Origin: Gemmatimonadetes bacterium 13_1_20CM_4_69_16 | Lineage (GTDB): Bacteria; Gemmatimonadota; Gemmatimonadetes; Gemmatimonadales; GWC2-71-9 | NCBI GenBank assembly: GCA_001919865.1 | Contig: MNIR01000064.1 | Location: 1 to 62,700, forward strand | Length of the DNA: 62,700 bases | Reading direction: 5' to 3' | Shown here: positions 1-62,700 of the stretch, piece after piece | Layout: every line of letters begins with the position of its first letter | Numbering within the stretch: the first letter of the stretch is position 1 | Translations under genes and position numbers: made by a program | The notes under the pieces: generated by a model | Database searches by the model: none | The model's input: only the letters and a program-made list of their open reading frames with translations | Told to the model about the DNA's origin: nothing

Positions 1-482
1 AACGCGATCCACGGCACCCCCGGCTGGCGCGAGCTCGAATCCAGCATGGCGAAGGGCGACGTGACCAGGTTCTTCAGGGTCCGCCACAACAGCCCGACAG
101 CAAGCCGGAGCAGACCCCAGATCCAGCCCACGAACACCAGGAGGAAGCGCGCCAGGCCGAACCAGTAAAACCACGCCATGCGGACCGCGTCCCACCAGGA
201 CATGAGCAGCGCCGCGAGAAAGCGTCCGCGACCTGAGCGGAACGGAATGGTGTAGAGCGAGACCATCGTGCCCCACACCCCCGCCACGAGCACTACCGCC
301 GGGAAAAACAGGAACAGAAACCTGCCGACCGCCCCCCAGAACGAACTGCCGCTGAGGACGAACTGGAACACGTACGCCTGCCAGTCGAGAATCCAGGAGA
401 GGCCGCCCCAGACCCAACCCCACACGGTCTGGAGAATCCAGCTCCACTGTGCGGTCTGAGCGGCGCCGAGCGGGTTTTGCAT
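1..482 (-). CDS. Trp-rich multi-pass membrane protein, C-terminus beyond the window
   Basis: The minus-strand frame opens at an ATG (nt 482) and stays open to the window edge, so 160 residues are visible and the C-terminus is missing. A strong Shine-Dalgarno stretch (AAGGGAAGGGA) lies about 11 nt before the ATG. The protein is very hydrophobic and rich in Trp and Phe. It has a helix near residues 50-75 (FLFLFFPAVVLVAGVWG) and two or more further helices around residues 85-130, with an amphipathic Trp-rich N-terminus before them. I do not recognise a family and see no catalytic motif. It is transcribed divergently from the GroES-like gene. The call as a real gene rests on the open frame, the RBS and the promoter; function is unknown. 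Confidence 0.7.
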   Translation of the reverse strand, partial: MQNPLGAAQTAQWSWILQTVWGWVWGGLSWILDWQAYVFQFVLSGSSFWGAVGRFLFLFFPAVVLVAGVWGTMVSLYTIPFRSGRGRFLAALLMSWWDAVRMAWFYWFGLARFLLVFVGWIWGLLRLAVGLLWRTLKNLVTSPFAMLDSSSRQPGVPWIA

Positions 483-549
483 GGGTCTCTGTCCCTTCCC
501 TTGGTGGAACGGGGAATCGAGCCGCACGAGACGCTGCGGCCGGGGCGCA

Positions 550-577
550 TTAATAGTGCGGGGCTCCAGCCTGTCAA
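550..577 (-). promoter_or_regulatory. Sigma-70-type promoter for the membrane protein
   Basis: On the minus strand there is TTGACA (nt 577-572), a 16-nt spacer and TATTAA (nt 555-550). The start site would fall near 543, leaving a leader of about 60 nt with a good ribosome site before the ATG at 482. Confidence 0.6.
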
Positions 578-583
578 GCTTTA

Positions 584-599
584 CGTGATCTGGGTCACA
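584..599. promoter_or_regulatory. CRP/FNR-like palindromic operator candidate
   Basis: The sequence CGTGA-TCTGGG-TCACA matches the CRP-family consensus TGTGA-N6-TCACA in nine of ten arm positions. It lies between the divergent promoters of the membrane protein and the GroES-like gene, just upstream of the minus-strand -35 box, where an activator would bind. No CRP-family regulator is encoded in this window, so the link is by motif only. Confidence 0.4.
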
Positions 600-627
600 A
601 ACACGACGCACCATCCGTGCCGTTCGG

Positions 628-657
628 CTGACGGACTAGGCCCTGTGGACGTATACT
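628..657 (+). promoter_or_regulatory. Promoter of the GroES-like gene, probably leaderless
   Basis: CTGACG (628-633), an 18-nt spacer and TATACT (652-657) precede the ATG at 665 by only 7 nt, so the predicted start site coincides with the start codon. There is no room for a Shine-Dalgarno site. Confidence 0.55.
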
Positions 658-664
658 GTTGCCG

Positions 665-1048
665 ATGCGCGATGACGAGAATCCCAAGCGCTTGATCGTG
701 GTGGGCGACCGCGTACTGATCTCCCCGGAGGAGGGGGAGGAGCGCACCAACGTCGGGTTGTATCTGCCGCCCACCGCGCTCGAGAGCCGCCAGGTGCAGG
801 GCGGCCGCATCATCGCCACGGGGCCCGGCACGCCGATGACCGAGCCCGCCAGCATGGACGACGAGCCGTGGAAGATCCACGGCCCGGACGTGAAGTACCT
901 GCCGATGCAGGCCCAGGTCGGCGACTACGCGTTGTTCTTTCGCAAGGCGGCGGTCGAAATCACGTTCGAAGGGAAGAAGTACCTAGTGGTTCCTCAGGCG
1001 GCGATCCTCGTCTTGGTGCGCGAGGGGCTGGCCGCATCACCGGAGTAG
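665..1048 (+). CDS. GroES-like (Cpn10 fold) protein
   Basis: The 127-residue product has the GroES beta-barrel pattern: VVGDRVLISPEEGEERT near the start, VQGGRIIATGPGTP in the middle, and a C-terminal VGDYALFFRKAAVEITFEG-KKYLVV stretch, the usual place of the GDxVLF and EI..G..Y motifs. It differs from housekeeping GroES (about 97 residues): there is an insert of about 25 residues (PASMDDEPWKIHGPDVKYLP), and the mobile-loop GroEL-binding motif is not clear. No groEL follows. It is therefore probably a divergent co-chaperonin paralogue and not the main GroES. The start could also be TTG at 659. I prefer the ATG because the -10 box places transcription start there. The zinc-ribbon gene follows after 3 nt, so the two are translated together. 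Confidence 0.75.
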   Translation: MRDDENPKRLIVVGDRVLISPEEGEERTNVGLYLPPTALESRQVQGGRIIATGPGTPMTEPASMDDEPWKIHGPDVKYLPMQAQVGDYALFFRKAAVEITFEGKKYLVVPQAAILVLVREGLAASPE

Positions 1049-1051
1049 ACG

Positions 1052-1369
1052 ATGGCCGAACTAGGGTGGGCCCGGAGTCGCGGCGACAGCGCCGAGCAGG
1101 AAGGCCTGCGGCGTGGAGCGTGGTATCGCGTCGTGGAGGATCCGGAGAAACAGTGGGTGGTGCTGGACGTGCACCAGGTGGAAGTGCGCGTCCCCAGAGG
1201 CAATCTCGAGCTGCGCAAGGAGCGCCCGAAGGGGTGGAGCGTCGTGCACGAGCCGCATCTCGTGTGCCCGGGGTGTCACAAGCGCCAACACTTGTCGGGG
1301 CAGCCGAAGGAAGTCAAATGTTACGAGTGTGGCAATACGTTTGCCGTGGACTGGAAGGATCGGGCCTGA
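1052..1369 (+). CDS. Small zinc-ribbon protein of the LRRGAWYR family (copy 1 of 3)
   Basis: This 105-residue protein has no family name that I recognise. Its parts in order are a WAR tripeptide near the N-terminus, the box LRRGAWYRV (about residues 19-27), a predicted beta-rich segment ending in VPRG, a WSVV motif, and a C-terminal four-cysteine ribbon CPGC-x14-CYEC followed by VDW. The same order, spacing and cysteine geometry recur in the genes at 33383-33829 and 35017-35376, so this is a paralogous family. The ribbon most likely binds zinc. A small barrel plus a zinc ribbon would suit binding of nucleic acid or a ribosome or polymerase partner, but that is inference. It is coupled to the GroES-like gene and followed by a terminator. 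Confidence 0.75.
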   Translation: MAELGWARSRGDSAEQEGLRRGAWYRVVEDPEKQWVVLDVHQVEVRVPRGNLELRKERPKGWSVVHEPHLVCPGCHKRQHLSGQPKEVKCYECGNTFAVDWKDRA

Positions 1370-1412
1370 GCCAGGGCTGCTTCGCGTAATTCAGATGCCT
1401 TTTGCGGGATTC

Positions 1413-1447
1413 GGGCCCCGGTGAGACGACCGGGGCTCGTTTGCTTT
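1413..1447 (+). terminator. Rho-independent terminator after the zinc-ribbon gene
   Basis: A 9-bp G+C stem (GGGCCCCGG paired with CCGGGGCTC, one G-U pair) closes an 8-nt loop and is followed by the T-rich tail GTTTGCTTT. It ends the GroES-like/zinc-ribbon unit just before recQ. Confidence 0.7.
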
Positions 1448-1452
1448 GAGCC

Positions 1453-2634
1453 ATGTCGCCGTTCTCGGGCGGGCTGGTCCGGGCCCGCGAGCTCGTCGCC
1501 GTGCGATTCGGGCATGCGGCGCTCCGCGTCCATCAAATCCGAGTGTTAGGTCCGCTGTTGGGGGGCCGGAGCGTGCTCGCCGTCCTGCCGACGGGAGCCG
1601 GAAAGTCGCTCTGTTACCAGCTGCCGGCTCTGATGGCGCCGGGCCTGACGCTCGTGGTCTCGCCGCTGATCTCGCTCATGCAGGATCAAGTGGCCGCGCT
1701 GCGGCGCCGCCGCATCGCCGCCGCGTATCTGAGCAGCTCGCTCTCGGCGGAGCAGCGACGCGCCGTGCTCGACGCCGCGCTCCACGACCGCCTCAAGCTG
1801 CTGTACTGCGCGCCGGAGCGCGTCGGCGCGCTGGTGCGGCGGCTCGCCCGCGCCGGGCCGGCCGTGTCGCTGCTCGCGGTGGATGAGGCGCACTGCATCG
1901 TGGAGTGGGGCAACGAATTTCGCCCGGTGTACCGTCGCCTGGGCGAGTACCGCTATCGCTTGGGGCGCCCCGCGACGATCGCCCTTACCGGCAGCGCGAC
2001 GCCCGATACGCGCGCCGAGATCCTGCGCGTGTTGCGACTGCCGCACGCCGAGGTGGTCGTCACTTCCTTCGATCGACCCAATCTCAGGTTTGCGGTACAG
2101 CGCGTACCCGACGACCGGGCCCGGTTCCAGCGCATCCGCCGACTGATCCGCGAGGCGGACGGGCATACCATCCTCTACACACCGACGCGCCGGCTCACCG
2201 AGCTGGTCGCGCGGGCGTTGCTGCGCATGGGCGTGCGGACGGCTCCCTACCACGCGGGGCTGAGTCCCGACACCCGACGCGGCGTGCTACTCGACTTCCT
2301 GCGCGACCGCGCGCCGGTCGTGGTGGCGACGAGCGCTTTCGGGATGGGGATCGACAAGCCGGACGTGCGACGCGTGATCCACTGGGGCCCGCCGCGGACG
2401 CTGGAAGCCTACTATCAGGAAGCCGGCCGGGCGGGACGCGACGGCGGCGGCGGTGAGTGTCTGATCCTGTGGCGGCCGGCGGATTTCGCATGGGGTGACA
2501 GCGCGCCGGAGACGCGACGCTACGTCGCCACACGCCGTTGCCGCCGCCGCATGCTGCTCGAGTACTTCGGCGAAACGCTGTCGCACTGCAACGGATGCGA
2601 CGTGTGCGCCCCACCCCCCGAACCGGGCAGGTAA
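1453..2634 (+). CDS. recQ: Short RecQ-type ATP-dependent DNA helicase
   Basis: The 393-residue protein has the superfamily 2 helicase motifs in order: Walker A TGAGKSLCYQLPAL (about residue 49), SPLISLMQDQ, DEAHC, TGSAT, and motif VI QEAGRAGRDG (about residue 322). The C-terminus carries the RecQ zinc-binding pattern with the cysteines of HCNGCDVC. RecQ helicases unwind DNA 3' to 5' in recombination and repair. The protein stops after the zinc module and lacks the winged-helix and HRDC domains of full-length RecQ (about 600 residues). The aromatic-rich loop reads EWGNEFRP where SQWGHDFRP is usual, so the histidine is replaced by asparagine. It could be an accessory RecQ paralogue. Confidence 0.88.
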   Translation: MSPFSGGLVRARELVAVRFGHAALRVHQIRVLGPLLGGRSVLAVLPTGAGKSLCYQLPALMAPGLTLVVSPLISLMQDQVAALRRRRIAAAYLSSSLSAEQRRAVLDAALHDRLKLLYCAPERVGALVRRLARAGPAVSLLAVDEAHCIVEWGNEFRPVYRRLGEYRYRLGRPATIALTGSATPDTRAEILRVLRLPHAEVVVTSFDRPNLRFAVQRVPDDRARFQRIRRLIREADGHTILYTPTRRLTELVARALLRMGVRTAPYHAGLSPDTRRGVLLDFLRDRAPVVVATSAFGMGIDKPDVRRVIHWGPPRTLEAYYQEAGRAGRDGGGGECLILWRPADFAWGDSAPETRRYVATRRCRRRMLLEYFGETLSHCNGCDVCAPPPEPGR

Positions 2635-2653
2635 CCCCTACCCGTTTGTGTGG

Positions 2654-2681
2654 TTGCAGCGCAGGGGGTGGAGAATAGCTT
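2654..2681 (+). promoter_or_regulatory. Promoter of the serine-cycle operon
   Basis: TTGCAG (2654-2659), a 16-nt spacer and TAGCTT (2676-2681) lie upstream of sga. The -10 box is 9 nt before an in-frame ATG at 2691, so a leaderless start with a 21-residue N-terminal extension is possible besides the preferred start at 2754. Confidence 0.45.
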
Positions 2682-2753
2682 TTCCCCGATATGGTGAGCG
2701 AGAGCCAGCGGTTCTCGCCTCGTCTTGCTCCTTCTGATCCGAGGACACCCACG

Positions 2754-4016
2754 ATGCCCGGCCGAAATTTCCTGTTCGTTCCCGGCCCGACGAACGTGCC
2801 TGAGCGGATCCTGCGCGCCATGGACCGCGCCATGGAAGACCACCGCTCGTCCGCGTTCCCCGAGCTCTCGACCGCGGTGTTCCGCGATGTCAAGCAGGCC
2901 TTCAAGACCACCACCGGCCAGCCGTTCATCTTCCCGGCCACCGGTACCGGCGGCTGGGAAGCGGCGCTCGTCAACACGCTGTCCCCGGGCGATCGGTTGC
3001 TCGCCCCCCGTTACGGGCAGTTCAGCCACCTGTGGATCGACCTCGCCCAGCGGCACGGGCTGCGCGTCGACATCATCGACGTGGAGTGGGGCGAGGGCGC
3101 GCCGGCTGAGCGCATCGAGGAGATCCTCAGGGGAGACACGCAGCACGAGATCAAGGGTGTGCTGATCGTGCACAACGAGACCGCGACCGGGGTGACGAGC
3201 GACGTGGGGGCGGTGCGGCGAGCGCTGGATGCCGCCCAGCACCCGGCCCTTCTGTACGTCGACGGCGTGAGCTCGATCGGCTCGATCGACTTTCGGATGG
3301 ACGAGTGGAACGTCGACCTCGCCATCACCGGATCCCAGAAAGGGTTGATGCTCCCCCCCGGCCTCGGGCTGGTGTGTGCCAGCCCGAAGGCACTGGCGGC
3401 GCGCGAGCACGCGAAGTGTCCGCGCGTCTTCTTCGACTTCGGCGACATGATCAAGGCGAACGCGACCGGGTATTTCCCCTACACGCCGTCCCTGCCGCTG
3501 CTGCACGGCCTGCGCGAGTCGCTCGAGATCATGCTCGCGGAAGGGCTGGACAACATCTTCGCGCGTCATCACCGCCTCGCCGAGGGCGTGCGTGCCGCCG
3601 TGCGCGCGTGGGGCTTGAAGCTGTGCGCCAGAGCGCCCAGGTGGCACTCGGACACCGTCAGCGCCATCATGGTCCCGGAAGGCATCAATGGCGCCGACGT
3701 AATCGACGTCGCGTTCCGGCGCTACAACCTCGCGTTGGGCGCGGGACTGGGCCGCCTGGCGGGAAAGCTGTTCCGCATCGGGCACCTGGGCGATCTGAAC
3801 GAGCTGATGCTGCTGGGGGCCATCGCCGGCGCGGAGATGGCGATGCGCGACGTCGGCATCAAGGTCACGGCTGGCACCGGCGTGGCGGCGGCCGCCGAGT
3901 ACTACCGCAGCACCGCGGCTCCGCTGGCAGCACGCGCGGCGGTACCTTCCCCCGACGCCCAACAGCAGCCCGGGAGCGGCAAGCCGGCGACACCACGCGC
4001 GACCGTGAGGGCATGA
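2754..4016 (+). CDS. sga: Serine-glyoxylate aminotransferase
   Basis: This class V PLP aminotransferase (420 residues from this start) moves the amino group of serine to glyoxylate, giving hydroxypyruvate and glycine. The N-terminus [14 protein letters not shown] is the usual beginning of this family, which fixes the start at 2754; a GAGGA ribosome site lies 8 nt upstream. The PLP lysine is in [14 protein letters not shown] (about residue 200). ATG 2691 in the same frame would add 21 residues. The stop codon overlaps the mcl start (ATGA). With mcl, mtkAB, hprA and ppc directly behind it, this is the transamination step of the serine cycle. The C-terminal tail of about 40 residues is low in complexity. 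Confidence 0.92.
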
Positions 4017-4987
4017 GCCTAACGCGTCACGAGCCGGTCAAGCCCCGGCTGCAGCGGAGCGAGCTCGCCGTGCCCGGCTCGCAGCCTGCGATGTTCCCCA
4101 AGGCGCTCGCGAGCGAGGCGGACTACGTCTTCCTCGACCTCGAAGACGCCGTCGCACCCGCCGACAAGGAGCAGGCCCGCAAGAACGTCATCGCCGCCCT
4201 GCTCGAGTTCGACTGGCGGGCCCGTGGCAAGACCGTGTGCGTCCGCCTCAACGGTATCGATACCCATTACATGTATCGCGACGTCGTCGATGTCGTGGAG
4301 CAGGCGGGACACCGGCTGGACGTGCTCCTGGTGCCCAAGGTGGGCGTGCCGGCCGACGTCTATCTCGTGGATGCGCTCCTCACGCAAATCGAAACGGCGC
4401 GCGGCATCCCGACGCCCATCGGCATCGAGATTCTCATCGAGACGGCCCTCGGCCTCGCCAACGTGGAGTCGATCGCGCAGGCCAGCCGCCGGCTCGAAGC
4501 GATGCACTTCGGAGTCGCCGATCTCGCCGCCAGCCTGCGGGCCCGCACCGTGAGCATCGGCGGGCCGAACCCGGACTATCCCGGCGATCAGTGGCACGCG
4601 GCGCTGTCGCGCGTAGTCACCGCGTGTCGTGCGTTCGGGCTGCGGGCCATCGATGGACCGTACGGCGACTTCAAGGATCCCGAGGGCTACCGCGCCGCCG
4701 CCCGCCGGGCCGCGGCGCTCGGCTACGAAGGGAAGTGGGCTATTCACCCTTCGCAGATCGCCCTCGCGAACGACGTGTTTACCCCACCCGCGGGCGAAGT
4801 CGAGCGAGCACGACGCATCCTGCACGCGCTGGACGAGGCGGCGCGGCAAGGACGCGGTGCCGCGCAACTCGATGGCCGGATGATCGACGCGGCGTCGGCG
4901 CGCATGGCCCAGAACATCGTCGAGATCGCGGCCGCCATCGCCGCCCGCGCCAGCCCCTCCCCACCCCTGGCCGCCACCCGGGTGTAA
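4013..4987 (+). CDS. mcl: L-malyl-CoA (beta-methylmalyl-CoA) lyase
   Basis: The 324-residue CitE/HpcH-family protein cleaves malyl-CoA to acetyl-CoA and glyoxylate, the carbon-splitting step of the serine cycle. Family marks are [18 protein letters not shown], the metal/acid segment [10 protein letters not shown], the arginine in [17 protein letters not shown], the glutamate in [18 protein letters not shown], and DGPYGDF followed by [14 protein letters not shown]. These match the malyl-CoA lyase of phototrophs and methylotrophs more closely than citrate lyase CitE. It begins inside the sga stop codon, and mtkA starts 2 nt after its stop. Confidence 0.92.
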
Positions 4988-4989
4988 CG

Positions 4990-6165
4990 ATGGACATCCA
5001 CGAATACCAGGCGAAGGAACTGCTCACCGGGTTCGGCGTCCGCGTCCCCAAGGGCGGCGTGGCCTACAGCGCCGACCAGGCCGTGTATCGCGCGGCCGAG
5101 ATCGGAGGCAACGGTTGGGTCGTGAAGGCGCAGATCCATTCCGGCGCGCGCGGCAAGGCGGGCGGCATCAAGCTGTGCGCGACCGACGTGGACGTGCGCC
5201 AGGCGGCCAAGGAGCTGCTCGGCAAGTCGCTCGTCACCACGCAGACCGGGCCGGAGGGCCTTCCTGTTCATCGCCTGCTCGTCGAGGAAGCGCTGCCGAT
5301 CGCGCGCGAGCTGTACGTCGGATTCGTGCTCGATCGCAAGCGCGAGCGCATTGTGGTCGTGGCGCACCCGCACGGCGGCATGGAGATCGAAGAGATCGCC
5401 CAGCGGGAGCCCGAGGCCATCCTGCGCGAGGTTGTCGAGCCGGCGGTCGGGATGCAGGCGTTCCAAGCGCGCGAGCTCGCGTTCGGGCTGGGGCTCGCGC
5501 CCGCTCAGGTGAGTCAGGTCGTCGCCATCATCCTCGGCGCCTACCGCGCGTTTCGGGAGCTGGACGCGACCATGGTCGAGATCAACCCGCTGGTCATGAC
5601 CAGGGACGGGCAGGTGCTGGCGCTCGACGCGAAGATGAGCTTCGACGACAACGCGATGTTCCGCCGGCCCAACGTGGCCGAGCTGCGCGATCACGCACAG
5701 GAAGACCCGCGCGAGGCCGAGGCCGCCGCGCACGGCCTGAATTACGTGGCGTTGGACGGCGACATCGGCTGCATCATCAACGGCGCCGGGCTCGCGATGG
5801 CGACGATGGACATGATCAAGCACGCCGGCGGCGAGCCGGCCAACTTTCTCGACATCGGCGGCGGCGCCTCTCCCGAGCGCGTCGCCGCGGCGTTCCGCCT
5901 GGTGCTCTCGGACAAGAAGGTGCGGGCCATCCTCGTGAACGTGTTCGCCGGCATCAACCGCTGTGATTGGGTGGCACAGGGCGTGGTGCAGGCGGTGCGT
6001 GAGGTGCAGGTGCCGGTCCCCCTGGTGGTCCGGCTCGCGGGGACCAACGTGGAGGAAGGCCGCCGCATCCTGCAGGAGAGCGGGCTGCCGATCCTCACCG
6101 CCGACACCCTCTCGGAAGCGGCCGAGCGGGTCGTGACGGCCCGGAACGCGGCGCGGGCGGCATGA
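4990..6165 (+). CDS. mtkA: Malate-CoA ligase (malate thiokinase) beta subunit
   Basis: The 391-residue ATP-grasp protein is the larger subunit of malate thiokinase, which makes malyl-CoA from malate, CoA and ATP. It starts [17 protein letters not shown], shows the ATP-grasp segment [19 protein letters not shown] and the C-terminal segments [27 protein letters not shown] and [13 protein letters not shown]. These also occur in succinyl-CoA synthetase SucC, but [11 protein letters not shown] and the close match to methylotroph MtkA, plus the position between mcl and mtkB, favour malate as substrate. SucC remains the main alternative. Confidence 0.88.
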
Positions 6166-7076
6166 GCATCCTGCTCGACCAGCGGACCGCCGTCATCGTC
6201 CAGGGCTTCACGGGCGACAAGGGCACGTTCCACGCGAAGGAAATGCTCGCTTACGGCACCAACGTCGTAGGCGGCGTGACGCCGGGGAAGGGCGGGGCCC
6301 GGCACCTCGACCGACCGGTCTTCAACACCGTCAAGGAAGCCGTCGCCGCTACCGAGGCGGCGGCCTCGCTCGTGCTGGTGCCCGCCCCGTTCTGCACCGA
6401 CGCCACCATGGAAGCGGCCGACGCCGGCATTCGGCTCGTCGTGACGATCACGGACGGCGTCCCCGCTCAGGACATGATGCGGGTCAAGCGCTATCTGTGG
6501 CGGTACGCCAAAGAGCGTCGCACCCGTCTGATCGGGCCCAACTGCGCCGGCGTGATCAGTCCCGGCAAGGCAATGATGGGCATCATGCCCGGCCACATCT
6601 ACAAGCGCGGCAGCGTCGGCGTTGTCACGCGCTCGGGCACGCTCGGCTACGAAGCGGCCGCGCAGATGAAGGCGCTCGGCGTCGGCGTCACGACCAGCGT
6701 GGGCATCGGCGGCGACCCGATCAACGGGAGCTCCTTCGTCGACATGCTGGCGCTATTCGAGGAGGACACGGAGACCGACGCCGTCATGATGATCGGCGAG
6801 ATCGGCGGGCCGCAGGAAGCGGATGGGGCATTGTTCGTGAAGGAGAACATGACGAAGCCGGTGATCGGCTACGTCGCGGGACTCACCGCTCCCAAGGGCC
6901 GGCGCATGGGGCACGCCGGCGCGATCATCTCGGCGTTCGGCGACACCGCCGCCGAGAAGGCCGAGATCATGCGTTCGGCGGGCCTCGTGGTGGCCCCCAG
7001 CCCGGCCGAGCTCGGATCCACGGTCGCGCAGGCGCTGGCGCGGAAACCCTCCCACCGGGTGATGGTCCCGCAGTGA
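6162..7076 (+). CDS. mtkB: Malate-CoA ligase (malate thiokinase) alpha subunit
   Basis: The 304-residue SucD-like subunit binds CoA through its N-terminal Rossmann domain ([17 protein letters not shown]) and carries the phosphohistidine in [12 protein letters not shown] (about residue 249). Other family marks are [20 protein letters not shown] and SRSGTLGYE-type sequence at residues 155-165. It starts inside the mtkA stop codon (ATGA) and its own stop overlaps the hprA GTG. Together with MtkA it forms the ligase that feeds malyl-CoA to Mcl. Confidence 0.9.
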
Positions 7077-8059
7077 CCGCCGGGGGGGGAAATCGCCCCA
7101 CCGTCGTGGTGACCCGGCGGCTCCCGGCGCCCGTCGAGGAACGGCTGGCGCAGGAATTCGCCGCCCGCCTGAGCGGCGACGACCATCCGTTCACGAACGC
7201 CGAGCTGCAGGCCGGGCTGCGCAGCGCCGATGCACTACTACCCACGGTGAGCGACCGTATCTCCGCCGAGGTGCTGGCCGTCGAGCCGCTGCGCGCCCGT
7301 ATCCTGGCCAACTTCGGCGTCGGGTTCAACCACATCGACGTCACCGCCGCGAAGGTGCGCGGGCTGGTCGTCACCAACACGCCGGAGGTGCTCACGGACG
7401 ACACCGCGGACGACGCCATCATGCTGATGCTCATGGTCGCCCGCCGCGGGGGCGAGGGGGAGCGGCACGTGCGAAGCGGCGCCTGGACGGGGTGGCGACC
7501 CACCCACATGCTCGGCACCAGGGTGAGCGGCAAGACGCTCGGCTTGATCGGGATGGGCCGGATCGGACGGGCGGTGGCGCGCCGAGCCCATCACGGGTTC
7601 GGGATGCGCGTCATCTTCCACGACCCCTTTCCGCCCCCCGCGGATGTCGTCGCGGACGTCGCCGCCGAGGCGAAGGCGACGGTCGAGGACGTGCTGCGCG
7701 AAGCGGACTTCGTGTCGCTCCATTCCCCCGCCACGCCCGCGACCCACCATCTGATGAACGCGCGGCGGATCGCGCTCATGAAGCCGACGGCGTTTCTTAT
7801 CAATACGGCGCGCGGCGACATCGTGGACGAGGCGGCGCTCGTCACCGCGCTCAAGGGCAAGCAGATCGCCGGGGCGGCGCTCGACGTGTACGAGAAGGAA
7901 CCCCAGGTGACGCCCGATCTCCTGACCATGGAGCAGGTCGTCCTGCTGCCGCACCTCGGTAGTGCGACCCACGAGACGCGCGTGGCCATGGGCATGCGGG
8001 CAATCGACAACCTCAAGGCATTCTTCGAGGGAGGCGCGCCGCGCGACCGCGTCGCGTGA
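7073..8059 (+). CDS. hprA: Hydroxypyruvate/glyoxylate reductase (D-2-hydroxyacid dehydrogenase)
   Basis: The 328-residue NAD(P)-dependent D-2-hydroxyacid dehydrogenase has the dinucleotide motif GLIGMGRIGRAVARR (about residue 157) and the catalytic triad Arg in NTARGDIVDE, Glu in YEKEP and His in LLPHLGSAT. Only a GTG start at 7073 fits the length and the overlap with mtkB. In this operon its expected reaction is reduction of hydroxypyruvate, made by sga, to D-glycerate. Glyoxylate would be a second possible substrate. Its stop overlaps the GTG of ppc. Confidence 0.88.
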   Translation: MTAGGGNRPTVVVTRRLPAPVEERLAQEFAARLSGDDHPFTNAELQAGLRSADALLPTVSDRISAEVLAVEPLRARILANFGVGFNHIDVTAAKVRGLVVTNTPEVLTDDTADDAIMLMLMVARRGGEGERHVRSGAWTGWRPTHMLGTRVSGKTLGLIGMGRIGRAVARRAHHGFGMRVIFHDPFPPPADVVADVAAEAKATVEDVLREADFVSLHSPATPATHHLMNARRIALMKPTAFLINTARGDIVDEAALVTALKGKQIAGAALDVYEKEPQVTPDLLTMEQVVLLPHLGSATHETRVAMGMRAIDNLKAFFEGGAPRDRVA

Positions 8060-10806
8060 CCCAGGATGCCCTCTTGACCGCGACCGCCGCCTCCCCCACG
8101 CGCGGCGCCCCCGGCACCCCGGCCACCCCTGAGTACCTCCAGGAGGTGGCGGAGCTGCTCTTCAACGAGTTCGTCGCGGTCATCCGAGTGCATCAACCGG
8201 AGATAGAGCCGGTGCTGCGCGGCGAACCCGTCGACCCCGCCGCGTCCCCCGAACTCGTCGCGCGCGCGCTCCAGGCGCAAGGTATCTGGTTCCAGCTACT
8301 CTCCATCGCGGAGCAAAACGCCGCGATGCGACAGCGACGTCAGAGCGAGGTGGACCGCGGGTACGACCAGCTGCGAGGGACATTCGCGCAGGTGGTGAGC
8401 GCCGCCGCGGCGCAGGGCGTGCCCGCCGCCGAGCTCAAGTCCCTGGTGGCGCGGCTGCGCGTGCGCCCGGTGATCACCGCGCATCCCACCGAGGCGAAAC
8501 GCGTGACCGTGCTCGAGAAGCACCGCCGGATCTACCGGCGGCTCGTCGATCTGGAGGCGCCGCGTTGGACCCCCCGCGAGCGATCCGCCTTGATCGAGGG
8601 CCTGCGCACCGACATCGAGTTGCTGTGGCTCACGGGCGAGCTGCGCCTGGAGAAGCCCACGGTCGCCCAGGAACGCGCCTGGGGGCTGTACTTCGTCACG
8701 GAGAACCTGTTCGACGTTGTGCCCGAGCTCGTGGACAAGCTCGAGCGCGCCCTGCGGCGCGCCTACCCCAGCGAACGGTTCGATGTCCCGCCGTTCTTTC
8801 AATTTGGATCGTGGATCGGCGCCGACCGCGACGGCAACCCATTCGTCACCAACGACGTGACACGCCAGACGGTACACGAAAACCGCGTGGCGAGTTTGCG
8901 CCGCTATCGACAACGACTCGGCCAGCTGGTGCGCGAGCTGAGCGCTACAGAGCGCGTCGCTCCGATCTCGCCCGAGTTCCGCGAGGCGCTCACCCGACGG
9001 CTCGAGCAGAGCGGGGTGGGGAAGCAGCTCGCCGCGCGCAACCCCGGCGAGGTGTTCCGCCAATACTTGGCCTGCATGCTGCGGCGCCTCGACGCCACGC
9101 TCACGTGCGCCGAGCAGGGCACCACCACGGCAGAGATGGCGGGCTACCGCACGGCGGACGACCTCATCGCCGATCTCAGGTCTCTGGAAACCGGCCTCAC
9201 CGCCGCCCGCGCGGGCGGCGCCGCGGGACTGCTGGTGCGGCCCGTGCGGCGGGAGGTTGAAGCGTTCCGGTTCAGCACCTTCCGGCTCGATGTCCGGGAG
9301 AACACCACGCGGCTCGACGCCGCGCTCAGTGCGCTGTGGCGTGCGCGGAACCCGGGCGATCCGCCGGCGCCCCGATCCCCGCCGTGGCGTGCCTGGTTGC
9401 AAGCGGAGCTTGCCCGTCCGCTTCCTCCCGACCAGCCGCTCTCAGGCCTGCCGCCCGAAGCCGCCGCGACGCTCGGCATGTTCTCGCTGATCCGCGACGT
9501 GCGGGACCAGCTCGACCGCGAGGCGATCGGCAGCTTTGTCCTCAGCATGACGCACGACGTGGACGACGTGCTGGGCGTCCACCTGCTCGCCAAGCAAGCC
9601 GGCTTGTTCGCCGACGCGGCCGGCACGGAGAGCTGCACGCTTCCCGTCGTGCCGTTGTTCGAGTCCGTCGACGACCTGCGACGCGCGCCCGACATCGTGC
9701 GCGAACTACTCGAGGTACCCCTGATCCGGCGCAGCGTCCGGGCGCAGGGCGGTGTCTACGAGGTCATGATCGGCTACTCCGACTCGAACAAGGATGGAGG
9801 CTTCCTCACGTCGAACTGGGAGCTCGCGAAGACGCAGCACCGGCTCACGCGGCTCGGGGCGGAGTGCGGCGTGCCGATCGCGTTTTTCCACGGTCGCGGC
9901 GGGTCGGTGAGTCGGGGCGGCGCGCCCACCGGTCGCGCGATCGCCGCCCAGCCCGCGGGGTCGATCCAGGGGCGCCTGCGGATCACCGAGCAGGGGGAGG
10001 TGGTCTCCTCCAAGTACGCCAACCGCGGCACGGCGGCATACCAGACGGAGCTGCTCGCCGCCAGCGTACTCGAGCACTCGGTCAAATCGGAGCGCGAGGA
10101 CGCGCTCGTGCCCACGGCCGAATTCGACGAGGCGATGGAGGCGCTGTCGGGAGCCGCACACGCCGCCTACCACCGGTTGGTGGGTCACCCCGACCTGGTC
10201 GCGTACTTCCAAGCCGCAAGCCCGCTCGAGGAGATCGGGCTCCTCAACATCGGGTCGCGTCCGGCGCGCCGGTTCGGCGCGCGCTCGCTGGCCGACCTCC
10301 GGGCCATCCCCTGGGTGTTCGCCTGGACGCAGAACCGCCACGTCGTCCCCGGGTGGTACGGGGTCGGCAGCGGGCTCGAAACGTTTCTCGAGGTGCGCGG
10401 CGAGCGCGGGGCGAGGCTGCTGCAGCGGATGTTCACGGACTTCCGGCTGTTTCGCCTCATCGTGGACGAGGCGGAGAAGACCCTCGCGTACGTCGATCTC
10501 GATATCGCGCGGGAGTACGCCGATCTGGTCGCGGACCCGTGGGTGCGTCAGGCGCTGCTCTCGCTCGTGGCCGACGAATACCACCGCACCGTGGCCGTGC
10601 TGCGGCGTATCACGGGCAACAGCACCATCGCGGAACGGTTCCCCCAGTTTCGCAGGCGGCTCGCCCGCCGGCTGCCGACCCTGAACCAGGTCAACCGCCA
10701 GCAGATCGAGCTGCTGCGCCGCTACCGCGCGGGGCAGGAGGACGCCCTGGACGCCCTGTTGCTCTCGATCAATTGCATCGCGGCGGGGTTTGGGACCACG
10801 GGATGA
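8056..10806 (+). CDS. ppc: Phosphoenolpyruvate carboxylase
   Basis: The 916-residue enzyme adds bicarbonate to PEP to give oxaloacetate. Diagnostic motifs are VITAHPTEAKR with the catalytic histidine (about residue 140), FGSWIGADRDGNP (about 255), and the flexible loop FFHGRGGSVSRGGAP (about 615), followed by LRITEQGE. Length is normal for the family. The GTG start overlaps the hprA stop. In the serine cycle this enzyme fixes CO2 and returns carbon to malate. The gene closes the six-gene operon and is followed by a large hairpin. Confidence 0.95.
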   Translation: MTQDALLTATAASPTRGAPGTPATPEYLQEVAELLFNEFVAVIRVHQPEIEPVLRGEPVDPAASPELVARALQAQGIWFQLLSIAEQNAAMRQRRQSEVDRGYDQLRGTFAQVVSAAAAQGVPAAELKSLVARLRVRPVITAHPTEAKRVTVLEKHRRIYRRLVDLEAPRWTPRERSALIEGLRTDIELLWLTGELRLEKPTVAQERAWGLYFVTENLFDVVPELVDKLERALRRAYPSERFDVPPFFQFGSWIGADRDGNPFVTNDVTRQTVHENRVASLRRYRQRLGQLVRELSATERVAPISPEFREALTRRLEQSGVGKQLAARNPGEVFRQYLACMLRRLDATLTCAEQGTTTAEMAGYRTADDLIADLRSLETGLTAARAGGAAGLLVRPVRREVEAFRFSTFRLDVRENTTRLDAALSALWRARNPGDPPAPRSPPWRAWLQAELARPLPPDQPLSGLPPEAAATLGMFSLIRDVRDQLDREAIGSFVLSMTHDVDDVLGVHLLAKQAGLFADAAGTESCTLPVVPLFESVDDLRRAPDIVRELLEVPLIRRSVRAQGGVYEVMIGYSDSNKDGGFLTSNWELAKTQHRLTRLGAECGVPIAFFHGRGGSVSRGGAPTGRAIAAQPAGSIQGRLRITEQGEVVSSKYANRGTAAYQTELLAASVLEHSVKSEREDALVPTAEFDEAMEALSGAAHAAYHRLVGHPDLVAYFQAASPLEEIGLLNIGSRPARRFGARSLADLRAIPWVFAWTQNRHVVPGWYGVGSGLETFLEVRGERGARLLQRMFTDFRLFRLIVDEAEKTLAYVDLDIAREYADLVADPWVRQALLSLVADEYHRTVAVLRRITGNSTIAERFPQFRRRLARRLPTLNQVNRQQIELLRRYRAGQEDALDALLLSINCIAAGFGTTG

Positions 10807-10808
10807 CG

Positions 10809-10891
10809 CGTCGCACGTTGCACGTCACACGTTGCACGCGGCTCGGAAGGGAGCTGCGTGTGACATGTAACGTGCGACGTGTGACGTGAGA
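10809..10891. repeat. Heptad-unit inverted repeat between ppc and the acyl-CoA dehydrogenase
   Basis: The left arm is five tandem 7-mers (CGTCGCA, CGTTGCA, CGTCACA, CGTTGCA, CGCGGCT) and the right arm is five more (CGTGTGA, CATGTAA, CGTGCGA, CGTGTGA, CGTGAGA). The arms pair over about 23 bp with two mismatches around a short centre. It could act as a terminator or mRNA-end stabiliser for ppc, but there is no T-run. It belongs to the short-unit palindrome class seen at six loci in this window. Confidence 0.85.
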
Positions 10892-10898
10892 GTGCGAC

Positions 10899-10904
10899 TA
10901 TATT
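10899..10904 (+). promoter_or_regulatory. -10 box of the acyl-CoA dehydrogenase gene, leaderless arrangement
   Basis: TATATT ends 7 nt before the ATG at 10912, so transcription would begin at the start codon. The -35 position falls inside the heptad hairpin and is weak. Confidence 0.45.
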
Positions 10905-10911
10905 CTCCCCC

Positions 10912-12132
10912 ATGCACCCTTCCCTCTACTTCACCGAGCAGCACCACCAGGTGCGCGACCTGGTGCGCGACTTCGCGCAGCAGGTCATCCGGCCGAGCGC
11001 CCGGCGGTACGATCTCGAAAGCCGATTCCCCTGGGACAACGTCAAGCAGATGGCCGACCTGGGCCTGTTCGGCATCCCCTGGCCGGAGCAGCTCGGTGGG
11101 GCGGGGATGGACTACCTCTCCTACATCATCGTCATCCACGAGCTCGCGAAGGTGGACGCGAGCCACGCGATCACCGTCAGCGCCCACACCACGCTCGGCA
11201 CCTCCCCGATCGTGGACTTCGGGACGGACGAGCAAAAGCGGCGCTACGTCCCGTTGCTCGCGGCGGGCAAGGTCCTGGGCGGATTCGGCTTGACGGAGCC
11301 GGGCGCCGGCTCGGACGCCGGCGGCACCAAGACCACGGCGGTCGACCGGGGCGACCACTACGTCCTGAACGGGTCCAAGATCTTCATCACGCATGCCGGG
11401 GTAGGGGAGATCTTCGTGGTCACCGCCCGTACCGATCTCTCCGCCACGAAGACGCACGGCATCACGGCGTTCATCGTCACCAAGGACACATGCGACTTGG
11501 AGGACGCGCAGCGCGTGGGCATCGGACACGAGGCCTCGCTCCCCAAGTGTCCCGGCGTGCTCGCCGCGAAGAAGGAGGACAAACTGGGCTGGCGCGCCTC
11601 AGACACGCGGGAGCTCGTCTTCCAGGACGCGATCGTCCCCAAGGAGAGCGTGCTGGGGCCGGTGAACAACGGATTCCGCCAGTTTCTCCACACCCTCGAC
11701 GGCGGCCGCATCGGCCTCGGCGCGCTGTCATTGGGCATCGCCGAGGGCGCCCTGGCGGAGTGCCTCCAGTACACGGCCTCGCGTCAGCAGTTCGGGAGGC
11801 CCATCGCGAGCTTCCAGGGCGTGCACTTCGCGCTGGCGGACATGGCCACCGAGATCGAAGCCGCGACCCACCTGGTCTACCACGCCGCCTGGCTCAAACA
11901 GACGGGACAACCCTTCAAGAAGGAGGCCGCGATGGCGAAGCTGTACGCCTCGGAGCTCGCCATGCGCGCCACCACCAAGGCCGTCCAGCTGCACGGCGGC
12001 TACGGCTACACCACGGACTACCCCGTCGAGCGGATGATGCGGGACGCGAAGATCTGCGAGATCGGCGAGGGCACGAGCGAGATCCAGCGGATCGTCATCG
12101 CGCGGCAGTTGCTCGGGGACCTGGTCGACTAG
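10912..12132 (+). CDS. Acyl-CoA dehydrogenase
   Basis: The 406-residue flavoprotein oxidises acyl-CoA to enoyl-CoA. It shows the substrate/FAD signature [17 protein letters not shown] (about residue 125), the arginine-rich segment [15 protein letters not shown], and the C-terminal [20 protein letters not shown] with the catalytic Glu region [11 protein letters not shown]. Length is typical for short- to medium-chain enzymes. The substrate cannot be told from sequence alone. No Shine-Dalgarno site is seen, which agrees with a leaderless mRNA. The stop lies 1 nt from the stop of the convergent S9 peptidase gene. Confidence 0.92.
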
Positions 12133-12133
12133 C

Positions 12134-14299
12134 TCACCGACCTCCACCAACCTCCATCCCCAGGGTTCTCACCAGGAACGCCCAGCGGTCCGCCTGCTCC
12201 TCGATGATCTTGCTGGTCGGCTTGCCGGCGCCGTGCCCGGCCTTGGTCTCGATCTCGATCAGCACGGGCTGCGGGCCCGCCTGCGCAGCCTGGAGGGTGG
12301 CGGCGAACTTGAACGAGTGCCCGGGCACCACCCGGTCGTCGTGGTCCGCGGTGGTGATGAGCGTCGCCGGATACTTCGTTCCGGGCCGGATGTTGTGCAA
12401 CGGCGAGTAGCGGTACAGATACGGGAACTGCGCCGCGCTGTCGGCCGAGCCGTACTCCGTTACCCAGGCCCAGCCGATGGTGAACCGATGGAACCGCAAC
12501 ATGTCCATCACGCCGACTGCGGGCAACGCGGCGCCGAACAGCTCGGGGCGCTGGGTGATCGCGGCCCCCACCAGTAGACCGCCATTCGAGCCGCCGCCGA
12601 TCGCGAGCTTGGGCGGCGACGTGTACTTCTGAGCGACGAGGTATTCCGCCGCGGCGATGAAATCGTCGAACACGTTCTGCTTCTGCCCGTGCATTCCCGC
12701 CTGATGCCACTCCTCGCCGTACTCGCCGCCGCCCCGCAGGTTCGGCACCGCATACACGCCGCCCATCTCGAGCCACACGAGCATGCCCACCGAGAAGTTC
12801 GGCGTGAGGCTGATGTCGAAGCCGCCGTACCCGTACAGATACGCCGGATTCGAGCCGTCGAGGGCGATCCCCTTCTTGTGAGTGATAAACATCGGCACCC
12901 GCGTGCCGTCTTTGCTCGTGTAGAACACCTGCTTCGTCTCGTAGCCGGAGGGATCGAAGTCGATCGCCGGCGCCTTGAACACGCCCGTCGTACCGCTCGC
13001 GAAGTCGTAGCGGAAGATCGTCGTCGGGTAGAGGAACGACGTGAACGCGTAGAACATCTCAGCGTCCTTGCGCTCGCCCGAGATCGAGGACACCGAGCCC
13101 AGCGTGGGGAGCGCGATGTCCTTGAGGGGCCGTCCGTCGAGGGCGAACAGCCGCAGCCGCGAATGCGCGTCGTGCATGTAGTTCGCCACCAACACGTCGT
13201 GGATGATCTGGATGCCCTCCAGCACGTCCTCCCCTTGAGGGATCACCTCGCGCCAGCGGCCCCGATCCGGTTGCCGAGTGTCGATCGCGATCACGCGTTT
13301 GCGCGGGGCGTCCAAGTCGGTGAGGAAGTAGAACACCGGTCCGTCGTTGCCGATGAACCCGTAGCTCGCGTCGAAGTCGTCCAGCAGGCGAACCACGCGG
13401 CCCGTGACCCGCGGCCGACGGGCATCCTTGAGATCGAGGTAATAGACCCGGTTGCGACGATCCGTGCCGAGCCAGACATGGAGCACCGCGTAGCGGCCGT
13501 CGTCGGTCACGACGGCGCTGAATCCCCAGTCGGGCTGGTCCGCCCGCTCGTACACCAGCGTGTCCCCCATTTGGTCGGTGCCGAGACGATGGTAGTACAG
13601 TTTCTGGAAACGGTTCACCGTCGTCAGCGCCTTGTCGGCCGCCTCGGGGTAGCGGCTGTAGAAAAATCCGGCGCCGTCGTGCGTCCACGAAGCCCCGGAG
13701 AACTTGATCCAGCGCAGCCGATCGGGCCGGTCCCGCCCCGTCGCGATGTCGCGCACGCGGAACTCCTCCCAGTCCGAGCCGCTCGCCTGCGTCCCGTAAG
13801 CGAGCAACCTCCCGTCCTCCGAAACCGCTAGCGTGGAGAGCGCGATCGTGCCGTCTGCGGATAAGAGGTTCGGGTCGAGCAGCACGGCCGGATCGGCCGC
13901 GAGCGAAGCCTGCTTGTAGAGCACCGACTGGTTCTGCAAGCCGTCGTTCTTGAAGAAGAAGTACGGCCCCGCCTTGTGGAACGGCGTGCCGTATTTGGGA
14001 TAATTCCACAGCTCAGTCAGCCGCTTGCGGATCGGCCCGCGTTGCGGGATCTCGGACAGCCAGCTCTCGGTCAGGCGATTCTCCGCCTCGATCCAGGCTC
14101 GGGTCTCAGGCGCGTCCGGGTCCTCGAGCCAGCGGTACGGATCCGGGACCTGCGTGCCGTGGTAGTCGTCCACCACGTCGCTCCGGCGCGCCGCCGGGTA
14201 TTGCATGGTTTGGCCGGGCGCCGCGGCGGCAGCCTGGCCGAGCAGCATGCCTGACAGGAGAACCCCCCGTGAGAGAAAGCCGTTGGATAGACGCATCAT
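12134..14299 (-). CDS. Secreted prolyl oligopeptidase (S9A family)
   Basis: The protein is 721 residues from the ATG at 14299. The N-terminus has a signal peptide (MMRLSNGFLSRGVLLSGML, then AAAAAPG). A seven-bladed propeller region precedes the C-terminal hydrolase. The catalytic serine is in GGGSNGGLLVG, the aspartate in TADHDDRVVPGHS and the histidine in KAGHGAGKP. Such enzymes cut short peptides after proline. The frame is open further up to a GTG at 14341, but that start would sit in the rng promoter and spoil the signal peptide, so 14299 or 14296 is preferred. Confidence 0.9.
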   Translation of the reverse strand: MMRLSNGFLSRGVLLSGMLLGQAAAAAPGQTMQYPAARRSDVVDDYHGTQVPDPYRWLEDPDAPETRAWIEAENRLTESWLSEIPQRGPIRKRLTELWNYPKYGTPFHKAGPYFFFKNDGLQNQSVLYKQASLAADPAVLLDPNLLSADGTIALSTLAVSEDGRLLAYGTQASGSDWEEFRVRDIATGRDRPDRLRWIKFSGASWTHDGAGFFYSRYPEAADKALTTVNRFQKLYYHRLGTDQMGDTLVYERADQPDWGFSAVVTDDGRYAVLHVWLGTDRRNRVYYLDLKDARRPRVTGRVVRLLDDFDASYGFIGNDGPVFYFLTDLDAPRKRVIAIDTRQPDRGRWREVIPQGEDVLEGIQIIHDVLVANYMHDAHSRLRLFALDGRPLKDIALPTLGSVSSISGERKDAEMFYAFTSFLYPTTIFRYDFASGTTGVFKAPAIDFDPSGYETKQVFYTSKDGTRVPMFITHKKGIALDGSNPAYLYGYGGFDISLTPNFSVGMLVWLEMGGVYAVPNLRGGGEYGEEWHQAGMHGQKQNVFDDFIAAAEYLVAQKYTSPPKLAIGGGSNGGLLVGAAITQRPELFGAALPAVGVMDMLRFHRFTIGWAWVTEYGSADSAAQFPYLYRYSPLHNIRPGTKYPATLITTADHDDRVVPGHSFKFAATLQAAQAGPQPVLIEIETKAGHGAGKPTSKIIEEQADRWAFLVRTLGMEVGGGR

Positions 14300-14319
14300 C
14301 GACTGTAATCTCGAGGCGG

Positions 14320-14348
14320 TTGACGTAAGTCGCAAGCCCACTTAGATT
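14320..14348 (+). promoter_or_regulatory. Promoter of the rng-rplU-rpmA operon
   Basis: TTGACG (14320-14325), a 17-nt spacer and TAGATT (14343-14348) form a near-consensus promoter. The start site would be near 14355, giving a leader of about 175 nt before rng. The -35 region (TTGACGTAAGTC) resembles that of the yicC promoter (TTGACCTAAGTC). Confidence 0.65.
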
Positions 14349-14354
14349 TACCGT

Positions 14355-14529
14355 ATGCATTGGGCTACGGGCTTGCTGGCGTCGCTCGGGCGCGTCACCG
14401 CGCCGCGCACCGGCCCCCCGTCCAATCGGTTTATCACATCTCCAGTCAATCCGCTCCGAAAGAGTTCTTGCTGGGACAACGTTCGGATCCCGACCGGCTG
14501 CTGGCCGAGCGGGGTCGAGGGCACATGCT
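14355..14529 (+). other. Long 5' leader of the RNase E/G operon, with a possible leaderless upstream ORF
   Basis: This 175-nt leader has no confirmed gene. An ATG at 14355, 6 nt after the -10 box, opens an 83-codon frame that overlaps the start of rng out of frame (to 14606). The translated sequence matches nothing I know. In enterobacteria the rne leader mediates autoregulation, so a regulatory leader is plausible here, but no specific structure is shown. Confidence 0.35.
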
Positions 14530-16116
14530 TTGAAACGGGAAATACTGATCAGCGGGAGCCAGCGCGAGACCCGCGTGGCCATCCTGGAGGACGACCGCCT
14601 TGTTGAGCTCCTGGTGGATCGCCCCAACACCCGCCGCATGGTGGGTGACATCTACCTCGGCACGGTGGAGGCGGTGCTGCCGGGGATTCAGGCGGCGTTC
14701 GTCAACATCGGGGCGGAAAAGAGCGCCTTCCTCCACGCCTCCGACCTGATCGAGTCGGAAGACGAAGACGAGCCGCACGAGCCGGATGACGAGAACGGCA
14801 ACGGCGAGGACGGGGGGAACGGCGGCGGGGGCGGCGGGGGGGGCGGGGGCGGTGGCCGGGCGCGGCGCCGCTTGCCGAACGTCGCGGACGAGCTGAAGAA
14901 GGGCCAAGCCAAGCTCGTTCAGGTCATCAAAGAGCCAATCGGCACCAAGGGCCCGCGCGTGACCGCGCAGGTCTCGCTGGCGGGTCGCTTCCTTGTGTAC
15001 ATGCCGTTCGCCTCCAAGGTCGGCGTCTCGCGCAAGATCGAGAACCGCGAGCAGCGGACCAAGTTGCGCGAGATGGTCGGCAAGCTCGTCCCCAAGGATT
15101 CCGGCGGCTGGATCATCCGTACCGTGGCGGAAGACCTGACGGAGCAGAGCTGCAAGCGCGAGATCGACCACCTGTACGGACTCTGGAAGAAGATCAAGCG
15201 CAAGTCCGGCGCGGTGCGCGCACCGGCGCTGCTGCAACGCGAGACCAGCCTCACCCGAGGCATCATCCGCGACCTCTTCAGCGACAAAGTCGACTCGCTG
15301 CTCGTCGACTCGAAGGCGCTGCATAACGAGATCGTGCAATACCTCAAACAGATCGACCCCGACTTGATCGACCGGGTCAAGCTGCACGAAACCGAAGCCC
15401 CGTTGTTCGACGAGTACGACATCGAGGCGGAAATCCGCAAGCTGTTCGTGCCGAGGGTGGAGCTGGCGAGCGGCGGCTACCTGATCATCCAGCCGACGGA
15501 AGCCCTGACCTCGATCGACGTGAACACGGGCCGGTACACCGGCAAGAAGGATCCCGAGAGCACGATCCTGAGGACGAACATCGATGCCGCCCGCGAAGTG
15601 GCACGCCAGCTGCGGCTCCGGGACATCGGCGGCATCATCGTGGTGGACTTCATCGACATGGAATCACGCGGCAATCGCGAGAAGGTGCTGCAGGAGCTGC
15701 GCGCCCATTTGAGCCGCGACCGTGCGCGCACCAAGGCGTTCGCCGTCTCCGAGCTCGGACTCATCGAGATGACCCGGCAGCGGGTGCGTCCATCGCTGTG
15801 GCAGTCCATGACGGCCGAGTGCCCGACCTGCAACGGGACCGGCCGCGTGTTCCGGCCGGAGGTGGTGGTGCGGCGGATGGAGCGGTCACTCAAGCGCGCC
15901 GGCGCCGAGCACAAGGAGCGTCAGCTCGCGGTGCGCCTCCATCCCGAGGTCGCGCTGTACCTCGTGGAGCAGGAACCTAACTTCTTGCGACAGCTCGAGA
16001 AGCAGACGGGGCTCGAGCTCGAGATGCGCGACGACCCGATGATGCGGCTCGACGAATTCCGGATGATGGCGAAACCGGCGGGGCGGGATGTGACGGAGCA
16101 GTATGCGGTGGCTTGA
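14530..16116 (+). CDS. rng: Ribonuclease E/G
   Basis: The 528-residue endoribonuclease processes rRNA and mRNA. It starts at TTG (KREILIS follows), with GAGGG as a likely ribosome site. The S1 domain (residues about 38-140) is split by an acidic stretch and then about a dozen glycines (residues about 75-110), an unusual insert. The catalytic core has the metal-binding aspartates in SIDVNTGRYTG and VVDFIDMESRGNREK, and the zinc-link cysteines in ECPTCNGTGRV. It has no long RNase E scaffold tail, so it is RNase G-like. It is followed by rplU-rpmA, a common arrangement. Confidence 0.93.
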   Translation: MKREILISGSQRETRVAILEDDRLVELLVDRPNTRRMVGDIYLGTVEAVLPGIQAAFVNIGAEKSAFLHASDLIESEDEDEPHEPDDENGNGEDGGNGGGGGGGGGGGGRARRRLPNVADELKKGQAKLVQVIKEPIGTKGPRVTAQVSLAGRFLVYMPFASKVGVSRKIENREQRTKLREMVGKLVPKDSGGWIIRTVAEDLTEQSCKREIDHLYGLWKKIKRKSGAVRAPALLQRETSLTRGIIRDLFSDKVDSLLVDSKALHNEIVQYLKQIDPDLIDRVKLHETEAPLFDEYDIEAEIRKLFVPRVELASGGYLIIQPTEALTSIDVNTGRYTGKKDPESTILRTNIDAAREVARQLRLRDIGGIIVVDFIDMESRGNREKVLQELRAHLSRDRARTKAFAVSELGLIEMTRQRVRPSLWQSMTAECPTCNGTGRVFRPEVVVRRMERSLKRAGAEHKERQLAVRLHPEVALYLVEQEPNFLRQLEKQTGLELEMRDDPMMRLDEFRMMAKPAGRDVTEQYAVA

Positions 16117-16150
16117 CGGAACTCGAAGTCCCAATTAAGGTTCCGACCCC

Positions 16151-16471
16151 ATGACGTACGCGATTTTCTCCATCGGCAGCCGCCAATTCAAGGCCGAGCC
16201 GGGCGTGACCATCAAGCTCCCGCTGCTCCAGGCGGAGCCCGGCAGCAAGGTGACATTCGACCGCGTGTTGCTCGCCAGCGACGGCAAGCACGTGCACACC
16301 GGCAAGCCGCTCCTGAAGGGCGCCAAGGTCACGGCCGAAGTCGTGCGGCACGGCAAGGGTGAGAAGATCCGGATCTACCGGTTCGCGCGGCGCACCGGGT
16401 TCCGGCGCCACGCCGGACATCGCCAGCCGTTCACCGAGGTCCGAATCGCGGACGTGAAGCTCAAGGATTGA
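16151..16471 (+). CDS. rplU: 50S ribosomal protein L21
   Basis: The 106-residue protein begins MTYAIFSIGSRQFK, the normal L21 start, and ends in the conserved basic segment RRTGFRRHAGHRQPFTEVRI. It lies 34 nt after rng and 8 nt before rpmA. Confidence 0.96.
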   Translation: MTYAIFSIGSRQFKAEPGVTIKLPLLQAEPGSKVTFDRVLLASDGKHVHTGKPLLKGAKVTAEVVRHGKGEKIRIYRFARRTGFRRHAGHRQPFTEVRIADVKLKD

Positions 16472-16479
16472 GGTAGCAC

Positions 16480-16743
16480 ATGGCTCACAAGAAAGGCGTC
16501 GGCTCCTCCCGCAACGGCCGGGACTCAGGACCCAAATACCTCGGCGTGAAGCGCTTCGCCGGGGAGTTCGTCAAGGCCGGCACCATTCTCGTCAAGCAGC
16601 GCGGCACCAAGTTCCACCCCGGGCTGAACGTGCGGCGCGCTTCGGACGACACGCTGTTCACGGTAGTGGACGGCCAGGTCAAGTTCGAGCACAAGAACAA
16701 GAAGCGGTATAAGGTCAGCGTGTATCCGGTGGCGCGAAACTAG
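16480..16743 (+). CDS. rpmA: 50S ribosomal protein L27
   Basis: The 87-residue protein has the typical L27 N-terminus [16 protein letters not shown] and the core [16 protein letters not shown] and RGTKFHPG. L27 contacts tRNA at the peptidyl-transferase centre. It ends the rng operon at a strong terminator. Confidence 0.97.
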
Positions 16744-16775
16744 GGCGGCAACGGGCGGCCCGTTGCCGCCGTTTG
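16744..16775. terminator. Bidirectional terminator between rpmA and the amidohydrolase gene
   Basis: A perfect 12-bp stem (GGCGGCAACGGG paired with CCCGTTGCCGCC) with a 3-nt loop is followed by GTTTG. It sits between convergent genes, ending the rng operon on one strand and the 15-kb TetR-led operon on the other. Confidence 0.8.
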
Positions 16776-16779
16776 ACGC

Positions 16780-17988
16780 CTAGTATTTCGGCGGCAGCTT
16801 CTTGTACCTCTCCAGCAGCTCCGTCTGCCTGCTCTTCAACGCAATCTCCCGCCCGCGGATCAGGACGTGCTCCACACCGGTGGTGAACTCGAACGGATCC
16901 CCCGACCACACCACGACGTTCGCCACCTTGCCCGGCTCGATCGAGCCGTAGCGGTCCGCCACCCCGAACACCTCCGCCGGCGACAGCGTCACAGCCCGCA
17001 GCGCCTGGTCCCACGACATCCCATAGGAGACGGCGTTTCCCGCCTGCTGGCGCAGATTGCGGGCGTTGTGGGTGTCGGTCTCCATCAGCACGACCTTCAC
17101 CCGGGCCTTCGCGAGCAGGGCCGCGTTCTCATAGCGGATCCCCAGGGCATCGTAGGACGGGATATTGTCCAACGGCTGGACCAGCACCGGCACGCCCGCC
17201 CGGGCAATCTCGTCGGCGATCTCCCACGCCTCGGCGACGTCCGCCAGGATGAGCTTCAGCTTGTACTCCCGCGCGATCCGGAGCGCCGTCTCGATGTCGC
17301 TCTTGCGGTTCGCGCGGGCGATCAACGGGAGCTGGCCTCGCAGCACAGGCAAGAGGGCTTCCAAGTCCGCTGCGGATGCCGAGAGCGGCTGGATCTGGGC
17401 GCGGCCGTAATCCGCCTTGCGGCGGCCATACTCGAGCGCGTCGTTGAACACCCGCCGCAGCCGCTGGGCCAGGCCGGCCCGCGAGCCGCCCGCTTCATCT
17501 TTTCCGTCCTCGTTCAAGCGAGCCACCATCCCGACCGGCGACTTGACGAGCATCTGCTCGATGGTCCCGCCGTCCAGGTCCACCAGCACCGCCTGTCCGC
17601 TGATGAGGTGACCTTCCGGCGCAGCCAGCGTCGTCGTGACCCCCTCGACGCGCGTGACCGGGATGAGCATCGAGGCGGGGTTCAAACCCTCGGCTACGTT
17701 GAAGGCGGCCGCGACGGTGTCGCCGCTCAGCGAACCCTCGCGGGTGCCGCTCACGGCGCTGATCTCGACGAGGCCCATCTGGCCGCCCCCGTCGATCAAC
17801 CCCGGGGTGACCCACTTGCCCGCCGCATCGATGCGCGTGGCATCGGATGGGACGGCCACATTGATCCCCACCGCCGCGATCTTGCCGTCGCGGATCAGGA
17901 CGGTGGCGTTGGCGATCTTCGGGCCGGAGACCGGATAGACCGTCCCGCCCGTGATGGCGATCGTCTGTGCGAGCAGGACCGCGATCAT
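16780..17988 (-). CDS. Imidazolonepropionase-like amidohydrolase lacking the HxH metal motif
   Basis: The 402-residue protein begins with a short hydrophobic stretch (MIAVLLAQTIAITGG) and has the amidohydrolase frame: early beta-sandwich GGTVYPVSGPKIANATVLIRDG, then WVTPGLIDGGGQMG, and the closing SIEPGKVANVVVWSGDPFE. The segment after TPGLID normally reads HxH and holds the metals. Here it is GGGQ, so catalysis in the usual way is doubtful. The gene overlaps the end of the M16-amidohydrolase fusion (ATGA), whose own amidohydrolase domain keeps HSH. The two probably work as an active/degenerate pair. It is the last gene of the minus-strand operon. Confidence 0.8.
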   Translation of the reverse strand: MIAVLLAQTIAITGGTVYPVSGPKIANATVLIRDGKIAAVGINVAVPSDATRIDAAGKWVTPGLIDGGGQMGLVEISAVSGTREGSLSGDTVAAAFNVAEGLNPASMLIPVTRVEGVTTTLAAPEGHLISGQAVLVDLDGGTIEQMLVKSPVGMVARLNEDGKDEAGGSRAGLAQRLRRVFNDALEYGRRKADYGRAQIQPLSASAADLEALLPVLRGQLPLIARANRKSDIETALRIAREYKLKLILADVAEAWEIADEIARAGVPVLVQPLDNIPSYDALGIRYENAALLAKARVKVVLMETDTHNARNLRQQAGNAVSYGMSWDQALRAVTLSPAEVFGVADRYGSIEPGKVANVVVWSGDPFEFTTGVEHVLIRGREIALKSRQTELLERYKKLPPKY

Positions 17989-20900
17989 CGGTCGCTCCCC
18001 GGTGGCGGCTCCTGGCCCAGCTGGAAATCGGTGCGGGGCTGGTGCGCCGGATCGTTGCGGTCGTACACGAGCCAGCCGTCGTTGTAGACCTGGACCGCCT
18101 TGGAGTAGACGGAGAAGGGGTCGCCCGACCAGACCACCACGTCGGCCATCTTGCCGGGCTCGAGCGTGCCGACGATCGAATCGAGCCCGAGCGTCCACGC
18201 CGGGTTGACCGTGATCCAGCGCAGCGCCTGATCCCGCGTGATCGGGATGCCGGCGCGCACGCCGGCGTACATCGCCTTCGCGGCTTCCTGGTTCAGCCGT
18301 TGAATGCCGCTCGGGCTGTCCGAGTGGATCAAGGGGCGCCCGCCCGCCTGCTGGTTGAGTGCGGCGTTCTGCTGGATCCCGTCCATCGCCTCTTCCTTGA
18401 AGCCCCACCAATCCGCCCACACCGACACCGAAGTGCCTTCCTTGGCGAGCAGGTCAGCGATCTTGTAGGACTCGACCGCGTGGTGGAACGACCGAATCTT
18501 GAAGCCGAATTCGTGGGCCAGGTCGAGCATCTGCGCCATCTCGTCGGCGCGGTAGCAGTGGTTCTGGACGTAGATGTTGCCGCGCAGCCCCTCGGCGAGC
18601 GTCTCGAGCCGCAGGTTCCGCTCGGGAGGATCACCCTTGTTGTCCTTGTTCCAGGCGTCCCAGCGGCGGCGGTACGCCTCCGCCTGACTGAACGCACCGC
18701 GGTAGCCGGCCATGTTGCCCATCCGGGTCGAGGGTCCACCGCGTTTGCCATAGACCCGTTTGGGATTCTCCCCGCACGCCATCTTGAGGCCATAGTGGGC
18801 GCCGGGGAACTTCATCTCCTGCACCGTGCGGGCGGGGATCAGCTTCAAGATCGCGCTGCGGCCGCCGATCAGGTTGGCCGACCCGGGAAGCGCCTGGATC
18901 GTGGTGATGCCGCCCGCGATGGCGAGGGGCACCTGCGGATCCTGAGGCCAGAACGAGTGCTCGGCCCAGACCTCGGCGGTGACGGGGTTCGTCGCCTCGT
19001 TGCCGTCCGACTCGGCATCGGTGCCTGGCGCGGCGTACACGCCGAGGTGCGAGTGGTCGTCGATCAGCCCCGGCGTGACGTACTTGCCGGTGCCGTCCAC
19101 CACGACCGCGTCGGCGGGACTCTCGACCCTCGGCCCAACCGCAACGATCCGGCCGTCTTTGAACAGGATCGACCCGTTCGCGATTTCCTGACCCGTGGCG
19201 GTCAGGATGGTCGCGTTGCGAATGACGACCGGCGGGTTCGCGTGCCGTCGATAGGTCGAGGGGTACTGGGCGCGCTCCACGCTCAAACTCTCCGCCGCCG
19301 TTTGGCCCAGGTACTCTGTCTTCACTACGCGGCGCGGCGCGGCCGCGCTTACATACACGGTGAACGGCACGCGCGACCCGGTGACGGCGATGCGGTACGC
19401 TTGGAACGTGCCGGCGGGAACGACGACGCTCTCGAGCGCTCCGACCTTGAACGTGAGCGCCTTCACGGTGCCGTCGCTGGGCGAGTAGAAGCTCACGGTG
19501 AAGCTCTTCCCCACCTCCAGCGGGAACGCGGGGACCACGAACGGGACGGCATCCTCGTCCAACGTCCCCGGGGGCAGCACGGTGTCGACGTCGAACTGTT
19601 TCATGCTCCCGTCCGGCTGGGGAGCGGCGCTGCGCCCTTTCACACGTCCGTGGTCGTAGGTGAGATGTGCCTCGCCGCGCTGCCCCTGCTGGACCGTCAC
19701 CCGATCGAGCTGGCGGGTCGAGCCGTCCGAAGGGTCGAGCACCAGCGTGACCTGCTGCTGGAAGGCGCCTCCGCCGAGGTTGCTCTGCTCGGTATAGACG
19801 AGCGAGTCGGCCGTGCGCCGCACCGTGGCGACGTTGATCCCCACTGGGTTGCCCTGATACAGGACGCGGGAGCTGTCGTTGTGCGAGGTGAACTGTGCCG
19901 GGTCGAGCGACACCGGCGCGGTTTTCGGGTTCAGGTCGGCCACCGTCAGCGGCTTCCCGTCAACGTCCACGATCCGTACGGGCGCGATCGCCTTGAGCCG
20001 CTCGGCCAGCTGAACCGCGTCGCCCACCACGACGATGGCGAGCGCCCCGCGTCGGTACAGCCGCGTCGCCGCGGCGCGCGCCTGAAGGGCGGTGACGGCC
20101 GACAGCCGCTCTCGGTACAGCCGCAGGTAGTCGTCCCCCAACCCCAGCAGTTTGGCATTCGCTACCTGACTGGCGATCTGGCTGGGCGTCTCAATCGTGA
20201 GCGGAAACGAGCCGACCAGGAAGCCCCTCGCGGCGCCGAGCTCCGAGTCGGGTATCGCCTGGGTCCGAATGCGGTCCAGCTGGTGCAGCAATTCGCCGAG
20301 CGCGCTGTCGGTGACCTCGGTGCGCACTTCGGCGGTCGCCTGCCAATACCCCAGGCCGCGGTAGCGTCGTAGGTTGGCGTACGCGCCATACGTCCACCCC
20401 TTCTGCTCGCGCAGGATCAGGAACAGGCGAGAGTCGGCGCCGCCGCCCAGCACCTGGGTCGCGATCCGCCCCGCGTAGTAGACGGGATCCGTTGGCAGGA
20501 TCGTCGTGTTGCCCAGCACGATGTTCGCCTGCGCCGACCCGGGCCGATGTACCAGCAGGATGTCCGTCGCAGCCGTCGCCGGAGGCGGCGGCAGCGAGCG
20601 CCCGGTCGGGGGGCTGCCACGCCAGTCGCCGAACGCCTGGTCCACGAGCTCGCGCACCTGCTGGTCGGTGACGTCGCCGGCGACCACAAGCAGCGCCCCG
20701 GCGGGCCGCAGCCGCTCCGCCGCGAACAGGACCACCTCGTCCCGCGTGACGGCGTTGTAGCTCTCCCGCGTAGCGCTGCGCCCGTAGGGATTGGGACCGT
20801 AGATCTCCTTGCTGAAGAACCGCCCGGCGATGGACGCCGGCTGGGAGAGCTCCAGCGCGAGGGTCGACATTGCGCGCGTGCGCGCCAGCTCGAGCTCGCT

Positions 20901-21392
20901 TTGCGGGAAGGTGGCATGCCGGGTGACGTCCCCCAGCAGCTCGAACGCCAACGCGACCTGATCGCTCAGCACGTCGACCGAGATGGTGAGGAAATCGTCG
21001 CTGGCCGACGCCCCCAGGCTCCCGCCCACGCCTTCGATGGTGGCGGCGATTTGCTCGGCGGAACGGGTCGCCGTGCCCTTGTTGAGCAGCTCGGCCACGA
21101 GCTCCGCCAGCCCCTCCTTTCCGGGCGGGGCGTAAATCCCACCGGCGCGGAAGCTCAGGCTCACCGACACGACCGGCTGCTCGTGATGCTCGACGACCAC
21201 GAGCTGCAACCCGCTCGCGAGCGTGGCCTCCTTGAAGGGCGGGAAGCGCACGGGCGAGAGCGGGGTGGGGCGAGGGGGCGTGGTGGGGAAGGCCTGGGCG
21301 GACAGGTGGAATGACGGAACGATGGAAAGGAAGACGACCAGCGTGGTCACCCGTTCCACCTTTCCAACGTTCCATCGTTCCATAGCTCTCAC
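17985..21392 (-). CDS. Fusion: inactive M16 peptidase, DUF3108-like domain and amidohydrolase
   Basis: This 1135-residue protein has three parts. Residues about 15-33 form a signal peptide (VTTLVVFLSIVPSFHLSAQ). Residues about 48-485 are an M16 peptidase in which the zinc motif HxxEH has become ELVAE, so this half is catalytically dead. Residues about 490-715 are a beta-rich DUF3108-like domain resembling the product of 22750-23496. Residues about 720-1135 are an amidohydrolase with an intact DDHSHLG metal motif and HSDSPSG near the end. The GTG start at 21392 overlaps the stop of the active M16 gene; an ATG at 21383 is also possible. A frame-joining sequencing error is unlikely because the frame is open throughout. 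No such three-part fusion is known to me. Confidence 0.85.
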   Translation of the reverse strand: MRAMERWNVGKVERVTTLVVFLSIVPSFHLSAQAFPTTPPRPTPLSPVRFPPFKEATLASGLQLVVVEHHEQPVVSVSLSFRAGGIYAPPGKEGLAELVAELLNKGTATRSAEQIAATIEGVGGSLGASASDDFLTISVDVLSDQVALAFELLGDVTRHATFPQSELELARTRAMSTLALELSQPASIAGRFFSKEIYGPNPYGRSATRESYNAVTRDEVVLFAAERLRPAGALLVVAGDVTDQQVRELVDQAFGDWRGSPPTGRSLPPPPATAATDILLVHRPGSAQANIVLGNTTILPTDPVYYAGRIATQVLGGGADSRLFLILREQKGWTYGAYANLRRYRGLGYWQATAEVRTEVTDSALGELLHQLDRIRTQAIPDSELGAARGFLVGSFPLTIETPSQIASQVANAKLLGLGDDYLRLYRERLSAVTALQARAAATRLYRRGALAIVVVGDAVQLAERLKAIAPVRIVDVDGKPLTVADLNPKTAPVSLDPAQFTSHNDSSRVLYQGNPVGINVATVRRTADSLVYTEQSNLGGGAFQQQVTLVLDPSDGSTRQLDRVTVQQGQRGEAHLTYDHGRVKGRSAAPQPDGSMKQFDVDTVLPPGTLDEDAVPFVVPAFPLEVGKSFTVSFYSPSDGTVKALTFKVGALESVVVPAGTFQAYRIAVTGSRVPFTVYVSAAAPRRVVKTEYLGQTAAESLSVERAQYPSTYRRHANPPVVIRNATILTATGQEIANGSILFKDGRIVAVGPRVESPADAVVVDGTGKYVTPGLIDDHSHLGVYAAPGTDAESDGNEATNPVTAEVWAEHSFWPQDPQVPLAIAGGITTIQALPGSANLIGGRSAILKLIPARTVQEMKFPGAHYGLKMACGENPKRVYGKRGGPSTRMGNMAGYRGAFSQAEAYRRRWDAWNKDNKGDPPERNLRLETLAEGLRGNIYVQNHCYRADEMAQMLDLAHEFGFKIRSFHHAVESYKIADLLAKEGTSVSVWADWWGFKEEAMDGIQQNAALNQQAGGRPLIHSDSPSGIQRLNQEAAKAMYAGVRAGIPITRDQALRWITVNPAWTLGLDSIVGTLEPGKMADVVVWSGDPFSVYSKAVQVYNDGWLVYDRNDPAHQPRTDFQLGQEPPPGSDR
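21306..21383. repeat. Octad-unit inverted repeat encoding the signal peptide of the fusion protein
   Basis: The right arm is four 8-mers (CGTTCCAC, CTTTCCAA, CGTTCCAT, CGTTCCAT) and the left arm is three (TGGAATGA, CGGAACGA, TGGAAAGG). The arms pair over 25 positions with four mismatches around a loop of about 28 nt. Read on the minus strand, one arm encodes the charged n-region (MERWNVGKVERV) and the other the end of the hydrophobic core (LSIVPSFHLS). The units match those of the element in radA. Confidence 0.8.
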
Positions 21393-22753
21393 TTCGTCGC
21401 CCCCGAATCCGTCGGCGCCACTTTCGGCCGCACGCTGACGATGACGGCATTCGCCGGGTCGAGGTACTTCGTCGCGACGCGCCGAATGTCGGCGGCGGAC
21501 ACGGCGAGGTAGCGATCGAGGTCAGCGTTGATTTCGGCGATGGACCCGTGGAACAGCCCGTAGTGCTGCAGCGCCTCCGCCCGCCCGAAGCTCGTCTCCC
21601 GCTCGTGGATGAAGTCGGCGCGGAAGGTGTTGCGCGCGCGGGTCAGCTCATCGGCCGTGACGCCGGCGGCGCGAACGCTGTCGAGCTGGGCGCCGATCAG
21701 GCTGTCCAGCGCTTGCACGCGGACACCCTGGTTCGCGATGCCGTAGGCGACGAGCACGCCCGGGCCGTGTCGCTCGGTCAGCGCGAACATCCCCGCCTGC
21801 AGCGCGGCTTTCTCCCGTCGCACCACGCCGACGTTGAGCCGGGAGCTCTCCCCCTGGCCGAGGATCACGTTGAGCAGCTCGACGGCGGGGAGGTCCGGGT
21901 CGGTGTGGGGCGGCAGCCGGTACACGCGGAACGCCGCGGCCAGGTTGGCGTGCTCGTCCTGCACGTCGCGCCGCATCGTGCCGGGCGCCAGCTTGTAGTC
22001 GCAGCTCACGAGCGGTGGGGCCGGCTGGCTGGGGATGTCGGCGAAGTATTGGTTCACGAGCCGCCGCAGCTCGACTGGCCGGAAGTCGCCCACCACGACC
22101 AAGGTGGCGTTGTTGGGCGCGTAGTAGGTGCGGAAGAACGCCTGCACGTTTTCCAGCTTCGCGTCGTCCAAGTCCTCCATCGAGCCGATGGTGGAGTGCG
22201 CGTAGGCGAAGCAGGTGGCGCTGTCGAACGGCAAGATGATGGCGTTCCGGAACGTGGGCGCGTACGGTTGGTTGTCGACGCGCAGTCGCTTCTCTTCCTT
22301 CACCGTCGCGCGCTGGTTCTCCAGGTTCTCCTGGGTCACCGCGAGGGAGCGCATCCGGTCCGCCTCGAGCCAGAGCGCGAGATTCAGCCGGTTGGACGGA
22401 ATGGTCTCGTAGTAGTTCGTGTAGTCGTCGTGCGTGGAGCCGTTGAGCGTGCCGCCGGCGCGCTCCACCAGCTGGAAGTGCTCGCTTTTCTTCACGTGCG
22501 CCGACCCCTGGAACATCATGTGCTCGAACAGGTGAGCGAAGCCGGAGCGGCCGGGGCGCTCGTTGCGGGCGCCCGCGTGGTACCAGAGATCCACCGTCAC
22601 GACGGGGGTCGAGTGGTCCTCCGAGTACACCACGCGCAAGCCGTTGGGCATCGCAAAGGACTCGTAGCTGATCCGGCCGGCCTGGCCGGCGAGCATCACC
22701 GGTGCGCCGGCGGCGAGTAACCCGACGAGGAGTCCGACAGCCCGTGGGCTCAT
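21389..22753 (-). CDS. Secreted zinc peptidase, M16 family (active subunit)
   Basis: The 454-residue protein has a signal peptide (VGLLVGLLAAGAPVMLAGQA) and the inverted zinc motif HLFEH in FAHLFEHMMFQGSAH (about residue 75), with the third ligand glutamate in ATVKEEKRLR. M16 peptidases usually act as pairs of an active and an inactive half. The inactive half here is the N-terminal part of the fusion protein encoded directly downstream (GTGA overlap). It starts within the stop of the DUF3108-like gene. Confidence 0.92.
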   Translation of the reverse strand: MSPRAVGLLVGLLAAGAPVMLAGQAGRISYESFAMPNGLRVVYSEDHSTPVVTVDLWYHAGARNERPGRSGFAHLFEHMMFQGSAHVKKSEHFQLVERAGGTLNGSTHDDYTNYYETIPSNRLNLALWLEADRMRSLAVTQENLENQRATVKEEKRLRVDNQPYAPTFRNAIILPFDSATCFAYAHSTIGSMEDLDDAKLENVQAFFRTYYAPNNATLVVVGDFRPVELRRLVNQYFADIPSQPAPPLVSCDYKLAPGTMRRDVQDEHANLAAAFRVYRLPPHTDPDLPAVELLNVILGQGESSRLNVGVVRREKAALQAGMFALTERHGPGVLVAYGIANQGVRVQALDSLIGAQLDSVRAAGVTADELTRARNTFRADFIHERETSFGRAEALQHYGLFHGSIAEINADLDRYLAVSAADIRRVATKYLDPANAVIVSVRPKVAPTDSGATK

Positions 22754-23496
22754 TCGGGCGACGGCACCACGGGACCGGTCCCGGCCAACTGGAATGAGAA
22801 GGCACCGTCCAGCGTCTCGCCCTTAACGACGCGGCGCGGGCCGGTGCGCGCGGTGAAGACGCGAAAGCCCCCGCTCACGAGGGGCAGCACGTCGAACCGG
22901 CCCGCCGGAACCTGGATCGTGACCGGCGCTTCCGCGACGAAGCTGAGTACCCCGATCGAGTCGCCGAACTCACTGTAGGCCGGGGTCGCGAGCGAGTCGC
23001 CGGGAGCGACGTTCGCGACCGCGGCGGCGATGAAAATGTAGTCGGACAGTACGGTGCCGCGGGGCAGGGGCCGGCCGACGGGAATGATCTTCACCTCGCC
23101 GTCGCGCGTGCCCACGCGGCGCCGGCCGCCGATCTCCCCGCGCTTCACCTCCAGGTCGTGCTCGACCATGATGGTGTCGCTCGTGGGGGAAAACAGATCG
23201 ATGTGGTGGAACGTGGCAATCGGCTCACCGGTGAGACGGTTCAGCACGACCCGCAGGCTCTCCTGCTCGACCGGCCGGAACTCGGAGCGCGCGGTGTAGA
23301 GGATCCGCTGGGTCATTTCGAGCGGCCGGATCTCGTACTGCCAGACCGCATAGCCCCGCTCGGCGCCGCGCAAGAAGAACACGAACGAATCCCGCTTGGC
23401 GGTCAGGCCCTCGAGATCGAACCGGAGCGGCTTGGGAGACGCCTGCGCCGCGAGCGGATAGGGGTTAGCGAGCAGCAGGAAACAGAGCCAGCGCAT
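22750..23496 (-). CDS. Exported DUF3108-like protein
   Basis: The 248-residue protein has a signal peptide (MRWLCFLLLANPYPLAAQA) and a beta-rich body. Key segments such as GRPLPRGTVLSDYIF, VTIQVPAGRFDVLPLV and TGPRRVVKGETLD line up with PPGTLDEDAVPFVV, VVVPAGTFQAYRI and AAPRRVVKTEYLG of the middle domain of the fusion protein at 17985-21392. The two are therefore related by duplication. Function is unknown; DUF3108-type proteins are exported beta-sandwich proteins. It overlaps the upstream amidohydrolase gene by 32 nt. Confidence 0.75.
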   Translation of the reverse strand: MRWLCFLLLANPYPLAAQASPKPLRFDLEGLTAKRDSFVFFLRGAERGYAVWQYEIRPLEMTQRILYTARSEFRPVEQESLRVVLNRLTGEPIATFHHIDLFSPTSDTIMVEHDLEVKRGEIGGRRRVGTRDGEVKIIPVGRPLPRGTVLSDYIFIAAAVANVAPGDSLATPAYSEFGDSIGVLSFVAEAPVTIQVPAGRFDVLPLVSGGFRVFTARTGPRRVVKGETLDGAFSFQLAGTGPVVPSPE

Positions 23497-24340
23497 TGGT
23501 CTCGAGGATGGCCTTTCGGTGCGCGTCGCTGAGCGGCAGCGCGACGAACTGAGCGATGTTCTGCCGCATGTCCTTCACACCCGGGCTCGGCCAGTCCGTG
23601 CCCCAGAGAACCCGGTCGGCCACTTCGGGCAGGCGCGGAAAGTACTCCAACAAGCGGGCGGGCGGAATCCCGGAGACGTCGAGCCAGACGCGCGGGTGGC
23701 GTCGCAGAATGAAGAACGCCTCCTCCATGTACAGCGGCCGGCCGCCGTGCGCCATCACGATCGCAAGATTCGGGAAGTCGATCGCGACATCGTCGAGCTC
23801 CATCGGATTCCCGAACTTGGAGCGGGCGCCGGGGAAGATGCTCGTCCCGGTGTGGATCATCACTGGTAGGGCGCGCTCCTCGCACCGCCGGTAGATCGCG
23901 CCCAGGGCGGCTAGACCGTCGACGTAGGCGTTGGCCGGAAACCCCTGATGCGGCGGATGGATCTTGACGAGCCGGAGACCCAAGTCGACGAGCCGGTCCA
24001 CGTCACCCGCCGGGTCCTTGGTGTAGCGCGGATGCACTCCGCCATACGGCAACAAGCGCTCGGGGTTGGCTCGGGCGTACCGCGCCGCGAAGGCGTTGGT
24101 GGCGTCCGTGAACCCCATGATGTCGGGCGAGGGATAGTTGACCAGGCCCACCCGCCACACGCCGGCGCGGTCCATGACCTCGAGCAGCGCGCGAGGATCC
24201 TCCATCAGCTGGATCAACCGGTCCCGCTGGGCCGCCGCCTCGCCGCGCCACATTACGTCGAGCACGGCTGGCTTGAGCTCGCGCCACGGCTGGATGTGAA
24301 TGTGGACGTCGGTGATGCGGTCGAACCCAGCGATCATCAC
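23465..24340 (-). CDS. Amidohydrolase family 2 protein (TIM-barrel metal hydrolase)
   Basis: The 291-residue protein has the metal-binding DVHIHIQP at the N-terminus, the histidines of VKIHPPHQGFP, PVMIHTGTS and VMAHGG, and the aspartate in WGTDWPSPG near the end. This is the pattern of the PF04909 family, which includes decarboxylases such as ACMSD and gamma-resorcylate decarboxylase, and hydrolases. No signal peptide is seen. Its place after 3-hydroxyacyl-CoA dehydrogenase suggests a part in ring-compound catabolism, but the substrate cannot be named. The start may be the second ATG (24337). Confidence 0.85.
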   Translation of the reverse strand: MMIAGFDRITDVHIHIQPWRELKPAVLDVMWRGEAAAQRDRLIQLMEDPRALLEVMDRAGVWRVGLVNYPSPDIMGFTDATNAFAARYARANPERLLPYGGVHPRYTKDPAGDVDRLVDLGLRLVKIHPPHQGFPANAYVDGLAALGAIYRRCEERALPVMIHTGTSIFPGARSKFGNPMELDDVAIDFPNLAIVMAHGGRPLYMEEAFFILRRHPRVWLDVSGIPPARLLEYFPRLPEVADRVLWGTDWPSPGVKDMRQNIAQFVALPLSDAHRKAILETNALALFPAAR

Positions 24341-25194
24341 TCGCTCCAGGTGTAGAACCCCTTGCCCGCCTTCTTACCGAGCTCACCCCGGGCGACCTTG
24401 TCCCGCAGAATCTTGGGCGGCTCGAACTGGGGCTCCTCGAGAGTGCGGTACAGGTAGTCGGCGATGGCGAGCCGCACGTCCAGTCCCACCAGGTCGGTGA
24501 GCTTGAGCGGGCCCATCGGGTGGTTGTAGCCGAGCTCCATAGCTTTGTCGATGTCCTCGGCCGATGCGACGCCCTGTTCCAGCATTCGCATTGCCTCGAG
24601 GCCGAGCGTGACACCGAGGCGACTCGAGGCGAAGCCGGGAGAGTCCTGCACGACGATCGGCTCCTTGCCGAGCTGCCGGGCGAAGGCGACGGCCCGGTCC
24701 ACCGCGAGCGGCGCGGCGCGCTCATGGGTCACGATCTCGACGAGCTTCATGGCGTGCACCGGGTTGAAGAAGTGCATGCCGACGACGCGCTCCGGCGCGC
24801 GCACGCCAGCGGCGATCGCCCCGACGGAGAGCGACGAGGTGTTGCTCGCCAGCAGCGCACCCGGCGGTGCGGTGCGCTCGAGCTCGGCGAAGAGACGCTG
24901 CTTCACGGCGAGATCTTCAACGATCGCTTCGATCACGACGTCGGCGGCGCGCACCGCGGGCTCGAGCTCGACTGCCGTGTGCAGCCGCCGCTCCACGCCC
25001 GCCCGCTCGCCGTCCGAGATCTTGCCCCGTTTCACGCCCGCGGCGAGCAGCTCGCCGATCCGCTGCAGTGCGCGCGGCAACGCGTCGGACCAGCTGTCCG
25101 TCAGGACCACCTCGCACCCGGCGAGGGCCGCCGCATAAGCGATCCCATGACCCATCGTCCCCGCTCCGACGACCGCGACCCGGTGCGCGTTCAT
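24337..25194 (-). CDS. 3-hydroxyacyl-CoA dehydrogenase (PaaH/Hbd type)
   Basis: The 285-residue enzyme oxidises 3-hydroxyacyl-CoA with NAD. It starts with the Rossmann motif VAVVGAGTMGHGIAYAAALAG, shows ASNTSSLSVG, the catalytic histidine in GMHFFNPVHAMKLVE, and the C-terminal YNHPMGPLKLTDLVGLD and GKKAGKGFY. The length is that of single-domain PaaH or Hbd and not of the FadB fusion. The ATG at 25194 overlaps the gdpD-like stop by 4 nt; longer upstream frames are unrelated sequence. Confidence 0.92.
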   Translation of the reverse strand: MNAHRVAVVGAGTMGHGIAYAAALAGCEVVLTDSWSDALPRALQRIGELLAAGVKRGKISDGERAGVERRLHTAVELEPAVRAADVVIEAIVEDLAVKQRLFAELERTAPPGALLASNTSSLSVGAIAAGVRAPERVVGMHFFNPVHAMKLVEIVTHERAAPLAVDRAVAFARQLGKEPIVVQDSPGFASSRLGVTLGLEAMRMLEQGVASAEDIDKAMELGYNHPMGPLKLTDLVGLDVRLAIADYLYRTLEEPQFEPPKILRDKVARGELGKKAGKGFYTWSE

Positions 25195-25883
25195 GCGACC
25201 AGGGAATCGACGGCTTGCCGCCCGGCATCGGGGACGTTCGAGCAGATCGCATCGACGCCGAGCTCGAGCAGCCGGCGCATCTCGGCGGGATCGTCCACGG
25301 TCCAGGCGAAGAGCACCATGCCCGCCGCGTGCAGCGCGTCGACCAGCGCCGCGTCGATCATCGTACGCTCCTGCCACAGGATCGTCGCACCGGCATCCTC
25401 GAGCGCGGCGAGCGGATCGATGAGGTAGGACGAGCTCAGCGCGCCACGTCGCAGGGCGGGGCGGGCGAGGCCCAGTCGCCGCACGATGCGGTGGTCGAAG
25501 CTGTGCACGGCGTAGCCCGACGGGTTAGGCCCGTGGTCGAGCGCGTCGAACAGCCGCCCGTCGAACTGCGGCGCGAGCGACTTCACCTCGACGAACACCT
25601 GCAGCCGCGGGCCGCTCGCCTCGAGCGCCTCGGGCAGCGTCGGGATGGGCTCGCCGTTCGCGAGCCGGAACTCGCGCACCCGCTGGGCGGTGAGGTGAGG
25701 GATGCGGTGCACGCGGCCGATCGTCTCGTCGTGGTGGACGAGCAGGGCGCCGTCGGCCGAGGCGTGGATGTCCAGCTCGATCCCGTCGGCGCCCAGGGTG
25801 CCGGCCGCGCGAAACGCGGCGAGCGAGTTCTCCGGCTCGCGCGCCGACGCGCCGCGGTGCGCGATGACGAGCGCCCGGCTCAC
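25191..25883 (-). CDS. Glycerophosphodiester phosphodiesterase
   Basis: The 230-residue TIM-barrel enzyme hydrolyses glycerophosphodiesters to glycerol 3-phosphate and an alcohol. The GDPD signature is complete: AHRGASAREPENSLAAF, GADGIELDIHASADG with the metal-binding Glu and Asp, and LLVHHDETIGR. Further Glu/Lys are in FVEVKS. There is no signal peptide, so it is cytoplasmic. It is an odd member of an acyl-CoA operon, yet the 4-nt overlaps on both sides show it belongs to the unit. Confidence 0.9.
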   Translation of the reverse strand: MSRALVIAHRGASAREPENSLAAFRAAGTLGADGIELDIHASADGALLVHHDETIGRVHRIPHLTAQRVREFRLANGEPIPTLPEALEASGPRLQVFVEVKSLAPQFDGRLFDALDHGPNPSGYAVHSFDHRIVRRLGLARPALRRGALSSSYLIDPLAALEDAGATILWQERTMIDAALVDALHAAGMVLFAWTVDDPAEMRRLLELGVDAICSNVPDAGRQAVDSLVA

Positions 25884-27004
25884 TTCACCAGGCTGTCCGC
25901 CTTCTTCGGCTCGATCCAGCCCAGCTCTTTCTCTATGGCGTGCACGGTGGCGTAGTGCTCGGGCTGCGGCAGCATCGTCTTGAGGTACGCCTGGTACGTC
26001 GCCGCGTCGGTGATCGGCTCGCCCTCGACGCTGTACAACTTGTGGGCGTGCACGCCGATCTTGCGGTTGAACCGCGTGTCGGGGACCTTGAGCTGGCGCT
26101 CCCGCTCCGGGATGAAGAGGTTGAGCCGCTCGACCAACTTGGTGATTTCCTGGCGATACAATTCGCGACTGTACTCATTGAGCTTTGGCTTCTCGGGCTC
26201 CGTCTGGTTCTCCCGCTCGTCGTAGCGCCCCTTGAGGCCCCACACGTACGCCCAGTGGGCGGACGACGAATTGTCGGTGCCGAACAGGTCGAACGCCGTG
26301 GGAATCCACTTATAGAAGAAGCGCTGGATCACTTCGGGAGGCATTTTCCCGGCCTTCACAATCCGCAGCAAGCCGTTGTTTCCGGTCCCCAGATGGTAGG
26401 ACTCCTCCTTGAGCATGGGGATCATCGAGCGCGACAGCGGATCGAACGCCGAAGTGGAGAGCATCGTGAGCTGGAACTTGCCGTCGCGATCGATGAACTG
26501 CGTATAGGTGAAGAAATCGAGCCAGTTGTCGACCAGCTCGTTGAACGAGCCGAGCAGCCGCTCCCCGTCGTCGGCGCGGCGCTCCAGCAGCTTCGCGGCC
26601 TCGCGCTTGCCTTCGTCCCCGAAGTGGGCGCACAAGAGGTACGACATCTGCCAGCCGTGCCGCATCTCCTCGGTCATCACCCGCATCAGCGAGAGCAGGT
26701 CGTAGTCCGAGGGCGCGTGCTGCAGCAGGGTCCGCTGCTGCTCCACCGACGCGAACTCGGTATCACCCTGATACACGATGAGGTTGAGCAGCGCGTCGCG
26801 GATCCGCTGGTCGGGGATGTGCATCACGGTCGGCCACTTACGCTGGCCTTTGTAATGGCCGAACTCGATGTGCGGCACTTCCTGGTCCCCGAACTTCGCC
26901 TCGAACTTGAAGTTGCGAAGCTCGCCTTGGGGCAGGCCGATCGAGTCCTGCCAGTAGCGGAAGTAGTCGATCCATTCGTCGAAGTTGCCGAGCTTGCGGA
27001 CCAT
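25880..27004 (-). CDS. BoxB/PaaA-like di-iron acyl-CoA oxygenase
   Basis: The 374-residue protein resembles the ferritin-like catalytic subunits of benzoyl-CoA epoxidase (BoxB) and phenylacetyl-CoA epoxidase (PaaA). Shared segments are GDTEFASVEQQ, TEEMRHGWQMSYLLCAHFG, FIDRDGKFQL and KEESYHLG. The glutamate and ExxH pairs in these segments are the expected di-iron ligands. It is shorter than BoxB (about 470 residues). No reductase (BoxA, PaaE) or small subunits (PaaB-D) lie nearby, so the electron source is unknown. The start at 27004 (MVRKLGNFDEW) overlaps the stop of the isomerase gene as TGATG. Ring epoxidation of an aromatic acyl-CoA is the most likely role. Confidence 0.78.
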   Translation of the reverse strand: MVRKLGNFDEWIDYFRYWQDSIGLPQGELRNFKFEAKFGDQEVPHIEFGHYKGQRKWPTVMHIPDQRIRDALLNLIVYQGDTEFASVEQQRTLLQHAPSDYDLLSLMRVMTEEMRHGWQMSYLLCAHFGDEGKREAAKLLERRADDGERLLGSFNELVDNWLDFFTYTQFIDRDGKFQLTMLSTSAFDPLSRSMIPMLKEESYHLGTGNNGLLRIVKAGKMPPEVIQRFFYKWIPTAFDLFGTDNSSSAHWAYVWGLKGRYDERENQTEPEKPKLNEYSRELYRQEITKLVERLNLFIPERERQLKVPDTRFNRKIGVHAHKLYSVEGEPITDAATYQAYLKTMLPQPEHYATVHAIEKELGWIEPKKADSLVK

Positions 27005-27759
27005 CAATGGCTCCTCTTGGACAGCGCCGCCCCGATGCGCTGACGCGCCTCGGGGGTGGTGAACAATTCGTTTTGCTGCGCGATCTCCAGATCGAGCGTC
27101 GATGCGAGCGACCTCCCCTCGCTCGCGTACAGCGCCTCCTTGGCCCGCCGGACGGCCGCGGGGGGTTGGTTCGCCCACAGCTCGGCTGTGCGGCGGGTCT
27201 CCGTCGCGAGCTCGGCGTGCGGCACGACCCGGTCGAACAGGCCGAGCGCCAGCGCCTCGTCAGCCGGGACCATGCGCGCGCTCCACACGAGCTCGAGCGC
27301 CCGCGAGGTACCGACGAGCCGCGGCAGGAAGAAGCTCCCGCCCCAGTCGGGCACGAGCCCCAGCTTGTGAAACACCTGTCCGATCGACGCTTGATCGGAG
27401 GCGATGCGGTAATCGCAAGCGAGCGCCAGATTCGCCCCGCCTCCCGCCGCGGGCCCGTTCACGGCCGCCAACACCGGCTGTGGTGCGGAGCGGATGGTCA
27501 GCGTCACTTCCTTTCCGGCAGCGACCAGGGAGTGGCCGTCCGTCTCGAGCACGCTCAGGTCTGCACCGGCACAGAACGCCCGGCCCGCGCCGGTGAGGAC
27601 GATCACGCGCACGGCGTCGCTGCCCGCCAGCATGCGCAGTGCCTCGTGCAGCTCCTGGCACTGCTCCGCATCGAACGCGTTCAACTTCTCGGGCCGGTTC
27701 AGCGTCACCGTCCCGATCCCGGCGGCGATCTCCACCATCACACGGTCGTAGGCGGCCAT
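27004..27759 (-). CDS. Enoyl-CoA hydratase/isomerase, PaaG-like
   Basis: The 251-residue crotonase-fold protein has the oxyanion-hole segments AFCAGADLSVLE and NGPAAGGGANLALACD. The segment LVPDWGGSFFLPRLVG has Asp where simple hydratases have Glu, as in PaaG, the isomerase that turns ring-epoxide-CoA into oxepin-CoA. That and the neighbouring BoxB/PaaA-like oxygenase make a PaaG-like role likely, though a plain enoyl-CoA isomerase is possible. Confidence 0.85.
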   Translation of the reverse strand: MAAYDRVMVEIAAGIGTVTLNRPEKLNAFDAEQCQELHEALRMLAGSDAVRVIVLTGAGRAFCAGADLSVLETDGHSLVAAGKEVTLTIRSAPQPVLAAVNGPAAGGGANLALACDYRIASDQASIGQVFHKLGLVPDWGGSFFLPRLVGTSRALELVWSARMVPADEALALGLFDRVVPHAELATETRRTAELWANQPPAAVRRAKEALYASEGRSLASTLDLEIAQQNELFTTPEARQRIGAALSKRSH

Positions 27760-28826
27760 TTAGCTCCGCTCCACGATCAGGGCGATGCCCTGGCCGACCC
27801 CGATGCACATAGTCGCTAAACCGTAGCGCGACTTCGTTCGGCGTAGGGCGTGAACCAGAGTCGTCAGGATGCGAGCGCCGGTGGCGCCCAGCGGGTGGCC
27901 GAGCGCGATCGCGCCGCCGTAGATGTTGACGCGCGCGGGATCGAGCTTGAGCTCGCGGATACAGGCGATCGCCTGGGCGGCGAACGCTTCGTTCAGCTCC
28001 ACCAGATCGATTTGACCGATCGACAGTCCGGCGCGCTTCAGGACTTTCTGGGTCGCCGGGATCGGCCCGAGCCCCATACAGCTCGGATCCACGCCCGCCA
28101 CCGCCGTAGCGATCACCCGTGCCAGCGGTGTCGACGTCCCCTGTCCTCCCCCGTCTTTCCCCGTCAGCAGTAACGCGGCGGCCCCGTCGTTGATCCCGCT
28201 CGAACTGGCCGCCGTCACCGTGCCGTCCTGCTTGAATGCCGGCTTCAGCTTCGCCACCGCCTCGAGCGTGGTGCCGAGGCGAGGGTACTCGTCCTTTGAG
28301 AAGGTGGTGCCGTCGGGAAGCGGAACCGACACGAGCTCGTCGGTGAAAACGCAGTCCTTGAGCGCGCGCTCGGCGCGCCGCTGGCTCTCCAGCGCGAAGG
28401 CGTCCTGCTCGGCGCGGCCGATCCCGTAGCGCTCGGCGACGACTTCGGCCGTCTCTCCCAGCGAAATCGTCCATTCCTTCTTGAGGCGGGGATTCGTGAA
28501 GCGCCACCCGACCGTCGTGTCGGCGATCTCGGGAGCCGTGCGGCTCCAGGCGGCCCCTGGCTTGAGCATCACGTACGGCGCGCGGGTCATGCTCTCCACG
28601 CCACCCGCGATGAACACCTCTCCCTCGCCCGCCTGCGATTGTCCTCGCCCGCCTGGTTGGTGCACCCGAGGATCACGTCGTCGATCGAGCGCGGGTCGAT
28701 GCCGGAGCGCTCCACCACGGCTTTGATCGGAATCGCGGCGAGATCGTCCGCTCGTAGGCCCGCCAGGCTTCCGCCGTGCTTACCGACGGGAGTGCGCAGT
28801 GCCGTATAGAGGTACGCGCCGGTCAC
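27760..28826 (-). pseudogene. PaaJ/PcaF-like thiolase with internal deletion and frameshift
   Basis: The N-terminal part (GTG at 28826; YLYTALRTPVGKHGGSLAGL up to GCTNQAGEDNR near 28640) and the C-terminal part (from AGEGEVFIAGGVESM to MCIGVGQGIALIVE at 27760) are those of 3-oxoadipyl-CoA thiolase but lie in different frames. About 118 nt are missing between them, since 1067 nt remain of an expected 1185. The lost piece would hold the nucleophilic cysteine (NRLCGSG). The other active-site parts, GGAIALGHPLG and the C-terminal Cys, remain. A 13-bp direct repeat (28625-28637 and 28645-28657) lies at the junction. The gene cannot make an active thiolase as written. A genuine mutation and an assembly error are both possible. 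Confidence 0.85.
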
Positions 28827-30250
28827 AGGCCGATCCACACCGTTTTCGTCTCGGTGTAGTTGTCGAGGGCCTCGCGGCCGAGATCTCGTCCGAACCCGGA
28901 AAACTTGTAGCCCCCGAAGGGCGCCGCGGGATCGTAGAAGTTGTAAGTATTGACCCACACCGTGCCGGCCTTGATCGCCCGGGCGACGCGGTGCGCCTTT
29001 TGGACGTCCTTCGTCCAGATGCCTGCGGCCAGGCCGTACAGGGAGCGGTTCGCGAGGCGGATCCCCTCCTCCTCGTCGTCGAATGTCAGCACCGCCAGGA
29101 CGGGGCCGAAGATCTCCTCGTCCACGATCTTCATCCCCGGCTGCGCGGCGTCGAAGACGGTCGCCTCGACGTAGTAGCCCTTGCCGTTCACGGTGGCGGG
29201 CTTGCCGCCGGCGATGAGCCGTGCTCCCTCTTTTTGCCCGGCCGCGATGTAGGACAGCACCGTCTCCTGCTGCCGCTTCGAGACCACCGCGCCCAGCCGG
29301 GTGTTCTTGTCGAACGGATCGCCGGGGGTGAGCTTCTTGGCCCGCTCGGCGAGCTGCTCCACGATCTGGTCGTGGACCGCCCGTTCCACGAGCAAGCGCG
29401 AGCCCGCCGCGCACACCTCGCCTTTACCGTAGAAGATTCCCGTCTGCGCGCCGCGCACGGCGGCGCTGAGATCGGCGTCGGCGAAGATGATGTTGGGGCT
29501 CTTGCCGCCGAGCTCGAGTGTCACCCGCTTCACGGTCGCCGCGGCTTCGCGCATGATCCACTGGCCGACCTCGGTCGACCCCGTGAACGCGATCTTGTCC
29601 ACCCCCGGGTGCCGCACCAGCGCCGCCCCGGCGACCGCGCCGGGCCCGGGCACCACGTTCAGAGCGCCGGCCGGAAACCCGGCCTCGACCGCGAGCTCAC
29701 CCAGCATCAGGGCGGTGAGCGGCGTCTCGTGCGCCGGCTTGAGCACCACGGTACATCCGGCCGCCAGTGCCGGGGCGACCTTCCAGGAGGCGAGGTTGAG
29801 CGGGAAGTTCCACGGCACGATCGCGCCCACGACGCCCACCGGCTCGCGCAGCGTGTAGGTGAAGAAGTTGCCGTTCACGGGAAGGGTGTCGCCCGTGAGC
29901 TTGTCCGCCCAGCCCGCGTAGTAGCGGAAGGTCTCGATCGCCATCGCGACGTCGATCTTCGACTCGAACAGCGGCTTGCCGTTGTTCTTCGTCTCGACGT
30001 CGGCCAGGTCCTTGGAGCGCTGCTCGAGCAGGTCGGCGAGCCGGTAGAGCAGGGCGCCGCGTTTGCGAGCGGGGAGCTCGCGCCACTGCTTCGATTCGAG
30101 GCAGGCGCGCGCGGCCCGGACCGCCGCGTCGATTTCCGCCTCGCCCGCCTCGGCCACTTCGGCGAGCGGCTCCTCGGTGGCGGGGTTGGTGAGGCAGTAC
30201 CGCTTGGCCGCGGCCCGCCACTCGTTACCGATCAGCAGATCGGTCTTCAC
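28823..30250 (-). CDS. Aldehyde dehydrogenase
   Basis: The 475-residue NAD(P)-dependent enzyme has the ALDH motifs VPWNFPLNLASWKVAPALA, FTGSTEVGQWIM, the catalytic Glu in LELGGKSPN (about residue 247) and the Cys region, then EEIFGPVLAVLTF and FGGYKFSGFGRDLG. In the cysteine position the text reads GEVCAAGSRLLV, as is normal. Substrate cannot be read from sequence; in this operon an aromatic-derived or fatty semialdehyde is plausible. It overlaps both neighbours by 4 nt. Confidence 0.93.
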   Translation of the reverse strand: MKTDLLIGNEWRAAAKRYCLTNPATEEPLAEVAEAGEAEIDAAVRAARACLESKQWRELPARKRGALLYRLADLLEQRSKDLADVETKNNGKPLFESKIDVAMAIETFRYYAGWADKLTGDTLPVNGNFFTYTLREPVGVVGAIVPWNFPLNLASWKVAPALAAGCTVVLKPAHETPLTALMLGELAVEAGFPAGALNVVPGPGAVAGAALVRHPGVDKIAFTGSTEVGQWIMREAAATVKRVTLELGGKSPNIIFADADLSAAVRGAQTGIFYGKGEVCAAGSRLLVERAVHDQIVEQLAERAKKLTPGDPFDKNTRLGAVVSKRQQETVLSYIAAGQKEGARLIAGGKPATVNGKGYYVEATVFDAAQPGMKIVDEEIFGPVLAVLTFDDEEEGIRLANRSLYGLAAGIWTKDVQKAHRVARAIKAGTVWVNTYNFYDPAAPFGGYKFSGFGRDLGREALDNYTETKTVWIGL

Positions 30251-31062
30251 CGACCCTTGAACTCCGCCACGCGCTTCTCGACGTATGCGGCGATCCCTTC
30301 CTTCGCATCGTCCGACTGGAACAGCTGTTGCTGCAGCTCACGCTCCAGCGTCAGCCCGGACTCGAACGGCACCTCGGCGCCGGATTGGACCGCCCGCTTG
30401 ATCAGGCCGACCGCCTTCGACGCCTTGTGGGGTGGGGTGAACTGCTTCGCGAACAGCATCACCTGCTCCCAATAGTCGTCGGCGGGGAAGACCTCGTTCA
30501 CCAGGCCCAGCTCTTTGGCCTTGTCGAACGAGAACGTCTCGCCCTTCACCATCATCTCGATCGCGCGCGTCTTGCCCACGATGCGCGCCAGCCGCTGCGT
30601 GCCGCCCGTGCCGGGCAGCACGCCGAGGTTCACCTCCGGGAGGCCGATCTTCCCCGCGTTCTCCTTCGCGAGCCGGAGGTCGCACGCCATCGCGATCTCG
30701 AGCCCGCCACCTACGGTGTGCCCGTTGAGTGCAGCGATCGTGAGCTTGGGCGTATGCTCGAGGCGGTTGAGCGTTTCGTTGGCGTGCAGGCAGAAGAAGT
30801 ACTTGTAGCGCGGAGTGATGCTGTTCAGGTACGCGATGTTCGCGCCGGCCGAGAAGAACTTCTCGCCGTGGCCGCGCAGCACCACCACATGCGCGCCGTC
30901 GTCGAAGCGCGCCCGCAGGATCGCCTCGTCCAGCTGGCGCATCATCTCAAAGGTGTAGGTGTTCGCCGGCGGATCGTCCAGCTCGATGATCGCGACGCCG
31001 GCTTCGACCAGGTAATGCACCAGCGTCTTGTGCTCGGCCTTGGGTTCCGTCATCGTCGCCAT
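30247..31062 (-). CDS. Enoyl-CoA hydratase
   Basis: The 271-residue crotonase-family protein shows FFSAGANIAYLNS and NGHTVGGGLEIAMACDLRLA for the oxyanion hole, then GLPEVNLGVLPGTGGTQRLAR with the catalytic glutamate. This is the standard hydratase pattern and contrasts with the Asp-type copy at 27004-27759. It is the first catabolic gene after the TetR gene, 6 nt from its stop. Confidence 0.92.
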   Translation of the reverse strand: MATMTEPKAEHKTLVHYLVEAGVAIIELDDPPANTYTFEMMRQLDEAILRARFDDGAHVVVLRGHGEKFFSAGANIAYLNSITPRYKYFFCLHANETLNRLEHTPKLTIAALNGHTVGGGLEIAMACDLRLAKENAGKIGLPEVNLGVLPGTGGTQRLARIVGKTRAIEMMVKGETFSFDKAKELGLVNEVFPADDYWEQVMLFAKQFTPPHKASKAVGLIKRAVQSGAEVPFESGLTLERELQQQLFQSDDAKEGIAAYVEKRVAEFKGR

Positions 31063-31068
31063 GATGCG

Positions 31069-31662
31069 TCAGCCTCCCTGTACCGTGGAGCGCGCTTCGG
31101 CGAAGCCGCCGATGAAGATGCGCGCGATGAGCCCCGCGAGGCGGTCAGGATCGATCTCGCCGGCGGGGTCGTACCAGTTATAGATCCAGTTCATCATGCC
31201 GAACAGCGCATAGGCGGCCGCGCTTCGGTCCGCCCGCGACTCGTCGGGCGCGACGTCCCGCAGCAGGCCCTCGAGCAAGTCCACGTAGCGTCGCTTGATC
31301 GCGTTCACCTTGCGCTGGCGCTCGCCCGCGAGCGAGTTCGCCTCGTGCGACAGCACCTTCATCTCGGCGAGGTTCGCGGCGAAGAACGTCACATGGTGGC
31401 GGATGAACAGCTGGAGCCGCTCGACCGGGTCGGTGGCGGCGCGGAGCGCCTGCTCGGCGCCGGCGAGCACCCGCATGAAGCAGCGCTCCTGGATCAGGGC
31501 GAGCAGCTCGGCCTTGCCGCGCACGTAGTAATACATCCCGGCGAGCGACATCCCGCTCGCCGCCGCGAGATCGCGCATCGTGGTAGGGTGATAGCCCCGT
31601 TCGGCGAACACCGTCGCCGCCCGGGCCAGCAAGTGCTCCAGCCGCTCGTCGTAGGGGCGCAT
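31069..31662 (-). CDS. TetR/AcrR-family regulator
   Basis: The 197-residue protein has an N-terminal TetR helix-turn-helix (AATVFAERGYHPTTMRDLAAASGMSLAGMYYYVRGKAEL, residues about 12-50) and a helical ligand domain. It leads the 13-gene minus-strand operon. A perfect palindrome lies 3 nt before its start codon over the predicted transcription start, so autorepression lifted by an acyl-CoA or aromatic ligand is likely, as in FadR- and PaaR-type TetR proteins. Confidence 0.9.
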   Translation of the reverse strand: MRPYDERLEHLLARAATVFAERGYHPTTMRDLAAASGMSLAGMYYYVRGKAELLALIQERCFMRVLAGAEQALRAATDPVERLQLFIRHHVTFFAANLAEMKVLSHEANSLAGERQRKVNAIKRRYVDLLEGLLRDVAPDESRADRSAAAYALFGMMNWIYNWYDPAGEIDPDRLAGLIARIFIGGFAEARSTVQGG

Positions 31663-31665
31663 GAG

Positions 31666-31683
31666 TTCGAACGCTTGTTCGAA
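31666..31683. promoter_or_regulatory. Palindromic operator of the TetR regulator
   Basis: TTCGAAC-GCTT-GTTCGAA is a perfect 7-bp inverted repeat with a 4-nt centre, and a further half-site (TTCCGAA) adjoins it. It covers the predicted start site of the TetR-led operon. Confidence 0.65.
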
Positions 31684-31689
31684 TTCCGA

Positions 31690-31718
31690 ATGCTACTCAC
31701 TGGCACGGGGGACTTCAA
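31690..31718 (-). promoter_or_regulatory. Promoter of the TetR-led operon
   Basis: On the minus strand TTGAAG (31718-31713), a 17-nt spacer and TAGCAT (31695-31690) place transcription start near 31683, inside the palindromic operator. Confidence 0.65.
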
Positions 31719-31723
31719 GGGGC

Positions 31724-31779
31724 TGGAGGTTGTGGAGGGGTGGAGGTCCGGACGGCTCGATAAACCTCCACAACCTCCA
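31724..31779. repeat. GGAGG-unit inverted repeat upstream of the sigma factor gene
   Basis: A 15-bp arm (TGGAGGTTGTGGAGG) pairs perfectly with 31765-31779 across a 26-nt loop. Both arms continue as degenerate 8-9-nt units (GGTGGAGG; ACCTCCACC). It lies between the divergent TetR and sigma genes. A single arm of the same unit encodes the C-terminus of the S9 peptidase near 12140-12160. Confidence 0.75.
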
Positions 31780-31836
31780 CCAGCCTCCAGCAGCCTTAAT
31801 ATTCGCCTCATTCCCTGGTCCACCATCCGGAGCGTC

Positions 31837-32388
31837 ATGCCCCAAGCCGAGCCCGTCGCCGCGGTTCCGACCGATGCGGCGCTGATCGCCGCCTGGCAGG
31901 GCGGGGACGAGCAGGCCGCGGCCGAATTGGTCCGCCGGCACGCCCGAGCGCTGGCGCGGTTTCTCTCCGGCGCCGGCGCACTCGAGGCGGATCTCGACGA
32001 TCTGGTGCAGGAGACGTTCATTCGAGCGTTCCGCGCCGTCGGTCGGTTCCGGGGCCAATGTCGCTTCCGCACCTGGCTCCTGACGATCGGCGGGAACGTG
32101 CTGAAGGACGCGGCGCGTCGAGCGAAGCGGTCCCGCGCCGTGCCGCTGGGCGAAGACGTCCGCGCGACCGACGGAGACCCGCACGAGCGCGCCGTGGCGG
32201 GCGAAGCGGAGGGGCGCCTCCGGCAAGGGCTCGAGCGGCTGTCGCGGATGCAGCGTGAGGTGTTTCTGCTCCGCGCCCAGCAGGGGCTCGATTATGAGGA
32301 GATCGCCGCGGCGTTGGAGACCTCGCCCGGTGCCGCGCGCGTGCATTATCACCACGCCGTCAAACGGCTGAAGGAGTACCTGTCTTGA
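31837..32388 (+). CDS. ECF-type RNA polymerase sigma factor
   Basis: The 183-residue protein has sigma region 2 (DLDDLVQETFIRAFRAVGRF, then RTWLLTIGGNVLKD) and region 4 (LSRMQREVFLLRAQQGLDYEEIAAALE and the helix through HHAVKRLKEYL). It lacks regions 1 and 3, as ECF factors do. The ATG at 31837 is chosen because the longer frame upstream is unrelated. The next gene overlaps its stop as TTGA and probably encodes its membrane partner. Confidence 0.9.
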   Translation: MPQAEPVAAVPTDAALIAAWQGGDEQAAAELVRRHARALARFLSGAGALEADLDDLVQETFIRAFRAVGRFRGQCRFRTWLLTIGGNVLKDAARRAKRSRAVPLGEDVRATDGDPHERAVAGEAEGRLRQGLERLSRMQREVFLLRAQQGLDYEEIAAALETSPGAARVHYHHAVKRLKEYLS

Positions 32389-32813
32389 ACAGTCATGAAT
32401 TGCCAGACGCCAAGTTGCAAGAGCTCGCACAGCGGCTCGGCGTGGGCGCCGCCGAGCGGCTGGACGTCGAGCGCACCGCGCAGGCAGTGGTGACGCGGCT
32501 GCGCGACGCGCCGCCACTGACCGTGACCGCACGCCTTGGAATACAGCCCGCGTGGCTCAAGATCGCCGCGGCGGTCCTGCTGCTGCTGGGCGCGGGACTC
32601 GTGACGCGGGGACTGCGGCACGAGCCCAGGATGACGAGCACCCTGGTCGGGTCGGTGGCTGAGGACCTGAGCGACCTCACGCCTCCCCAGCTGCGCGAGA
32701 CGATCGCCTCGCTGGACCTGCCGTGGGGTCAGGAGAGTTGGCCCGTCGATACGGGACTGGAGGGGCTGAGTGCCGACGAGTTGCGGGCGCTGCTGCGCGC
32801 GCTGGAGGGTTGA
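32385..32813 (+). CDS. Single-pass membrane protein, possible anti-sigma factor
   Basis: The 142-residue protein starts at TTG inside the sigma gene stop. It has about 60 soluble residues, one membrane helix (AWLKIAAAVLLLLGAGLV, residues about 64-81) and an acidic periplasmic tail with DLTPPQLRETIASLDLP. There is no HxxxCxxC zinc anti-sigma motif. Topology and coupling to an ECF sigma gene suggest an anti-sigma role; this is inference from context. Confidence 0.7.
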   Translation: MNSHELPDAKLQELAQRLGVGAAERLDVERTAQAVVTRLRDAPPLTVTARLGIQPAWLKIAAAVLLLLGAGLVTRGLRHEPRMTSTLVGSVAEDLSDLTPPQLRETIASLDLPWGQESWPVDTGLEGLSADELRALLRALEG

Positions 32814-32817
32814 CGTG

Positions 32818-33369
32818 ATGAAGCGGTTCCTGTGGGTGCTCCTGCTCGTGACGGCCGCGCCGGCGCTGCCGGCCCAGAATCCCCCGGACTCGAGCGACGA
32901 GGTCGAGGCGCAGCAGCTGCGCCAGCAGATCCGCGAACGCTGGAGTCAGCGGGTCCGCCAGGACCTGAGCTTGTCGGACGAGCAGGCGGCGAAGCTGCAG
33001 GCGACCGAGCAGAAGTTCATGCAGCAGCGGATCGGCCTCGCCCAGCGGCAGCGGGACATTAACGAAGCGCTGCGCGGGCAACTCCAGCCCGGCGTGGCCG
33101 CGAACCCGGACAGCGTGCGACGCCTCATGGACGGTCGGGACCGGAACCGCGCCGCCCTCGCCCAGGTCGAGCGGGACGAGGACAAGGAGGTCGGAGGGTA
33201 TCTCACCCCGGTGCAGCACGCGCGCTATCAAATGATGCGGGAGCAGCTGCGGCGGCGCATTCAGGAGATCCGCGAGCAACGGCGGGCGCGCGTCCAGGGG
33301 AGGGGGGGAGCACCACGGCCCGGCGCGGCGCACCCGCGTCCGGCCAAGCCGCCGCGCCGCCGGCCCTAG
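32818..33369 (+). CDS. Periplasmic Spy/CpxP-like helical protein
   Basis: The 183-residue protein has a signal peptide (FLWVLLLVTAAPALPAQ) and a long alpha-helical, Gln/Arg-rich body with DLSLSDEQAAKLQATEQKF, the form of the LTxxQ motif of Spy/CpxP/ZraP proteins. The C-terminus is Arg/Pro-rich and disordered. It follows the sigma/membrane-protein pair by 4 nt, so the three probably form an envelope-stress unit like rpoE-rseA with a periplasmic sensor or chaperone. A GTG at 32815 is an alternative start. Confidence 0.75.
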   Translation: MKRFLWVLLLVTAAPALPAQNPPDSSDEVEAQQLRQQIRERWSQRVRQDLSLSDEQAAKLQATEQKFMQQRIGLAQRQRDINEALRGQLQPGVAANPDSVRRLMDGRDRNRAALAQVERDEDKEVGGYLTPVQHARYQMMREQLRRRIQEIREQRRARVQGRGGAPRPGAAHPRPAKPPRRRP

Positions 33370-33382
33370 CCGGCGCCGTCGA

Positions 33383-33829
33383 TCAGCCCGAGTGGCCTAT
33401 TCGCAGCCGCAGGGCGGCGTCGCGGGCGCGCAGGATCGCACGAGCGGCCGGCGTGTCCGACAGCAGCTCAAACACCCGCCAGTGCGAGTCGGACCACGCA
33501 ATCACAAACGCCTGTTTGCAGGCGGGGCAGCGCATGCTGACGGCTTGTTCCGGCAGCGCAGCCCGGGCCGAGCAACGCGGGCACACACCGTACCGCGAGC
33601 CCCAGTCGGCCGGCGGACTCGCGCCGCCGCGCAGCCGGGGCACTACGGACCACATACGAGGCCGAACCGGGAGCACTTGCAGGAAGGGACGCGGTACGGA
33701 GAGCGGCTGCCCGTGGACCTCGAGGACGGCTTCAGCGGTGCTGAGCTGCAGCACACGGTACCAAGCCCCGCGACGCAGGGGACATTGCGTTCGCGCCCTG
33801 ACCCTGGCCCATTGTTCTAATTGAGGCAT
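33383..33829 (-). CDS. Zinc-ribbon protein of the LRRGAWYR family (copy 2 of 3)
   Basis: The 148-residue protein shares the layout of the genes at 1052 and 35017: QWARVRA, then LRRGAWYRVLQL, SVPRPFLQVLP, MWSVVPRL, and the ribbon CPRC-x14-CPAC followed by FVIAWSD. It has an extra helical tail of about 35 residues (VFELLSDTPAARAILRARDA) that the others lack. It is convergent with the Spy-like gene. Function is unknown. Confidence 0.75.
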   Translation of the reverse strand: MPQLEQWARVRARTQCPLRRGAWYRVLQLSTAEAVLEVHGQPLSVPRPFLQVLPVRPRMWSVVPRLRGGASPPADWGSRYGVCPRCSARAALPEQAVSMRCPACKQAFVIAWSDSHWRVFELLSDTPAARAILRARDAALRLRIGHSG

Positions 33830-33938
33830 TGGCGCCCTCCGAGGGGCCGCAAGTGGCTAAGGCGAAGGGCGCGGCGGTGCTGCCAGCCCATTGGACACAC
33901 GATCTCGATCCGTGGGCGCGGGGGATGTGATATGGGAC

Positions 33939-33967
33939 ACTCTAGCGCCGCTCACTCGATCAGGCAA
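33939..33967 (-). promoter_or_regulatory. Promoter candidate for the zinc-ribbon gene at 33383-33829
   Basis: On the minus strand TTGCCT (33967-33962), a 17-nt spacer and TAGAGT (33944-33939) would start transcription near 33932, leaving a leader of about 100 nt. The rest of 33830-34054 shows no gene. Confidence 0.4.
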
Positions 33968-34054
33968 GCACACTCTCACGGCTGAGCCGCACAAGCTGTC
34001 AACGGGAGTCCCGCTCGTGCCATCGAGCAGGTAACTTGACGCTCGTGCGGGGGG

Positions 34055-34137
34055 GCCCGAGTGGCGGAATGGCAGACGCAGGGGACTCAAAATCCCCCGG
34101 GGGCAACCCCGTGAGAGTTCGACTCTCTCCTCGGGCA
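34055..34137 (+). tRNA. tRNA-Leu (anticodon CAA)
   Basis: The acceptor stem GCCCGAG pairs with CTCGGGC, followed by discriminator A. The anticodon stem GGGGA/TCCCC holds the loop CTCAAAA, giving anticodon CAA. A long variable arm (CGGGG-GCAA-CCCCG) marks a class II tRNA, and the T-loop reads GTTCGAC with stem GAGA/TCTC. The 3' CCA is not encoded. Confidence 0.95.
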
Positions 34138-34187
34138 TGTCGATTCCCTGTCCCGCAGACCTCTTGAGGGGTACGACATCCGCTACT

Positions 34188-34919
34188 ATGCGCCCATCCC
34201 CGTGGTCAACGCACCTAGTCGGCGCCGTCCTGCTGTGCGGAGCGGTCCTGGCGTGTGGATCCCGCAGACGGGACGACGCCTTCCTCGCCAGCCGCGTACC
34301 GGTGGACCGCCTCGACTCCGTGCTCGGCGCAGCCGACAGCGTGCATCTGCGGCTCGCCGACGCTCGCACGCTGCTGGGGGTCGTGGCGGAGAGCGACTTC
34401 GCCGCGAACCTACCTCATGATACGATGAGCATTGCGGAGATCGTGGCGTGGGGCCGCGCCCAGCACGTGCAGCGCGACAGTGTCGCTGCCGCGGCGGCCG
34501 CGGCGCGGCGGGTGCGTGAGGAGGAGCTGCAGCGGCATCTCGATTCGCTGCTCGCCGTAACGGTCGTCAGCAAGAGCTATCTCCCGAAAGACCCCGACAT
34601 GGAGCGGTTCCAAGACTATATCTCGCTGACGTTTGCGTATCACAACAAGGGAAGGAAGGCGATCCGCGCCTTCCAGGGTGACGTGGCCTTCATCGACACC
34701 TTTGGAGACTCGATCTACAGCGCCCATCTCAAGGTGGACCGGCCGCTGGCCCCGGGGCAGACGCGCCAGGAGCCGGGGCGGATCATCAAGTACAATCCGT
34801 TCCGAACCGAGCACGAGCGACTGCGCAACACGCCGCTGAGCAAGCTCAAGGTGATCTGGCACGCGAGCGACGTCGTCTTCGCTGACGGCAGTCGCGTCAG
34901 CCTGGACTCGCTTCCGTAG
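34188..34919 (+). CDS. Lipoprotein of unknown function
   Basis: The 243-residue protein has a lipoprotein signal with lipobox (GAVLLCGAVLACGS, Cys about residue 21). A helical section with an Ala/Arg-rich stretch follows, then a C-terminal beta-domain (SLTFAYHNKGRKAIRAFQGD, VDRPLAPGQT) that looks like an FxLYD or similar Ig-like fold. The open frame begins at 34137 on the last base of the tRNA; I choose ATG 34188 because it places the signal peptide at the N-terminus. Confidence 0.72.
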   Translation: MRPSPWSTHLVGAVLLCGAVLACGSRRRDDAFLASRVPVDRLDSVLGAADSVHLRLADARTLLGVVAESDFAANLPHDTMSIAEIVAWGRAQHVQRDSVAAAAAAARRVREEELQRHLDSLLAVTVVSKSYLPKDPDMERFQDYISLTFAYHNKGRKAIRAFQGDVAFIDTFGDSIYSAHLKVDRPLAPGQTRQEPGRIIKYNPFRTEHERLRNTPLSKLKVIWHASDVVFADGSRVSLDSLP

Positions 34920-35016
34920 ACGCGCCCGGCGTGACCCGGGCCACGGCGCCCGCACGGTGGACCGGCTATTGTGCGGCGGCCTAGCGACTTGGCCCCACCA
35001 CACCCGAGGCAGCGCG

Positions 35017-35376
35017 ATGCAGACCTTTCAGTGGGCCCGCTTAAAGGAAAACGTCAAGACGCCGCTGCGCCGCGGCGCGTGGTACCGCATTGTCAAGCTT
35101 ACTGCGACCGAAGCAACGCTCGACGTGAAGGGCAAGCCGGTGGCTCTCCCGCGAGGCGAGCTCCAGCTGTCGCCCACCGCGGCGCTGCGCTGGACCGTCG
35201 TGCCGGCACCGAAGAACGCGCCACGCTTTCCCGCCACCTGGGGCGCGAAGTACGCAGTGTGCCCGAACTGCCGGGACCGCGCTCAGCTCGAAGGCCAGCC
35301 GGCCAACATGCGCTGCCACCGCTGCAACGGATTGTTTGAGATCGCCTGGAACGAGCTCTACCTCGCCAGCGCGTAG
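35017..35376 (+). CDS. Zinc-ribbon protein of the LRRGAWYR family (copy 3 of 3)
   Basis: The 119-residue protein reads QWARLKENVKTPLRRGAWYR at its N-terminus, then ALPRGELQLSP, RWTVVPAP, and the ribbon CPNC-x14-CHRC followed by FEIAWNE. Spacing between the two CxxC pairs is 14 residues in all three copies. It lies 1.2 kb from copy 2, on the other strand, with the tRNA and lipoprotein genes between. Function is unknown. Confidence 0.75.
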   Translation: MQTFQWARLKENVKTPLRRGAWYRIVKLTATEATLDVKGKPVALPRGELQLSPTAALRWTVVPAPKNAPRFPATWGAKYAVCPNCRDRAQLEGQPANMRCHRCNGLFEIAWNELYLASA

Positions 35377-35397
35377 GACCCGTGGACTAACGGCCGG

Positions 35398-35850
35398 CTA
35401 TCTCGCGGGGGCGCTCCCGGTCGCCGAGATGACGTCGAATGCAGCGCTCGTCGCGCCCGTCGCTCCCGGCGCCGTCGCGGTCAGCGTGTAGCCCGTCCCG
35501 GCCTTGTTGACGCTCAGATCCCCGAACAGCGCGATGCCATTGACCGGTGCCACGGACTTCGTGCCGCCGAGTGTCCCGCCGACCGGATTGGTCCCGATCG
35601 CAACGGTCACGCTCGCTGTGAAGCTCGTGTCCGGATTGCCCAGCGTGTCTTGTACCTGGACTTGGACCGCCGGGGTCATCACGTTACCCGCCGTGACATT
35701 GCTGGGCTGGACCCTGAAGACCAGCACATCGCTCCCCCCACCACCGGTGTGGCCGATGGCGATGCCGCGGTTGCCGGCCAGCTCCGGGCCGGCGCACGCA
35801 ACGCTGCCGGCGGCGACGAGGGCGACGCCGAGGTAGATGAGTCTCATCAT
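35398..35850 (-). CDS. Small lipoprotein with an Ig-like domain
   Basis: The 150-residue protein has a lipobox signal (LVAAGSVACAG, Cys about residue 20) and one beta-sandwich repeat (VFRVQPSNVTAGNVMTPAVQ, then VTVAIGTNPVGGTLGGTKSV and GTGYTLTATAPG), the pattern of bacterial Ig-like/invasin-type repeats that usually occur in long arrays. Here there is a single domain. It follows the FMN_bind-like gene and probably belongs to the same unit. Confidence 0.7.
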   Translation of the reverse strand: MMRLIYLGVALVAAGSVACAGPELAGNRGIAIGHTGGGGSDVLVFRVQPSNVTAGNVMTPAVQVQVQDTLGNPDTSFTASVTVAIGTNPVGGTLGGTKSVAPVNGIALFGDLSVNKAGTGYTLTATAPGATGATSAAFDVISATGSAPAR

Positions 35851-35882
35851 CAGTATGTGTACGCCCGAGCCACGGGCAATGT

Positions 35883-36437
35883 TCACGTCTTCGCCGGCTT
35901 GTAGAAGGTCCCGTAGGCCGCGAGTGCTCGCGCCACGCCCTTGTCCACTTCTCCCGCGATGTACTCTGCAAGATTGCCGGCCCGGCCGGCGATCGCCGCG
36001 GCCCCCGCCGGCCGGTCGCCGGGCTTGAGCCCGCGATACCGGTCGCCGAGGCCGGCGCCCACGGCGTCGAGCACCCACGGCTTCATCTCCACAGTGGCCT
36101 TCGTGACGATCACGCCGCGAACCGTGCCGTCCGGCGTGAAGCCCACGGCCACCTCAATCGGCCCGTGCGGAGTGTCCACGCGCACGAACTCCAGCGAGCC
36201 GACCACGGTGGACCCCGTTTTGCCGCCGTAGAAGGTCAGCACGCCGTCCTCGGGACTCCAATCGACCGCCAGGTGCAGCCGGTGTGCGTCGGAGTTGCTC
36301 AAGTGCACTTCGCGCGCGAAGTAGGCTTCCGCTCCCGGCAGCAGCGCCAGTACTGCATCGGGACGCTTCACCAGCACGACGGCCGGTGTGATATGGAGAA
36401 CTGCGGCAATTGCCGCCGCGCGAAACAACAGGTTCAT
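35883..36437 (-). CDS. Exported FMN_bind-like protein without the flavinylation motif
   Basis: The 184-residue protein has an N-terminal hydrophobic signal or anchor (LFRAAAIAAVLHITPAVVL). LLPGAEAYFAREVHLSNSDA, VVGSLEFVRVDTPHGPIEVA and VGFTPDGTVRGVIV are typical of FMN-binding-domain proteins of the RnfG/NosR type. The C-terminal site where a [D/S]GAT-type threonine takes covalent FMN reads AIAGRAGNLAEYI and has no such threonine. It may therefore bind flavin loosely or another ligand. The family call is from pattern only. Confidence 0.6.
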   Translation of the reverse strand: MNLLFRAAAIAAVLHITPAVVLVKRPDAVLALLPGAEAYFAREVHLSNSDAHRLHLAVDWSPEDGVLTFYGGKTGSTVVGSLEFVRVDTPHGPIEVAVGFTPDGTVRGVIVTKATVEMKPWVLDAVGAGLGDRYRGLKPGDRPAGAAAIAGRAGNLAEYIAGEVDKGVARALAAYGTFYKPAKT

Positions 36438-36440
36438 CGG

Positions 36441-36986
36441 TCAACTCCTCTCCCGTGAAAACCACATCTGTTGGACAGCGAGTGCCGCGACCACGAGATA
36501 GCCCGCGCCCATCGCCCATCCCCCGATGAGCGTGACGATCGCGAAGCGCGGAGAGGCGAACTTGGTGAGCCACATCCCGGCAAAGTCGAGCCATGGGGCG
36601 GCAAACAGCAGGGTGATGAGGCCGAAGGCACGCCCGCGCGGGAGCGAGAGGCCCACCACGACCAGGGACAAGGCGGCCGCGAAGATCCCGTACATCGGGA
36701 CGTGCACATGGGTGTCTTGGATCAGCAGGTCGGTATCGACCGCGTGGACCTCGGGGCGGGCGAACTCGGCCATGGACATCGGGTGCTCCACCGTCATGGT
36801 GGTCTCGGGCGGCATCGTCATCGACATCTCGCGTCCCGCGTAGGTGGCGGCGACCCGTTTCGGCGTGAACCCGGCATACAACGCGACCATCAGGGCCCCG
36901 AACACGTAGGACAGGCCGAAGGTCGCAAGCAGACACGTGACGAGCCACTTGATGCGGGCGTCCGCGCGTCGCAGGTCGTACAGCAT
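36441..36986 (-). CDS. Four-helix membrane protein with a Met/His-rich loop
   Basis: The 181-residue protein has a first helix (LVTCLLATFGLSYVFGALMVAL, residues about 14-35), a periplasmic loop rich in Met and His (REMSMTMPPETTMTVEHPMSM), then DTHVHVPMYG leading into three further helices. The HVH motif at the helix start resembles haem- or copper-ligand helices, and Met/His loops often bind copper. I do not recognise the family. It lies 3 nt from the FMN_bind-like gene and 13 nt from the porin gene. Confidence 0.65.
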   Translation of the reverse strand: MLYDLRRADARIKWLVTCLLATFGLSYVFGALMVALYAGFTPKRVAATYAGREMSMTMPPETTMTVEHPMSMAEFARPEVHAVDTDLLIQDTHVHVPMYGIFAAALSLVVVGLSLPRGRAFGLITLLFAAPWLDFAGMWLTKFASPRFAIVTLIGGWAMGAGYLVVAALAVQQMWFSRERS

Positions 36987-36999
36987 GGAGCTCCTCCGC

Positions 37000-38055
37000 C
37001 TAGAAGATGTACACGAGCTCGAGTACGGCCTTCGTGTCGGAGCCCTGCAGCGCCCCGGACGCATCCGTGAAGAACGGCTGTGACGACCAGTCGGCGCGGA
37101 CGGCGCCGCGCAGGGCGATCTGCGGCAGGTGGAACCGCGTGTGCTCGATATTGCTGAAGATGCCCTCGCTGGCGCTCGAGAAGTACCACATCGGGCCCAC
37201 CGTCACGGAGCGCAGGATTTGCGACGTCCCAGTCAGGAGTCCGTCGCTGTCTTCCATCTGGTCGTAGCGCGCGGCGAGGCCGAGGTTGCGCGTAACGCGC
37301 CAGAATGCGGTGGCGGCGACGCCGCGCCACGTCAGCGCGCCGGCCCCACCATTCTGCTCCCGGCCGGCGTTCAGCTCGGCGCCGACGATCAGGCGCCCGC
37401 GGTCCACAGTGAGATCGCTGGAGAAGAGGGACCGCTGGTGCGCATCGGTCGCGTCCCGCTCGGGCCCGTAGGCGCCCGTGACGCCCAGCGTCACCCACGG
37501 CATCGGGATCCACTGGGCTCGGGCGAGCGCGGTCTTGCCGCGATTGTTGTCGGTTACGACATCCCACCCGTTGGCGGCGGCAGCCCACACGTCGAGCCGC
37601 GGTGAGGCGGTGTAGTGCACCTGGACGCCGGTGAGCTTGCTGGGCCGGGCGTAGGTGAAGTTGAAGGAATTGGTAGCGATGAGGTTCAAGGGCTCGTCGT
37701 CGCGCTCGAACCCGATCGGCGCGTCAAATCGGCCGAAGGCCAGGGCCCAGCGGTTGGCGTGCTGCGGCGTCCAGCTCACGAGCAGGTTGTCGATGTCGGT
37801 GGACGCCACACCGCCATCCAGCGCCGTGGTCAATTGTGCGAACAGGTAGGCGCTGCCGACCGGCTTGAATAGGCTCAGCCCGATTTTGCCGGCCGTGAAC
37901 GTATTGGCGCGGGCGACGCGACCGTAGTCGGCGCGCCCCACCGCGAAGCCCGTGACGGTGACGGGCGGCGGTTCCTCGAACGTGACCACCCGCTCCTGCG
38001 CCGCGGCGCTGATCGCCACGCCGCAAACCAGAACGCTGCACAGTGCACTGCGCAT
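37000..38055 (-). CDS. Outer-membrane porin-like beta-barrel protein
   Basis: The 351-residue protein has a signal peptide (LCSVLVCGVAISAAAQ) and alternating beta strands through to a C-terminal phenylalanine (LELVYIF), as outer-membrane barrels have. Segments such as GKIGLSLFKPVGSAYLFAQL, WALAFGRFDAPIGFERDDEP and PSKLTGVQVHYTASPRLDV fit the BBP2-type porins, which often accompany metal or solute uptake. The substrate is not evident. Confidence 0.75.
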   Translation of the reverse strand: MRSALCSVLVCGVAISAAAQERVVTFEEPPPVTVTGFAVGRADYGRVARANTFTAGKIGLSLFKPVGSAYLFAQLTTALDGGVASTDIDNLLVSWTPQHANRWALAFGRFDAPIGFERDDEPLNLIATNSFNFTYARPSKLTGVQVHYTASPRLDVWAAAANGWDVVTDNNRGKTALARAQWIPMPWVTLGVTGAYGPERDATDAHQRSLFSSDLTVDRGRLIVGAELNAGREQNGGAGALTWRGVAATAFWRVTRNLGLAARYDQMEDSDGLLTGTSQILRSVTVGPMWYFSSASEGIFSNIEHTRFHLPQIALRGAVRADWSSQPFFTDASGALQGSDTKAVLELVYIF

Positions 38056-38100
38056 AACGCTCCTCCCGAAGTTGTAGGCTGACGGAACTACCGGATCAGC

Positions 38101-38442
38101 TCACGCCAGGGCGTTCGGAGGAGGCGATTCGGGAGCGAAGGACGGGGAAGGGGGAAGCGGGAACGGGGCAGGGTACGAGGCGCAGCGCAGCACTACCGCC
38201 ATGACGGGCCGCGCCACGAGCGCCGCCGGCACGGCGGGCGACATGACCAGGTCCGATCCCCCGGTCATCTCGCCGCAGAAACACGGGCCGTTGCTGGGCG
38301 CGCCCGCGTGACCGCCGTGCGCGTGGTGCGCCTGGTGGTGCCGGCAGGCGATCAGGGCGTCGACCGTCGCGCCTCCGGGTCCCGCCGCGAGCCAGCAGGC
38401 GGCGGCGAGTGCGTAGGCGGTGAGCGTGGCGACGCGTCGCAT
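38101..38442 (-). CDS. Small exported His/Cys-rich protein
   Basis: The 113-residue protein has a signal peptide or anchor (VATLTAYALAAACWLAAG), a histidine cluster (CRHHQAHHAHGGHAG) and a CFC motif (GPCFCGEM), then a Pro-rich tail. The histidine cluster and CxC suggest metal binding, in the manner of DUF2946-like proteins beside copper genes. The start at 38442 sits 7 nt after a TAGACT box, so the mRNA is probably leaderless. Function is unknown. Confidence 0.6.
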   Translation of the reverse strand: MRRVATLTAYALAAACWLAAGPGGATVDALIACRHHQAHHAHGGHAGAPSNGPCFCGEMTGGSDLVMSPAVPAALVARPVMAVVLRCASYPAPFPLPPSPSFAPESPPPNALA

Positions 38443-38449
38443 GGCTGCA

Positions 38450-38479
38450 AGTCTATGCGCGCTCGTTCGGCTGGCGCAA
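38450..38479 (-). promoter_or_regulatory. Promoter of the envelope cluster, leaderless arrangement
   Basis: On the minus strand TTGCGC (38479-38474), an 18-nt spacer and TAGACT (38455-38450) end 7 nt before the ATG at 38442. Confidence 0.5.
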
Positions 38480-38495
38480 CCCCGGCTGGGCCGTG

Positions 38496-38501
38496 TAGAC
38501 T
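38496..38501 (+). promoter_or_regulatory. -10 box of icd, near-leaderless
   Basis: TAGACT ends 9 nt before the icd ATG at 38511. The same hexamer is used in the divergent promoter. No clear -35 box is seen. Confidence 0.4.
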
Positions 38502-38510
38502 GCACCCCCT

Positions 38511-39713
38511 ATGGGCGACCGCATCGACTTCCGGGACGGCCGCTGGGTGGTGCCCGACCGGCCGGTGATCCCGTTCATCGAGGGCGACGGCACCGGGCCC
38601 GACATCTGGCGCGCCTCCCGGCGCGTGTTCGACGCCGTCATCGAGCGGGTCTCCGGAGGCAAGCGCCGCGTGGAGTGGCTGGAGGTGCTGGCGGGGGAGA
38701 AGGCGTTCCAGCAGACGGGCAGCTGGCTGCCGGAAGCGACGCTCGAGGCCATCCGCAGTCACCGCGTCGCGATCAAGGGCCCGCTCACGACCCCCGTCGG
38801 CGGCGGGATCCGCTCGCTCAACGTCGCCCTGCGCCAGCTGCTCGACCTATACGCGTGCATCCGCCCGGTCCGCTACTTCGTGGGCGTGCCCAGCCCGATG
38901 CGGGAACCCGAGAAGCTCGACGTCGTGGTGTACCGCGAGAACACCGAGGATGTCTACACCGGGGTCGAGTACGCGGCGGGGACCCCGGAGGCGAGCAAGC
39001 TGCTCGCGTTCCTGCGCGATCAGTTCGGCGCCAAAATCCGCGACGGCAGTGCGCTCGGCATCAAGCCGATGTCGCGGTTCGGCACCCAGCGCCTCGTCGC
39101 GAAGGCGATCGAGTACGCGATCAAATCGCACCGCCCATCGGTGACGCTGGTGCACAAGGGGAACATCATGAAGTTCACGGAGGGCGCCTTCCGGGAATGG
39201 GGGTACGAAGTCGCGCGCGAGCGGTTCGGGGACGAGACGATTCCCGAGAGCGCGGCGGTCAAGGGGGCACCCGACGCCGGCAAAGTGATCGTCAAAGACC
39301 GCATCGCGGACTCGATGTTCCAGCAGGTGCTGCTGCGCCCCGAGGAGTACTCGGTGCTCGCGACGCCCAACCTGAACGGCGACTACCTCTCCGACGCGTG
39401 CGTCGCGCAGATCGGCGGGCTGGGCATGGCGCCGGGCGGCAACGTGGGCGACGGGTACGCGGTGTTCGAGGCAACGCACGGCACGGCGCCGAAGTATGCC
39501 GGGCTCGACAAGGTGAACCCCGGGGCCGTGATCCTCTCCGGCGCCATGATGTTCGAGGAGCTGGGCTGGACCGATGCAGCGGACGCGATCGTGCGGGGGC
39601 TGTCCGGCGCGATCGCGGCGCGTTGCGTCACCTACGACCTGGCGCGCCAAATGCCCGGCGCCACCGAGGTCTCGACCTCCCGGTTTGCCGAGTGCATTAT
39701 CGAGCATGTCTGA
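38511..39713 (+). CDS. icd: Isocitrate dehydrogenase (NADP type)
   Basis: The 400-residue TCA-cycle enzyme turns isocitrate into 2-oxoglutarate and CO2. It keeps the substrate loop [17 protein letters not shown] with the serine that AceK phosphorylates in enterobacteria, [13 protein letters not shown], the metal aspartates near [15 protein letters not shown], and [17 protein letters not shown], whose Lys-Tyr pair favours NADP. Length and order fit the bacterial dimeric type. Confidence 0.95.
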
Positions 39714-41223
39714 GATGAAGAGCACGTTGGTCACCGCGCCGCTCGCCCAGATCGAAACGCCGTTGCTCGCGATAGCGCTCGCCCAGGGTTCCACCCTTCC
39801 CAAGTCGCTCGGCGAGCTCGACCGAGCGGCCGGGGGGGGGGGCGTGCTCGCGCGCGCCGTTGCGAGCGGGGACTTTAAAGGAAAGCGCGACGAGTCGCTG
39901 CTCGTGTACCCGGGCGGCGGCAAGGCCCAGCGCATCCTCCTCGTCGGGCTCGGGAAGGGCGCCGAGGTGACCCGCAGCGCCATCCGGCGCGCCGCGGCGG
40001 TCGCGGCGAAGCGGACCCGCGGGCTAGGGGGGGCAGGCGCGACGCAGTTCGCGTTCGCCGTGGCGTCGGAAGCACGCAATCAGGTCGCGCCCCGGGACCT
40101 GGGACAGGCGATTGTGGAAGGTGCCGCGCAGGGCGCGTGGGTGTTCACCGAGCTCAAGGCCGCGCCGGAAGACCCGAAGCCGGAGGTCGAGGCGGTGGCG
40201 GTCGTGTGCGACCCGCCGGAAGCCACGGAGGCAGCGGCAGGCCAGAAGGTCGGCGACGCCGTCGGGGCGGGGCACCAGCTCGCCCGCTACCTCCAGATGC
40301 AACCCGGCAACGTGTGCACGCCGAGCTATCTCGCCCAGCGGGCGAAGCAGCTCGCCGAGGCCTACGGGTTCGGCCTCACGGTGCTCGACCGGGCTGCGCT
40401 GCAGCGCGAAGCCATGGGCGCGCTGCTCGCCGTGGCACAGGGCACTGCAGAGGAGCCGCGTTTTATCGTGCTCGAGTATCGCGGCGGGGGCGAGGCGCCG
40501 CCGGTGGCGCTCGTGGGCAAGGGCGTCACGTTCGACGCGGGCGGCATCTCGATCAAGCCGGCCCAGAACATGGAAGACATGAAGTTCGACATGTCAGGCG
40601 CGGCCGCCGTGCTCGGCACCTTCGAGGCGCTCGGCCGGCTGAAGCCGAAGCTCAACGTGACGGGCCTGATCCCATCCACCGAGAACCTTCCGTCGGGCAC
40701 GGCGGTGAAGCCCGGCGACGTCGTCAAGAGCCACCTGGGCAAGACGATCGAGATCATCAACACCGACGCCGAGGGCCGGCTCATCCTGTGCGACGCACTA
40801 TCGTACGTGCGGCGCTTCAAGCCAGCCGCCGTGCTGGACGCGGCGACCCTCACCGGCGCGGTCGTGGTGGCGCTGGGCCACGCAGCCATCGGCGTGATGG
40901 GGAACGACGAGGCGTTGATCGGCGAGGTGCGCGACGCAGGCGAGCGCGCGGGCGAGCGCTGCTGGCCGCTGCCCCTGTGGGACGACTATCGCGAGCTGCT
41001 GAAGTCCGACATCGCGGATATGAAGAACTCCGGTGGGCGCGGGGCCGGCACGATCGCCGGCGGCTGGTTCTTGCGCGAGTTCGCCAACGGGTTCCCCTGG
41101 GTCCATCTCGATATCGCGGGCACGGCGTACACCGAGGGCGAGGTACCCCACCAGGCGAAGGGCCCCACGGGCATCGGGGTCCGGCTCTTCAGCGAATTCA
41201 TCCTGAAGCGCGCGGGGGCGTGA
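39706..41223 (+). CDS. pepA: Leucyl aminopeptidase (M17 family)
   Basis: The 505-residue enzyme removes N-terminal residues from peptides with two metal ions. Motifs are [20 protein letters not shown] with the Lys and Asp ligands, [13 protein letters not shown], and the signature [14 protein letters not shown] (about residue 349). The ATG at 39706 overlaps the icd stop by 8 nt; ATG 39715 is the alternative. The N-terminal domain has a glycine run (AAGGGG). PepA can also bind DNA in some bacteria. Confidence 0.94.
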
Positions 41224-42989
41224 CCCGCGGTCTCCTCGGCGCGGCCGCCCTGCTCGCGCTCGCAGGAGGAGCCGTCGCCCAGGTCGACACGACGGCGCGC
41301 GATACCACGGCGCGGCGTGACACCACCGCCCGCCGCGACACGGTCGTGGCGTACCTCCCGGTGTTCGCCGCGCCCCGACCGGAGGGCCCGCTGCCGCGCG
41401 GCACGCGCTACTCGTTTACACCTGACTCCTTCACAATGTCGAACGCGCAGACCATCGCCGATCTGCTGGGCCACATCCCGGGTGTGTACGTGGCCCGGGG
41501 CGGCATTTACGGGCAGGCGGAAATCGCGTTCTACGGCGGCCGCGGTCCGGCCGGACTCGAGGTGTATTGGGACGGCGTGCCCTACCTCCCGATGGGGCGC
41601 GACTCGACCTACCTCGATCCGGCGCGCATCTCGATCGCGCCGCTCGAGCGGGTGGACGTGGTGGTGCTTCCCGCCACCCTGCGCGTCTATCTCGTCACCG
41701 CGCGCCAGCGCTCGACGGCGACCGCGTCCCAGGTGGGCATCGCTACGGGCCAGGTGAGCACGGCCAACTACCGCGGCTCGTACGAGCGCCGCTGGCGCTC
41801 GGGGCTCGGCCTGTCGCTGGTCGCCGACTACAACAACAACGACGGCATCGCGGGAAGCTCGAGCACCGCCTTCAACAGCGTGGACCTCTGGCTCAAGGCG
41901 GAGTTCCTCCCTTCCGCCAAGCTCGGCGCGTCCTATCAGCTGCTCAACTCGACCTGGAAACGGAGCGGGTCCGACCCGGCGGGGCTCACCGATCGGTTCG
42001 ACTTCCAGCGGCGCGACGGGATCTTCCGACTGTTCCTCGCCCGGCGCGGCGACGGACTGGGGCCGCGGCTGGATCTCACGTTCGCCACCGCCAACGCCAG
42101 CAAGGACACCGCGGTGACGCGGCGCTCGCTCTCGCAGGGCATTCTGGCGGTGGGCAGCGCGTGGGGGCACGGGCACGTGCGGGTGACGCTGCGGTCGCAG
42201 GACGAAGCTCGGCCGTGGCAGCTGGAGGCGTCGACGGCGTGGGTCCCGGTTCGGCCGCTGACGCTCGCCGCCGATGCGCGTCACGCGCGCTACAGCTCCT
42301 CGCGCACCGGCGATCGCGTGCACGTCGCCGCCGGCCTCGCGCTGCCGCTCGGGCTGTCGGCCCATGGGGACGCCGTCTGGGCGCGCGACCTGCAGGCCCC
42401 GACGCTCGCCAGCGACACCGCCCAGAAGACGGTCGACGTGTCGGGCGCCGTGCGCTGGGACGGGCGTCGGGCCGCGATCGAGGTCGGTTTGGCGCGACGC
42501 GACCCGTTCGCCCCGGTCGGGCGTCCCGCGGGGCTCAAACCGTTGGGCAGCCTGCGCGCCACGCCGGCGACGCGGTACTTCACCGTCCACGGCGCGCTCG
42601 AGCCGCTGCCGGGACTCCACTTGGCCGGTTGGTATTTCCAGCCCGCCGTCACAGGCGGCGACGACTTCGAGCCGCCCTATCATGCGCGCGTCTCGGCCAC
42701 GTTCTACTCCAAGTTTTGGCGCGTGTACAAGAGCGGCATCTTCGCGTTGCGTGGCGAGCTCGCCATGGAGTCGTGGACCCGGGGTACGGCGGGACGGGAC
42801 ACGCTGGGCAACGTCCAGTTGCTGCCGGGCGCGACCTTCCTCGAGACCAACGTGGAGGTGCGGATCGCGGGCGTCACGATCTTCTGGATTCAGCGCAACA
42901 TGAACGGGATGCGGGCGAGCTATACTCCCGGACTCGACTACCCGCGGCGCTATCAGTTCTACGGCGTGCGCTGGCTATTCACCAATTGA
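41220..42989 (+). CDS. Outer-membrane protein with a TonB-type plug domain
   Basis: The 589-residue protein starts at GTG inside the pepA stop and has a signal peptide (LLGAAALLALAGGAVAQ). A short repeat follows (DTTARR units, 18 nt each, 41285-41342). The plug domain reads MSNAQTIADLLGHIPGVYVA, FYGGRGPAGLEVYWDGVPY and LERVDVVVLPATLRVYL. The remaining 400 residues alternate in beta-strand fashion to the C-terminal WLFTN. It looks like a TonB-dependent receptor with a shortened barrel; no TonB box is clear. The ligand is unknown. Confidence 0.72.
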   Translation: MTRGLLGAAALLALAGGAVAQVDTTARDTTARRDTTARRDTVVAYLPVFAAPRPEGPLPRGTRYSFTPDSFTMSNAQTIADLLGHIPGVYVARGGIYGQAEIAFYGGRGPAGLEVYWDGVPYLPMGRDSTYLDPARISIAPLERVDVVVLPATLRVYLVTARQRSTATASQVGIATGQVSTANYRGSYERRWRSGLGLSLVADYNNNDGIAGSSSTAFNSVDLWLKAEFLPSAKLGASYQLLNSTWKRSGSDPAGLTDRFDFQRRDGIFRLFLARRGDGLGPRLDLTFATANASKDTAVTRRSLSQGILAVGSAWGHGHVRVTLRSQDEARPWQLEASTAWVPVRPLTLAADARHARYSSSRTGDRVHVAAGLALPLGLSAHGDAVWARDLQAPTLASDTAQKTVDVSGAVRWDGRRAAIEVGLARRDPFAPVGRPAGLKPLGSLRATPATRYFTVHGALEPLPGLHLAGWYFQPAVTGGDDFEPPYHARVSATFYSKFWRVYKSGIFALRGELAMESWTRGTAGRDTLGNVQLLPGATFLETNVEVRIAGVTIFWIQRNMNGMRASYTPGLDYPRRYQFYGVRWLFTN

Positions 42990-43017
42990 CGGCGCGCCGT
43001 CGACACGCTGAAGCGTG
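42988..43017 (+). terminator. Tandem hairpins, possible terminator
   Basis: A 14-nt perfect palindrome (GACGGCG-CGCCGTC, 42988-43001) overlaps the stop codon and is followed by CACGC-TGAA-GCGTG (43004-43017) and a weakly T-rich tail. It separates the outer-membrane protein gene from the yicC promoter. Confidence 0.4.
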
Positions 43018-43031
43018 GGGACTTTGCTGCA

Positions 43032-43060
43032 TTGACCTAAGTCATTCGGCTAGCTAAACT
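43032..43060 (+). promoter_or_regulatory. Promoter of the yicC-gmk-rpoZ operon, leaderless arrangement
   Basis: TTGACC (43032-43037), a 17-nt spacer and TAAACT (43055-43060) are followed by 8 nt and the GTG start at 43069. There is no Shine-Dalgarno site. A TGAC-CTAA-GTCA palindrome overlaps the -35 box. Confidence 0.6.
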
Positions 43061-43068
43061 TAAAGTCT

Positions 43069-43944
43069 GTGCCGCGAAGCATGACGGGGTTCGGTTCGGC
43101 CGACGGCAAGGTGCTCGGCGGGCGGCTGCGGATCGAGATCCGCACCGTGAACCATCGCTATTACAATCCCCAGTTCAAGCTGCCGTTCGAGCTCGCCGGG
43201 ATCGAGGCGCCGCTGCGGGAGCGGCTGCGGCAACTGCTCGAGCGGGGTCACGTGGCGGTGTCGGCGCGTTGGCTCGAAGCGCCCCAATCGGAGGGGGCGA
43301 TCGCCGTGGACCTCACGCGCGCTCGTCAGGTGGTGGCCGCCGCGGCAGAGCTCAAGAAGAAGCTCAAGCTCAAGGGCGCCGTCGACCTCGCTTTCGTGGT
43401 GCGGCAACCGGACGTCTTGTCGGTGCAGAGCGACGGCGCCACAGCGGCGGGGTGGAGCGACGTGGAGCCGATCGTGGAGCACGCGGCGGCCGAAGTGCGA
43501 GCGACCCGGGCCCGCGAGGGAGCGGCTTTGGCGGCGGAGCTGGTGGGGCGGCTCGACGCGCTGGCGGCGGGCGCGGGGGCGATCGCTCAACGCGCGCCGG
43601 CGCGACTCGAAGCGGAGCTGGCGCGCCTCAAGCGGGCAGTGGCCGAGCTCGCGGCCGGCGTCCCGGTGGACGAGCAGCGGCTCGCGGTCGAGATCGCGCT
43701 GATGGCGGACCGCGTGGACATCACCGAGGAGCTGGTGCGCCTGCGGACGCACCTCGCCGCGTGCCGGGAGACCCTGGCGCGTGACGGGGCGGTCGGCAAG
43801 CAGCTCGGTTTCCTCGCGCAGGAGCTGTTGCGCGAAGTGAATACCATCGGGTCGAAAGCGAACGATGCCGCGATCACTCAGACCGTGATCGCGATGAAAG
43901 GCGAGCTCGAGAAGTTCCGGGAGCAGCTCGAGAACCTGGAGTGA
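43069..43944 (+). CDS. yicC: YicC-family endoribonuclease
   Basis: The 291-residue protein starts PRSMTGFGSADGKV and has RTVNHRYYNPQFKLP and ELLREVNTIGSKANDAAIT at the C-terminus, the two conserved ends of the YicC/YloC family. YicC proteins are RNA-cutting factors linked to small-RNA turnover. The GTG start fits the leaderless promoter. It is followed by gmk and rpoZ, a well-known order. The gmk start overlaps its stop. Confidence 0.93.
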   Translation: MPRSMTGFGSADGKVLGGRLRIEIRTVNHRYYNPQFKLPFELAGIEAPLRERLRQLLERGHVAVSARWLEAPQSEGAIAVDLTRARQVVAAAAELKKKLKLKGAVDLAFVVRQPDVLSVQSDGATAAGWSDVEPIVEHAAAEVRATRAREGAALAAELVGRLDALAAGAGAIAQRAPARLEAELARLKRAVAELAAGVPVDEQRLAVEIALMADRVDITEELVRLRTHLAACRETLARDGAVGKQLGFLAQELLREVNTIGSKANDAAITQTVIAMKGELEKFREQLENLE

Positions 43945-44627
43945 CGCCGCGGGTGGTCGTGCTCGCCGCCCCCTCGGGCGGTGGCAAGACGACCATTGCG
44001 AACGAGCTGCGGCGGCGGCGCCCAGACATCTTCGGGTACTCGGTCTCGGCTACTACGCGGAAGCCGCGGGCGGGAGAACAAGACGGCGCGGCGTATCACT
44101 TCCTCACGCGAGAGGAATTCCGGCGCCGCGTCCAGGCGGGCGATTTTCTGGAGTGGGCCGAGTATGCGGGCGAGCTGTACGGCACGTTGCGGGCCGAAGT
44201 CGAGCGCGTACTCGCGAGTGGGCGGCACGTGGTGCTCGACATCGAGGTGCAGGGCGCCCAGCAGGTTCGGAGGGCGTATCCGCGGCCGGCGTCGGTGAGC
44301 ATCTTCGTCATCCCGCCGTCACCGCGTGTACTGATCGAGCGGCTCCGCAAGCGACGCACGGAGTCCGAGCAGGAGTTACTGGAGCGGCTCGCGATCGCCG
44401 TACGAGAGGTCGAGACGGCGCGAACGGACGTGCCGACGCGCCGCGTGTTCGACCACATCCTCGTGAACGACGATCTGGACACGGCGGTGAACCGCGTCAT
44501 CGAGCTCGCGGACGCGGCGGACGGAGCGAAGCCCGGTCCGGACATGACCCCGTTGCTCGCGGCGTTCGTGAAGGAACTGGAACGGGAAGCGGATCAACTC
44601 AGACAGTCTGCCAGAAGGAGTACGTGA
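43941..44627 (+). CDS. gmk: Guanylate kinase
   Basis: The 228-residue enzyme phosphorylates GMP to GDP. It has the P-loop LAAPSGGGKTTIANEL, the GMP-binding SVSATTRKPRAGEQDGAAYHFL and LDIEVQGAQQVRR. The GTG start overlaps the yicC stop, and the rpoZ ATG overlaps its TGA. Confidence 0.95.
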   Translation: MTPRVVVLAAPSGGGKTTIANELRRRRPDIFGYSVSATTRKPRAGEQDGAAYHFLTREEFRRRVQAGDFLEWAEYAGELYGTLRAEVERVLASGRHVVLDIEVQGAQQVRRAYPRPASVSIFVIPPSPRVLIERLRKRRTESEQELLERLAIAVREVETARTDVPTRRVFDHILVNDDLDTAVNRVIELADAADGAKPGPDMTPLLAAFVKELEREADQLRQSARRST

Positions 44628-44839
44628 TGCGGATCGTGACGCCCAGCGAAGTGGCGACGCAAACCCAGAACAAGTACCTCGGCGTGCTCGTCGCGGCGAA
44701 GTTCGCGAAGTTCGTGAACGAGTTCCCGCGCGACCGGTCGGTGGACCTCGAGCAGAAGCTCACGACGCGCGCCCTGGACGAGCTGGTGCGGGCGCGGCTC
44801 AAGTACCGGCTGGTGCGGCGGCGGCGCCAGGAAGTCTGA
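44627..44839 (+). CDS. rpoZ: RNA polymerase omega subunit
   Basis: The 70-residue protein reads MRIVTPSEVATQTQNKYLGV and continues with AAKFAKFVNEFP and LTTRALDELVRARLKYR. It lacks the usual RAR..R box of enterobacterial omega but fits by size and position between gmk and coaBC. The start overlaps the gmk stop by one base. Confidence 0.85.
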   Translation: MRIVTPSEVATQTQNKYLGVLVAAKFAKFVNEFPRDRSVDLEQKLTTRALDELVRARLKYRLVRRRRQEV

Positions 44840-46032
44840 TGCCGTTCGCCGGCCGACACGTCGTCCTCGGCGTGTCGGGCGGGATCGCGTGCTACAAGAG
44901 CTGCACGCTCGCCCGGCGGCTCACCGAGGACGGGGCGGTGGTGGACGTCGTGCTGACGACGGCCGCCGCCGAGTTCGTGCGACCGGTCACCTTCGAGGCG
45001 CTCACGGGGCGCCCGGTCTTGACCTCCCTGTGGGAGCGGGACCGTGCGCTCGCGCACATCGGCCTCGCGAAGCGGCCCGATCTCGTGATCCTCGCTCCCG
45101 CCACCGCGCATTTGCTCGCGCGCGCCGCGATGGGCATGGCGGACGACCTGCTGACCGCCCTGCTGCTCGCCCGCTCGGGCCCGGTGCTCGCGGCGCCCGC
45201 TATGAACGACGCGATGTACGCCCACCCCGCGACCCAGGCCAACCTGAAAACGCTGGCGGCGCGCGGCTGGCATTTCGTCGGGCCCGAGGCGGGGCCGCTC
45301 GCTGAGGGACCGAGCGAGCAGCCCGGTCGCATGAGTGAACCGGAGACGATCCTCGCGACGGCGGGGCGGCTGCTCGTCGCAGGCGGCAGGCTCCAGGGCA
45401 AGACCGTCGTCGTCACGGCCGGGCCCACGCGCGAGCACCTCGATCCGGTACGCGTCCTCACCAACCCATCGAGCGGCCGCATGGGCTACGCGCTCGCCGC
45501 GGCCGCGTACGCGCGCGGCGCGGACGTGCTGCTGGTGACCGGCCCCACCGGACTGGCGTTGCCGCTCGGCGTGACGACGCATCGGGTGGAAACGACGGCC
45601 GAGATGCAGCGCGCCGTGCAGTCGCTGGTGAAGCAGGCGCAGGTCCTCATCATGGCGGCCGCGCCGGCCGACTACCGCCCCACGACGAGCGCCGCGACCA
45701 AGCGGCCGCGCAGCAACGGCAAGGTCACGCTCGAGCTCGAGGCCACGCCCGACATCCTCGCGACGCTGGCGCGCCCGAAGGACTGCGTGGTGGTAGGGTT
45801 CGCCCTCGAGGCCGGCGGCGACGGCGTTGCCAACGCGCGAAAGAAGTTGCAAGATAAGTTGCTCGACTTTGTCATCTTGAACGACGCGCTCGAGCCCGGC
45901 GCGGGGTTCGAAGTCGCCACGAATCGCGTCACGATCATCGAGAAGGGCGGCGAGCCGATCGCGCTGCCGCTCCTCTCCAAGCGCGACGTGGCGGAACAGA
46001 TCCTCGACGCGGTGGAACGAGCTCTGACGTGA
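44839..46032 (+). CDS. coaBC: Phosphopantothenoylcysteine decarboxylase/synthetase, variant flap
   Basis: The 397-residue bifunctional protein makes 4'-phosphopantetheine for CoA. The CoaC half has LGVSGGIACYKSCTLARR, the catalytic His in ALAHIGLAK and PAMNDAMYAHP. The CoaB half has VTAGPTREHLDPVRVL, NPSSGRMGYALA and FALEAGG. The substrate flap that normally reads LACG..G.GRM, with a catalytic cysteine, here reads LAEGPSEQPGRMSEP and has no cysteine. Either another residue acts or this is a variant class. Overlaps rpoZ by 1 nt. Confidence 0.92.
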   Translation: MPFAGRHVVLGVSGGIACYKSCTLARRLTEDGAVVDVVLTTAAAEFVRPVTFEALTGRPVLTSLWERDRALAHIGLAKRPDLVILAPATAHLLARAAMGMADDLLTALLLARSGPVLAAPAMNDAMYAHPATQANLKTLAARGWHFVGPEAGPLAEGPSEQPGRMSEPETILATAGRLLVAGGRLQGKTVVVTAGPTREHLDPVRVLTNPSSGRMGYALAAAAYARGADVLLVTGPTGLALPLGVTTHRVETTAEMQRAVQSLVKQAQVLIMAAAPADYRPTTSAATKRPRSNGKVTLELEATPDILATLARPKDCVVVGFALEAGGDGVANARKKLQDKLLDFVILNDALEPGAGFEVATNRVTIIEKGGEPIALPLLSKRDVAEQILDAVERALT

Positions 46033-46844
46033 CCGACGGGCGGGCACTGGCGCGCGAATTCCTGACACAGCAGCGGCTCCTGGGGGGCGACACCGTCGTC
46101 CTGACGGACGGCGGGACCGTCGGACCGTCGCACCAGGCGCCCCGCCCGGCGGCCCCACCCGCAACCCCCGCCGCACCGGCGACACCGTCGGACGGTCCGA
46201 CTGTCCGAGCGTCCACCGCGGCGGCGGGGCTCCCACCAGCCGGAATCTCCTACGATCCCCCCGGCGGCGATCTGTTCAGCGCCGATCCGCTGCAGCAGGC
46301 GGCGTCGCTCGACGCGGTCGGTTCACTCGTCGCCGCCTGCACCAAGTGCCGCCTGTGCGAGGGGCGCGCCCATACGGTGCCGGGCGAGGGGCCGGGGGAT
46401 GCGCGGCTCGTGGTGGTGGGCGAAGGCCCGGGACGAGTGGAGGACCAAACGGGGCGCCCGTTTGTGGGACAGGCGGGCGAGCTGCTCACCAAGATCCTGA
46501 GCGCGATCGAGCTGCCGCGCGAGCGAGTCTTCATCTGCAACGTGGTCAAGTGCCGGCCGCCCGAGAACCGCCTACCGCAATTCGACGAGATCGCGGCGTG
46601 CGTGCCCTACCTGTTCCGCCAGATCGACCTGGTGAAGCCGCAGGTGATTCTCGCCATGGGTGGCACGGCCGCGCAGACGCTGCTCAACACGAAGCAGTCG
46701 CTGGGCGCGCTCCGCAACCAGATCCACCGGTTCCGGGGTATCCCGGTTATCGTTACGTACCATCCGGCCGCCCTGCTCCGGAACCCCAATTGGAAGAAGC
46801 CGACCTGGGATGACGTCCGTATCGCCCGCCGTCTCCTCGTCTGA
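46029..46844 (+). CDS. Uracil-DNA glycosylase (family 4, iron-sulfur type)
   Basis: The 271-residue repair enzyme removes uracil from DNA. The catalytic domain starts near residue 97 with CTKCRLCEGRAHTVPGEG (cluster cysteines), GEGPGRVEDQTGRPFVGQAG as active-site motif A, and YHPAALLRNP as the C-terminal motif. The first 95 residues are an Ala/Pro-rich linker, partly encoded by an octad-unit inverted repeat. Overlaps coaBC by 4 nt and dnaB by 35 nt. Confidence 0.9.
   Translation: MTDGRALAREFLTQQRLLGGDTVVLTDGGTVGPSHQAPRPAAPPATPAAPATPSDGPTVRASTAAAGLPPAGISYDPPGGDLFSADPLQQAASLDAVGSLVAACTKCRLCEGRAHTVPGEGPGDARLVVVGEGPGRVEDQTGRPFVGQAGELLTKILSAIELPRERVFICNVVKCRPPENRLPQFDEIAACVPYLFRQIDLVKPQVILAMGGTAAQTLLNTKQSLGALRNQIHRFRGIPVIVTYHPAALLRNPNWKKPTWDDVRIARRLLV
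46106..46214. repeat. Octad-unit inverted repeat inside the uracil-DNA glycosylase linker
   Basis: The left arm (46106-46129) is three 8-mers GGACGGCG, GGACCGTC, GGACCGTC. The right arm (46191-46214), read in reverse complement, is GGACGCTC, GGACAGTC, GGACCGTC. The arms match at 20 of 24 positions across a 61-nt loop. The whole element lies in frame in the N-terminal linker of the protein. Confidence 0.8.
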
Positions 46845-48222
46845 GCGCGAGTTCGCCGGCCGCCAGGCTCCGTGGAGTAATGAAGCGGAGCAGGCGGTGC
46901 TCGGCGCCATGCTGCTCGATCAGGACGCGGCCCTCAAGGCCGCCGAGGTCCTCGACGACTCGATGTTCTATCGCGAGGGCCACCGCTTGTTGTTCCGTGC
47001 GATGATCGCGCTCACGGAGCGCGGCGATGTGATCGACCCCGTCACCCTGCGCGACGAGCTGATGCGCCGCGGGGACCTGGACCGGAGCGGGGGGATGGAG
47101 TACATCGGCGCCCTCATCGACGTCGTGCCCACCGCCGCGAACATCGACTATCACGCGAGGATCGTGCGCGACAAGGCCGTGCTGCGCCGGCTGATCGAGG
47201 CCGCCACCTCGATCATCCAGGATGCGTACGACGGGCGCACGACCTCCGCCGAAACGCTCGACAACGCCGAGCACCGCGTCTTCCAGGTGGCGCAGCTCAA
47301 GCGCGCCGAGGAATTCGTCCGCCTGAAGGAGCTGATCTGGCCGACCATGGAGCGGATCGAGCAGCTCCACACGAGCCAGGGCGCGCTCACGGGGGCCGCG
47401 AGCGGGTTTACCGACCTGGACCGGCTCACCGCCGGTTTCCAGCGCGGCGACCTCATCATCATCGCCGCGCGACCATCCATGGGGAAGACCGCGCTGGCGC
47501 TCAACGTCGTTCAGCACGCGGCGATCGAGCATAATGTCCCCGTCGCCATCTTCTCGCTCGAGATGTCCAAGGAGCAGCTCGTCCAGCGGCTGCTCTGCTC
47601 GGAAGGGCTGGTCGACGCGCAACGACTGCGCCGCGGCCAGCTGCGCGACGACGACTACCCCAAGTTGGCCCGCGCGGCGGGCCTGCTCGGCACCGCGCCG
47701 ATCTGGATCGACGACTCCGCCATGCTCACACCGCTCGCCATGCGCTCCAAGGCGCGCCGGCTCCGGGCCGAGCACGACATCGGCATGGTGGTCGTCGACT
47801 ATCTCCAGATGATGCAGGGTCCCACCGACTCGGAGAGCCGCCAGCAGGAGATCTCGTTCATCTCCCGCTCCCTCAAGGCCCTCGCCAAGGAGCTGGACGT
47901 GCCGGTGCTCGCCCTGTCGCAGCTGTCCCGCGCGCCGGAGCAGCGCGGGGGTGAGCATCGGCGGCCTCAGCTCTCCGATCTGCGCGAATCGGGCGCGATC
48001 GAGCAGGACGCCGACGTCGTGTGCTTCATCTATCGGCAGGAGTTCTACGACGGGCCGGTGGACCCGAAGACGAACGAGAACATCGAAGGCCTGGCGGAGC
48101 TGATCGTGGGCAAGCAGCGCAACGGTCCCACCGGCAGCGTGAAGCTGTTCTTCAAGAAGGAATACACCCGCTTCGACAACTACACGCCGCGCGAGGCGCC
48201 CGTAGAGGCCGGCCGTGGGTAG
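46810..48222 (+). CDS. dnaB: Replicative DNA helicase
   Basis: The 470-residue hexameric helicase opens the replication fork. The N-terminal domain shows NEAEQAVLGAMLLDQ. The RecA-like domain has the P-loop AARPSMGKTALALN (about residue 220), FSLEMSKEQLVQR, VVDYLQMMQG (Walker B) and SQLSRAPEQR followed by LSDLRESGAIEQDADVV. The ATG at 46810 lies inside the glycosylase gene; the longer frame adds unrelated sequence. Confidence 0.96.
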   Translation: MTSVSPAVSSSEREFAGRQAPWSNEAEQAVLGAMLLDQDAALKAAEVLDDSMFYREGHRLLFRAMIALTERGDVIDPVTLRDELMRRGDLDRSGGMEYIGALIDVVPTAANIDYHARIVRDKAVLRRLIEAATSIIQDAYDGRTTSAETLDNAEHRVFQVAQLKRAEEFVRLKELIWPTMERIEQLHTSQGALTGAASGFTDLDRLTAGFQRGDLIIIAARPSMGKTALALNVVQHAAIEHNVPVAIFSLEMSKEQLVQRLLCSEGLVDAQRLRRGQLRDDDYPKLARAAGLLGTAPIWIDDSAMLTPLAMRSKARRLRAEHDIGMVVVDYLQMMQGPTDSESRQQEISFISRSLKALAKELDVPVLALSQLSRAPEQRGGEHRRPQLSDLRESGAIEQDADVVCFIYRQEFYDGPVDPKTNENIEGLAELIVGKQRNGPTGSVKLFFKKEYTRFDNYTPREAPVEAGRG

Positions 48223-49573
48223 GCCGCACTCGGTGTTCCGCTGCACGGACTGCGGCGCGGAGCAACCGAAGTGGGGAGGACGCTGTGAGGCGTGCGGGGC
48301 GTGGAATACGCTGGTAGAAGAGCTGGTCGGGCGGAACGTCGGAAAGCTGGAACGAGGGAAAGGTCTCCCTTCCAACGTTCCACCAGTCCGACTTTCCGAG
48401 GTGGCGGGGAGCAGGGTGGCGCGGTGGAGGACGGGTCTCCCGGAGTTCGACTTCGTGCTGGGCGGCGGAATCGTGCCGGGGTCGGTGGTGCTGGTGGGGG
48501 GCGAGCCCGGGATCGGGAAGTCCACGCTGCTGCTGCAGTGCGCGGCGCGGCTCGAGCAAGCCGGGATCGCCACGCTCTACGTCTCGGGTGAAGAGTCTCC
48601 CGACCAGGTACGGCTCCGCGCCGACCGCCTGAGGGTGGACGCCGGTCCGGTGCACGTGCTGGGCGAGACGCGGCTCGAAGCGGTGCTGCACCACGCCGCG
48701 GCGCTCGGCAGCCAGGTGGTGTTCGTCGACTCGATCCAGACGACCTATACCGAGCAGCTCGAGGGCGCCCCCGGGAACGTGGGTCAGGTGCGCGAGTGCG
48801 CCGCCCGACTCATGCGATTCGCCAAGGAAACGGGGCCGGCGGTGCTGCTGGTGGGCCACGTCACCAAGGGCGGCGGCATCGCTGGTCCCAAGACCCTCGA
48901 GCACATCGTGGACACCGTGCTGTATTTCGAGGGCGAGAGCACGCTCGACCATCGGATCCTGCGAGCGGTGAAGAACCGCTTCGGCTCGGTGGACGAGATC
49001 GGGGTGTTCGAGATGACGAGCGCGGGGCTCGAGCCGGTGGCGGATCCGGCGGCCGCCTTTCTCGCCGGCCGGGCCACGGGCGTCTCGGGCTCGGCGGTGA
49101 CGGCGCTGATGGAAGGCACACGCCCGCTGCTGGTCGAGATCCAGGCGCTCGCGTCGAAGACCGGGTTCGGCACGCCGCAGCGGGTCGCCACCGGCCTCGA
49201 TCACCGGCGACTCGCGGTCCTGCTCGCCGTGCTCGAGCGCCGCGCCGGGCTGCCGTTCGGCGCGCTCGACGTGTTCGTCAACGTGACCGGCGGCGTGCGC
49301 CTGCTCGAGCCGTCGAGCGACCTCGCGGTGACGGCGGCGCTGGTGTCGAGCGTGCGCGACCGGCCGCTTCCCGCCGATGCCCTGTTTCTGGGCGAGGTCG
49401 GGCTGGGCGGCGAGATCCGGCCGGTCGCGGGCGTAGAGCGGCGACTCGGCGAGGCCGCGCGGCAGGGATTCCGGCGCGCCTTCCTGGCGGCGCGCTCGCG
49501 GGTGAGCGTGTCCGGGCTGGAAATCGTCGGGATGGATGGCATCAGTGAGCTCGGCCCCCGCCTCGCCGCCTGA
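48215..49573 (+). CDS. radA: DNA repair protein RadA
   Basis: The 452-residue protein acts on recombination intermediates. It has an N-terminal zinc finger (RCTDCGAEQPKWGGRCEACG), the P-loop GGEPGIGKSTLLLQC (about residue 90), the RadA signature KNRFGSVDEIGVFEM (about 250) and a C-terminal Lon-like domain. The linker between zinc finger and P-loop (about residues 40-62) is encoded by an octad-unit palindrome of the type seen in the M16 fusion gene. The GTG start overlaps dnaB by 8 nt. Confidence 0.95.
   Translation: MGRPHSVFRCTDCGAEQPKWGGRCEACGAWNTLVEELVGRNVGKLERGKGLPSNVPPVRLSEVAGSRVARWRTGLPEFDFVLGGGIVPGSVVLVGGEPGIGKSTLLLQCAARLEQAGIATLYVSGEESPDQVRLRADRLRVDAGPVHVLGETRLEAVLHHAAALGSQVVFVDSIQTTYTEQLEGAPGNVGQVRECAARLMRFAKETGPAVLLVGHVTKGGGIAGPKTLEHIVDTVLYFEGESTLDHRILRAVKNRFGSVDEIGVFEMTSAGLEPVADPAAAFLAGRATGVSGSAVTALMEGTRPLLVEIQALASKTGFGTPQRVATGLDHRRLAVLLAVLERRAGLPFGALDVFVNVTGGVRLLEPSSDLAVTAALVSSVRDRPLPADALFLGEVGLGGEIRPVAGVERRLGEAARQGFRRAFLAARSRVSVSGLEIVGMDGISELGPRLAA
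48332..48399. repeat. Octad-unit inverted repeat inside radA
   Basis: Four 8-mers (CGGAACGT, CGGAAAGC, TGGAACGA, GGGAAAGG), a 4-nt loop TCTC, then four 8-mers (CCTTCCAA, CGTTCCAC, CAGTCCGA, CTTTCCGA). It is in frame in the RadA linker and shares its unit with the element at 21306-21383. Confidence 0.85.
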
Positions 49574-50252
49574 CGTCGGTGTGGTGATCGTGGCGGCGGG
49601 CGCGGGCGTCCGCGCCGGCCCTGGGGAACCGAAGCAGTTCCGCCCGATCCACGGCGTGCCGATGCTGCTGCGGGCGCTGCGGCCCTTTACCTCCCACCCC
49701 GCCGTGGGCCAGGTGATCGTGGCGGTCCCCGCCGGCTTCGCCGAGCGGCCGCCGGAGTGGCTCGGGAAGCTGCTGGGGGACCGCCTGCGCCTCGTACCGG
49801 GTGGCGCGGCGCGCGCACAGTCGGTGCGGGCGGGGCTCCAGGCGCTGCCGGCGGCGGCGAGCGTCGTGCTGGTGCACGACGGCGCCCGGCCGTTCGTGAG
49901 TCGCGAGACGATCGACGGCGTGATCACGCGGGCGCGGGCGGGCGTGGGCGCGGTGGCCGCAATACCGTTGAGCGACACGGTGAAGGAAGTCGTCGCGCCG
50001 ACCCGGATCGCGCGCACCGTCCCGCGAGAGCATCTGTGGCGCGCGCACACGCCGCAGGGGTTCCCGCGAGCGATGATCGATCAAGCCTACGCCGGGTTGG
50101 GCGCAGAGGACCCGGCGCCGACCGACGACGCCGAGCTGTGCGAGCGCGCGGGGTTCCCGGTGGACGTGGTACCCGACACGCCACGCAATCTCAAGGTCAC
50201 GACGGCGGATGACTTTCGGATCGCCGAGGCGTTGGCTCGTGAGCTGCGGTGA
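49536..50252 (+). CDS. ispD: 2-C-methyl-D-erythritol 4-phosphate cytidylyltransferase
   Basis: The 238-residue enzyme joins CTP and MEP in the non-mevalonate isoprenoid pathway. It has VVIVAAGAGVRAGPGEPKQF, the GxGxRxGxxxPKQ signature, then VLVHDGARPFVS and the C-terminal NLKVTTADDFRIAEAL. ATG 49536 overlaps radA by 38 nt; a GTG at 49545 is also possible. No ispF is fused or adjacent. Confidence 0.93.
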   Translation: MASVSSAPASPPDVGVVIVAAGAGVRAGPGEPKQFRPIHGVPMLLRALRPFTSHPAVGQVIVAVPAGFAERPPEWLGKLLGDRLRLVPGGAARAQSVRAGLQALPAAASVVLVHDGARPFVSRETIDGVITRARAGVGAVAAIPLSDTVKEVVAPTRIARTVPREHLWRAHTPQGFPRAMIDQAYAGLGAEDPAPTDDAELCERAGFPVDVVPDTPRNLKVTTADDFRIAEALARELR

Positions 50253-50908
50253 AACCCCTCCCGCTGCCGTTTCGCACCGCGGCCGAGGTGGAGGCCGCGC
50301 TGGCGCCGGCCGTGGCACACCTGCGCGCGGGCGGGCTGATCGCCTACCCGACGGAGACGGTGTACGGGCTCGGGTCACGGCCGCGCACGCCCGAACTGCA
50401 GGCGCTGCAGCGGCTCAAGGGACGACGCCCCGACAAGCCGTTCTTGCTGCTGGTGAGCCATCGCGACATGGCTGAGGCGCAGGGTCTCGCCTTCAACGAC
50501 GCGGCCACAGCACTGGCGCGGGCGTTCTGGCCTGGCCCACTCACGCTGGTGCTGCCGGGTGGAAGCGGCCGACTGCCGGACCTGCTGCGCGGGCCCGAAG
50601 GCGGGATCGCCGTGCGCTGGACCTCGCACCGCGGGATGGCGAGGTTGGTGCAGGCGCTGGAGGAGCCGGTGACGTCCACCTCGGCCAATCTGCCGGGCCA
50701 GCCGCCCGCGCCGGGCGCGGAAGCACTCACGCGCGACTTCGGGGACGCCGTGGCCGCGGGGACGCTGGTAGTGCTGGACGGCGGGGTGCTGGGGAACTCG
50801 CCTCCGTCTACGGTGGTTGACTGCACGCAGCCCGCGCCCCGGCTGGTGCGCGAAGGGGCGCTGACGATCGCGGAGCTGCGGCGCGCGGTCGGCCGACTGG
50901 CGCCGTGA
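50249..50908 (+). CDS. tsaC: Threonylcarbamoyl-AMP synthase (Sua5/TsaC/YwlC family)
   Basis: The 219-residue protein makes threonylcarbamoyl-AMP from threonine, bicarbonate and ATP for the t6A modification of tRNA. It has LIAYPTETVYGLGS (about residue 29), LKGRRPDKPFLLLV and VTSTSANLPGQ, the family core, and no Sua5 extension. The GTG start overlaps ispD. Confidence 0.93.
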   Translation: MKPLPLPFRTAAEVEAALAPAVAHLRAGGLIAYPTETVYGLGSRPRTPELQALQRLKGRRPDKPFLLLVSHRDMAEAQGLAFNDAATALARAFWPGPLTLVLPGGSGRLPDLLRGPEGGIAVRWTSHRGMARLVQALEEPVTSTSANLPGQPPAPGAEALTRDFGDAVAAGTLVVLDGGVLGNSPPSTVVDCTQPAPRLVREGALTIAELRRAVGRLAP

Positions 50909-51402
50909 TGGAGCACACGACGACGAAACAGATCCTCCTCGTTTGCACCGGGAATATCTGCCGCAGCCCGCTCGCGGCGGCGCTGCTGCAGCGCGCCCTC
51001 GCGCAGCGTGGCATCAACGACCTCGAGGTGTCGTCCGCGGGCACGGGGGCGTGGGATGGTGCGCCCGTGTCCGAGGGCGCGTATCTCGTGGGGCTGGAGC
51101 GCGGCCTCGATCTCTCGTCCCATCGGGCACGCTTGCTCACCCGAGAGCTGGTCGATGCGGCGGACCTCATCCTCACTATGGCGCGCCATCACCGGGCGCG
51201 GGTGGACGAGCTGGGAGGTGAGAGCCAGGTCTTCGTGCTCGGGGAGTACGCGGGGCGCGAAGGCGACGACGCCGAGGTGAGCGATCCGTTCGGAGGCGAC
51301 CTCGAGGTGTACCGCGACACCTGCGCCGAGCTGGAGGGTCTGATCGACGCGGCGGTGGAGCGCATCGTGAAAGAGTTCGCGAGCGGTGGAAATCAGCGCT
51401 AG
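50908..51402 (+). CDS. Low-molecular-weight protein phosphatase
   Basis: The 164-residue enzyme has the phosphate loop VCTGNICRSPLAAALLQ near the N-terminus and the general-acid aspartate in VSDPFGGDLEVYRDTC. The loop has Ile where arginine phosphatase YwlE has Thr, so phosphotyrosine is the more likely target, although the tsaC neighbourhood is that of ywlC-ywlE. GTG 50905 is the alternative start. Confidence 0.9.
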   Translation: MEHTTTKQILLVCTGNICRSPLAAALLQRALAQRGINDLEVSSAGTGAWDGAPVSEGAYLVGLERGLDLSSHRARLLTRELVDAADLILTMARHHRARVDELGGESQVFVLGEYAGREGDDAEVSDPFGGDLEVYRDTCAELEGLIDAAVERIVKEFASGGNQR

Positions 51403-52207
51403 CACGCGCCTGCTCGCCGTGATCGGCGATCCGGTCACGCACTCCCTCTCTCCCGCCATGCACAACGCCGCGATCCGCGCGCTCGGACTCGACGCGGTGT
51501 ATGTGGCGATCCGTACCCCCGCCGCGGCGCTCCCGCCCCTGCTCGCCGCACTCGGCGCCGTCGGGGGAGCGGGGAACGTCACCGTGCCGCACAAGGAAGC
51601 GGTGGAACGATGCCTCGCGCGGAAAACGGATTTGTGCGCCCGCGTCGGGGCGTGCAATACGTTCTGGACCGAGCAGGGCGAGCTGGTCGGCGACAACACC
51701 GACGTCGCCGGCGTACTCGCGGGCCTGAAGCACCTGGGCGTGGACGGCGCGGGCCGCTGGCTGCTGGTCGGCACCGGTGGGGCCGCGCGCGCCGTGGCGG
51801 TCGCCGCCGCCGAGCTACACGCCGAAGTGCATGTGCTGTCGCGCGACGCCGCCCGGGCCCAGCGCTTCGCCGACTGGGCGCGCGGCCGCGGCGCGCGAGC
51901 CGACGCCGCCCGCGGCGCGCTCCAGCCCGACGTCGCCATCAATGCCACGCCGCTCGGCCTCAAGGAGACCGATCCGTTGCCGCTCGACCCCGCGCGCACC
52001 CACGGCCTCGCTGCGGCGCTCGACCTCGTCTACGCCCCGGGCGAGACGCGTTGGGTGCGTGCTCTGCGCGCCGCCGGTATCGCGGCGCAGGATGGCCGCG
52101 AGCTGCTGGTGCACCAGGGGGCCGCGGCATTCAACCGGTTCTTTCCCGCCCACCCGGCCCCCGTGGAAGTGATGCGGGCCGCGGTGAACCGTGCCCTACG
52201 TGCGTGA
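51386..52207 (+). CDS. aroE: Shikimate dehydrogenase
   Basis: The 273-residue enzyme reduces 3-dehydroshikimate with NADPH. It has IGDPVTHSLSPAMHNAA for substrate binding, the catalytic Lys in NVTVPHKEAV, the Asp in DNTDVAGVL, the dinucleotide motif VGTGGAARAVAVA and NATPLGLKETDP. The GTG start overlaps the phosphatase gene by 17 nt, and the comF start overlaps its end. Confidence 0.94.
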   Translation: MEISASTRLLAVIGDPVTHSLSPAMHNAAIRALGLDAVYVAIRTPAAALPPLLAALGAVGGAGNVTVPHKEAVERCLARKTDLCARVGACNTFWTEQGELVGDNTDVAGVLAGLKHLGVDGAGRWLLVGTGGAARAVAVAAAELHAEVHVLSRDAARAQRFADWARGRGARADAARGALQPDVAINATPLGLKETDPLPLDPARTHGLAAALDLVYAPGETRWVRALRAAGIAAQDGRELLVHQGAAAFNRFFPAHPAPVEVMRAAVNRALRA

Positions 52208-52477
52208 AGCGCTCGAGCAGCTGCTCCTCCCCGCGGAGTGCACGCTGTGCCACACGCTGCTGTCGTTCTCCCGGTCGCGTTGGCTCGTGTGTGAGATCTG
52301 CCGCCACCGCTGGCGTGCCGTGCGGCCGCCCTGGTGCGGCCGGTGTGGCCAGCCCGAACCGTTGTTCGGCCCCTGTCGGCTGTGCGCGGCCTGGCCCGCG
52401 GCCCTGCGCGCGGCCCGCTCCGCCGTGTGGCTCGAGGGTGGCGCGCGCGACGCCGTGCACGCGCTCAAGTACCGTGG

Positions 52478-55770
<3,293 letters not shown>

Positions 55771-55774
<4 letters not shown>

Positions 55775-56523
55775 CGCGGGAGCTCCGCTTCGCCGCCAAC
55801 TGGAAGCTGCACCTCGGACCCGTCGAGGCGCGCACATACATGCAGACGTTCCGCGCGCGCTACCGCCGCCACGAGCACCGCGACGTCTGGTTCTTTCCAC
55901 CGGCCGTGTCGCTCGAGGCGGCGGCGCAAGCCGTGCGCGAGCGGGACGATCTGTGGGTCGGGGCCCAGGACATCTACTGGGAGCCGAAAGGCGCGTTCAC
56001 CGGAGCCGTGTCCGCGCCGCTCGCCGCCGAGGCGGGGGCGAAGGCGACGCTGGTGGGTCACTCGGAGCGGCGCCACATCTTCGGTGAGACGGACGACGAT
56101 ACGCGCAAGAAGGTCGCCGCCGCGCTGGCGGCGGGCCTGGCCCCGGTGCTGTGCGTCGGGGAGACACTGGCCGAGCGCGAGTCGGGGCACACGCAGGCAG
56201 TCGTGAACCGACAGCTGGCCGGCGCGCTCGGCGGGATGGACGGTGCCAAGCTGGCGCAGGTCACCATCGCCTACGAGCCGGTCTGGGCGATCGGCACCGG
56301 CAGGAATGCAACCCCGCAAGACGCCGCCGCCATCCATCGTGAGATCCGGGCGTGGCTCGCTGCGCGCGGCGTGGCCCGAGCGCGTGTGTTGTACGGCGGC
56401 AGCGTGAGCCTCAAGAACATCGCCGCACTGCTCGCCGAGCCGGAGCTGGACGGCGTACTGGTCGGCGGCGCGTCGCTCGATCCCGCGACGTGGGCCGAGC
56501 TTGTGCAGACCGGCGCCACTTAG
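55771..56523 (+). CDS. tpiA: Triosephosphate isomerase
   Basis: The 250-residue enzyme interconverts dihydroxyacetone phosphate and glyceraldehyde 3-phosphate. It has [10 protein letters not shown] with the catalytic Lys, [15 protein letters not shown] with His, [16 protein letters not shown] with Glu, and [10 protein letters not shown]. The GTG start overlaps pgk, completing a gap-pgk-tpiA set. Confidence 0.96.
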
Positions 56524-56530
56524 GTATTAT
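56501..56530 (+). promoter_or_regulatory. Internal promoter candidate before secG
   Basis: TTGTGC (56501-56506), an 18-nt spacer and TATTAT (56525-56530) end 12 nt before the secG ATG at 56543, so the leader would be only about 6 nt. Confidence 0.45.
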
Positions 56531-56542
56531 CCAGCCGCGCGC

Positions 56543-56923
56543 ATGTACGGCTTCCTGGTCGGCGTTCTCATCCTCGACTCGCTGGTGCTGATGACCGCTA
56601 TCCTGCTCCAGGCGGGGCAGGGCGGAGGGCTCGCGTCGCTCGGTGGCGGCGCCGGCACCGAGCAGTTTATGGGGGGACGGCAGGCCACCACCCTGCTCAC
56701 CAGGGTTACGTGGTGGTCGGCGGGGATCTTCCTGTTCCTGTCGCTGGTGCTCGCCATCATGTCGGCGCAGACCAGCGCGCCGCGTTCGGTGATCGATACC
56801 ACTGGGCCGCAACCGGCGCCCGTGCAGCCCGCGCCGCTGCCGCTGCAGTCCACGCCACAGCAGACGCCACCTCCGCAGGCGCCTCCGCCTCAACCCTCCG
56901 GCCAGAGACCGCCCCATCGCTGA
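56543..56923 (+). CDS. secG: Protein translocase subunit SecG with a Pro/Gln-rich tail
   Basis: The 126-residue protein has the two SecG helices (YGFLVGVLILDSLVLMTAIL and WWSAGIFLFLSLVLAIM) with QAGQGGGLASLGGGAGTEQ between them. It helps SecYE move proteins across the inner membrane. A Pro/Gln-rich tail of about 50 residues follows, longer than usual for SecG. A longer frame upstream from 56501 is rejected because family members begin at this MYGFL. Confidence 0.9.
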   Translation: MYGFLVGVLILDSLVLMTAILLQAGQGGGLASLGGGAGTEQFMGGRQATTLLTRVTWWSAGIFLFLSLVLAIMSAQTSAPRSVIDTTGPQPAPVQPAPLPLQSTPQQTPPPQAPPPQPSGQRPPHR

Positions 56924-56939
56924 GCGTCCCCCGGCCTAC

Positions 56940-58019
56940 GTGCTGCTCGAGGACGGAGCTTGGTTTCCCGGAACCGCGCCCATCCCGTTCGAGGCCACGT
57001 ACGCCGAAGTTGTCTTCACGACGAACCTGTCCGGCTACCAGGAGGTGTTCACCGACCCCTCCTATCTCGGCCAGATCGTCGTGATGACCGCTCCCATGAT
57101 CGGCAACTACGGCATCAATCCCGAGGACGTCGAGTCCGACCGACCGCGCGTGGCCGGCGTCGTGGTGCGCGAGCTGTCCGTCAAGCCTTCGAATTGGCGG
57201 TCCACAGGGACGCTCGCCGAATGGCTGGCGGAGGCGCGCGTGCCACTCGTCGCCGACGTCGACACCCGCCAACTCACGCGTCACATCCGCTCGAAGGGGG
57301 CCATGCGCGGCGCCGTGGCGCCGGGCGAGCAGCCGACCGACGCGGTGCGCGCCGCGCTCGCCGCGAGCCCCTCGATGGACGGGCTCGACCTCGCCACCCG
57401 AGCGACCATCGCGCAGCGCTACACCGAAGGGCCGCGCGACGCCCGCCGCCACATCGTGGCGTACGATTACGGCATGAAGCGCAACATCGTGCGGCTGTTC
57501 GTGCAGCACGGCTGCCGCGTGACGGTGGTGCCGGCAGAGACGAGCGCGGCGCAGGTACGCGAGCTCCAGCCCGACGGCTTGTTCCTGTCGAACGGCCCCG
57601 GCGACCCGGCAGCCGTCGGCTATGCCATCGACACGCTGCGCCAGCTCGCCGACGGCGCGCTGCCGATCTTCGGCATCTGCCTCGGCCACCAACTGCTCGG
57701 TCTCGCGCTGGGCGGCGACACGGTGAAGCTGCCGTACGGCCATCGAGGCGGTAACCATCCGGTGCGGGATCTTGCAACCGGGCAAGTACTTATCACGTCG
57801 CAGAACCACGGGTTCGCGGTGCGCGGCGACCCCGACGGCGTTCCGGGGGCGAAGGCGCTTGAGGTCACCCACCTTAACCTCAATGACGGTACAGTCGAAG
57901 GCGTGAAGCATCGGGAATACCCCATCTTCGCCGTGCAATACCATCCGGAGGCCTCGCCCGGGCCGCACGACGCCCAGGGACACTTCCAGCAGTTCCTCCA
58001 AGCTCTTGACACACAATAG
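56940..58019 (+). CDS. carA: Carbamoyl-phosphate synthase small subunit
   Basis: The 359-residue glutaminase subunit supplies ammonia for carbamoyl phosphate, used for arginine and pyrimidine synthesis. It begins at GTG with LLEDGAWFPG, has TTNLSGYQEVFTDPSY, LSNGPGDPAAVG, the catalytic Cys in FGICLGHQLLGLALGG, and the His-Glu pair in VQYHPEASPGPHD. carB is not in the window. Its 3' end carries the HU promoter. Confidence 0.95.
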   Translation: MLLEDGAWFPGTAPIPFEATYAEVVFTTNLSGYQEVFTDPSYLGQIVVMTAPMIGNYGINPEDVESDRPRVAGVVVRELSVKPSNWRSTGTLAEWLAEARVPLVADVDTRQLTRHIRSKGAMRGAVAPGEQPTDAVRAALAASPSMDGLDLATRATIAQRYTEGPRDARRHIVAYDYGMKRNIVRLFVQHGCRVTVVPAETSAAQVRELQPDGLFLSNGPGDPAAVGYAIDTLRQLADGALPIFGICLGHQLLGLALGGDTVKLPYGHRGGNHPVRDLATGQVLITSQNHGFAVRGDPDGVPGAKALEVTHLNLNDGTVEGVKHREYPIFAVQYHPEASPGPHDAQGHFQQFLQALDTQ

Positions 58020-58034
58020 GTAAGCCCGTATGTT
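58006..58034 (+). promoter_or_regulatory. Strong promoter of the HU gene inside the carA 3' end
   Basis: TTGACA (58006-58011), a 17-nt spacer and TATGTT (58029-58034): the -35 box matches the consensus fully and lies in the last codons of carA. Transcription would start near 58041. Confidence 0.75.
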
Positions 58035-58052
58035 GGCCCCTCGTCTTGAGTG

Positions 58053-58071
58053 CCCTTGGGCCCTTCAAGGG
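58053..58071 (+). promoter_or_regulatory. Leader hairpin that covers the HU ribosome site
   Basis: CCCTTG (58053-58058) can pair with CAAGGG (58066-58071), which is part of the Shine-Dalgarno run AAGGGGG before the ATG at 58078. This could limit HU translation. It is a short stem and the role is inference. Confidence 0.35.
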
Positions 58072-58077
58072 GGACGG

Positions 58078-58392
58078 ATGACGAAGGCGGACCTGGTCGA
58101 GAAGGTCACTGCACAAATTGCCCGCACTGCCGGTCCCCTGATTTCCAAAAAGGACTGCGCGCGCGTCGTCGACTCGTTCCTCGACGCGGTGAAGGCCGCG
58201 CTGGCCGAGCAGCATAACATTGAGATACGTGGCTTTGGGACATTCAAGATCCGGCAGCGTAAGACCCGGATGGCGCGCAACCCGCGCACCGGCGACCCGG
58301 TGGAAGTCGCGGCGCGCCCGGTCCCTGTGTTCAAGCCCAGCAAGGAGTTGCGAGCCATGGTGGCGGAAGCGAGCGAGAAGGTCACGCCCTGA
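58078..58392 (+). CDS. HU-family DNA-binding protein
   Basis: The 104-residue histone-like protein starts TKADLVEKVTAQIA and has the family core IEIRGFGTFKIRQRKTRMARNPRTG with the DNA-contacting arm, ending FKPSKELRAMV. HU and IHF bend DNA and organise the nucleoid. The length and the arm fit HU; IHF cannot be excluded. It has its own promoter and a strong terminator. Confidence 0.94.
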   Translation: MTKADLVEKVTAQIARTAGPLISKKDCARVVDSFLDAVKAALAEQHNIEIRGFGTFKIRQRKTRMARNPRTGDPVEVAARPVPVFKPSKELRAMVAEASEKVTP

Positions 58393-58414
58393 GCGAATTG
58401 CGCGCGCCGGCACC

Positions 58415-58449
58415 GCGGCTCAGACTAACCGTCTGGGCCGCTTTGTTTT
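58415..58449 (+). terminator. Rho-independent terminator of the HU gene
   Basis: An 11-bp stem (GCGGCTCAGAC with GTCTGGGCCGC, one G-U pair) and a 5-nt loop are followed by TTTGTTTT. Confidence 0.88.
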
Positions 58450-58491
58450 GGGCGGGGTACTGACTGCTCACACCACCCACGGAGCCTACCG

Positions 58492-60276
58492 GTGCGTCAG
58501 TTGCTCACGTTGCTCGTCGCCGTCCCGTTGTCCGCGCAAACCGTCAGTTACGAAGTCTCGGTCCCATCGCCCGCAGCCAAGCTGTTCCATGTCAAGACCG
58601 AGTTCCCCGCGCGCGGTCGAGATACGCTCTACCTGTCGCTCCCCGCATGGAGCCCCGGCGCGTACGAGATCCAGAACTACGCGCGCTACGTGCGCCACTT
58701 CGGCGCGCGCAACGCCGCCGGTCAGACGCTGTTCTGGGACCGCTTCGACAAGGACACATGGCGGGTCGCGACCGGAAAGAGCGACCGCGTGACGGTCGAG
58801 TTCGAGTATCTCGCCGACACGGTCGATCTCTCGCTCGCGCGCATCAGCGGCGAGTTCGGCCAGTTCCTCGGCACGAACCTATTTCTGTACGAGGAAGGTC
58901 AGCTGCAGCGGCCCGCGGAGGTGCGCTTCAGTCTTCCCGCGGGCTGGCAGGTGACCACGGCGCTCAAGGGATCGGGGACGGGCCCCTACACGGCGCCGGA
59001 CTATCACGAGCTCGTGGATGCCGAGACGTTCGTCGGGAAGTACAACCTCGACTCGATCCGGGTGGACGGCAGGTGGATCCGGATCGCGGTCTGGCCCGCA
59101 GATGCTTACACGGCGGCCGTGGCGCGCAACATGCGCAGCGACATCGAGAAGCTCGCGAAGACCGAGAACGCGATCATGGGCGGACCGCCATATGACGCCT
59201 ACACGGTGTTCTTCAACGTCATCCGCGAGCCGGTCAATTTCGGCGGCGGGCTCGAACACAGTGCGGCGCAGTTCGACATCATGCCCCAAGGCGCGTTCGC
59301 AGACGCGACCGGAAATTTCGGCAGCTTCATGGTGCCGCTCATGTCCCACGAGTACTTCCACCTGTGGAACGTGAAGCGCATGCGCCCCGCCGAGATGTGG
59401 CCGTACGATTACCACGGCGAGCAGTACACGCCGCTGCTGTGGTGGTCCGAAGGCGTGACGGACTACTACGCGGACCTCACGAACGTGCGGTCCGGACTGT
59501 GGACGCCCGAGCAATTCCTCAACAACGCCGCCTCGGACATGCAGCAGGTCGAATCGGCTCCCGAGCCGTGGAGCGAGGAGGACGGCAGCGTGGCGACGTG
59601 GATCAACGAGGTGTTCGTGAACAGCTCCCAGCTGTACTACCCCAAGGGGGCGCTCACCGGGATGCTGCTCGACATCTCGATGCGTGATGCCACGGACAAC
59701 CGCGCCGGCCTGGACGACGTGACGCGCGCGCTGTACACGCGTTTCTACCAACAGCACAAGGGGTTCACGACCGCGGACCTGCTCGCCCTGCTGCGGGAGC
59801 TCGGGATGCCGGACGTCGACGGCTTCTATCAGCGCTACATCAACGGCCGCGAGCCGCTGCCGTACGAGGCCGTGTTCGCCAAGGCCGGGGTGGTGGTCAG
59901 CCGCAAGGGGACGTCGGTGCCGTTCCTCGGGGTCAACGCCCAGCCGAACGAGCAGGGCAAGCTGGTGGTGCAGAGCGTGGTGCCGGGGAGCGCAGCCGAG
60001 GTCGCCGGGCTGCTGCCGGGGGACGAGCTGGTGAAAGTGGGAGAGGTCGACACACGCTCCGACGAGGACTGGGCCACGAAGTTCCGGCAGCGCTATCACG
60101 GGCAGGGGGGGGCAGCGCTCACGATCACGGTGCGGCGTGGCGGCCAGACCGTAACGCTCAACACCGCCGTGCGCGAGCGCAGCACGACCGCCTTCACACT
60201 CGCGCCGGCGTCCGGAGCGAGCCCGAAACAGGCAAAGATTTGGCGCGCCCTCACCACCGGTTCCACCGGGGGCTGA
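58492..60276 (+). CDS. Secreted M61 glycyl aminopeptidase-like protein with PDZ domain
   Basis: The 594-residue protein has a short signal peptide (LLTLLVAVPLSAQ), an N-terminal beta domain (AWSPGAYEIQNYARYV), the zinc motif MSHEYFHLWNVKR (about residue 285) with the downstream ligand Glu in LLWWSEGVTDYYAD, and a C-terminal PDZ domain (FLGVNAQPNEQGKLVVQSVV, then AGLLPGDELVKVG). M61 enzymes remove N-terminal glycine or alanine. The GTG start at 58492 is required for the signal peptide. Confidence 0.9.
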   Translation: MRQLLTLLVAVPLSAQTVSYEVSVPSPAAKLFHVKTEFPARGRDTLYLSLPAWSPGAYEIQNYARYVRHFGARNAAGQTLFWDRFDKDTWRVATGKSDRVTVEFEYLADTVDLSLARISGEFGQFLGTNLFLYEEGQLQRPAEVRFSLPAGWQVTTALKGSGTGPYTAPDYHELVDAETFVGKYNLDSIRVDGRWIRIAVWPADAYTAAVARNMRSDIEKLAKTENAIMGGPPYDAYTVFFNVIREPVNFGGGLEHSAAQFDIMPQGAFADATGNFGSFMVPLMSHEYFHLWNVKRMRPAEMWPYDYHGEQYTPLLWWSEGVTDYYADLTNVRSGLWTPEQFLNNAASDMQQVESAPEPWSEEDGSVATWINEVFVNSSQLYYPKGALTGMLLDISMRDATDNRAGLDDVTRALYTRFYQQHKGFTTADLLALLRELGMPDVDGFYQRYINGREPLPYEAVFAKAGVVVSRKGTSVPFLGVNAQPNEQGKLVVQSVVPGSAAEVAGLLPGDELVKVGEVDTRSDEDWATKFRQRYHGQGGAALTITVRRGGQTVTLNTAVRERSTTAFTLAPASGASPKQAKIWRALTTGSTGG

Positions 60277-60289
60277 GGGCGGCTATCTT
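60261..60289 (+). promoter_or_regulatory. Promoter candidate of the moaDEA genes
   Basis: TTCCAC (60261-60266), a 17-nt spacer and TATCTT (60284-60289) end 10 nt before the moaD ATG at 60300, again leaving almost no leader. Confidence 0.4.
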
Positions 60290-60299
60290 CTGGATCGCT

Positions 60300-60563
60300 A
60301 TGCCGCTCCAGCCTGCCGGCACGATTCGCGTCCGCTTTTTCGCCCGCTACGCGGAGCTCGTCGGGCGCGCCGAAGCCGCCGTCGCGGTGCCGCTCCCCGC
60401 CACGGTTGGCGACGTGGTGCGTAGCGTGCGGGAGCAGCTTCCCGGGGCCGGCGACATTCCCGAGCGCCCACTCGCTGCCGTGAACCTGCGGCACGCAAGG
60501 CTCGACGCCAGCGTGCAGGACGGCGACGAAGTCGCGCTGCTGCCCCCGATAGCCGGAGGGTGA
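60300..60563 (+). CDS. moaD: Molybdopterin synthase small subunit MoaD
   Basis: The 87-residue ubiquitin-fold protein reads IRVRFFARYAELVGRAE and ends in ALLPPIAGG, with the C-terminal Gly-Gly that carries the thiocarboxylate sulfur. It passes sulfur to precursor Z with MoaE, encoded next. The ATG at 60300 gives the normal length. Confidence 0.92.
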   Translation: MPLQPAGTIRVRFFARYAELVGRAEAAVAVPLPATVGDVVRSVREQLPGAGDIPERPLAAVNLRHARLDASVQDGDEVALLPPIAGG

Positions 60564-60573
60564 TGTATCGCGC

Positions 60574-60606
60574 GGCTGACCCCGGGGCGACGCCCCGGGG
60601 TTAGCC
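60574..60606 (+). other. Strong 15-bp hairpin between moaD and moaE
   Basis: GGCTGACCCCGGGGC pairs with GCCCCGGGGTTAGCC (one G-U pair) around a GAC loop. There is no T-run, so it may be an mRNA processing or stability element and not a terminator. Confidence 0.65.
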
Positions 60607-60619
60607 GAACCCAAAGACC

Positions 60620-61060
60620 ATGGTGTATCTCACGCGCTCTTCCATCTCCCTCGAGGCCCTGCTCGCCGAGGTCTCCTCCCCCGAGTGCGGCGGTACGTGT
60701 GTGTTTCTGGGCACCGTGCGCAACGGGCCGGAGGAAAAGGATGTGACGGCGATCGAGTACTCCGCCTACCAGGAGATGGTAGAGGGAGAGCTCGGCCGCA
60801 TCGTGGCGGAGGCGGCGGCGCGCTGGCCGGGCGGCCGGCTCGCGCTACGCCACCGTCTGGGCGTGATCCCCGCCGGCGAGGCGAGCATCGCGATCGTCGC
60901 GGCGGCACCGCATCGAGCCCAGGCGTTCGAGGCGTGCCGTTACGCCATCGAGGAGATCAAGCGCCGGGTTCCCGTCTGGAAGAAGGAGCTGCGCAGCGAC
61001 GGGAGCGAGGTGTGGGTCGATCCCTCCGGTCGACCGACCAGCAAGCCGGCTCATGTCTGA
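60620..61060 (+). CDS. moaE: Molybdopterin synthase large subunit MoaE
   Basis: The 146-residue catalytic subunit has CGGTCVFLGTVRNGPE, the conserved Tyr/Glu region IEYSAYQEMVEGEL, LALRHRLGVIPAGEASIAI and the active-site Lys in EEIKRRVPVWKKEL. Together with MoaD it makes molybdopterin. The moaA start overlaps its stop by 8 nt. Confidence 0.94.
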   Translation: MVYLTRSSISLEALLAEVSSPECGGTCVFLGTVRNGPEEKDVTAIEYSAYQEMVEGELGRIVAEAAARWPGGRLALRHRLGVIPAGEASIAIVAAAPHRAQAFEACRYAIEEIKRRVPVWKKELRSDGSEVWVDPSGRPTSKPAHV

Positions 61061-62090
61061 GCGTGCGTTGGCGGATAGCTTCGGCCGTCCGCTCGGGAGC
61101 CTGCGGATCTCGGTAACGGACCGCTGCAACATGCGGTGTCGCTACTGCATGCCGGAAGACGAGTACGTCTGGTTGCCGCGCGAATCCATCCTCACATTCG
61201 AAGAGATCGCTCGGCTCACCGGCGTGTTTGCCGCCGTGGGAGTGCGCAAGGTCCGGCTCACGGGAGGCGAGCCGCTGCTGCGGCACGACCTAGCGAACCT
61301 CGTCGAGCTGATCGCGCGCCAGGCACGACTCGACGACCTCGCCATGACGACGAACGGCCTGCTGCTCGGAACGCACGCGGCCGCGCTGCGGGCCGCCGGC
61401 CTGCAACGGGTGACGGTGAGCCTCGATACGCTGCGCCCCGAGCGTATGATCGCGTTCGCTAAGAGCGCGCGCCATGCCGACGTGCTCGAGGGGATCGCGG
61501 CGGCCCGGCGGGCGGGGTTCGCGCAGCTCAAGCTCAACTCGGTCGTGATCCGTGGGTTCAACGACGACGAGCTCGCCGATCTGGTCGAGTTCGCGCGCAC
61601 GCACGACGCCGAAGTGCGGTTCATCGAATACATGGACGTGGGCGGCGCGACCCGCTGGTCGCGAGACCAGGTCGTGTCCCAGCAAGAAATGCTGGAAGGG
61701 CTCGCCCGGCGCTATGGAGCGATCGAGCCGGTCCGCCCGACCGGGGACGGCCGCGCTCCCGCCGAACGATTCCGGCTCCCGGACGGAACGACCTTCGGGA
61801 TCATCGCCTCAGTCAGCGCGCCGTTCTGCCGTACCTGCGATCGCAGCCGTATCACCGCGGACGGCACCTGGTTCCTGTGCCTGTACGCCGCTCAGGGCAT
61901 CGATTTACGGGAGCGGCTGCGCCGCGGCGCGACCGACCGGGAGCTCGCGGGCATCATCCGGGACACCTGGCAAGGTCGCACCGACCGCGGGGCGGAGGAG
62001 CGGCTCGGCGTCGCGGACCGGGCCGCGTTGTACCGCATCGACGCGCTGCGCGCCGATCCGCACCGCGAGATGCATACCCGAGGAGGGTGA
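61053..62090 (+). CDS. moaA: GTP 3',8-cyclase MoaA (radical SAM)
   Basis: The 345-residue enzyme does the first step of molybdenum-cofactor synthesis. It has the radical SAM motif CNMRCRYCMP, TGGEPLLR, the second iron-sulfur cluster cysteines in FCRTCDRSRITADG and its following FLCLY, and the C-terminal Gly-Gly (HTRGG) needed for activity. All expected residues are present. Confidence 0.96.
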   Translation: MSERALADSFGRPLGSLRISVTDRCNMRCRYCMPEDEYVWLPRESILTFEEIARLTGVFAAVGVRKVRLTGGEPLLRHDLANLVELIARQARLDDLAMTTNGLLLGTHAAALRAAGLQRVTVSLDTLRPERMIAFAKSARHADVLEGIAAARRAGFAQLKLNSVVIRGFNDDELADLVEFARTHDAEVRFIEYMDVGGATRWSRDQVVSQQEMLEGLARRYGAIEPVRPTGDGRAPAERFRLPDGTTFGIIASVSAPFCRTCDRSRITADGTWFLCLYAAQGIDLRERLRRGATDRELAGIIRDTWQGRTDRGAEERLGVADRAALYRIDALRADPHREMHTRGG

Positions 62091-62119
62091 TCGGCCAGTG
62101 ACCGGTCATGCCTTCGATG

Positions 62120-62700
62120 CTACGGCCGATAAGCCTCGACCGTCGCGGCGGTCTCACCTTTTATGCCTCCCACGGCATATAGATTCGGCGAGATCGCGCC
62201 GCTAGCTAGGTACAATCGCGCCGTGGGCATCGGCGCTTTCGTCGCCCATGTGTCCGTGGTGGGATCATACGCTTCGACCGTCGCAATGAGGGAAGGTGCC
62301 TGGCCGCCGACGGCGTAGATGATTCCGCGCAGCGTACCGGCAGTCAGGAGCCATCGCGCGGTGGGCATCGGCGCTCGCGTGATCCATGTGTCGGTGCCGG
62401 GATCGTACGCTTCCACGGTCGCCAAAAAGTCGAACCCGTCATAACCACCCACGCCGTAGACGATCTTCCCGGCGGCGGTGACCCCCAGGTTCATACGTGC
62501 GGTGGGCATCGACATTTTCGCGGTCCAGGTGTCGGTAGCAGGATCATACGCTTCGACCGTCGCCAACGGTAAGAGCCGATCAGAGCCGCCCACGGCGTAG
62601 AGTATGCCCTTGACCACCGCGACACCCAGGCCCAATCGCGCGGTGGGCATCGCCGCTTTCGTCGTCCACGTGTCGGTCGCGGGATCGTACGCTTCGACCG
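62120..62700 (-). CDS. Kelch-repeat protein, N-terminus beyond the window
   Basis: The minus-strand frame enters from the right edge and ends with TAG at 62120. At least four Kelch blades of about 47 residues are seen, each with YAVGG, TVEAYDP.TDTW and MPTAR. At DNA level the unit is 138-141 nt (conserved GCTTCGACCG-type anchors at 62271, 62409, 62550 and 62691). The last blade breaks off after VEAYRP. Kelch domains form beta-propellers for protein or sugar binding. The low divergence between blades suggests recent repeat expansion. Confidence 0.88.
   Translation of the reverse strand, partial: VEAYDPATDTWTTKAAMPTARLGLGVAVVKGILYAVGGSDRLLPLATVEAYDPATDTWTAKMSMPTARMNLGVTAAGKIVYGVGGYDGFDFLATVEAYDPGTDTWITRAPMPTARWLLTAGTLRGIIYAVGGQAPSLIATVEAYDPTTDTWATKAPMPTARLYLASGAISPNLYAVGGIKGETAATVEAYRP

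Follow-up and report, generated by a model that had tools for sequence, protein, structure and literature searches.

A multicopy family of small, predicted barrel-ribbon proteins with a conserved CRP-type operator in a Gemmatimonadota lineage

Three related genes and their predicted fold

The window, the whole 62,700-nucleotide stretch of contig MNIR01000064.1 that was analysed, carries three short genes (copies 1 to 3) that a preliminary description had grouped by a common order of motifs. All three open reading frames are real, copy 2 lying on the minus strand, which had been left unstated, and each contains the WAR, LRRGAWYR(V/I), VPR/LPR and W(S/T)VV motifs and a CPxC-x14-CxxC ribbon followed by a Trp (Table 1). 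Pairwise BLASTP comparisons aligned the proteins over their full length with 34-45% identity (E 5e-19 to 4e-37, well past chance), and 31 columns of the three-copy alignment are invariant, among them WAR, LRRGAWYR and CPxC...CxxC...W. The genes and proteins of this barrel-plus-zinc-ribbon family are labelled ZNR here. The four-Cys ribbon is nearly invariant across the members; the loop of exactly 14 residues between the cysteine pairs holds for all three window copies and for nearly all of 100 members, with 15-16 residues in a few of them. The dN/dS values (NG86) of ~0.14 for copy 1, ~0.15 for copy 3 and ~0.24 for copy 2 (0.13-0.24 overall) indicate that the proteins are kept by purifying selection. 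Genes were called with a codon-usage script in MAGs that are incomplete, and the low codon-usage score of ZNR genes was set aside as a signal because their Trp, Cys and Arg content confounds it.

Table 1. Positions of the ZNR genes, the Cpn10 gene and the operators in the window.
Feature	Position	Strand	Remarks
Operator of copy 1 operon	584..599	.	CGTGATCTGGGTCACA; 81 bp before Cpn10 start
Cpn10 (GroES-like) gene	665..1048	+	Heads copy 1 operon; 3 bp gap to copy 1
Copy 1	1052..1369	+	105 aa; low-copy branch; predicted barrel residues 6-66, ribbon 69-104
Copy 2	33383..33829	-	148 aa; expanded branch; C-terminal helical tail
Copy 2 helical tail	33395..33496	-	Residues 112-145; predicted helix; kept in orthologs
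Operator of copy 2	33926..33941	.	AGTGTCCCATATCACA on minus strand; 112 bp before start
Operator of copy 3	34930..34945	.	CGTGACCCGGGCCACG; one half-site mismatch; 87 bp before start
Copy 3	35017..35376	+	119 aa; expanded branch

All three copies match a 62-member family profile over their full length (E 7e-35 to 1.5e-49). The profile search, on which the proposal of an unnamed family had been made to depend, placed them in no characterised family. No Pfam or NCBIfam family scored above its curated cut-off for the three copies, the matches being of ribbon length only, and the copies belong to no PDB family, with sequence matches again at the level of the ribbon. PHROGs and PADLOC gave no full-length significant match; their matches were to the ribbon only, the best being to a Cas12f model (1.3e-6, in few members). 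A defence system was rejected, the PADLOC matches being confined to the ribbon. We found no paper on this barrel-ribbon family in the literature, and saw by eye no signal peptide or membrane segment in the members listed.

AlphaFold2, run on the family alignment, predicts the barrel and ribbon that had been expected. The model of copy 1 (mean pLDDT 88.0) has strands at residues 6-9, 24-29, 35-40, 43-48, 52-55 and 61-66; we read the six modelled strands as a small SH3-like barrel and residues 69-104 as a zinc ribbon, in which zinc is presumably bound. Copy 2 (pLDDT 85.8) has a similar barrel and ribbon in its model, and the extra helical tail suggested for it appears as helices at 112-115, 117-124 and 127-145, which are less sure (block pLDDT 67-77). 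The best Foldseek matches in the PDB are SH3-like barrels (Spt5 KOW, SH3 and retroviral integrase C-terminal domains), all of them weak, with every E above 0.05 and none covering both domains well; no relative has a solved structure. Several of the matched barrels are nucleic-acid-binding and many others are peptide-binding SH3 domains. The members are strongly basic: their median pI is 9.85 (70% above 9), whereas that of neighbouring genes is 7.0 (29%). The mean net charge is +5.9 on the barrel and +1.8 on the ribbon. In two members (L064:5757-6341 and the first member of L140) the C terminus is a long Arg-rich tail that contains repeated (E/D)RR units.

Copy number and genomic context

A family of three was an undercount. 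The source genome of the window (a soil bacterium; 2.82 Mb, 85% complete) contains at least nine scattered copies and its relatives up to ~22; the suggestion that the family matters to this lineage is upheld. The gene is present in 55 of the 102 genomes of the source's family-rank group, with one to ~22 copies each (22 in G157, 20 in G282, 18 in G214 and 13 in G114); incomplete MAGs make these counts minimum values, and in G282 and G157 the places with the lowest scores are fragments. Convincing matches beyond this group are limited to three genomes of one other family of the order, and those near E 1e-4 in further genomes are interpreted as matches to the ribbon. When copy 1 was scanned against 84,980 species, a search that detects close relatives only, Gemmatimonadota MAGs and one probable contaminant bin were returned. 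Single copies in two MAGs of a second phylum (one titled ANGP1, the other from the same phylum), on contigs of 14 kb and 4 kb and in 2 of 43 genomes, were put down to binning contamination.

A tree of 98 members, whose short alignments resolve few forks, separates a branch of 40 rows from one of 58. The former, which is old and low-copy, comprises the orthologs of copy 1, the members adjoining nrdJ (encoding a class II ribonucleotide reductase) and those from outside the family-rank group; the latter is the expanded branch and contains copies 2 and 3. The three window copies are not a single recent set, since copy 1 stands in a different deep branch. Gene context agrees with this split, in the Cpn10 linkage of copy 1 and the locus conservation of copies 2 and 3. 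The reported coupling of copy 1 to a GroES-like gene is supported by a Pfam match (PF00166, E 2.8e-12), the short gap between the genes and retention of the pair in orthologs from other MAGs. The sampled copy 1 orthologs have the Cpn10 gene before them and usually a helicase-like gene (recQ-type, named by eye) after them. The loci of copies 2 and 3 are preserved in three genera, and copy 2 adjoins an ECF-sigma-like/anti-sigma-like/Spy-like cluster conserved in several genera (the sigma and Spy-like names come from reading the sequence). The paralogs are old, vertically inherited and syntenic rather than recent duplicates, and spread as a mobile cassette was rejected on that ground. A phage or plasmid origin was likewise rejected, with nothing found among viral contigs or plasmids and phage matches that were weak and partial.

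Several observations concern the surroundings of these genes. The Cpn10 of the copy 1 operon is the second, divergent one of the genome, a better, canonical match being encoded on contig C54. A conserved gene pair (window 1-482 and upstream), neither gene of which has a Pfam match, runs divergently from the copy 1 operon and has a common operator region with it in sampled orthologs. The member of single-copy genomes (nrdJ region of L058, L059, L060 and L128) lies between nrdJ and an ispG-like gene, named from its sequence, and nrdJ-region members are often preceded by a conserved 61-aa protein. In two genera (L136, L150 and L155) the neighbours of ZNR genes include n52, a degenerate Crp-family protein of ~220 aa, and n51, which is small and conserved. 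Window positions 52458-53732 hold a 633-bp tandem duplication with copies 97-100% identical, either a recent duplication or an assembly artefact, which leaves a truncated GapA-like ORF (52959-53582) before a full gapA-like gene (53592-54599).

The peptide-binding SH3 domains among the Foldseek matches raise the possibility that the ZNR proteins are protein-binding adaptors, whose barrel would dock on RNA polymerase, sigma factors, ribosomal proteins or the client of a neighbouring gene. Every paralog would have a partner of its own and would act on it, like RbpA or CarD, instead of on nucleic acid. The helical tail of copy 2 and the conserved sigma-like cluster beside it would fit such a role. 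However, PhnA, RbpA and CarD Pfam matches are absent for the three window proteins at E up to 10, a search in which HMMER filters drop weak matches, and the strong basicity and Arg-rich tails speak against such adaptors. The context comparison found no constant partner gene across the paralogs, most of whose contexts share nothing. We consider adaptors possible, if unlikely.

A conserved operator and its candidate regulator

A previously unnoticed GTGA-N6-TCAC palindrome lies upstream of all three copies or of the operon head. The first hint was TGTGA/TCACA among the k-mer counts of upstream regions; other early k-mers, such as AAGGCGGCGGT, were discarded because they lay within the Cpn10 gene and stemmed from orthologs of copy 1. 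Palindromic EM on the ZNR upstream regions, blind to any given motif, recovered.GTGAcc..ggTCAC., and the same procedure on control promoter sets gave different, weaker palindromes. Since the first operator test had reused its own data, held-out genera were tested. With a matrix trained outside the genus, a site scoring 10 bits or more was present in 6 of the 9 ZNR transcription units of the source genome and in 2 of 54 nearby units (p 3.2e-5). The corresponding counts for ZNR and other units are 6/11 and 0/48 in the congener G114, 5/18 and 1/66 in G282, and 15/39 and 7/168 in distant genera. At 12 bits, sites occur in 34 of 95 ZNR-led intergenic regions, 3 of 299 others and 3 of 394 shuffles, and two of those three non-ZNR regions lie, in single-copy genomes, ahead of a kinase gene that immediately precedes nrdJ.

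Footprinting of the orthologous promoters of copies 1-3 gave a half-site identity of 0.96-1.00 against 0.63-0.66 for the remaining promoter, and in conservation the operator ranks 6th of 308 windows for copy 1, 1st of 205 for copy 2 and 2nd of 211 for copy 3. The half-sites of the copy 1 operon are identical in 8/8 orthologous promoters. As orthologous promoters are not independent, the argument leans on the within-genome tests. About half of the ZNR promoters are missing a strong site (53 of 95 regions fall below 9 bits), including those of the f3 members of genus g41, and a downstream motif search of ZNR genes yielded nothing convincing. GTGA-N6-TCAC also precedes unrelated genes of the source genome, which suggests that the ZNR genes are an over-represented but not exclusive part of a wider CRP regulon.

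A single clear Crp-family regulator of the source genome (L174:1054-1725, contig C61) exceeds the Pfam cut-off; its recognition helix is SRETVSR and its sensor retains GEMSLIDEEPRSA. The TGTGA half-site is read in E. coli CRP by three residues of RETVGR, namely Arg180, Glu181 and Arg185 (PMC11253593). The equivalents of R180, E181 and R185 are all present in the ortholog on contig C61, which is predicted to read the GTGA-N6-TCAC operator, an assignment made from recognition-helix similarity only.

The strong association of the site with ZNR genes, and the presence of the degenerate Crp-family protein n52 next to them in two genera, might be expected if the palindrome were bound by ZNR proteins in autoregulation, or by some dimeric regulator other than CRP. 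Against such a reader, half-site and spacing equal the CRP consensus, the CRP ortholog of the genome has all three base-reading residues, the predicted ZNR fold is without a helix-turn-helix, and the same type of site stands before unrelated genes. A reader other than CRP seems improbable.

Proposed role and comparison with known systems

Because most copies have in common a DNA switch of CRP type, CRP being a regulator that senses starvation, they may form a lineage-specific, co-regulated set. We propose a CRP-controlled, many-copy, lineage-specific family of small cytosolic nucleic-acid-binding barrel-ribbon proteins, a reading for and against which the chances seem to us evenly balanced; within it, the predicted fold and the putative co-regulation are well supported computationally. 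One CRP-type regulator, the predicted CRP ortholog on contig C61, would switch most of the scattered copies together through GTGA-N6-TCAC. The basic, Trp/Arg-rich barrel and the ribbon would bind nucleic acid, either RNA alone, or DNA/RNA in the machinery of transcription or translation, and the paralogs would be a tunable set of effectors deployed when carbon or energy is limiting (CRP conditions). Type-2 ribbons tend to be found in proteins that bind nucleic acid (PMC5906684), and this tendency, together with the high pI, the Arg-rich tails and the charge of the barrel, favours RNA or DNA binding, although a basic pI and a fold type are no proof of it, since SH3 barrels also bind peptides.

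The conserved pairing of copy 1 with Cpn10, and the single-copy members between nrdJ and the ispG-like gene, would also suit partner-specific cofactors, copy 1 serving the divergent Cpn10, others the class II ribonucleotide reductase or further partners, in which case the members would not share a molecular role. The contexts of most paralogs differ, yet sequence, charge and operator are common to them, so that we regard such cofactors as improbable. Zinc buffering or metallochaperone activity, which the nearly invariant four-Cys ribbon might suggest, is very improbable given a single structural-type site, a conserved barrel, no zinc transporter context noted and an operator of CRP rather than metal type.

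The proposal of a CRP-controlled nucleic-acid-binding family could be extended to a global response layer not described before in Gemmatimonadota, in which a single CRP-type regulator drives a dispersed battery of 9-22 paralogs, specific to the lineage and acting on RNA, RNA polymerase or the ribosome. This extension is doubtful; if true, the layer would be comparable in logic to the cold-shock protein families. With up to ~22 copies, purifying selection and one operator, the family offers a concrete, testable regulon in a soil phylum that has been little studied. A name for it would give hundreds of hypothetical proteins an annotation, and the family opens a route to asking what part cAMP/CRP control plays in Gemmatimonadota and why the small ribbon protein multiplied there.

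PhnA/YjdM, RbpA and CarD are small bacterial ribbon or barrel proteins. They resemble the ZNR proteins in small size and small barrel, and PhnA in its ribbon too; they differ in the missing Pfam match noted above. The SH3-like barrels of Spt5 KOW and of the retroviral integrase C-terminal domain are alike in predicted fold and basic charge, but with E above 0.05 and no sequence relation, and they have no ribbon attached in this order. Bacterial chromo-like SH3 domains (PMC5906684) would be expected in secreted proteins, a point on which the members listed were inspected by eye, as described above. The type-2 zinc ribbons of nucleic-acid-binding proteins (TFIIS, RPB9, eL43/L37ae, eS27 and TiaS; PMC5906684) have two CxxC knuckles in common with the candidate type-2 ribbon here. 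Among PDB sequences the TiaS ribbon gave the best match (E 0.0013), and the S27e and L37ae profiles match weakly, but the likeness is confined to the ribbon, leaves the barrel unmatched and is below curated cut-offs throughout. CRP regulons with TGTGA-N6-TCACA sites share the palindrome and the spacing, together with a CRP ortholog that here carries SRETVSR; the present, predicted set differs from known CRP regulons in that a dispersed paralog family is over-represented among its sites.
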